From an uncultured SAR86 cluster bacterium (GTDB taxonomy: Bacteria > Pseudomonadota > Gammaproteobacteria > Magnimaribacterales > AG-339-G14), in the NCBI GenBank assembly GCA_949373255.1, contig CASICS010000015.1, positions 1 through 33,125 on the forward strand: a stretch of 33,125 bases of DNA. Direction: 5' to 3'. Numbering within the stretch: the first letter of the stretch is position 1; every line of letters starts with the position of its first letter. Under the pieces are notes generated by a model. That model worked only from the letters and a program-made list of their open reading frames with translations. It was not told the DNA's origin and did no database searches. Made by a program: the position numbers and the translations under genes. Below are positions 1-33,125 of this stretch, in pieces.

Positions 1-837
1 GCACTGCTTGTAATTTTGGCTATTATTATTTTGTTTGGAACTATTTATCCGATTATTTATGATATTTTTTCAGGTGGAAAGAGTATTTCGGTTGGTGCTC
101 CTTATTTTAATGCAGCGACAGTTCCAATTGCTTTCTTTTTAGCTTTTTTTCAAGGGTATGGTGTGCTGATGAGTTGGAATAACAGCATTTTGAATAATAA
201 GTTTTATATTATCTCTTTTTCTTTTATTTTTCTTTTAACGTTTATCTTTGCGTTCCTTCTATTCAATCTTCCAGATATTTTTGCTTTAGCTAGCTATTTA
301 ATGTTTGCGGCTTTAGGAGCAGGGCTTTTTATTTTTATTCATCAAAATATTAAAAACAAAGCCGTTTTATTGAATGGGCTTGGGATGATTTTTGCTCATA
401 CTGGTATAGCAATTATGATTTTGGGTATAGGCGTGGTCTCTTCTTTTTCATCTAGTAAAGAGGTCATCATAGCGAAGGGGGAATCAACAAGCATTCAAAG
501 TTATGATTTAAAATTGATTGAAGAATCTTTTGAAAACTATTCAAATCACTATTCGGAGATTGTTAAATTTGAAGTGACTGATAAAGAAAATAACTCTACT
601 TTTTCACTTTCACCAGAAAAAAGCTTTTATCCAGCTTCAAAAAATATCATGACTGAATCAGCTATAAAAGTAATGCCAAAAGAAGACGTCTATATTTCTC
701 TTAGCGAAAAACTAGAATCTGGGAGTTGGGTTGCAAGGATTCAATTAAAACCCTTCATCAGATTAATATGGCTTGGAGCAATTTTAATGATGTTTGGCGG
801 GCTCATATCTTTTTTTAGAAGGTCGCTAAAGATATGA
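1..837 (+). CDS. ccmF: Cytochrome c haem lyase subunit CcmF, C-terminal part (5' end outside window)
   Basis: The frame is open from base 1, so this is the last 278 residues of a larger protein; CcmF is usually about 640 residues. CcmF sits in the inner membrane and, with CcmH, attaches haem to apocytochromes c. Seen here: hydrophobic segments near the start, at about residues 75-105 and 120-145, then a periplasmic stretch containing PEKSFYPASKNIMTESA, and a final segment around IRLIWLGAILMMFGG. The PEKxFYP...MTE motif and the closing (W)IWLGAxLMxxGG segment are characteristic of the CcmF C-terminus. It overlaps the following dsbE by ATGA, so the genes are probably translationally coupled. 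The TTG at 16 is not a real start. Confidence 0.93.
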   Translation, partial: ALLVILAIIILFGTIYPIIYDIFSGGKSISVGAPYFNAATVPIAFFLAFFQGYGVLMSWNNSILNNKFYIISFSFIFLLTFIFAFLLFNLPDIFALASYLMFAALGAGLFIFIHQNIKNKAVLLNGLGMIFAHTGIAIMILGIGVVSSFSSSKEVIIAKGESTSIQSYDLKLIEESFENYSNHYSEIVKFEVTDKENNSTFSLSPEKSFYPASKNIMTESAIKVMPKEDVYISLSEKLESGSWVARIQLKPFIRLIWLGAILMMFGGLISFFRRSLKI

Positions 838-1340
838 AAAATATTAAATTATTTTTAATACCTTCCGTCTTATTTTTAATTCTTTTTAGTATTTTATTTA
901 TCTCTTTAACCTCTTCAAAACAAAATTATATAGAACCATCATATTTCCCTAGTTTTGAAATGAGCGATTTAAACGGTAAAACAATTAATAATGATTTTTT
1001 ATTTGCAGGTGAATATAAGATTATGAACGTTTGGGCAACCTGGTGCGTTAATTGTAAGCTAGAGCATGGGTTTTTAATGAGCCTCAAAGAAAGTCAGATA
1101 AAGATTATCGGCCTTAACTATAAAGATAATAAGTTAAAAGCAAAAAAATGGCTTGATCAATATGGAAATCCTTACTGGATATCTATTTTTGATCCAGATG
1201 GAAATCTAGGAATGGAATTAGGAGTTTCGGGAGCTCCTGAGACTTATCTCCTTAACAAAGAAAATGAAATAATTCAAAAACACATAGGAATTATTGACTC
1301 AAATATATGGAATAAAAAATTTAAAAATCTTATTCAATGA
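834..1340 (+). CDS. dsbE: Thiol:disulfide interchange protein DsbE/CcmG
   Basis: Membrane-anchored periplasmic thioredoxin that reduces the haem-binding cysteines of apocytochrome c during maturation. Residues 1-28 form one hydrophobic signal anchor. The thioredoxin-like domain follows, with the active site WATWCVNC (C71 and C74) and the conserved cis-proline segment GVSGAPETYLL near residue 135, typical of DsbE/CcmG. Length (168 residues) is normal for the family. The start overlaps the ccmF stop (ATGA) and the stop overlaps the ccmH start (ATGA), so it belongs to a coupled ccm operon. Its electron donor is probably the DsbD encoded at 27533-29539. Confidence 0.93.
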   Translation: MKNIKLFLIPSVLFLILFSILFISLTSSKQNYIEPSYFPSFEMSDLNGKTINNDFLFAGEYKIMNVWATWCVNCKLEHGFLMSLKESQIKIIGLNYKDNKLKAKKWLDQYGNPYWISIFDPDGNLGMELGVSGAPETYLLNKENEIIQKHIGIIDSNIWNKKFKNLIQ

Positions 1341-1717
1341 AAATTCAAGTAATTACTCTTTTATTCTTTTTTTGTATTTTGTCTGCTCAAGAAGCAAATG
1401 AACTCTATTCGTTTGATAGCGATGAAACAAAGAATAGGTTTTATTCTCTTAATAAAGAAATAGGCTGTCCTATGTGCTCTGGTTCAAGTATTGATGGTTC
1501 GTCAGCACCAATAGCTCAAGATATGAAGGATTTAGTTTATGAACTAATGATGAAAGGTAAAAAAAATAGCGAGATTAAAGATGTTTTAACTAGCAAGTTT
1601 GGGAATGAAATTTTATTTATGCCCCCCACAAATAACAATTCTATTTTTCTATTTATCTTTCCATTTATAGTTGTGCTCATTGCTGGATATTTAATTATAA
1701 ATATTAGAAAAAAATGA
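1337..1717 (+). CDS. ccmH: Cytochrome c-type biogenesis protein CcmH
   Basis: Periplasmic thiol oxidoreductase subunit of the haem lyase. An N-terminal signal peptide (about residues 1-17) precedes a small helical domain with the redox pair GCPMC (C44 and C47). The domain ends in SAPIAQDMKDLV and FGNEILFMPP, corresponding to the family's 'NAPIAxDLR' and 'YGxxVLxxPP' motifs. One C-terminal membrane segment (about residues 104-122) is as expected for a CcmH without a fused TPR domain. The TPR part is encoded by the next gene. Start and stop overlap both neighbours by four bases (ATGA). Confidence 0.93.
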   Translation: MKIQVITLLFFFCILSAQEANELYSFDSDETKNRFYSLNKEIGCPMCSGSSIDGSSAPIAQDMKDLVYELMMKGKKNSEIKDVLTSKFGNEILFMPPTNNNSIFLFIFPFIVVLIAGYLIINIRKK

Positions 1718-2301
1718 CAAATAAAACGATCCTTTTCTGTGTGTTTATTTTTTCTGGATTTATATATGTATTCATTGGCGGATTAGAGAATATTGAGCGC
1801 AAATCTTTCGAAGCATTTTATTCATCAAAACCAGACTTAAATTTTCAGAATAATCTAAACAAAAGAATAGATAATTTGCTTAAAATTAAATCAAACACTC
1901 CATCTCAGTTAAATTTGTTAGCCACACAGTTACTAGCAGATGGTCGTTACAGCGAGTCATCTAAGGTTTTTAATTTTTACATAGACACATATTCAGATTT
2001 TGTAGATTCAGACATTTACTCTTCATTTGCTGAAAGTAGTTATTTAAACAATAAGATGAAATTTAATAACAATATAGTTTCACTATTGGATAAGTCTTTA
2101 TTTTTAGATCCTTCTAATCATAAGGCGCTCACTATGAAAGGTCTCTTTAACTTTGAAAATGGTAAATTTAACGATGCTTTAAAAAACTGGGCAATTGCTT
2201 TAGAAAATGTAGATTCTGATGATCAAAAAAAATCTTTGATTATCGTCATGAATTCAGCCTTAAAAGAAATAGAAATAAATAAAAATAAGAACACTAACTA
2301 G
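1714..2301 (+). CDS. CcmI-like TPR protein of the cytochrome c maturation operon
   Basis: Last gene of the ccm operon, overlapping ccmH by four bases. Residues 5-22 form one membrane segment. The rest is helical with two or more TPR-like repeats, for example around QLLADGRYSESSKVFNFY and KALTMKGLFNFENGKFNDA, the latter a clear TPR pair with the consensus G/A/F spacing. Position and TPR content suggest the apocytochrome chaperone CcmI. At 195 residues it is about half the usual CcmI length, lacking most of the membrane domain and the large periplasmic C-terminal part. Function as CcmI is inferred from context; it could equally be a lineage-specific TPR protein. Confidence 0.75.
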   Translation: MTNKTILFCVFIFSGFIYVFIGGLENIERKSFEAFYSSKPDLNFQNNLNKRIDNLLKIKSNTPSQLNLLATQLLADGRYSESSKVFNFYIDTYSDFVDSDIYSSFAESSYLNNKMKFNNNIVSLLDKSLFLDPSNHKALTMKGLFNFENGKFNDALKNWAIALENVDSDDQKKSLIIVMNSALKEIEINKNKNTN

Positions 2302-2338
2302 TCCATAAATCGATTAAAATATACCTTTCAGGCTACAT

Positions 2339-4771
2339 ATGCGATTAAAAAATATAAGTCTTTCCGGTTTTAAATCATTCGTTGATCCCACGAAGATAGT
2401 CTTCCCTAGTGCCATGTCAGGTGTTGTAGGTCCAAATGGATGCGGTAAGTCAAATATTATCGACGCAGTACGTTGGGTTATGGGAGAAATTTCTGCAAAA
2501 AATCTTAGAGGTGACTCTATGGCAGATGTTATTTTTAATGGGTCATCTTCTAGAGCGCCATCAAGCAGGGCATCAGTAGAACTGCTTTTTGATAATAGTG
2601 AGGGCAGGATAGGCGGAGAATATTCTTCTTATTCAGAAATTTCAGTAAAAAGAGTATTGGACTTAGATGGAAAGTCTTCTTATTTACTAAATGGTACAGA
2701 GTGCAGGAGAAAAGATATTACTGATATATTTCTAGGAACAGGTTTAGGACCCAGAAGTTATGCTGTCATTGAACAAGAAATGGCAACCAAATTGATTAGT
2801 TCAAAGCCAGAAGAACTAAGGGCTTATATTGAAGAAGTTGCCGGAATTTCAATTTACAGAGAAAGAAAAAAAGAAACTGAATCTAGAATAAAGAAAACAA
2901 GAGAAAACCTTAATAGAGTTGCTGATATTAGAGATGAAATAGATAGGCTCTTAGTAAAATTAAAACAGCAAGTAAAATCAGCTGAAAAATATAGTCTTCT
3001 AAAAAGCGAAGAAAAGAAATTTAATGCTTTCTTGAAGGCATTCAGTTGGCAATCTAGAAGTGAAGCAGCTGCAAAATTAGATCTTGATGTAAAACAGATC
3101 GAATTAGAGATTGAAAAATTAAGAACTGCAAAACAGTCTACTACTAGCTCAATTGACTTGGTAAGAACTAAACAGAGCGACACTCAATCTGAAATAGATA
3201 AAATTCAAGAAGAGTTTTATTCTAGTGGCGCAAATCTCTCAAAATCTGAACAAGAATTAGTTTATTTAAAAGAAAAAAAGAATGAACTTAATTCTGAAAT
3301 ACTGGCTTATTCAGAAAACATATCAAATATTGCCAATAATAAATCTTCTTTAGAGGCAGAATTAATTAGTCTAAATGCATCTCTCTTAGAAAAAGAACCT
3401 TTACTTGAAAAAATGGATGCATCTATATCTAAACTTGATGGAGCCATGTCACCTGATTTTGTTTTGAAGCAAATATTTAATGAGCAAGCAAACTTAAAAA
3501 CAGATTTAATAGATTTCAAAAATAATTTTGCTCTTAAATCTAATTCTGATTTAAATCCAATAATTGAATCGTTAGAAAAACTCGAGCTAAAGCTAAATCA
3601 AATGCAAACATGTCTTGATAAACAAGAAGATATACAAGAAGAGAAGTTTCTAGCTCAAAAAAATGACTTATTAGCTTTAAGTGGTCAAATAACCTCTTTA
3701 AAAGTAGGTATTGCAAAAATATCAAGCGATCTTAATTCTTATAATCTTCAAGAAAAGAACTTGCTGAACTCAAAGAAAGCTTGCGAAGACCAACTCGAAT
3801 CTCTTACAAAACCAATTTCTAATTTGGAAATTGAAATGAAGCCTTTATTGGATTCAAGATCTAGTGTCGAAGAAACGCTTACTCTCAAAAGACAAGAATA
3901 TGCTCAAATGTCAGAAGAAATAAGATTAAACGAAAGAAAGTCTCATGAATTGGATCTCTCTATAGAAAGCATAAGATCAAATTCTCAAGATTCAATGGTA
4001 AAGAGACAAGGATATATATCTGAAGCCGAAATTTACCTAAAGCAACTAGAGCAAGATAACTATAAAATCGATGAATTATTAGACGAATTAGATGTTGAAA
4101 CTTCTGAAAATAACTTAATAGAAGAAATAGCAAAAATTGAAGCCTCTATTTCAAGAATTGGTCCAATTAATTTAGCCGCTGCTGAAGAGTTTAAAATTGA
4201 GGAGGAGCGTAAAGAAGAAATTAATTCTCAATTTGAAGAGTTAGAAAGAGCATTAATGACTCTTCAAAATGCAATTAAAAAAATAGATCTTGAATCAAAA
4301 ACTAAATTTAAAGACACTTTGGATCAATTGAATATCAAAGTTAGCGAATTATTTCCTAAGTTATTTGGCGGAGGCTTTGCTAAATTAGAACTAACGAGTG
4401 AAGACTTGCTTGAAGCGGGGGTGGTTTTTAGAGCGATGCCTCCCGGCAAGAAAAATGTAAATGTATCTCAATTATCAGGAGGTGAAAAAGCTTTATCAGC
4501 TATATCTTTAGTATTTTCTTTCTTTTCTTTGAATCCAGCTCCTTTTTGCATTTTAGATGAAATCGATGCTCCTTTAGACGACTTTAATACTTCAAGATTT
4601 ATAAACATGGTTGAGGAGATGTCCACTAAAGTTCAGTTTATATTTGTGACGCATAATAAAATTTCTATGGAAAAAAGTAAGCATTTATTAGGCGTTACTA
4701 TGCAAGAACCAGGTGTTTCAAGACTTGTAACAGTAGATGTAGATGAAGCTATAAAGCTCGCAGCGATTTAA
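2339..4771 (+). CDS. smc: Chromosome segregation ATPase SMC, short form without recognisable hinge
   Basis: SMC-family ATPase expected to organise and segregate the chromosome. N-terminal head with Walker A GPNGCGKSN (31-39). C-terminal head with ABC signature LSGGEKALS (712-720), Walker B and D-loop in FCILDEIDAPLDD (736-748), and H-loop FVTHNK. All ATPase motifs look intact. Between the heads, about residues 205-600 are charged coiled coil. At 810 residues it is far shorter than usual bacterial SMC (about 1150-1200). I cannot find the roughly 130-residue globular hinge, nor a Rad50-like CxxC zinc hook. The only break in the coil is a short stretch around 366-410 (GAMSPDF and NP). Gene order smc-zipA-ligA matches other gammaproteobacteria such as Pseudomonas, which supports the name. 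zipA starts on the last base of the smc stop codon. Confidence 0.9.
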   Translation: MRLKNISLSGFKSFVDPTKIVFPSAMSGVVGPNGCGKSNIIDAVRWVMGEISAKNLRGDSMADVIFNGSSSRAPSSRASVELLFDNSEGRIGGEYSSYSEISVKRVLDLDGKSSYLLNGTECRRKDITDIFLGTGLGPRSYAVIEQEMATKLISSKPEELRAYIEEVAGISIYRERKKETESRIKKTRENLNRVADIRDEIDRLLVKLKQQVKSAEKYSLLKSEEKKFNAFLKAFSWQSRSEAAAKLDLDVKQIELEIEKLRTAKQSTTSSIDLVRTKQSDTQSEIDKIQEEFYSSGANLSKSEQELVYLKEKKNELNSEILAYSENISNIANNKSSLEAELISLNASLLEKEPLLEKMDASISKLDGAMSPDFVLKQIFNEQANLKTDLIDFKNNFALKSNSDLNPIIESLEKLELKLNQMQTCLDKQEDIQEEKFLAQKNDLLALSGQITSLKVGIAKISSDLNSYNLQEKNLLNSKKACEDQLESLTKPISNLEIEMKPLLDSRSSVEETLTLKRQEYAQMSEEIRLNERKSHELDLSIESIRSNSQDSMVKRQGYISEAEIYLKQLEQDNYKIDELLDELDVETSENNLIEEIAKIEASISRIGPINLAAAEEFKIEEERKEEINSQFEELERALMTLQNAIKKIDLESKTKFKDTLDQLNIKVSELFPKLFGGGFAKLELTSEDLLEAGVVFRAMPPGKKNVNVSQLSGGEKALSAISLVFSFFSLNPAPFCILDEIDAPLDDFNTSRFINMVEEMSTKVQFIFVTHNKISMEKSKHLLGVTMQEPGVSRLVTVDVDEAIKLAAI

Positions 4772-5451
4772 TGATTATTTATGAAATTTTAGTTTTGTTT
4801 TTAGGATTAGTAATTGCGATTACCTTCGTACTAATGCTGCGTAAATTATTCTTTGGATCATCAGCCAAGATAAAAATTGATAAAAAAGTCAATTCTAGAG
4901 AGCTATTTGAACCAGTCGGAACTGCTGAATTAAATATCCCGTTGGATGATATGGAGGCTAAAGCATTCATTGAAGAAGAAAAAAAATCTGATGATATTAA
5001 TCATAGTTCCGACGATGATTATGATTTACACACTGAGCCAAAAAATGAAATTATATCGATTCACTTAGAAAATTCTTCAGATGCTAAATTTACATACAAG
5101 GCATTAACTGAATTTTTAAATTCGAGTAATTTTAATTTCTCAGATGATGGGGGTTGGTTCAAAATTTATATCGATTCTGAAGATTCTTTTTTACTTGTTA
5201 ATGGACTGAATCCAGGTAAGTTTATCCCTGAAGAGGAGATAATAGATTCACCCGTCATGACATTAATTTACACATTAAATTCTAATTCAAATTCGGTAAG
5301 TGCATTCTCTCAATTAATAAACTTTGCTCAGCTTTTAGCAGAAAACTTTAATAGTAAAATTTTAGATGCCGAAAGGAATATTTTGACTCAACAGATGGTT
5401 GAGCATTATTCTCAAATTGCTGAAGAATTTGATTTATCTAATCTAACTTAA
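4771..5451 (+). CDS. zipA: Cell division protein ZipA
   Basis: Bitopic inner-membrane protein that tethers FtsZ filaments and stabilises the Z ring. One N-terminal membrane segment (about residues 3-25) is followed by a short acidic linker (about 60-90). The C-terminal FtsZ-binding domain contains GLNPGKFIP and SPVMTLIYTL, then a closing helix pair with LDAERNILTQQMVEHY, matching the ZipA pattern 'xxxPGxFxP...TPGxTxFM...LDxxRxxxTxQxxxxY'. The linker is short (226 residues in all). It starts on the last base of the smc stop and lies six bases before ligA, the usual gammaproteobacterial neighbourhood. Confidence 0.88.
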   Translation: MIIYEILVLFLGLVIAITFVLMLRKLFFGSSAKIKIDKKVNSRELFEPVGTAELNIPLDDMEAKAFIEEEKKSDDINHSSDDDYDLHTEPKNEIISIHLENSSDAKFTYKALTEFLNSSNFNFSDDGGWFKIYIDSEDSFLLVNGLNPGKFIPEEEIIDSPVMTLIYTLNSNSNSVSAFSQLINFAQLLAENFNSKILDAERNILTQQMVEHYSQIAEEFDLSNLT

Positions 5452-8107
<2,656 letters not shown>

Positions 8108-8111
<4 letters not shown>

Positions 8112-9319
8112 TTTTTCTCTCCGGAGGGTATTTCATTGAAAGGAACTCCTTTATCCGGTCTGATATCTTGAGGCATTCCAAGAACTTGCTCGGCGATAAT
8201 ATTTCTTAAAATTTCATCTGTTCCGCCTGCAATTCTTAAAAGTGGGGCGCCTAATAAACCAGCTTGCAAAGCAGATCCAAAGCTTTGATCTGGAACGATT
8301 GAAGAACTATCAATTAAGTCCATTCCAAAATTAGCAATATCTTGCATTTTATTAGCACTTACAATTTTTGTGATTGATGCTTCAGGCCCAGGAGTCTCAC
8401 CTTTTGACAGAGCAGAGACTCTTCTCATTTTAGTATATTTGAGTCCAGAGTACTCACAATACCAATCAGCTAATTTTTCTCTAACTGCATCGTTTTTAAC
8501 AGCTACATCGCCATTAAAATCTTGTGTTTTAGTGAATTCAAATATCTCTTTAAAGTCTACTCCACCAGCATCTCCAACAGCTAATCTTTCATTCATGAGC
8601 GTTGTAAGAGCAACTCCCCATCCTTCTCCAACTTCACCAAGTCTTTGTGAGTCAGGGATTTTTACATCATTGAAGTAAACTTCATTGAAGTTTGCTCCAC
8701 CATTTATTTGTTTAATAGGTCTAATTTCAATACCAGGTGATTTCATATCCAAGAAAAAGTAGGTGAGTCCTTTGTGTTTTGGAGCTGAAAAATCACTCCT
8801 TGTAATAAGAATACCGTAATCGCTGTAATGAGCTCCAGAAGTCCATACTTTTTGACCGTTTACAGTCCAAGTATCGCCATCAAGTTCTGACTTTGTTTTA
8901 ATACCAGCTAAATCTGAACCTGCTCCAGGCTCGCTAAAAAGCTGACACCAAATTTCTTTTCCATTTGCCATAGGGGGAAGGAATTTTTCTTTTTGCTCTT
9001 CAGTGGCATACATCATCATGACTGGTCCAGCCATGCCTTGTCCTATTTCATAAAAACCATTCGGAAGACGATATTTCGATTCTTCCTGACTATAAATAAC
9101 TCTTTCCATAGCGGTAGCGTCTCTTCCACCGTATTCTTTTGGCCAATGCAAACACGCCCAGCCACTCTCGTGCTTAATCTGCATCCAAGCTCTAGCTCTT
9201 GCAAGAGATGAGTTTTCTGAAGTATCTTCAGCTTCAGGAATTTTTTTTACATTTTCTTTAAGCCAATCTGAGACTTCTTTTCTAAAATTCGCTTCTTCAG
9301 GTGTGTCATTAAAATCCAT
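8108..9319 (-). CDS. Acyl-CoA dehydrogenase (probable catalytic subunit of a pair)
   Basis: FAD enzyme of the acyl-CoA dehydrogenase family, 403 residues, introducing a trans-2 double bond into an acyl-CoA. Motifs: FSEPGAGSDLAG and VNGQKVWTSGAHYSDYGILI (FAD and substrate binding), then C-terminal RIAGGTDEILRNIIAEQVLG. The MCAD-type catalytic Glu position in the last motif is Gly, but a Glu sits in LMNERLAVG at the place used as base by isovaleryl-CoA dehydrogenase-type enzymes. A ribosome binding site (GAGG) precedes the ATG. It lies downstream of a second, diverged dehydrogenase on the same strand, an arrangement seen for heterotetrameric steroid and branched-chain ACADs in mycobacteria. The real substrate cannot be read from sequence. 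Confidence 0.9.
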
Positions 9320-9344
9320 AATTATCCTCGTTTGTTTGTATATT

Positions 9345-10454
9345 CTAAGCAGGTAAATTGCTTTTTTCTAGTGATGTTATTAATTTATCTTTCCATATTC
9401 CTTGACTGCCTATATTGGCTGCCAACAACCTAGATCTTCGATAAAATAAATGACAATCAAATTCCCATGTTGCACCCATTCCACCATGAGTCTGAATATT
9501 TTCTTTAGAACATTCATAAAATGCTTTAGTGGAACTAACTCTTGCAGTAGCAGCTGCAGTAGGTAATTCGGCAGCATCATTGCTTAAAGCCCAAGCACCG
9601 AAATAGCAATTAGATTTTGCTAACTGAAGGGCAATATACATATCTGCAATTTTGTGTTTTATTGCTTGAAATTGTGCGATTGATCTTCCGAATGCAAATC
9701 TTCCCTGAGCATAATCTTTAGCCATAGTCATTGCAGCTTCAGCTCCACCAATTTGTTCAAATGCAAATAGAACTGCTGATTGATCCATTAGTTTCTCTAT
9801 GGCTCCCCAGCCATCCTTAGTAATTTCAATGGCAGGAGCTTTATCAAATGATATGTTCGAATGAGATCTTGAAGGATCGAAAGTTTCAAGAGTTTCTTTA
9901 GAAACTCCAGATGAATTCAGATCAACCAAATATAGACCTATTCCCGAATCATGTTTGGCACTTACAATCGTAAAATCAGCTATATCTCCATCAGGAACTA
10001 CAGCTTTATTTCCGGTTATTGATCCACCATCATAAGTTGTTTCGATTGAGTCTGGAGTGGGGTGGGTTGATTTCTCTGTATGAGCCAGTGTTCCAATAAT
10101 TTCACCCGAAGCAAGTCTGGGAAGGTAAGATTCTTTAAGATCCTTATTTGCATGATCCAGTATTAGAGTTGTTGCTAAGTAAACACTCGATGAAAAAGGA
10201 ACAGGCGCTATTGCTCTTCCTAATTCTTCTGCCACTACGCAGAGCTCAAGATAACCCATACCAATACCACCGAATTCTTCAGGTATTGTAATAGCGGTAA
10301 GACCCATTGAAACCAGAGAATCCCAAAGGTCTTTATCAAATGATTCTTCTCCCTCTAAAATATTTCTATTTCTTTTTACAGAATTTTCCTTATCAAGAAG
10401 CTTTCTTACTTCTTCTTTCATAATTAATTGTTCGTCTGAAAATTCAAAATTCAT
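9345..10454 (-). CDS. Acyl-CoA dehydrogenase family protein (probable non-catalytic partner subunit)
   Basis: A 369-residue member of the acyl-CoA dehydrogenase family, starting MNFEFSDEQ. I place the start at the ATG of 10454 because GGGAGGAG, a strong ribosome binding site, lies just upstream; the TTG at 10466 adjoins that site and would swallow it. Conserved parts include PEEFGGIGMGYLELCVVAEELG, GRFAFGRSIAQFQAIKHK and IQTHGGMGATWEFD. The first half around the FAD/substrate motif is degenerate (LAHTEKSTHPTPDS instead of TEPxAGSD), and the Glu of its partner's NER motif is replaced by Gln (LMDQSAVLF). This is the pattern of the non-catalytic half in alpha2beta2 dehydrogenases. It is 25 bases upstream of its partner, so probably one mRNA. 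Confidence 0.88.
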   Translation of the reverse strand: MNFEFSDEQLIMKEEVRKLLDKENSVKRNRNILEGEESFDKDLWDSLVSMGLTAITIPEEFGGIGMGYLELCVVAEELGRAIAPVPFSSSVYLATTLILDHANKDLKESYLPRLASGEIIGTLAHTEKSTHPTPDSIETTYDGGSITGNKAVVPDGDIADFTIVSAKHDSGIGLYLVDLNSSGVSKETLETFDPSRSHSNISFDKAPAIEITKDGWGAIEKLMDQSAVLFAFEQIGGAEAAMTMAKDYAQGRFAFGRSIAQFQAIKHKIADMYIALQLAKSNCYFGAWALSNDAAELPTAAATARVSSTKAFYECSKENIQTHGGMGATWEFDCHLFYRRSRLLAANIGSQGIWKDKLITSLEKSNLPA

Positions 10455-10550
10455 ATCTCCTCCCAAGAGAATTAGTTTTAATTAAACTATATAAATAATT
10501 ACAAGCTAGCCAACAAATCTTACAATAGCTTAGTTTTTAAAAATATTAGT

Positions 10551-10556
10551 TAAAAT
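10551..10556 (+). promoter_or_regulatory. Possible -10 box of the coiled-coil protein gene (leaderless)
   Basis: TAAAAT ends five bases before the ATG at 10562. There is no Shine-Dalgarno sequence and only a weak -35. The 107-base gap to the divergent dehydrogenase gene must also hold a promoter for that operon. Confidence 0.3.
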
Positions 10557-10561
10557 TTACA

Positions 10562-11194
10562 ATGAATCAAGATGAATTAAAAGATATAAAATCAGATAGA
10601 AGTCTATCGACGAGAAAAATTATTTCTTCTAGCCAGGTTCCCCCAAGAACAATTGTTTTTTATTCCATACTTGCAGTCATCTTTTTAGGAACATTCTTTT
10701 GGGTTTATTCTGGCGTTTCCTCTCAACAAGAAAACATCATTAAAATGAATAATCGTTTAATTTCTCTTGAAGAAAACATCCAATCTTCTGCAGACTTGTC
10801 TGAAGAAACTATTGAAACTCTTCTTCAAGATATAAAACTGATTAATAGAGAAATAAGAAAACTTTGGGATTTAAGTAATAAAAAAAATAAAAAAAATATT
10901 TCATCTCTTACTGAAACGATCAATGTATCGACTAAAGATATCAAAGACCTCAAGGTTATTTCAAAAGAAGCAAATGAGTCTTTAATAAAGTTTAATGAGT
11001 CTTTAAAAAGCATTAAAAAAAGAATGGCAAAGCTTTCCTCTTTTGAATTAAATTCTGCTACTTATAAAAACAGATTGGATGAGTTAGAAGAAGCTATAAA
11101 ATCTATTGATGCTTATCGAATTCAAGTAAATCAATCCTTAATTGAAATTAGAGATGAACTTAATTCAAAACCAGTCTTGATTGAGAATCAATAA
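10562..11194 (+). CDS. Membrane-anchored coiled-coil protein of unknown function
   Basis: I do not recognise a family. The 210-residue protein has a polar N-terminus of about 30 residues, one membrane segment (about 31-50, TIVFYSILAVIFLGTFFWVY), and then a long heptad-rich helix (about 55-205) with predicted coiled coil; there is no cysteine and no catalytic-looking motif. Topology is probably N-in, with the coil in the periplasm. The layout resembles polar/division scaffold or chromosome-tether proteins, but that is only shape. A TAAAAT box ends five bases before the ATG and no Shine-Dalgarno sequence is seen, suggesting a leaderless transcript. tRNA-Leu follows 26 bases after the stop on the same strand. 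Confidence 0.75.
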   Translation: MNQDELKDIKSDRSLSTRKIISSSQVPPRTIVFYSILAVIFLGTFFWVYSGVSSQQENIIKMNNRLISLEENIQSSADLSEETIETLLQDIKLINREIRKLWDLSNKKNKKNISSLTETINVSTKDIKDLKVISKEANESLIKFNESLKSIKKRMAKLSSFELNSATYKNRLDELEEAIKSIDAYRIQVNQSLIEIRDELNSKPVLIENQ

Positions 11195-11220
11195 AGTTTA
11201 AACTTAGCGCTCTTTCATAT

Positions 11221-11305
11221 GCGCATATGGTGGAATTGGTAGACACGCTGGTTTTAGGTACCAGTGCCGTAAGGTGTGGGGGTTCGACTCCCTCTATGCG
11301 CACCA
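11221..11305 (+). tRNA. tRNA-Leu (anticodon TAG)
   Basis: 85 bases including an encoded CCA. Acceptor arms GCGCATA and TATGCGC pair perfectly over seven bases, followed by A and CCA. The anticodon stem CTGGT/ACCAG encloses the loop TTTAGGT with anticodon TAG at 11255-11257, reading CUN leucine codons. The long variable arm (about TGCCGTAAGGTGT) is as expected for a class II tRNA, and the T arm has GGTTCGACTCC. A possible promoter (TTGATT, 16 bases, TAAACT at 11199-11204, then a GC-rich discriminator) lies in the end of the upstream gene, but is weak. Confidence 0.97.
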
Positions 11306-11309
11306 AGAT

Positions 11310-12071
11310 TTATAGGTGCTGAACTAAAAGGGTAGGAATTTTAATTTCATCAAATTTTACAGTTGCAACTAAAGTATCTTCCTTCCTTCCTTCCTTGACT
11401 TCGCTAACATTAAATCCATTATTCAAAAGATATTCTCTTTTCTTTTTAAGATCTTTAATTTTCCAAGCTAGCCCCCAAAACTTATCATTTCCTTCAACTT
11501 TATTATCTATAACTTCAATAGTAGCTTGGCCAGTTCTAAAAAAAAGCATCCTACCTCCCCATTTTTCTACAAATTGATCTAGAGCAAGTCTTATCCCAAG
11601 CTCTTTTTCATATAAATTGACTATAGAATCACTTTGATTTGTTGTGATTACAAGATGATCTAAAGCAAACAAATTACTTTCGTCTGAATAACTTAATTGT
11701 GGTTTTTCGTATTGATTAATAAATAATTTAAAATTAGAAGACTGCTTCAGGTCATATGATTTAACCAATCGAGACAAATTTTCCATCTTTTCATTTTTTT
11801 CTATAGCCTCGTAATCAATAGACAGGCTTAGGCTATTTAAATTTGTTGAGTTTAGCGAAAAGCCAAACAAGCCTTGACGTAGATCTGAATCTTGAGAATT
11901 CTTTAAAATTTCAAAATTCATATTTTCAAATCTATATATTAGAGAATCATTACCTTGAATTTCTTCAGAAATCTTTTCAAAAGGACTTTTATTGAAAAAT
12001 TTAGTAAAAGTTTTTTCAGATTTCTCTAATGAATCCGTTACGTAAGTAATTCTATCTATTGAATCAATCAT
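11310..12071 (-). CDS. VOC superfamily (glyoxalase-like) protein
   Basis: A 253-residue protein with two vicinal-oxygen-chelate repeats. The first starts IDSIDRITYVTDSLEKSEKTF and the second at about residue 137 reads ALDHLVITTNQSDSIVNLY, each the family's opening beta-alpha element. The second repeat keeps FFRTGQATIEVIDN, with the typical metal-ligand Glu position, and GLAWKIKDLKKKREYLLNNG. The first repeat is poorly conserved. VOC proteins include glyoxalases, dioxygenases and epimerases, so the reaction is unknown. It points away from an acyl-CoA dehydrogenase gene across 103 bases, and ends four bases from the convergent tRNA-Leu. Confidence 0.8.
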   Translation of the reverse strand: MIDSIDRITYVTDSLEKSEKTFTKFFNKSPFEKISEEIQGNDSLIYRFENMNFEILKNSQDSDLRQGLFGFSLNSTNLNSLSLSIDYEAIEKNEKMENLSRLVKSYDLKQSSNFKLFINQYEKPQLSYSDESNLFALDHLVITTNQSDSIVNLYEKELGIRLALDQFVEKWGGRMLFFRTGQATIEVIDNKVEGNDKFWGLAWKIKDLKKKREYLLNNGFNVSEVKEGRKEDTLVATVKFDEIKIPTLLVQHL

Positions 12072-12120
12072 TGTTTTGAACCATAAATTTAAGACATTTA
12101 TTTTATCTTACTAAAAGCTC

Positions 12121-12168
12121 TTGAAACATGTAGAATTTTCATATTAATTAAATATCAATAGTCAGGAG
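12121..12168 (+). promoter_or_regulatory. Candidate promoter and ribosome binding site of the ACAD10/11-like gene
   Basis: TTGAAA at 12121-12126 and TATTAA at 12142-12147 are a possible -35 and -10 with a 15-base spacer (TTAATT two bases later gives 17). AGGAG at 12164-12168 is a strong Shine-Dalgarno sequence six bases before the ATG. The Shine-Dalgarno call is firm; the promoter call is weak. Confidence 0.4.
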
Positions 12169-12174
12169 AATATA

Positions 12175-13404
12175 ATGGATTTTGAACATTCCGATAAAAC
12201 CAAAGAAATCTTAAATAAAATTCAACAGTTTATGAATGACCACCTTTATGAGGGTGAGAAAACTTATCAAGAGCAGCACGAAGAAATGAGCGCTAATGGA
12301 AATCGTTGGCAACAGCCACCTATTTTGGATGAGCTTAAAGAGAAAGCAAAAGCTGCTGGTTTGTGGAATTTATTTTTACCAGAATCAGAATACGGATATG
12401 GACTGACAAATCTTGAATATGCACCTCTTTCAGAATTAATGGGAACGGTAGGTATTGCTTCAGAGGTTTTTAATTGCTCTGCTCCTGATACTGGAAATAT
12501 GGAAGTAATAGATAAGTATGGAACTGATGAACAAAAAAAAGAATGGTTAGAGCCGTTGCTTACAGGAGAAATAAGATCTGCATTCGGTATGACTGAGCCA
12601 AACGTTGCTTCTTCTGATGCTTCTAATATTGCTAGCTCAATTGTTGAAGATGGTGATGAATATGTTATTAATGGTGAAAAATGGTGGACCTCCGGAGCTG
12701 GAGATCCAAGATGCAAGATCATAATATTTATGGGTGTTTCTAATCCTGATAATCCCAAACACCAAAGACAATCTCAAGTTTTAGTCCCAATGGATACACC
12801 AGGTGTTGAAATTCTTAGAATGATGCAAGTATTTGGAAATGATGATGCTCCTCATGGACATGCGCATATGAAATTTACAAATGTAAGAGTTCCAAAATCA
12901 AATATGATTCTAGGCGAAGGGAGAGGTTTTGAAATTGCTCAAGGTCGTTTGGGTCCTGGAAGAATTCATCATTGTATGAGAACTATAGGAGCAGCTGAAA
13001 GAGCTTTAGATCTTCTTTGCAAGAGATCGTTAGATAGAGTTGCTTTTGGTAAGCCCATTGCTGAATTAGGTGGTAATTACGATGTTATTGCTGATTGCAG
13101 AATTGAAATAGAAATGTGCCGTTTATTAACATACAGAGCTGCTGACAGAATGGATAAAGTTGGCAATCAAATAGCCCGAGGAGATATAGCTCAAATTAAA
13201 GTTGCGGTTCCTAATATGGCTCTAAGAGTTATAGATAAAGCTATTCAAATTCACGGCGGTGGTGGAGTTTCTCAAGATTTCCCGCTAGCAAGACTCTACT
13301 CAGGAATGAGAACTTTAAGGTTGGCTGATGGCCCAGATGAAGTTCATCGCAGAACTATCGCAAGAATAGAACTTGGTAAGCATCAAGCTGAGGCAGCAAA
13401 GTAG
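12175..13404 (+). CDS. Acyl-CoA dehydrogenase, ACAD10/11-like
   Basis: FAD-dependent acyl-CoA dehydrogenase of 409 residues. It has [16 protein letters not shown] and [14 protein letters not shown] for FAD and substrate binding, [29 protein letters not shown] and the C-terminal [19 protein letters not shown]. The TEPxVASSD and [13 protein letters not shown] motifs mark the ACAD10/ACAD11-like branch, where an Asp stands at the usual catalytic Glu position. A clean ribosome binding site, AGGAG at 12164-12168, sits six bases before the ATG, one of the few strong ones in the window. The quinone reductase-like gene follows 18 bases later and may be co-transcribed. Confidence 0.93.
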
Positions 13405-13422
13405 TATTTTCTGAATAGACTA

Positions 13423-14430
13423 ATGTCGTCAAAAGAAACTGAAGCATTAGTCTGTTCAAAAATTTCGGAAGATTTAAGCGATTTAAATATTGGCCTTATT
13501 CCGGTAGCAGTATTAGATAGCAATTCAGTTAAAATTAGCATTAAAGCTGCTGCCTTAAATTTTCCTGATCTACTAATGACTCAGGGAAAATATCAAAGTA
13601 AACCTAATTTACCTTTTGCTCTAGGCATGGAAGGATCAGGAGTTATTTCTGAAATAGGTGATGAAGTTTCTCGTTTTAAAGAGGGAGATGAAGTTGTTTT
13701 TGGAGGCTGGGGCCATGGTGCCATTGCTAAATCAATAGTCTTGCCTGCAGGCATGGTTTCATTAAAGCCTAAAAATTTCTCTTTTGCTGAAGCGGCTTGC
13801 TATAAAACTGCCTACTTAACCGCCTACGTAGGCCTAATAAGAAGAGGAGAGCTTTTAATGAATGAAAATCTTCTTGTTCATGGAGCTACCGGCGGCGTAG
13901 GAATGGCTGCCGTTCAGTTGGGTAAGCTGTATGGAGCAAACGTAATTGCTACAGGAACATCCGATCAAAAACTTTCGGTTACAAAGTCTTGGGGAGCCGA
14001 TCATGTCATCAATACTCTTTCTCAAGGTAAAACCAGTTTCAAAGAGTCAGTTAAGGAACTAACAGAAGGAAGGGGCGCTGACGTAATATATGATCCTGTT
14101 GGCGGCGATGTATTTGATGAGTCAATAAGATGTATCAATTGGGGAGGAAGATTGCTAATCATTGGATTTGCGGGAGGAAGAATATCAAGTGTGCCTGTTA
14201 ATTATCCTTTAATAAAAGGTTTTTCTATTATTGGAGTGAGAGCTGGTGAGTATGGGAGAAAAGATCCAATTAAAGGAAAAGAAAATATACATATTATTAA
14301 TGAACTGGCTGAAGCAGGAAAAATAAAGCCCTATATATGTAAGGAGTTTGAATTCGAAGAATCAAAAGAGGCTCTAATTTATCTTCAAAACAGAAAACTA
14401 ATAGGTAAAGTTGCTATTTTAATTTCTTAG
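13423..14430 (+). CDS. NADPH:quinone oxidoreductase family protein (zinc-free MDR)
   Basis: A 335-residue medium-chain dehydrogenase/reductase of the quinone oxidoreductase branch. N-terminal GroES-like fold with [18 protein letters not shown] and [12 protein letters not shown], then a Rossmann fold with the nucleotide motif [16 protein letters not shown] and the acidic-strand region [12 protein letters not shown]. The structural zinc cysteine cluster of alcohol dehydrogenases is absent, as in QOR enzymes. It probably reduces a quinone or an enoyl compound with NADPH. It lies 18 bases after the ACAD10/11-like dehydrogenase, so a shared lipid pathway is plausible. Its 3' end overlaps the convergent DUF2256 gene by 17 bases. 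Confidence 0.9.
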
Positions 14431-14551
14431 TTTTATTGCGCTTACATCTTTCGCTGCAATAAATCACATTCTTCCAGTCTCTTTCCCACTTTTTTCTCCA
14501 AGAAAAAGGCTTTTTACAAATCAAACAAATCTTTTCATCTTTGCGGTTCAT
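14414..14551 (-). CDS. DUF2256 family zinc-finger-like small protein
   Basis: A 45-residue protein: [12 protein letters not shown], then [14 protein letters not shown], then [12 protein letters not shown]. The two cysteine pairs (C9/C12 and C32/C36) and the FxWRKKWxxxW core are diagnostic of DUF2256, a small predicted zinc-binding protein of unknown function. In many bacteria DUF2256 genes sit beside cryptochrome/photolyase-related genes, as here: the ATG (14551-14549) overlaps the TGA of the upstream photolyase-related gene by ATGA, so the two are probably translationally coupled and may work together. Its last 17 bases overlap the 3' end of the convergent quinone oxidoreductase gene. Confidence 0.9.
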
Positions 14552-16041
14552 TTAATAGTTTTTTCAGCGATAAAAATATTTGCCTCTTTAAAAAGCATGG
14601 TCCTCCTTTCTGAGTCCATTTTATCAAGAGATCTAGGAAGAATAGATAATCTAGGGTTAGACTGAAAGAATTCTCTATTATCGTTCATGAACATCCAATA
14701 CAACCCATCAACGACATTACACCAGTCACCTCTTTTATAATTGCTCATCTTTAGTATGTAATTCGATCCACATGAGTATGGCTTAGTGGCAAAAATTCCT
14801 CCGTCTGCAAAAGTTCCCATACCATAGACATTTGGAACCATTACCCACTCAGAAGAATCAACAAACATCTCCATAAACCACTTATACACATCATCTGGAT
14901 GAATTCTACAAAGCGTCATTAGATTACTTATGATCATTAAACGTGGAATATGATGAGTGTACCCATAATTAAGACAGTCTGTTATGGCGTCATCTAAAGG
15001 TTCGATGCCAGTAGTTCCGTCATACCAGTGATCACTTAAACGATTTTCATGATTGAAAAAATTTGAATTTTTTTCTTCTTCACCTTTTAAATGATAAGTG
15101 CCTCTTATAAATTCACGCCAACCAATTATTTGTCTAATAAAGCCTTCTAAAGAATTTATAGGAATATTATTGTTATTTGAATAATTTATAGTTTTCTTAA
15201 TTACTTCGCTTGGAGTAATTAACCCCATATTTAGAATAGGACTTAAAGCGCTATGAAATATAAAATTATCATCAGAATGAATTGCGTCTTCATATGTTCC
15301 AAAATTATTTAATTTTATTTTAAGAAAATCATCTAACCAATTTAACGCATCTTCTCTATTAGAAGGAATCCAGTAATTCTCTAATTTTCCAGGATGATCA
15401 GAAAAATTTAAATTGATTATTTTGATCAATTCATTTTTATACTTGGATTCATTAAGAGCTTTCTTTCTTGGCAAGGAAATATCTTTGGGTAATTTTTTTC
15501 GATTTTCAGCATCAAATGACCATTGTCCTCCTAATGGTTTTCCATTATCCATTAAAATATTTAAATCTTTTCTCATTAATTGGTAAAAAGAAGCCATTCT
15601 CAAAGATTTAGATTCTGCAAAACTTTTAAACTTTGTCTTGGAACAAAGAAACATCGGAGACTCATTTTCTATAAAAGTTATAGACGAATTTTTTTTAAAA
15701 TTGTCGAATTCGTTACCAAATGAATTGTCTTCAATTTCAAAATAATTGAGACTTTTAATATTATATTTTATTGATTCTTTAGAAAGAGTTTCCAAATAAG
15801 ACTCTGAGAATACAGAATCTTCTATCGAGTGATAAATAACTTCATATCCATTTTCAACCAAGTAATCTCTATATTCACGCATGGTGGTTAAAAACATCAA
15901 AATCTTTAATTTATGATGATGATGATCTGTGCAAAGGCCCAAATCTTCTTTCATGAATACTCTTTGACAATCAATCTTTCCCAACTCTTCAATGGGAAAT
16001 AATTGGTTGCCAAGAATTATTAGTAGGCTATTATCTGACAT
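14548..16041 (-). CDS. Cryptochrome/photolyase family protein (FeS-BCP/PhrB-like) lacking part of the cluster site
   Basis: Deoxyribodipyrimidine photolyase-related flavoprotein, 497 residues, of the bacterial branch that includes (6-4) photolyase PhrB. Motifs: [16 protein letters not shown] near residue 40 (family 'HHKxKxxxxxxAMR'), [15 protein letters not shown] (171-185), [22 protein letters not shown] and [13 protein letters not shown]. PhrB binds a 4Fe-4S cluster by four cysteines. The equivalents of the first (C356) and last (C441) are present, but the CxxC pair is missing because the loop before GLYW is about nine residues shorter (SNYKRGDWC). C424 is extra. I start at the ATG of 16041; the TTG four codons upstream has no better context. 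It is coupled to DUF2256 downstream and diverges from the thioesterase gene across 29 bases. Confidence 0.9.
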
Positions 16042-16070
16042 TATTTTTAACAATTTAAATTTTATATACT

Positions 16071-16550
16071 ATGAAAAATAAATTTCCTTATAAGGGCGAT
16101 ACAGTAACAGTTACTAAAGATATGTGCGATATGAATGGACATATGAATGTATCTTTTTATTCAAGAGTTTTTGATGAAGGCTCGTTTGAACTTTATCGAG
16201 ATTTAGGATTTTCATGGGATAACGAAACTATTAGATCTGAGTTTTCTACTTTTACTTTAGAGGAAAATATCAGATACATTAAAGAGAATTTATTAGGCGA
16301 AAAACTAACTCCTTGTTACCGCATTGTGAACATCAATAAAAAATTAATACATCAAGCAGCGGTTTTGTTAAATGAAAAAGAAGAAGTTACTGCTATTCAG
16401 GAGTTTTTACTGATTCATATTGATATGCAGAAAAGAAAATCCACACCTTTTACAGAGGAGTCGCTGCAAAGAATAAAATCTCTGAAGAATTCTCACGATG
16501 AACTAGGCGAATTAGATTTTGATCTAAGATTAAAAATCAAGAGCCTTTAA
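16071..16550 (+). CDS. Acyl-CoA thioesterase, hotdog fold (4HBT-like)
   Basis: A 159-residue single hotdog domain protein. The motif DMNGHMNVSFYSRVFDEGSF matches the YbgC/4HBT 'D-x-(N/F)-G-H-x-N-x-x-x-Y' active-site region, with the first Asp as probable catalytic residue. It would release free acid from an acyl-CoA; the chain type is unknown. The motif lies only about 18 residues from the start, as is normal, so the ATG at 16071 is required even though it has no Shine-Dalgarno sequence. The 3' end overlaps the convergent crotonase gene by 14 bases. Confidence 0.87.
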   Translation: MKNKFPYKGDTVTVTKDMCDMNGHMNVSFYSRVFDEGSFELYRDLGFSWDNETIRSEFSTFTLEENIRYIKENLLGEKLTPCYRIVNINKKLIHQAAVLLNEKEEVTAIQEFLLIHIDMQKRKSTPFTEESLQRIKSLKNSHDELGELDFDLRLKIKSL

Positions 16551-17307
16551 AATCTGGCTCTCTTCTTTCTAATGAAGCTTTGATTCCTTCTTTAAAATCA
16601 GCAGTTTCTCTAAGTCTATCTTGTTCAGATAATTCCCATTTAACAATTTTTGCTATTTCATCAGCTAGACCTTCATTAGCAGTAAATCTTATTGCCTGAA
16701 CACCTAGTGGCCCACAGGAATTAATTTCATCGGCTAGTTCTTGAGCCTTAATTAATAACTCATTCTTTGGTACGAAATAATCTGCTAAACCAATATCGAA
16801 TGCTTCTTCTCCGCTCAATCTAGCGCTGGTGAATAACATCCATTTAGCCTTTTGATCGCCGACGACTCTTGGAAGGGTTATAGATGAGCCAAACCCTTGG
16901 TGAAAGCCAAGTTTAGAAAAATTGGCACTGAATCTTGATTCTGCACAGGCAATCCTAAAATCAGCTGCTAAAGCTAAACCAAGACCCCCTCCAACTGCCG
17001 CTCCTTGCACAGCAGCGATGATGGGTTTTTTTGTTCTAAATAATCTTACAGCTTGGTCGTATAAATCCGCATAAGCGTCAGATTCATTTTTAAAACTACT
17101 CTTTGTAAAGTCTGCACCTGCACAGAAATGTTTCCCTTCCGAATGAAGAATTATCGACCTACAGCTTATATCTTTATCCATCTCTTCTAGAATATCTGCA
17201 ATCTGAGAAATCATCTCAGAGTCAAAAAAATTATTAGGAGCGCGATTTATTTTTATAAAAGCTGTGTGACCTTCTTTTGAAAAAATTATGTCTTTGAAGT
17301 TATTCAT
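16537..17307 (-). CDS. Enoyl-CoA hydratase/isomerase (crotonase) family protein
   Basis: A 256-residue crotonase-fold protein. The oxyanion-hole segments are clear: KHFCAGADF near residue 65 and GAAVGGGLGLALAADFRIA near residue 105. Both Glu residues that add water in classical enoyl-CoA hydratase appear to be absent: GGGLGL replaces GGGCEL, and FSANFSKLG replaces the FGxPExxLG stretch. It therefore may be an isomerase, a hydrolase or another crotonase rather than a beta-oxidation hydratase. The C-terminal SEQDRLRETADFKEGIKASLERREPDF is the usual crotonase trimer tail. It is encoded alone on its strand between a thioesterase and a divergent small gene. Confidence 0.88.
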   Translation of the reverse strand: MNNFKDIIFSKEGHTAFIKINRAPNNFFDSEMISQIADILEEMDKDISCRSIILHSEGKHFCAGADFTKSSFKNESDAYADLYDQAVRLFRTKKPIIAAVQGAAVGGGLGLALAADFRIACAESRFSANFSKLGFHQGFGSSITLPRVVGDQKAKWMLFTSARLSGEEAFDIGLADYFVPKNELLIKAQELADEINSCGPLGVQAIRFTANEGLADEIAKIVKWELSEQDRLRETADFKEGIKASLERREPDFKGS

Positions 17308-17387
17308 TATTAGTTAATCCCATTTAAATCAAATAGAATAAGACAATAATAGAACTTTCCATAAACAACAACTCCTTGATAAATTAA

Positions 17388-17603
17388 ATGCGAAAAACGA
17401 TCTTAAAATTAATAAAAAAAATAGATATCACTTTGTTTGTAATCTATGGATTTATGGGTTTTGGAAGCGTTTATTTAGGCTCGCTTATAAGAGATAAAAT
17501 TGAACTTTCATTTTGGCCAGAACTCCTAATTTGCGTTTTGATAATATCTCCAATGTATTTTTTAGTTAGATTGGCAAAGAAAAAATACTTACCCAAAATA
17601 TGA
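17388..17603 (+). CDS. Small membrane protein, two predicted transmembrane segments
   Basis: A 71-residue basic protein with two hydrophobic stretches (about residues 14-32 and 43-61) separated by a short polar turn (RDKIELSFWPE), and Lys/Arg-rich ends, so both ends probably face the cytoplasm. I do not recognise a family. The coding status is supported by a four-base ATGA overlap with the rhodanese gene, suggesting coupled translation. No Shine-Dalgarno sequence is seen. Confidence 0.7.
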   Translation: MRKTILKLIKKIDITLFVIYGFMGFGSVYLGSLIRDKIELSFWPELLICVLIISPMYFLVRLAKKKYLPKI

Positions 17604-17959
17604 AAACATTTTCCGAGATACTGCAAAATGCAGCTAAGCATGTTCAAGAAGTTGATGTTTTTCAACTAAAAGAATTACTTGAAAATGGCCATAATTTTCA
17701 CTTGGTAGACATTAGAGAAGATAGAGAATGGGTAAATGGAAAAATTAAAACTGCTGTTCACTTGGGCAGAGGCATAATAGAAAGAGATATTGAGGGTAAT
17801 TTTTCTAATAGAGATGATGAGATAATTTTATATTGCGCTGGCGGCGTTAGATCAATTTTAGCTGCTAAAAGCCTCCAAGATATGGGTTATAAAAAAGTTT
17901 TTTCTTTAAAAGGCGGCATTGGAGAATGGCAAACTACCGGCTTTGATATCGAAGAGTAA
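17600..17959 (+). CDS. Rhodanese-like domain protein
   Basis: A single rhodanese domain of 119 residues. LVDIREDREWVNGKIKTAVHLGRG is the first conserved region, and the active-site loop CAGGVRS starts at the persulfide-carrying C79; GYKKVFSLKGGIGEWQ closes the domain. Such proteins transfer sulfur to cyanide or to partner enzymes. The six-residue loop CAGGVR has the length typical of sulfur (not phosphate) substrates. It overlaps the membrane-protein gene before it by four bases. The active-site Cys and full length suggest a working enzyme; the acceptor is unknown. Confidence 0.92.
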   Translation: MKTFSEILQNAAKHVQEVDVFQLKELLENGHNFHLVDIREDREWVNGKIKTAVHLGRGIIERDIEGNFSNRDDEIILYCAGGVRSILAAKSLQDMGYKKVFSLKGGIGEWQTTGFDIEE

Positions 17960-18004
17960 ATTTAGGACGCTGTAAAATAATACTCTTTAATCTAATTCTT
18001 GTAT

Positions 18005-18010
18005 TAAAAT
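18005..18010 (+). promoter_or_regulatory. Possible -10 box of the flavin monooxygenase gene (leaderless)
   Basis: TAAAAT ends six bases before the ATG at 18017, with no Shine-Dalgarno sequence in between and no clear -35. It repeats the spacing seen before coq7. Confidence 0.33.
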
Positions 18011-18016
18011 AACATA

Positions 18017-19477
18017 ATGGAAAATAATTTTGATGTAATCGTAGTCGGAGCTGGAATTTCTGGAATTGGTGCAGGCGCTCACTTTAATCTTAAATGTCCT
18101 GATCAAAAATATGTAATCTTAGAAGGTCGCGAAAAATTTGGAGGAACATGGGATTTATTTAAGTATCCAGGCATAAGATCTGACTCAGACATGCATACTT
18201 TAGGATATTCTTTTAAACCATGGACCAATGAAAAGTCAATTGCTGCAGGGCCAGCAATTATGGATTATTTAGAAGAAACAATTGATGAATATGAATTGCA
18301 TCAGCACATTAGATACAACCATCACGTTAATACAGCAAATTGGTCTTCCACAGATTCTAAGTGGCATTTATCTGTTAAAAATACGAAAACAGGCGAAGAG
18401 AAAAAATTTAGTGCTAAGTTTTTATATATGTGTTCTGGGTATTATAAGTATGCTCATGGCTACGAGCCAGAATTTACCGGCAGTGAAAATTTCATGGGCC
18501 CAATCATTCATCCACAAAAATGGCCCGAAGATCTAGATTATGAAGATAAAGAGGTGGTCGTAATTGGAAGTGGGGCGACTGCGGCCACAATAGTTCCAGA
18601 GTTAGCAAAAAAAACAAAGCACACAACTATGCTTCAAAGATCCCCAACTTACTTTGTTTCTAGGCCTGATGAAGACCTTCTTGCTAACAGGTTAAGAAAG
18701 ATAATACCTTCAAAAGTTGCATATTTAATTATCAGACTTAGAAATGTTTTATTGCAACAAATGATTTTTAAAAGAGCGAGAGCATTTCCTGAAAGGGCAA
18801 AAAAAGTCTTATTAGATATGGTGAAACAAGAATTACCTGATGAAATAGTAGATAAGCATTTTACTCCTTCTTATAATCCTTGGGAGCAGAGACTTTGTTT
18901 AATTCCTAATAGTAATTTTTTCGAAGCTATTAAAGACAAGTCGGCTTCTGTGGTAACTGATCACATAGAATGCATGGAGCCCAATGGAATAAAATTAAAG
19001 TCCGGAGATTTTTTGCCTGCAGATATCATTATTTCAGCAACCGGACTTATTTTAGAGTCGTTTGGTGGAGTAAAAATGAGTATTGATAATAAGCCCATTG
19101 AGGCATCTGAGACTCTTACTTATAAAAGCTTAATGTTTAGTAATATTCCAAATTTGGTCAATTGTTTCGGTTATATTAACGCTTCTTGGACTTTGAAAGC
19201 TGATTTAACCAGCGAATATGTGTGTAGGCTTTTGAAATATATGGACAAGAATGATTACGAAGTAGTTTGTCCTATTGAGCCTCTTAATTTAGAGGAATCT
19301 AGAGATTTTTTGACTGACTTTTCTTCAGGCTATCTTCAAAGAGCTGCTGAAATACAGCCTAGACAGGGTAAAGAGAAACCTTGGGTTAATTTACAAGATT
19401 ATGTAAAAGATTGGTTTGATATTAAATTTAAAAAATTGAATGATGGAAGTCTTCATTTTTCTAAAAATCAAAAATAA
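18017..19477 (+). CDS. Flavin-containing monooxygenase, Baeyer-Villiger type
   Basis: A 486-residue class B flavoprotein monooxygenase. FAD-binding GAGISG (residues 11-16) and FGGTWDLFKYPGIRSDSDMH; NADPH-binding VVVIGSGATAAT (about 179-190); between them the fingerprint FMGPIIHPQKWP (about residue 158), which fits the Baeyer-Villiger FxGxxxHxxxW(P/D) pattern. It would insert oxygen into ketones or oxidise heteroatoms using NADPH and O2; the substrate is unknown. A TAAAAT box ends six bases before the ATG and no Shine-Dalgarno sequence is visible, so a leaderless transcript is possible. A small lipoprotein gene follows after two bases. Confidence 0.92.
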   Translation: MENNFDVIVVGAGISGIGAGAHFNLKCPDQKYVILEGREKFGGTWDLFKYPGIRSDSDMHTLGYSFKPWTNEKSIAAGPAIMDYLEETIDEYELHQHIRYNHHVNTANWSSTDSKWHLSVKNTKTGEEKKFSAKFLYMCSGYYKYAHGYEPEFTGSENFMGPIIHPQKWPEDLDYEDKEVVVIGSGATAATIVPELAKKTKHTTMLQRSPTYFVSRPDEDLLANRLRKIIPSKVAYLIIRLRNVLLQQMIFKRARAFPERAKKVLLDMVKQELPDEIVDKHFTPSYNPWEQRLCLIPNSNFFEAIKDKSASVVTDHIECMEPNGIKLKSGDFLPADIIISATGLILESFGGVKMSIDNKPIEASETLTYKSLMFSNIPNLVNCFGYINASWTLKADLTSEYVCRLLKYMDKNDYEVVCPIEPLNLEESRDFLTDFSSGYLQRAAEIQPRQGKEKPWVNLQDYVKDWFDIKFKKLNDGSLHFSKNQK

Positions 19478-19479
19478 AA

Positions 19480-19923
19480 ATGTCTCTTAATTCAAGAGTC
19501 GCACTAGTTTTACTAGTTACTATTTCATTGATGAGTTGCGATTACTTGTCTAACAAATCAAAAAAACTTGACTGTAACTTGATTGATTCAACTAAAGATC
19601 AAAGCAAGTTGCTTGTTTTTGAAGGACAGGCTGGAAATTTAACTATAAATGCAAGCGATAAGTTACTCTCATGGATATCGAATATAGAGCCGTCTGAAAT
19701 AATTTTTTTAGAAAACTTTAAATCCTTAAATAATGTATATTCAGCTGAAAATATACTTTCTATAGATTGGACTGATGGTAAACAAGAAAAAATTCTTAGA
19801 ACAATAAGTATTGATAGGGCAAATTTATTGATGACTTATAGATATTCAAGCAATGAAACTAATATTAAAAAAATCTTAGCAGAAAGAAAATATCAGTGTA
19901 ATCTTGCCGACAACAGAATTTAA
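19480..19923 (+). CDS. Predicted lipoprotein of unknown function
   Basis: A 147-residue protein with a signal peptide ending in lipobox SLMSC (Cys at about residue 20), so probably anchored to a membrane by lipid. Two further cysteines occur (about residues 32 and 141), which could form a disulfide. The rest is polar with alternating strands and no motif I recognise. It starts two bases after the monooxygenase stop and ends 12 bases before rlmN, so it is probably in an operon with them. Its function is unknown. Confidence 0.75.
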   Translation: MSLNSRVALVLLVTISLMSCDYLSNKSKKLDCNLIDSTKDQSKLLVFEGQAGNLTINASDKLLSWISNIEPSEIIFLENFKSLNNVYSAENILSIDWTDGKQEKILRTISIDRANLLMTYRYSSNETNIKKILAERKYQCNLADNRI

Positions 19924-19935
19924 CTTCTTTCTAAA

Positions 19936-21066
19936 ATGAACACTGCAGTTTTAAATCCATCAAAAAAAATCAATCTTTTGGGCATGACCTTGAAAGAGAT
20001 AGAAGACTTTTTTGCTTCAATTTATCAGAAACCATTTAGAGCAAAACAATTAATAAAGTGGATACATCAAAGAGGAGTGTCCGATTTTAATTTAATGACT
20101 GATTTTTCAAAAGAATTGAGAGTATTGCTAACCGATAGATGTGAAATAAGATCTCCAAAAGTTTCTTATGAAAAAATTTCTATAGATGGAACTAAGAAGT
20201 GGATAATAGATGTAGGAGAAAACGATTCAGTTGAAATGGTCTTAATTCCAGAGGGTGACAGATCAACTCTGTGCGTTTCTTCTCAAGTAGGTTGTGCTAT
20301 AAATTGCAGTTTCTGTGCAACCGGTAAGCAAGGGTTTTCTCGAAATTTAACTTCGGATGAAATCATAGGGCAAGTTTGGATAGCTGCAAATTCTTTTGGT
20401 CTTCCTCGAACCGCAACAGACAGAAATATAACAAATGTAGTTATGATGGGAATGGGAGAGCCATTACATAACTTCGATCCGGTTGTTAAATCCATGGATC
20501 TTATGTTGGATACAAATGCATATTGTCTTTCTAAAAGAAAAGTTACATTAAGCACGTCTGGATTAGTACCCGAAATTGATAAATTATCTAAAGTATCTGA
20601 TGTTTCTCTGACCATTTCATTACACGCCCCCAATGATGAATTACGAAATACTTTAGTTCCTATTAATAAAAAATATCCAATTCAAGAATTACTAGATGCG
20701 GTAAAGAGGTATGTTGAAAGTTGTGACGACAAAAGAATAACCACAATTGAATATATTCTAATAGATCAGGTAAATGACTCGCTTGAGATAGCCAGAGAAC
20801 TAGCTGATTTGCTCATGCAACTCCCATGCAAAATAAACTTAATACCTTTTAATTCTTTCGACGAATCTGATTATGTAAAACCTTCAGGAAATCGAGTGAG
20901 ACGCTTTAAAGATTATTTAATTGAAAGGGGTTATATAACGACTGTCAGATCTACTAGGGGAGATGACATTATGGCCGCATGTGGACAATTAGTTGGACAA
21001 GTAAATGATAAAACCAAAAGAAAAGAAAGATTAAATAGAGCAAAAATTGAGGTTCAGGCTATATAG
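19936..21066 (+). CDS. rlmN: 23S rRNA (adenine2503-C2)/tRNA (adenine37-C2)-methyltransferase RlmN
   Basis: Radical SAM enzyme that methylates C2 of A2503 in 23S rRNA and A37 of some tRNAs. The cluster motif CxxxCxxC is at C120, C124 and C127 (CAINCSFC), followed by [16 protein letters not shown]. The N-terminal helical RNA-binding part contains [24 protein letters not shown] and [10 protein letters not shown] are SAM-binding, and the C-terminal MAACGQL carries the methyl-transfer Cys (C349). Length (376) is usual. It converges with hflX with only two bases between stop codons. Confidence 0.97.
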
Positions 21067-21068
21067 TT

Positions 21069-22364
21069 TTATCCAGCTTCTGAAACAAGATCTTCAGTTA
21101 ATAACTCAAAGCCCTTAACCTTTATAAAATCATTCATTTCTTTTAATCCTAGATTGACAGATAAATGTATTCGATCCCCCATAACCCTTTCTTCGCTAAC
21201 ACATCCTAACGCAAAAAGACGAGCTCTAAGCTTACCCAAAGAAGAATCTATAGAAACCCAGCCTTTATAAATGCCTTCACTTAAGTGATTATTAATAGCT
21301 TCTTTTAAATCTTGAATGCCCGTACTTTTATCAGCTGAGACCCATATTTCAGAATTATCTGTAAGTATTTTTGCTTCGCTTACATTAACTAGGTCACTTT
21401 TGTTGTTAACTCTTATTTGTGGAATGGAATCAGCTTTCAAATCCTTGAGAAGTTTATCAACTTGAGCAATTTTAAATTTTAAATCGGGATCAGAAATATC
21501 GACAATATGTAATAACAGGTCTGCTGATCTTAATTCATCTAAAGTTGCTTTAAAAGATTCAATCAACTGAGTCGGTAAATCTGAAATAAAACCAACAGTG
21601 TCAGAAAATAAAATTGAATCAATACCAGGCGTAGTATTTTTTCTAGTGGTGGCATCTAACGTTGCAAAGGGTTTATCCGCTGCATATTGAGTATCTCCAG
21701 TTAGCTGATTAAAAAGAGTGGTCTTACCAGCATTTGTATAGCCAATTAAGGCTACTAAATTATTCTTACTTTTCTTTCTGGAATATCTATTAACTAATCT
21801 TTGATTGTGACTTTTATCCAAACGCTTTTTAATTGATTTAATTCGTTGTCCGATTAATCTCCTATCAGTTTCAAGTTGAGTTTCTCCTGGGCCTCTTAGA
21901 CCTATTCCACCTTTCTGTCTTTCTAAATGACTCCAGCCTCTTACCAATCTAGTTGATAAATGTTGAAGCTGAGCAAGTTCAACCTGTAGCTTTCCAATAT
22001 GACTAGAAGCTCTGGAAGCAAAAATATCAAGTATTAGTCCAGTTCTATCCAAAACTCTAACACCAAGAAATTTTTCTAAGTTTCTTTCTTGAGATGGTGA
22101 AAGATCATGATTGAAAATAACTAATTCAGCGCACGTATCAATTAATTCCTGCTTAATTTCTTCTGCTTTGCCTTTCTTCAAATAAAGCTTTGCAGTAGGG
22201 CGATCTTGCTTACCAATAATCTCACCAAAAATAGTTGCACCAGAAGATAATGCCAATTCTCTGAACTCATGAGCCGAGTTAGTAGATGAGTTTTTTGTCT
22301 TTAGGGAGAATAATTCAATTTGAACAAGAATGGCTTTTTGCGTAAATTTTTCACGATCTTGCAT
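21069..22364 (-). CDS. hflX: GTPase HflX
   Basis: Ribosome-associated GTPase that splits stalled or heat-damaged 70S ribosomes. The N-terminal HflX domain has LYLKKGKAEEI and NHDLSPSQERNLE; a coiled linker follows, with GGIGLRGPGETQLETDRR (about residues 152-169) as the family signature. The G domain has G1 GYTNAGKTTLF (208-218), G3 DTVGFISDLP and G4 NKSD. At 431 residues it is full length. Its start lies 22 bases from that of the divergent glycosyltransferase. A symmetric ATTATAAT in that gap offers a -10 box in each direction, and the minus-strand ATG follows six bases after it. Confidence 0.96.
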   Translation of the reverse strand: MQDREKFTQKAILVQIELFSLKTKNSSTNSAHEFRELALSSGATIFGEIIGKQDRPTAKLYLKKGKAEEIKQELIDTCAELVIFNHDLSPSQERNLEKFLGVRVLDRTGLILDIFASRASSHIGKLQVELAQLQHLSTRLVRGWSHLERQKGGIGLRGPGETQLETDRRLIGQRIKSIKKRLDKSHNQRLVNRYSRKKSKNNLVALIGYTNAGKTTLFNQLTGDTQYAADKPFATLDATTRKNTTPGIDSILFSDTVGFISDLPTQLIESFKATLDELRSADLLLHIVDISDPDLKFKIAQVDKLLKDLKADSIPQIRVNNKSDLVNVSEAKILTDNSEIWVSADKSTGIQDLKEAINNHLSEGIYKGWVSIDSSLGKLRARLFALGCVSEERVMGDRIHLSVNLGLKEMNDFIKVKGFELLTEDLVSEAG

Positions 22365-22370
22365 CCAAAG

Positions 22371-22378
22371 ATTATAAT
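22371..22378. promoter_or_regulatory. Symmetric -10 box between divergent hflX and glycosyltransferase genes
   Basis: ATTATAAT is a palindrome that gives TATAAT in both directions (plus: 22373-22378; minus: 22376-22371). The plus ATG is eight bases downstream and the minus ATG (22364) six. On the plus strand TTCACG at 22350-22355 is a fair -35 with a 17-base spacer; the minus -35 is not convincing. Transcripts would start at or close to the ATG in both directions. Confidence 0.5.
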
Positions 22379-22386
22379 GCAGAACT

Positions 22387-23448
22387 ATGACAAAAAACGA
22401 ATTTTCTAAAATAGAACTATTAATAGGTAATTCCAGTAGAAAATTTTCTGGAGGAACCTCAATAATGCTGCAGCTTCTGGATTATCAAAACGAAATTAAA
22501 CCTATAATTGTCATTGGAAATTATTTTGTTCCAAGCCACATTAAAAGCATTAGCTTTATAAGCTATCTAAAAATAGCCAGAACGCCTCCAGTTAATGGAA
22601 AAGATAGAATTTTTTATGCTCGTAGAAATGATGAAATGATTCAGGCGTTAATTGCTAAATGGCTTTTTGGAGCAAAAATTAAAATTGTTTTTTCCTCTTC
22701 TGCGCAACGAAGTCACACGAATTTTACTAAGTGGCTTATGAATAGAATGGATGCTTTGGTTTCCACTTCAAAAATGGCAGCCTCATACTTATCTTCTCGT
22801 ACAGTCGATAGAATAATTCCGCACGGGATAGACACTAAAAGATTTCAGCCTCCTGCTAATAAGGATTCTGCATGGCAATCCTTAGGTTACCCCGGTAGCT
22901 TTGGAGTTGGCATCTTCGGTCGAGTGAGGCACTCAAAAGGGATAGATATTTTAGTTGATGCGGGTATTAGTATTTTACCCAACCACCCTCATGTTTCGAT
23001 TATAATTTGTGGAGAGTGCATTCCTACAGATATTTTATACAAGCAAAAAATGTTAGATAAAATTAAGTTAGCAAACTTAGAAGATAGAATTATTTTTATT
23101 GGTAAGCAATCTTTCAAAGATCTACCAAAAATATTTCAAGGAATGAAGGTCGTTGCCGCATTAAGTCGTAACGAAGGATATGGCTTAACTCCACTAGAAG
23201 GAATGGCGTCAGGCGCTGCCGTTTTGACTAGCGAAGAGGGAGCGTGGAAAGAAATTGTTCGTAATGATTTAGATGGTTTCTGCGTACCAACAGACAATAT
23301 TGAAGCAACTAAAATTAAGCTTGAAGAGTTGATTAGTAATCATGATAAAACAGCAGAAATGGGCATTAATGCTACTAAAAATATTTTAGATAATTACTCA
23401 ATAGAAACTGAAGCAAAAAGAATAATTGAATTTATAGAGGCTATTTAA
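22387..23448 (+). CDS. GT4 family glycosyltransferase (LPS-core type)
   Basis: A 353-residue GT-B glycosyltransferase. The C-terminal donor domain has GIFGRVRHSKGIDILVDA and the EX7E motif of retaining GT4 enzymes (E263 and E271 in RNEGYGLTPLEGMASG). The acceptor domain contains FYARRNDEM and FSSSAQRSHTNFTKWLMNRMD, which resembles the LpcC-type mannosyltransferases that act on the lipopolysaccharide core. Donor and acceptor are not proved by this. No Shine-Dalgarno sequence precedes the ATG; -10 TATAAT is eight bases upstream. The DCC gene starts on the last base of its stop codon. Confidence 0.87.
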   Translation: MTKNEFSKIELLIGNSSRKFSGGTSIMLQLLDYQNEIKPIIVIGNYFVPSHIKSISFISYLKIARTPPVNGKDRIFYARRNDEMIQALIAKWLFGAKIKIVFSSSAQRSHTNFTKWLMNRMDALVSTSKMAASYLSSRTVDRIIPHGIDTKRFQPPANKDSAWQSLGYPGSFGVGIFGRVRHSKGIDILVDAGISILPNHPHVSIIICGECIPTDILYKQKMLDKIKLANLEDRIIFIGKQSFKDLPKIFQGMKVVAALSRNEGYGLTPLEGMASGAAVLTSEEGAWKEIVRNDLDGFCVPTDNIEATKIKLEELISNHDKTAEMGINATKNILDNYSIETEAKRIIEFIEAI

Positions 23449-23783
23449 TGGATACAGAATCATCAACTAAAGAAGGAAAAGTTCTATTTAATGAAAAATG
23501 TAGTATTTGTAATTTTGAAATTAAGCACTATAAAAAACGTTCAGAACTTAATTTTCAAGATTGCAGTGAAATGGAAGATAAATATTTAAAAGCTCTATAT
23601 GTAAGATTCGTAGATGGATCAGAATTAAGTGGCGTAGATGCTTTCGTGTATGTATGGAACAATACTAAAGGATACGAATGGTTGGCAAAACTTACTAGTC
23701 TTCCAATTGTTTTGCCTGTTGCTAAAGCAATTTATCGTCCTATTGCCTTTATTTTATTTTGGCGCTTCAAAATATTTAATTAA
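23448..23783 (+). CDS. DCC family (DUF393) thiol-disulfide oxidoreductase-like protein
   Basis: A 111-residue protein with VLFNEKCSICNFEIKHYKK near the N-terminus (C18 and C21), the D/N-x-x-C-x-x-C signature of the DCC family, and the family's tail LPIVLPVAKAIYRPIAFILFWRF with an amphipathic or membrane-associated helix. A third Cys (C39) lies in FQDCSE. Family members are predicted redox proteins of unknown partner. The first Asp of the family name motif is Asn here (FNEKC). It starts on the last base of the glycosyltransferase stop codon (one-base overlap), so it is co-translated with it. Confidence 0.87.
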   Translation: MDTESSTKEGKVLFNEKCSICNFEIKHYKKRSELNFQDCSEMEDKYLKALYVRFVDGSELSGVDAFVYVWNNTKGYEWLAKLTSLPIVLPVAKAIYRPIAFILFWRFKIFN

Positions 23784-23831
23784 ATTTTATCTTCTGATTT
23801 ATTTTCTTGTATTAGAATGGATATCCAATTT

Positions 23832-23908
23832 AGACGTGTAGCTCAGTTGGTTAGAGTATCTCGGTGACATCGAGAGGGTCGGTGGTTCGAATCCACTCAC
23901 GTCTACCA
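23832..23908 (+). tRNA. tRNA-Val (anticodon GAC)
   Basis: 77 bases including an encoded CCA. Acceptor AGACGTG pairs with CACGTCT over seven bases. The D arm has GCTCAGTTGGTTAGAG, the anticodon stem TCTCG/CGAGA is perfect, and the loop GTGACAT carries GAC at 23866-23868. The T arm is GGTGG/CCACT-type with TTCGAATC. The base 5' of T33 is G rather than the usual pyrimidine, a small oddity. A possible -10 TAGAAT lies at 23813-23818. The coq7 gene follows on the same strand 48 bases later. Confidence 0.96.
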
Positions 23909-23944
23909 GAAATTTTGGAATTACCTTATAAATCGATTTCGTTC

Positions 23945-23950
23945 TATTAT
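23945..23950 (+). promoter_or_regulatory. Possible -10 box of coq7 (leaderless)
   Basis: TATTAT ends six bases before the coq7 ATG at 23957, so transcription would start at the A of ATG. A poor -35 (TTACCT at 23921) has an 18-base spacer. No Shine-Dalgarno sequence is present. In AT-rich DNA such a box can occur by chance. Confidence 0.35.
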
Positions 23951-23956
23951 TAAGCT

Positions 23957-24472
23957 ATGAATAAGTTACTAGAAGCTTTCCTAAGGTCTGATCACGCTGG
24001 CGAAGTAGGCGCTGTCTACATATACAAAGGCATCCTAACTATTGCAAAAGATCCAGAATTGATTGAGTTTTCAACTCGGCACCTAGCTACAGAAAAAGAA
24101 CACTTGCGAAAAATAGAAGAAATTTTGCCAATTAATAAACGCAGCAAGCTAGTAGGGCTTTGGAAGATCGCAGGTTATTTATTGGGCTTTTTTCCAACTT
24201 TAATTAATTCAAAAATTGTCTTTGCCACAATAGAAGCTGTCGAAGCTTTTGTGGAAGAGCATTATGAAGATCAATTACAGTACTTAAGAGCTCAGCCAAA
24301 TCCAAACACAACTCTAATTGACTTACTTCAATCTTGTCAGGATGATGAAATTGAACATAAAATTGAATCTGGTCACAAGAAACAACTAACGCCTGGCTTC
24401 TTTTTGAATATTTGGATCAAGATAGTCGGCGGGGGTTCTGCATTTGCTGTCAAAGTTGCTAAAGTTATTTAG
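23957..24472 (+). CDS. coq7: Demethoxyubiquinone hydroxylase, Coq7 family
   Basis: Di-iron hydroxylase that catalyses the C6 hydroxylation of 2-polyprenyl-3-methyl-6-methoxy-1,4-benzoquinol in ubiquinone synthesis, replacing the flavin enzyme UbiF found in E. coli. Ligands are recognisable: the Glu in DHAGEVGAVYIY, the EKEH set, EAVEAFVEEHY and DDEIEHK. The 171 residues fit the short bacterial form. Two hydrophobic helices (about 70-85 and 150-165) suggest interfacial membrane binding. TATTAT ends six bases before the ATG, with no Shine-Dalgarno sequence, so the transcript may be leaderless. The CPXCG gene starts six bases after its stop. Confidence 0.95.
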   Translation: MNKLLEAFLRSDHAGEVGAVYIYKGILTIAKDPELIEFSTRHLATEKEHLRKIEEILPINKRSKLVGLWKIAGYLLGFFPTLINSKIVFATIEAVEAFVEEHYEDQLQYLRAQPNPNTTLIDLLQSCQDDEIEHKIESGHKKQLTPGFFLNIWIKIVGGGSAFAVKVAKVI

Positions 24473-24477
24473 TTTTT

Positions 24478-24675
24478 ATGAGTGAGTCTGGGCTTCTAGA
24501 AAAAGATATTACTTGTCCTTTTTGCTGGGAATTAATTCTTATTTTGGTCGAGCCATTTGAAGCTCAAACTTATACTGAAGATTGTTCAGTCTGCTGTCAT
24601 CCAATACTCATTCGAACAGAAATTTTTGGTGAAGACTTAATAGTCTCTGCTACTCAGGAAGACGAGGGCTTTTAA
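24478..24675 (+). CDS. CPXCG motif-containing cysteine-rich protein
   Basis: A 65-residue protein with two knuckles: ITCPFCWE (C13 and C16) and DCSVCCHP (C36 and C39, plus C40), predicted to form one zinc ribbon. The spacing and the acidic tail match the CPXCG-type small proteins found in gammaproteobacteria; their function is not known. The family's Gly after the first Cys pair is Trp here. It follows coq7 by five bases and may share its mRNA. Confidence 0.85.
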   Translation: MSESGLLEKDITCPFCWELILILVEPFEAQTYTEDCSVCCHPILIRTEIFGEDLIVSATQEDEGF

Positions 24676-24709
24676 GCCTCTTTGGTTGCAATTTTTATCA
24701 ATCTAAATA

Positions 24710-24729
24710 TACTGTATAAATATACAGTA
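24710..24729 (+). promoter_or_regulatory. LexA operator (SOS box) of umuDC
   Basis: TACTGTATAAATATACAGTA is a near-perfect inverted repeat with the CTG(N10)CAG core at 24712-24727, the standard gammaproteobacterial SOS box. It lies 14 bases before the umuD ATG. A -10-like TATAAA is inside it, so LexA binding would cover the promoter itself. No convincing -35 is seen. Repression by LexA and induction by DNA damage are inferred; lexA is not in the window. Confidence 0.93.
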
Positions 24730-24743
24730 AATACAGAAATTAG

Positions 24744-25172
24744 ATGAATGTTAAAAATTTAGGACACCTTGCCGACGTAAATAAAAGCACAATTAAAATC
24801 CCCATTTTTACAGAGAAAGTTAAGGTTGGTTGGCCGAGTCCTGCAGATGATTATATTGAACGCCCAATTGATTTAAATGAATATCTAGTAAATAACACAG
24901 CAGCTACCTATCTAGTTAGAGCAAGCGGTGACTCAATGGTTAATGCTGGCATTAATGATGGAGCTATCTTAGTAGTAGACCGCAGCTTGGAGGCTCAACA
25001 TGGAAAAATAGTTATTGCTTCAGTAAGTGGTGCCTATGCTTGCAAAAGATTGCAACTATATCCAAAGCCTCTTCTGCTTTCTGAGAATATTAAATACCCG
25101 CCTATAGAAATAAAGGAAGAAGAAGATCTAGAAATCATGGGAGTGGTTCTAGCGGCAATTAATCAATTTTAA
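24744..25172 (+). CDS. umuD: SOS mutagenesis protein UmuD, self-cleaving
   Basis: Accessory subunit of DNA polymerase V. The 142-residue protein has the cleavage region [10 protein letters not shown], where the scissile bond would be V28-G29 (Cys-Gly in E. coli). The catalytic dyad is Ser64 in GDSM and Lys101 in YACKRL, 37 residues apart as in E. coli (S60/K97). RecA-driven self-cleavage to the active form is therefore likely. It is eight bases upstream of umuC and directly behind a LexA operator. There is no Shine-Dalgarno sequence; the start is set by the conserved N-terminus. Confidence 0.95.
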
Positions 25173-25180
25173 ATTTATTT

Positions 25181-26443
25181 ATGTTTGCTTTGGTTGACTG
25201 TAATAGTTTTTATGCCTCCTGCGAGCGCGTTTTTAGACCCGATTTAGAAAAAAGACCAGTTGTTGTTCTTTCTAATAATGACGGATGCGTTGTTGCTCTT
25301 TCTAAAGAAGCTAAAAGTCTTGGTATTAAAATGTGCGACCCTTGGTTTAAAATTAAAAAAGACTACAAACAGCAAGGAGGAATCGCCTTTTCTTCTAATT
25401 ATGAACTGTATGCGGATATTTCATCTAGGATCATGGATATACTCGAGCAATTGGCACCACGTATTGAAATTTATAGTATTGATGAAGCTTTTTTAGATTT
25501 ATCTGGCATAGATAGCTGTGTCAATTTAGACGCTTTTGGGCATCAATGCTTAATGACTATAAAAAAATGGACAGGCATGCCTGTAAGCGTTGGAATAGGG
25601 CCAACAAAGACTCTAGCCAAGGTAGCAAGTTATGGTGCAAAAAAATACCCACAAACAAAAGGAGTTGTCGACCTGTCTTCAAAAGAACGACAAAAAAAAT
25701 TATTAAAACTAATGCCAGTAGAAGAAGTCTGGGGGGTAGGTCGAAAATTACATCAGCATTTAAATAAAATTGGAGTTACTAATGCTTATCAACTCGCACA
25801 ATTAGATCTTAATTATATTAGAAAAAGATTTAATGTTGTCCTCGCTAAGACAGCGAGAGAACTGAGAGGAGAGGTTTGTATCGACTTGGAAGAGCAACCC
25901 TCAACTAAAAAACAAATTGTTGTGAGCAGAACTTTTAGTAGACGTGTCACAGACTTAAATTTATTAAATGAAGCTGTTAGTGATTATGCTGCAAGAGCGG
26001 CGGTAAAATTAAGAAGGGAAAAGCAAACCTGTAAATTATTATCAGTTTTTATTAGAACAAATCCATTTAGAAAACAAGACACCCAACATAGAGAAATATT
26101 TTCAGTACCATTCATTTTGCCAACGAATGATTCAAGAGATTTAATTAAGGCTGCTAGAGAAGGGATGAGTCAAATTTTTCGAAAAGATCTTCAATATAAT
26201 AAAGCAGGAATAATGCTTAGCGATTTTTATGACGAGGGTGTCTATCAATTAGATTTATTTAATCCACAGGAGCGCAAAGAGCTAGACAAAAATTTAATGG
26301 GATTAATTGATAAAGTTAACACAACTAATTTAGGGCCAATAACTTTTCTAGCCCAGGGTATAAAAAAAGAATGGTCAATGAAAAGAGAAATGCAATCACC
26401 CCGATATACGACGAATTGGAACGATTTATTAAAGGTAAATTAA
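25181..26443 (+). CDS. umuC: DNA polymerase V catalytic subunit UmuC
   Basis: Y-family error-prone polymerase (420 residues) for bypass of lesions. Catalytic acids are visible: D6 in [17 protein letters not shown] and the Asp/Glu pair of [11 protein letters not shown]. The palm/finger motif [15 protein letters not shown] follows at about residue 31; the helix-hairpin-helix thumb is around [18 protein letters not shown]; the little-finger domain is at about 240-350. The C-terminal QLDLFNP is a clamp-binding motif type (QLxLF). It is co-transcribed with umuD under LexA. The last four bases overlap pyrB, which is convergent. Confidence 0.97.
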
Positions 26444-27471
26444 GATTTATTTGAAAACCAATTAACAGATGAAGAGGTTTCATGGATTTTATCTGAAACA
26501 CCTAATATTAATGCAAACAAAGCCATTCTAATTAATAAACCATTATCAGTTTGACGATAGATAGCTAAATTTGGATTTTGATTTAAATCATCATCTAATT
26601 CGTTAGCGTCTGCTCTGGAGTCTCTTGGTAAAGGATGCATTATTACGGTATTGGGCTCACAGTTTTTCGTATAGATGTCTTGATTGAGGGACATAAGACC
26701 TTTGTATTTATTTGCTTCCGAAGAACTATCAAAGCGCTCTTCCTGTATCCGAGTCATATATAGAATATCTACATCTGAAATGCCTTCTTTAATGTCTGAA
26801 GTTTCGATAAAAGAAATAGATTTTTTTTGAAGTTCAGATACTAAAAATTCAGGAAGTTTTAATTTAGAAGGTGAAACGAGCTTAATAGAAACATTTTCAT
26901 AAAGCATTAAGATTTTGCAAAGAGAATGGACTGCGCGACCATATTTAAGGTCTCCGATTAGAGCGATACGAGCTGAACTAATATCTTTTTTATGAGATTC
27001 TAATTCCTTCTGGATAGTAAAAAGATCTAAAAGAGCCTGACTAGGATGTTCGTTATCTCCATCGCCTCCATTAATAACCGGCACTCTTGAAGCTTCTGCA
27101 AACTCTGCTACGGAACCAACATCTGGATGGCGCATTACAATTACATCACTGTATCCACTTAAAACACGAGAAGTGTCATATAAGGACTCTCCTTTGGATA
27201 AAGAAGTGGCTTCAACCTCAGTTGTCTCTCTAACCTCCCCACCCAACATGTTAAATGCACTACCAAAACTGATTCGCGTTCTGGTGCTGGGTTCGAAAAA
27301 CATATTACTTAGAATGGCGCCCTGAAGAACTCTTGTAATTTTTTGTCTTGAAGCAAAAGGAAAAAGGGAATCAGCAGTCTTAAAAACTAAATCTATATCC
27401 TTCCGATCGAATTGATCTATGGAGAGGATATTACTGCCTAGAAACTCCATTGCGAAGAATTCTAACACCAT
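26440..27471 (-). CDS. pyrB: Aspartate carbamoyltransferase catalytic chain
   Basis: First committed step of pyrimidine synthesis: carbamoyl phosphate plus aspartate to carbamoyl aspartate. Motifs: [20 protein letters not shown] for carbamoyl phosphate, [17 protein letters not shown] and [13 protein letters not shown] for aspartate. At 343 residues it is longer than the E. coli chain (about 311). The start may be the ATG at 27471 or the in-frame ATG at 27450 ([10 protein letters not shown]); neither has a Shine-Dalgarno sequence. Two bases upstream of 27471 is a perfect 8-base inverted repeat that could be a regulatory hairpin. No regulatory chain (PyrI) is adjacent. It lies 61 bases downstream of dsbD on the same strand. 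Confidence 0.95.
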
Positions 27472-27472
27472 C

Positions 27473-27497
27473 TTTAAATCAGAGATAGAGATTTAAA
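27473..27497 (-). repeat. Inverted repeat directly upstream of pyrB
   Basis: TTTAAATC at 27473-27480 and GATTTAAA at 27490-27497 are exact reverse complements around a 9-base loop. On the pyrB strand the hairpin ends one base from the ATG at 27471, so it would cover the ribosome binding region. It may be a translational or transcriptional control element, or a chance AT-rich repeat. Confidence 0.4.
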
Positions 27498-27505
27498 ATC
27501 CTCAA

Positions 27506-27531
27506 TAAAACTAGAGTTTTAATTTTTTTTT
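27506..27531 (+). terminator. Weak intrinsic-terminator-like hairpin and T tract
   Basis: TAAAAC(TAGA)GTTTTA at 27506-27521 is followed by a run of nine T at 27523-27531 on the plus strand. The shape is that of an intrinsic terminator for plus-strand transcripts, that is, antisense to pyrB/dsbD; umuC (ending at 26443) is the only upstream plus gene. The stem is short and AT-only at the base, so it may be chance. Confidence 0.3.
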
Positions 27532-27532
27532 A

Positions 27533-29539
27533 TTATTCTTTGTTTAAATAAGTATCAATTATTCTGTCATTGAGAATTTCAGGAAGAATAATAGGAGTTG
27601 CATCCTTAGATGGAAAATAAATATACAAAGGTATACCGCTTCTTCCAAATGATTCTAATAATTTTGTAATTTCGCTATTTCTATTAGTCCAATCAGCTTT
27701 AATATATTTAATATTTTTTGTTTTTAGCAATTCAAAAAAACTATCATCTTTTAAAGCAACCTGTTCATTAACTTTACAAGTAATACACCAATCTGCAGTA
27801 AAATTTAAAAAGACAGGGCCATTATTTATTTCTCTTTCGAGCATTAAAGTAGAAAAATTATTTTCATTCAACCTTGATTTGTTATCAGGCAAAAAATAAA
27901 AACAAAATAATAAAGAAATTATTATTATCGAGCTATTTAGAATATTATTTTTTTTAATAAAGTTATCGGATGAATTTACTAAAACCAATAAAATAATCAA
28001 AATACTCGAAAGAATCACCTGGTATATTTCATTTAAAGGAATTTGATTGCTCAAAACCCATAAAAGCCAAATTGCTGTTAAAAACATGGGTATAGACATC
28101 GTTTTTTTAAAATTTTCCATCCAAATACCTGGCGCTGGAAATCTACTTAAGAGAGATGGGTTGTAACTTAAAATCAAATACGGAGAGCAAAAGCCCAAAC
28201 CGAGTGAAAGAAAAATTAAAATCGAATAAAAACTTGGTTGAAGCAATGCTAATCCAAGAGCCGAACCCATAAAGGGAGCGGTACAAGGGGTCGCCACTAA
28301 AACAGCTAGAAAACCTGTTCCAAAAGATCCTTTATAGCCACTTGAAGCCGAGAATAAATTTCCAGCTCTTGTGAAGAAAGATCCAAATGACATTGAAAAC
28401 AAGAATAGACCGCTCATAAAAACAAATAAATAAATTAATATGGAAACAAAAACAGGAGATTGCAGCTGAAAACCCCATCCGATTTGCTCTCCGGTGCTTC
28501 TAAGCCCTAAAATTGAAAGGCCTATCAATAGAAAAGTTACAATTGTTCCTAGAGAGAACATTAAGCCATGAATTTTTACCTCTTTCTTATTGTTAGATAT
28601 TTCTATGAAGTTTAGGATTTTTAAAGATATAACAGGAAATACACAGGGCATTAAATTAAGGATAAGGCCTCCAATAAAAGCAAATAGTAAAGCCGTTAAA
28701 ACAGAAATCTCATTATTTTTTTTGCCTTGAAGAGGTGAACTAAAAAAATAAGAAGTTTTTACATCTCTAGATGAAAATTGTATCAATCCTGAAACCTCCA
28801 AAAAATTAGTTTCTGGTTTGGATTTTTTTACAATTAACGAAACGCTTTCATTATTCATCTCTATCTTTTGAATATTGGAATAATTAATTAAACCGTCCTC
28901 AAAAGGATAAAAAAGTATCTTGCTACTTTTATCTTTCTTTTTTATTGGGAAAGATAAGATTAAAGACTCATCAGTTTGAATTGATGACACTCTTTCAGAA
29001 TATTCTTTAGGTATTTCTTTTTGCAATAGGTTTCTTAACTCTTTTGAATCAGCGGTTAAGTTGTCAAAAGAAGACGTCGATAAACTTAGTTTGATATTAG
29101 CTTCTTGAGGAAGACAAACATCTGAACACGCTAACCATTTAGTTTTAAGCGATATCTCTGACATCTCATCTAATTGATCTGGAGACACTAATTTAAAGAT
29201 TACAACTGCTTCATTGTTATACCCATAAGTCATTAACGGAGGGTAGGGAATTAATTCAGGCTGAGGCCACAATGGACCAGAAATTTTAAATCCATTTGGA
29301 AGAGTCCAATCAAAGGATGCTTTATCTCCTGAATCGCCGGGGTTTAACCAATAAGTATGCCAACCTGGATCTAATTTAAATTTAATACCGATTAAAATTT
29401 CCGTATTTTTTTCTAGAGAACTAAACTCAGATATTATTTCTGCAGATGAATTCGATGCATATCCTATATCTGAGCTTTGAGAGAAACTAGAAAATAGAGA
29501 TAAAAAAAGAAATACCGATAGTTTTTTAAGAGTTCCCAT
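27533..29539 (-). CDS. dsbD: Thiol:disulfide interchange protein DsbD (ScsB-like N-domain)
   Basis: Inner-membrane reductase that moves electrons from cytoplasmic thioredoxin to periplasmic partners such as DsbE. Signal peptide at residues 1-22. The N-terminal periplasmic domain has GWHTYWLNPGDSG and a redox pair CSDVC; its sequence style is ScsB-like rather than the classical E. coli DsbD alpha domain. The central eight-or-so-helix domain has the two conserved half-motifs with Cys, LNLMPCVFPV and VATPCTAPFMG, and the C-terminal thioredoxin domain carries ADWCITCK. All six redox cysteines are present. It overlaps the upstream yqgE by 14 bases and probably supplies the ccm genes at the left of the window. 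Confidence 0.93.
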   Translation of the reverse strand: MGTLKKLSVFLFLSLFSSFSQSSDIGYASNSSAEIISEFSSLEKNTEILIGIKFKLDPGWHTYWLNPGDSGDKASFDWTLPNGFKISGPLWPQPELIPYPPLMTYGYNNEAVVIFKLVSPDQLDEMSEISLKTKWLACSDVCLPQEANIKLSLSTSSFDNLTADSKELRNLLQKEIPKEYSERVSSIQTDESLILSFPIKKKDKSSKILFYPFEDGLINYSNIQKIEMNNESVSLIVKKSKPETNFLEVSGLIQFSSRDVKTSYFFSSPLQGKKNNEISVLTALLFAFIGGLILNLMPCVFPVISLKILNFIEISNNKKEVKIHGLMFSLGTIVTFLLIGLSILGLRSTGEQIGWGFQLQSPVFVSILIYLFVFMSGLFLFSMSFGSFFTRAGNLFSASSGYKGSFGTGFLAVLVATPCTAPFMGSALGLALLQPSFYSILIFLSLGLGFCSPYLILSYNPSLLSRFPAPGIWMENFKKTMSIPMFLTAIWLLWVLSNQIPLNEIYQVILSSILIILLVLVNSSDNFIKKNNILNSSIIIISLLFCFYFLPDNKSRLNENNFSTLMLEREINNGPVFLNFTADWCITCKVNEQVALKDDSFFELLKTKNIKYIKADWTNRNSEITKLLESFGRSGIPLYIYFPSKDATPIILPEILNDRIIDTYLNKE

Positions 29540-30083
29540 AATTAGAGCTAACTGTAGTTAAGTCGAAACCTGCCAATTTTGACGTTTTATTTATTTTTTC
29601 TACAGCAGGAGTATTAAATATAATATCTTTATCAGATGGAGTTATTAGCCAAGAACCACTTAAAATTTCTCTTTCTAATTGGCCTGAAGCCCATCCAGTA
29701 TAACCAAAAGAAACTAAAAAATTTTCAGGCCCATCGTCTTCCAAAATACATTTAACAAGATTTAAATCGGTGGATAAAGAAATGTGATCATTGATAGATA
29801 TTAACTCATCAAATCTGCTATCTTTATTGTGCAAAATGTAGACTGTCATAGGTTCTACAGGCCCTCCAATAACAATTTTTTCTTTATTTAATTTAGCCTC
29901 TATCTCTTCATTTGCAGAAGAAAAAAAATCTTTTAGTCTAATTTCTACCGACCTATTTAAAATAATACCAAACGAGCCTTCATCATTATTTTCACAGATG
30001 TATATGAGTGTTCTTGCAAAGTAATCTTCTTCACTATCTGGCGAACAAAAATAAATAAATCTGTTTTTTAAACTATCTGGCAT
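29526..30083 (-). CDS. yqgE: YqgE/AlgH family protein
   Basis: A 185-residue protein of the UPF0301 family. RTLIYICENNDEGSFGIILNR is the N-terminal signature, IVIGGPVEPMTVYILHN the second, and SFGYTGWASGQLEREILSGSWL the third; all three are conserved in YqgE/AlgH. In gammaproteobacteria yqgE is followed by yqgF (ruvX) and often pyrB; here dsbD lies between yqgE and pyrB and yqgF is missing from the site. The stop overlaps the dsbD start by 14 bases. The biochemical role is not established. Confidence 0.93.
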   Translation of the reverse strand: MPDSLKNRFIYFCSPDSEEDYFARTLIYICENNDEGSFGIILNRSVEIRLKDFFSSANEEIEAKLNKEKIVIGGPVEPMTVYILHNKDSRFDELISINDHISLSTDLNLVKCILEDDGPENFLVSFGYTGWASGQLEREILSGSWLITPSDKDIIFNTPAVEKINKTSKLAGFDLTTVSSNYGNS

Positions 30084-30135
30084 GAATCATAATGATATTA
30101 ATAATTTAGATTTCTTGTAGAATCTGGTAATAAAT

Positions 30136-31179
30136 ATGAATGATACAGCAACAAATTTAGTTTCTTCTGATTTATTCAGAAAGCACAAGTTACGTTTGAT
30201 TAATGATAGATCAGTACCTGCCGATCAAGTGAAGATTTTAAAAAGCTCTATAAAGAAACTCTTGATTAAAAATAATGCTACTTTGATCGCGCATTATTAT
30301 GTTGATCCAAACATTCAGTCTTTAGCAGAAGAACTCAATGGATGCGTTTCTGATTCTCTAGAGATGGCTAAATTTGGTCAAACGACTGACGCAGAGGTTT
30401 TAGTTATAGCTGGCGTAAAATTTATGGGCGAAACTGCAAAAATACTAAATCCGGAAAAAAAAGTAATAATGCCAACGTTAGAAGCTACCTGTTCTTTAGA
30501 TCTGGGCTGTCCTGCAAAAGAATTCAAAGCTTTTTGTGATCAATATCCAGATAGAGAGATAGTAGTCTATGCAAATACTTCTGCAGAAGTTAAAGCGATG
30601 GCAGATTGGGTTGTTACCTCGAGCATTGCTTTAGAGGTAGTAGAACACTTAGATCAAGAGGGTAAAAAGATTGTTTGGGGGCCAGATAAGCATCTTGGAG
30701 CTTATATAAAAAAAGAAACTGGTGCAGATATGATTTTATGGGATGCTGCTTGTATAGTTCATGATGAATTTAAATATGAAGGGATGCTGAAAATGAAAAG
30801 CCTACATCCGGATGCAAAAATTTTAGTTCATCCAGAATCACCTGAGAATGTAGTAAGTCTTGCTGATATGGTAGGTTCTACATCTCAAATTATTAATGCA
30901 GCTGCCGAGGAAGGAATTAATAAATTTATAGTCGCAACTGATAAAGGAATTTTTTATCAACTCGCAAAAAAATATCCTAATAAAGAATTTTATGAAGCTC
31001 CTACAGCGGGAGAAGGCGCAACTTGCAAAAGTTGTTCTCAGTGCCCTTGGATGGGAATGAACTCTCTTAAAAATTTAGAGATGGTTTTGATAAACATGAA
31101 TAATGAAATTATTGTTGATAAAGAGGTTGCTAAACTTGCCCAAAGATCGTTATTCAGGATGACTAACTTTAAAAAATAA
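30136..31179 (+). CDS. nadA: Quinolinate synthase NadA
   Basis: Iron-sulfur enzyme that condenses iminoaspartate with dihydroxyacetone phosphate to quinolinate in NAD synthesis. Conserved [15 protein letters not shown] near residue 52, [25 protein letters not shown] and the C-terminal [13 protein letters not shown] supply the three cluster cysteines. The 347 residues fit the family. nadC follows after ten bases. A -10-like TAGAAT at 30118-30123 is 12 bases before the ATG, and the divergent yqgE begins 52 bases away. nadB (L-aspartate oxidase) is not in the window. Confidence 0.97.
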
Positions 31180-31189
31180 TTAATTTTAA

Positions 31190-31819
31190 ATGCTGGATAA
31201 ATCCTTAATTACAAAAAATGTTAAAAATTCATTACTTGAAGATGAAGCTTCAAATGACCTCTCAAAATTAGCTTTAGCTAAGACAGGAACAAAAACTATT
31301 AATGCTGTACTGACTGCAAAAGAAGACTGCATTATTTCTGGAATAGATTGGTTTAACGAATCATTTATTCTATTAGATTCTGATGTGGAGTTTAACTGGA
31401 ATTGCAATGATGGTGATTCTATAAAGAAAGGAGCAGACATATGTTTTATAACAGGAAAAGCACAAAGCATTCTATCTGCAGAAAGAACAGCTCTTAATTT
31501 TCTTCAGTTCATGTCAGGTATTTCGACAAAAACAAAATTATATTTAACCTTAGTTTCAGCTTCAAAAATTCAATTATTAGACACGCGTAAGACTCTCCCG
31601 GGTTTAAGGTATGAGCAAAAATATTCTACAAGAATTGGGGGAGCAAAGAATCATAGGTTTAATTTGGCAGACGGCCTGATGCTGAAAGACAATCATTTAA
31701 AAATTCTTGGAGGAATTGAAAATGTTTCTTATGACCACATAAAAAGTAACGAATTATTTTATGAAATAGAAGTAAAAGAAATATCTGAAATTGAATCAGC
31801 ACTAAACTCTAAATCCTGA
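31190..31819 (+). CDS. nadC: Nicotinate-nucleotide pyrophosphorylase NadC, N-terminal fragment (gene broken by a +1 frameshift)
   Basis: Quinolinate phosphoribosyltransferase, the step after NadA. This part has most of the enzyme: TAKEDCIISGIDWFNE, ILSAERTALNFLQFMSGI, LDTRKTLPGLRYEQKYSTRIGG, NHRFNLADGLMLKDNH and the Glu-rich IEVKEISEIESALNSKS, which ends at TGA 31817-31819. The family continues here with DIIM(L/F)DNF. Skipping one base (the T at 31817, or a neighbouring base) gives SKSDIIMFDNFS with no gap against 'ALxxGADIIMLDNF'. The frame shift is thus exactly at the stop codon. The joined protein is 276 residues, a normal length. Confidence 0.9.
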   Translation: MLDKSLITKNVKNSLLEDEASNDLSKLALAKTGTKTINAVLTAKEDCIISGIDWFNESFILLDSDVEFNWNCNDGDSIKKGADICFITGKAQSILSAERTALNFLQFMSGISTKTKLYLTLVSASKIQLLDTRKTLPGLRYEQKYSTRIGGAKNHRFNLADGLMLKDNHLKILGGIENVSYDHIKSNELFYEIEVKEISEIESALNSKS

Positions 31820-32021
31820 CATTATAATGTTTGATAATTTCTCTATTGACGAAATAAAAAAAGGAGCATCAATAGTGAATAATAGATGCAAAATAGAAGT
31901 ATCGGGACTCAAATCAAAGGAAGAATTAAAAGAATTATCGCTTTTAGACATAGACTATATATCCATGGGAGATCTCACTAAGAACATCTCATCTATCGAT
32001 TTTTCATTAAATATTAAATAA
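31818..32021 (+). CDS. nadC: Nicotinate-nucleotide pyrophosphorylase NadC, C-terminal fragment (resumed frame)
   Basis: The last 67 residues of NadC in the next frame: DIIMFDNFSIDEIKKGA, KIEVSGLKSKEELKEL and DYISMGDLTKNISSIDFSL. These are the usual barrel-closing strands with phosphate-binding segments ('LExSGGI', 'DxISxGxLTH'). The usual SGG reads SGL here. The ATG at 31827 lies inside this segment and is not likely to be a real start. One extra base is the only defect in the gene. The next gene starts three bases after this stop. Confidence 0.88.
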   Translation, partial: DIIMFDNFSIDEIKKGASIVNNRCKIEVSGLKSKEELKELSLLDIDYISMGDLTKNISSIDFSLNIK

Positions 32022-32024
32022 TTT

Positions 32025-32754
32025 ATGAAAAACGTTCTTTTAACTTTTCTTCTATTATTTTTTTTTACTTAGCTGCACTCAAGACTATGATTTTACGGAT
32101 CAATATCCTGATAATCCATTTTTAGAAATTAATTTCTGCGAATATGAAAAGAATTACTCAGTAACTGACCTTACGGAATCTATAACTAATATAAACAAAT
32201 TAAAAACAAAGAAATTTAATTCCAACGACATATCTAGTTATTATCTAGATCCAAGATTTGAAACTGAAGATTATGATTTTATATGGTTGAATATTTTTTC
32301 TTCAAAAAAAAAATATGCTGAATTTAATTTTTTAAAAAATAACAATAAAAAATATAAAGAATGGGATGAAGATTTTAGGGCAATATCGAATTGCACCAGC
32401 CAAGAAAATCAAAAATTTCATAACCTTTATCAAAATAACTTAAATTTATTTAATGACGGAAAGATTTTAAAAAAATATAGCTTTTGTAGTTTTTTACCAA
32501 CCTCTAATTCTAAAAAATTAATTAATTTCTTTGATGAAAATATTACTGATGTTGATTTAAATATAGGGGTTTTGATACCAGAAATTATTAATGAAGATTT
32601 TGATTTCATATTAGAAGAAAGTACAATCGGAAAAGTAGATCATATATCTCTTACATCTCAGATAAGCTTTATAGCAGATTGCAATTCAGAATTGCTTGAT
32701 GAAGATAATGATGGACTTTTCTTTGATAGTTATAGTCTGAAAAATAGTGATTAA
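32025..32754 (+). CDS. Predicted lipoprotein of unknown function with a +1 frameshift in the signal peptide
   Basis: The ATG at 32025 opens a signal peptide (MKNVLLTFLLLFFFT) that meets TAG at 32070-32072. Skipping one base at that stop, or deleting one T from the nine-T run at 32058-32066, joins it to a frame that stays open to 32754. With eight T the peptide reads FFLLSCTQDYDF, a perfect lipobox. The mature part (about 220 residues) is acidic, rich in Asn, Asp and Phe, has four or five further cysteines, and near the end DEDNDGLF, which resembles a calcium-binding loop. I recognise no family. The start codon stands three bases after nadC, so it is probably in the same operon. Confidence 0.7.
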
Positions 32755-32780
32755 GATAAGTTAAAACAATTTATCTTAAT
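32750..32780 (+). repeat. Inverted repeat at the end of the lipoprotein gene
   Basis: ATTAAGATAA (32750-32759) and TTATCTTAAT (32771-32780) are exact reverse complements; three more pairs (one G-U) extend the stem to a 5-base loop. It contains the stop codon of the lipoprotein gene. There is no T tract behind it on the plus strand, so it is not a standard terminator. It may stabilise the 3' end or be an operator for the following hydrolase. Confidence 0.45.
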
Positions 32781-32809
32781 TAAAAATAAAATTACTAACC
32801 AGGAAGATT

Positions 32810-33125
32810 ATGCATCTCGTAAAATTTTTAATACTTATTCTCTTTGCTACATCTTTTTATGCCAACGATATATCAATTGGCCAGAAAGATTTTTCTCGTC
32901 TTACTAAAATGCTCCATAAAGAGGTAAGAAAAGGAAATTACCCAGGTTTTTTTACACTCATTCAAAAAGATGGAGATTTAATTTATTCTGATATCGTGGG
33001 TTTTAGTAATTTAGAAGAAAATATCAAACTTCAGAAAGATTCTCTGTTTAGAATTTACTCTATGACGAAGCCAATCACTGGAGTGGCTTTGATGATAGCA
33101 GTAGATAAAGGGTTATTGAATTTAT
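32810..33125 (+). CDS. Serine hydrolase, beta-lactamase/class C family, N-terminal part (runs off window)
   Basis: The frame starts at an ATG with an AGGA ribosome binding site at 32801-32804 and is open to the window end, giving 105 residues. A signal peptide (about 1-18, ending FYA) targets it to the periplasm. The core has GNYPGFFTLIQKDGDLIYSD, typical of the beta-lactamase-related fold, and SMTKPITGVALM, whose Ser and Lys form the SxxK catalytic motif. Esterases, D-aminopeptidases and class C beta-lactamases share this start, and the Tyr-x-Asn motif that would help to choose is beyond the window. The substrate is unknown. Confidence 0.88.
   Translation, partial: MHLVKFLILILFATSFYANDISIGQKDFSRLTKMLHKEVRKGNYPGFFTLIQKDGDLIYSDIVGFSNLEENIKLQKDSLFRIYSMTKPITGVALMIAVDKGLLNL

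Follow-up and report, generated by a model that had tools for sequence, protein, structure and literature searches.

As far as the available sections of Burmann et al. (2017; PMC5344682) go, B. subtilis grows normally in rich medium when the hinge of Smc is replaced by the zinc hook of Rad50, the Smc arms are functional only at certain lengths, and the authors consider the fold of the dimerisation domain irrelevant for segregation in this bacterium. The reverse swap is functional in fission yeast Rad50, according to the accessible part of PMC6969161. 'Hinge-less' SMC proteins without CxxC have been reported in marine Actinobacteria by Sussfeld et al. (2025; PMC12153180), with no hinged copy alongside in the genomes that its authors screened; the main text, in the portion at hand, contains no mention of SAR86, Gammaproteobacteria or ScpA. 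A literature search limited to titles and abstracts of open-licence papers did not find, among the papers listed, hinge loss in SAR86 or SAR11.

Bacteria of the SAR86 cluster are very abundant and free-living in the ocean. The window, i.e. the whole stretch of DNA analysed here (33,125 nucleotides of contig CASICS010000015.1, assembly GCA_949373255.1, from an uncultured SAR86 cluster bacterium), contains at 2339..4771 on the + strand an smc gene for a hingeless Smc of 810 amino acids (hereafter P0001), as indicated by its open reading frame, profile matches and relatives. An earlier note on this DNA had described a protein of this length with intact ATPase head motifs, and both observations were borne out: P0001 contains Walker A (residues 31-39), LRG (56-58), the LSGGE signature (712-716), Walker B (737-743) and THNK (771-774). 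On the basis of the AlphaFold2 model and of these motifs, the N-terminal half of the head spans residues 1-170 (2339..2848, + strand, with Walker A at 2429-2455), and the neck and the C-terminal half of the head lie at 4178..4768 (+ strand, with LSGGE at 4472-4486 and Walker B at 4547-4567). Walker A, the signature and Walker B were each present in 67 of 68 distinct SAR86 sequences, two of which are cut and lack one end. The closest named contigs (63-87% identity) belong to uncultured SAR86 cluster bacteria. When the AlphaFold2 model was compared to the PDB with Foldseek, the top hit was 5xei (Smc head plus coiled coil). Full-length subunits of Smc5/6 and condensin ranked next, with low TM-scores, ahead of further Smc heads (5h68, 5xns and 5xg3, among others).

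P0001 matched TIGR02168 (SMC_prok_B, an NCBIfam equivalog) with 783 bits as compared to a cut-off of 567, in two stretches, the best of which aligns residues 2-475 with positions 1-468 of the 1181 of the profile. SMC_prok_A, under its own cut-off, aligned its positions 739-1164 with residues 382-800. The hingeless head-coil-head outline resembles that of Rad50, and P0001 might have been a paralogue or one of the SMC-like repair proteins (Rad50/SbcC or archaeal ASRP), the true Smc being encoded elsewhere in the genome. However, among the models listed only SMC_prok_B passed its cut-off; the Rad50 equivalog gave at best 56.1 bits vs. 1087 and the archaeal ASRP model NF045487 gave 67.6 vs. 300, so that neither criterion was met. 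Moreover, CxxC was found in none of the 68 SAR86 sequences (nor in the 20 alphaproteobacterial sequences described below), which indicates that there is no zinc hook. The source genome (928 kb, 77% complete) gave a single Smc match, and among the 61 genomes of the SAR86 order that were searched (four families, source included) 58 gave a match and none a second smc gene, the paired matches seen in families f3 and f4 being two pieces of one gene. In view of these results, of the position of the protein inside gammaproteobacterial Smc and of a locus that is mostly canonical (see below), a paralogue or a member of the Rad50 or ASRP groups was rejected as very improbable. In the counts for the motifs and CxxC identical rows were counted once (68 SAR86, 20 alphaproteobacterial and 60 gammaproteobacterial sequences); these counts omit L044 (a fragment), L159 (the same gene as L160) and the gammaproteobacterial fragments with a hinge L045, L097 and L100.

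No match to the Pfam hinge model was found in P0001, and none of 199 genomes of the SAR86 order matched PF06470. In Proteobacteria, however, this model has low sensitivity: Caulobacter, one of the controls, went undetected, and the model was under cut-off or absent in two (L046 and L108) of the five hinged gammaproteobacterial Smc scanned. For this reason PF06470 was rejected as the sole test for a hinge, and gammaproteobacterial and alphaproteobacterial hinge models were built. The gammaproteobacterial HMM, trained on 30 sequences, recovered all 30 hinged Smc that had been held out (E ≤ 8.4e-21). Of the 73 SAR86 rows covering the apex it matched none (best E 0.77), these being 74 rows minus L044, which stops short of the apex; L045, L097 and L100, which are not SAR86 and do have the hinge, scored high. 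A genome search with the gammaproteobacterial hinge alignment gave no match in 28 SAR86 genomes and a match in 16 of 16 gammaproteobacterial controls, chosen among genomes with an Smc match; therefore, a hinge encoded separately was likewise not found in SAR86. The statement that the hinge is not recognisable is thus supported by PF06470 as well as by a model validated on controls. A hinge domain of about 130-155 residues is a criterion of bacterial condensin Smc that SAR86 Smc does not meet.

The 60 hinged gammaproteobacterial Smc measure 1140-1184 aa. Uncut SAR86 genes encode 809-810 aa in f1, 821-827 in f2, 727-732 in f3 and 733-736 in f4; L024, L035, L044 and L144 are cut by contig ends, and the start of L152 (759 aa) is uncertain. 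A longer Smc of 995 aa occurs in genus g10 of f3 (L141 and L142). These two proteins were considered as hinged survivors and rejected, as they gave no hinge match and have duplicated arms instead: both arms are tandemly repeated around a single apex, with 34 of 106 residues identical between 231-336 and 351-456 in the N-terminal arm of L141, and 46 of 143 between 517-659 and 660-802 in its C-terminal arm.

The gene length in relatives, a check proposed in the earlier note, indicates that P0001 is not aberrant. Since all four sampled SAR86 families have the short form, an internal deletion peculiar to this sequence, the alternative considered there, is excluded. An assembly or sequencing artefact, that is, an in-frame deletion in the source genome alone, could be suspected in a contig that is possibly not error-free, given that the adjoining ligA is frameshifted, but the same architecture occurs in 68 distinct SAR86 sequences from other assemblies and from the source. 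The relatives refute this reading, which was rejected as practically negligible.

The AlphaFold2 monomer of P0001 (mean pLDDT 80.5) shows the heads, a single helix at residues 171-363 forming the N-terminal arm (2849..3427, + strand), a loop, a helix at 373-396, a second loop at 397-405 and a helix starting at 406; the C-terminal arm comprises residues 406-607 (3554..4159, + strand). The apex, which on the basis of the model and of hydrophobicity windows takes the place of the hinge and of the distal arms, corresponds to residues 364-405 (3428..3553, + strand). It is predicted with less confidence than any other part of P0001, the pLDDT around it being only about 53-65. The break in the coiled coil previously placed at about 366-410 is close to the predicted loop, helix and loop. 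The model of L037, a relative of 732 aa, has the same layout (pLDDT 78.0), with a short apex helix at 343-360. Compared to Alloalcanivorax Smc (L048), residues 1-357 of P0001 align with 1-357 and residues 418-810 with 780-1168, so that residues ~358-779 of L048, including the hinge and both distal arms, correspond to about 60 residues in P0001. Some 120-140 residues have gone from each arm along with the hinge, and a short helix-loop-helix apex lacking a zinc hook occupies their place. The arms had been described as about half the usual length; they are indeed shorter, but not by half, the N-terminal arm measuring 193 residues as compared to ~330 in hinged relatives, which is nearer 60%. The latter value is an estimate from the hinge boundaries used for the gammaproteobacterial HMM. 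An informal comparison of the arm lengths with the modes in PMC5344682, for which only part of that paper was available, gave an outcome that shifts with the placement of the apex start.

Downstream of smc lie zipA (4771..5451, + strand; Pfam ZipA_C and gene order) and ligA (5458..7513, + strand), the latter in two reading frames in the assembly. The frameshift at about 6020-6040 may be an assembly error or a real lesion, and the data do not distinguish between the two. In the order, ligA was found downstream of smc in 28 of 39 loci, as compared to 56 of 58 gammaproteobacterial loci; a SAR86 locus was counted only if more than 1.5 kb of sequence followed it (L031-L110 and L131-L157 were used, L001-L030 left out). 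The 11 loci where ligA was not found beside smc are all from f3 (e.g. L037-L041 and L139-L146) and keep ccmF and ccmH upstream of smc; in f1, f2 and f4 ligA does lie beside smc. A search of the source genome for scpA and scpB, also suggested in the earlier note, found both; the two genes overlap and lie on another contig. Across the order, ScpA and ScpB were each detected in 55 of 61 genomes (28 of 29 at ≥90% completeness); each was missing in 6 of the 61, and many genomes are incomplete. The criterion of a kleisin (ScpA) and a kite protein (ScpB) for bacterial condensin Smc is therefore met. Three genomes of f2 (G040, G043 and G046) have a second, weak ScpB-like match under the family cut-off, the open frame being 178-183 aa long. 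All 28 SAR86 genomes contain a ParB-type protein matching TIGR00180; this match is no proof of a chromosomal loader, because ParB-like proteins of the E. coli control match as well. That the order has retained a ParB-type protein along with ScpA and ScpB, and that ligA adjoins smc in three of four families, indicates that the condensin gene was remodelled in place.

In a tree built on the heads only (44 rows, quick method, SH-aLRT supports), SAR86 formed a single clade (99) inside Gammaproteobacteria (100). The remodelling probably occurred once, in the ancestor of the SAR86 order. A survey of the class, with a match in 337 of 369 genomes, gave no hingeless Smc outside SAR86 among the matches listed; eight short gammaproteobacterial open frames were considered as further cases and rejected, since they are cut by contig ends and have the hinge. 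A survey of the phylum (398 genomes, 263 with a match) gave, among the matches listed, one other end-to-end match, G557, an alphaproteobacterial complete genome of 1.2 Mb with an Smc of 809 aa. Around G557 (families f87 and f92) 58 of 61 genomes gave an Smc match, and 20 genes from f87 encode 798-858 aa; this range covers f87 only, and other open frames reach 891 aa. By eye, the apex of L167, L171 and L179 (857-858 aa) is longer than in those members of the family that measure 798-814 aa.

In leave-one-out tests the alphaproteobacterial hinge HMM recovered 7 of 7 alphaproteobacterial Smc; it also recovered 57 of 60 gammaproteobacterial Smc, and matched none of the 21 rows (20 genes) of the G557 group. 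The hingeless claim for this group rests on that model, because the gammaproteobacterial one finds only 1 of 10 alphaproteobacterial controls and is an unfair test there. In the group, ScpA was found in 31 of 37 genomes and all 18 genomes searched for a ParB-type protein have one; G557 itself has scpA and scpB as a pair. The best matches of its Smc in a plasmid collection were Smc of Azospirillum, Sinorhizobium and Shinella. Judging from genome size and from a 16S signature, the group is probably SAR11/Pelagibacterales. Of 20 genomes of the group, 5 (from two genera, G557 not among them) contain the target of a SAR11 16S probe, which we take to be a marker of this identity, as compared to 0 of 26 others; where inspected (L195), this target sits in the SSU rRNA gene.

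In the head-only tree the G557 group formed a single clade (100) with alphaproteobacterial Smc (100). A single clade of SAR86 and the G557 group was rejected (p-AU 1.5e-44), so that two changes are needed. As the two groups separate in the head trees, hingeless Smc arose at least twice. What the single sequence could not show is that the trait is common to the order and recurs in an unrelated alphaproteobacterial lineage.

We somewhat favour the interpretation that P0001 is a genuine chromosomal Smc, working in an Smc-ScpAB condensin joined through the small apex; dimerisation at the apex, ring formation, loading by ParB and chromosome segregation in SAR86 are inferred. The ancestor of the order would have lost the hinge and the distal parts of both arms, a helix-loop-helix apex being substituted for them. 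Two Smc might then be joined at the apex by packing of hydrophobic helical hairpins, e.g. as a four-helix bundle, head engagement would be driven by ATP, ScpA and ScpB would complete the ring on the side of the head and neck, and the complex may be loaded by ParB near the origin. Among the possibilities raised in the earlier note (a mini-hinge, the coil itself or a different way of working), the small helical apex seems the best backed, although dimerisation itself is not shown. To our knowledge, characterised Smc, MukB and Rad50 all dimerise apically. This counts against an open condensin in which the apex never dimerises and the Smc pair is held only by ScpA, from neck to cap, and by the ATP-driven heads. 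Such an arrangement is somewhat unlikely, though it would agree with the retained kleisin and with an apex that is short, predicted with low confidence and different in sequence from one SAR86 family to another, and which for the latter reason may be a mere connecting turn. A bare turn, however, would not need the observed hydrophobicity. In each SAR86 family the apex helices are more hydrophobic than nearly all other arm windows (percentile 99.5 in f1, 99.7 in its genus g4, 99.2 in f2, 98.3 in f3 and 97.7 in f4), and helix 373-396 of P0001 falls in one of the most hydrophobic windows; the three alphaproteobacterial sets gave 98.7, 95.9 and 93.1. In this analysis the apex range was chosen by the analyst and the maximum of several windows was taken. 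The swaps that work in B. subtilis and, in reverse, in fission yeast, as described in the available parts of PMC5344682 and PMC6969161, make a small helical dimeriser in SAR86 plausible.

A conservation peak was observed beside the apex. Residues 441-460 of P0001, with a mean pairwise identity of 0.74, are the top f1 window between 221 and 600, and the patch at 431-460 (3629..3718, + strand), delimited by window identity, is an inferred candidate interface. The corresponding peak ranks first in the alphaproteobacterial set of 809 aa as well, is local and not the highest in f2 and in the other alphaproteobacterial sets, and is small in f3 and f4; genus g4 of f1 is too uniform to be informative. 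This peak counts in favour of a junction at the apex. Being most distinct in f1 and in a single alphaproteobacterial group, it would also fit a pair zipped along its coiled-coil arms into a rod, with the apex as a passive cap, and the accessible text of PMC5344682 mentions that the arms of B. subtilis Smc associate with each other. Yet the hydrophobic content of the arms is lower outside the apex and no dimer model supports such a rod, which we consider decidedly unlikely.

Both the SAR86 and the probable SAR11 lineages keep ScpA and ParB-type proteins. That these two and the marine Actinobacteria of the literature, the latter judged from part of the source only, became hingeless independently, and that some condensins lack an apical Smc-Smc junction, is an unlikely combination; if true, neither the hinge nor a closed Smc ring would be needed for chromosome segregation. 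The separate losses in two proteobacterial classes, taken with the actinobacterial report as far as it could be consulted, point to a common origin of the trend; that genome streamlining is this cause is a possibility, by inference. SAR86 offers a natural test of whether the hinge is truly needed, and bears on the open question of whether it is more than a clamp, i.e. a DNA entry gate, a DNA-binding site or part of the loop-extrusion cycle. Furthermore, structural and single-molecule work could draw on the order for minimal condensins that occur in nature, with about 730-830 residues.

Among known systems, Rad50/SbcC, the partner of Rad50 being Mre11, shares with SAR86 Smc the head, the antiparallel arm and a small apical element, whereas SAR86 Smc has no CxxC zinc hook and ScpAB is present in the genome. 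Archaeal ASRP/ClsN/Sph proteins are likewise SMC-related, with a coiled coil joining the head halves, but most bear a zinc hook, as stated in the available part of PMC9389158, and SAR86 Smc has none. The criteria for hinge-less SMC taken from the accessible section of PMC12153180 (head and coil, no hinge, no CxxC) are met by SAR86 Smc, and both are marine; the actinobacterial proteins belong to another phylum and were presented as AlphaFold monomers, partner proteins being absent from that section. The engineered mini-Smc and zinc-hook Smc of B. subtilis indicate, within what could be consulted of PMC5344682, that permitted short arms and a non-hinge apex can work; they carry a hook of known structure, whereas the SAR86 form is natural and has a helical apex. 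With bacterial condensin Smc (TIGR02168), SAR86 Smc shares the heads and their motifs, ScpA, ScpB, the ParB-type protein, the gene neighbourhood and the phylogenetic position, and differs from it in having no hinge, arms that we estimate to be about 40% shorter, and a small helical apex.
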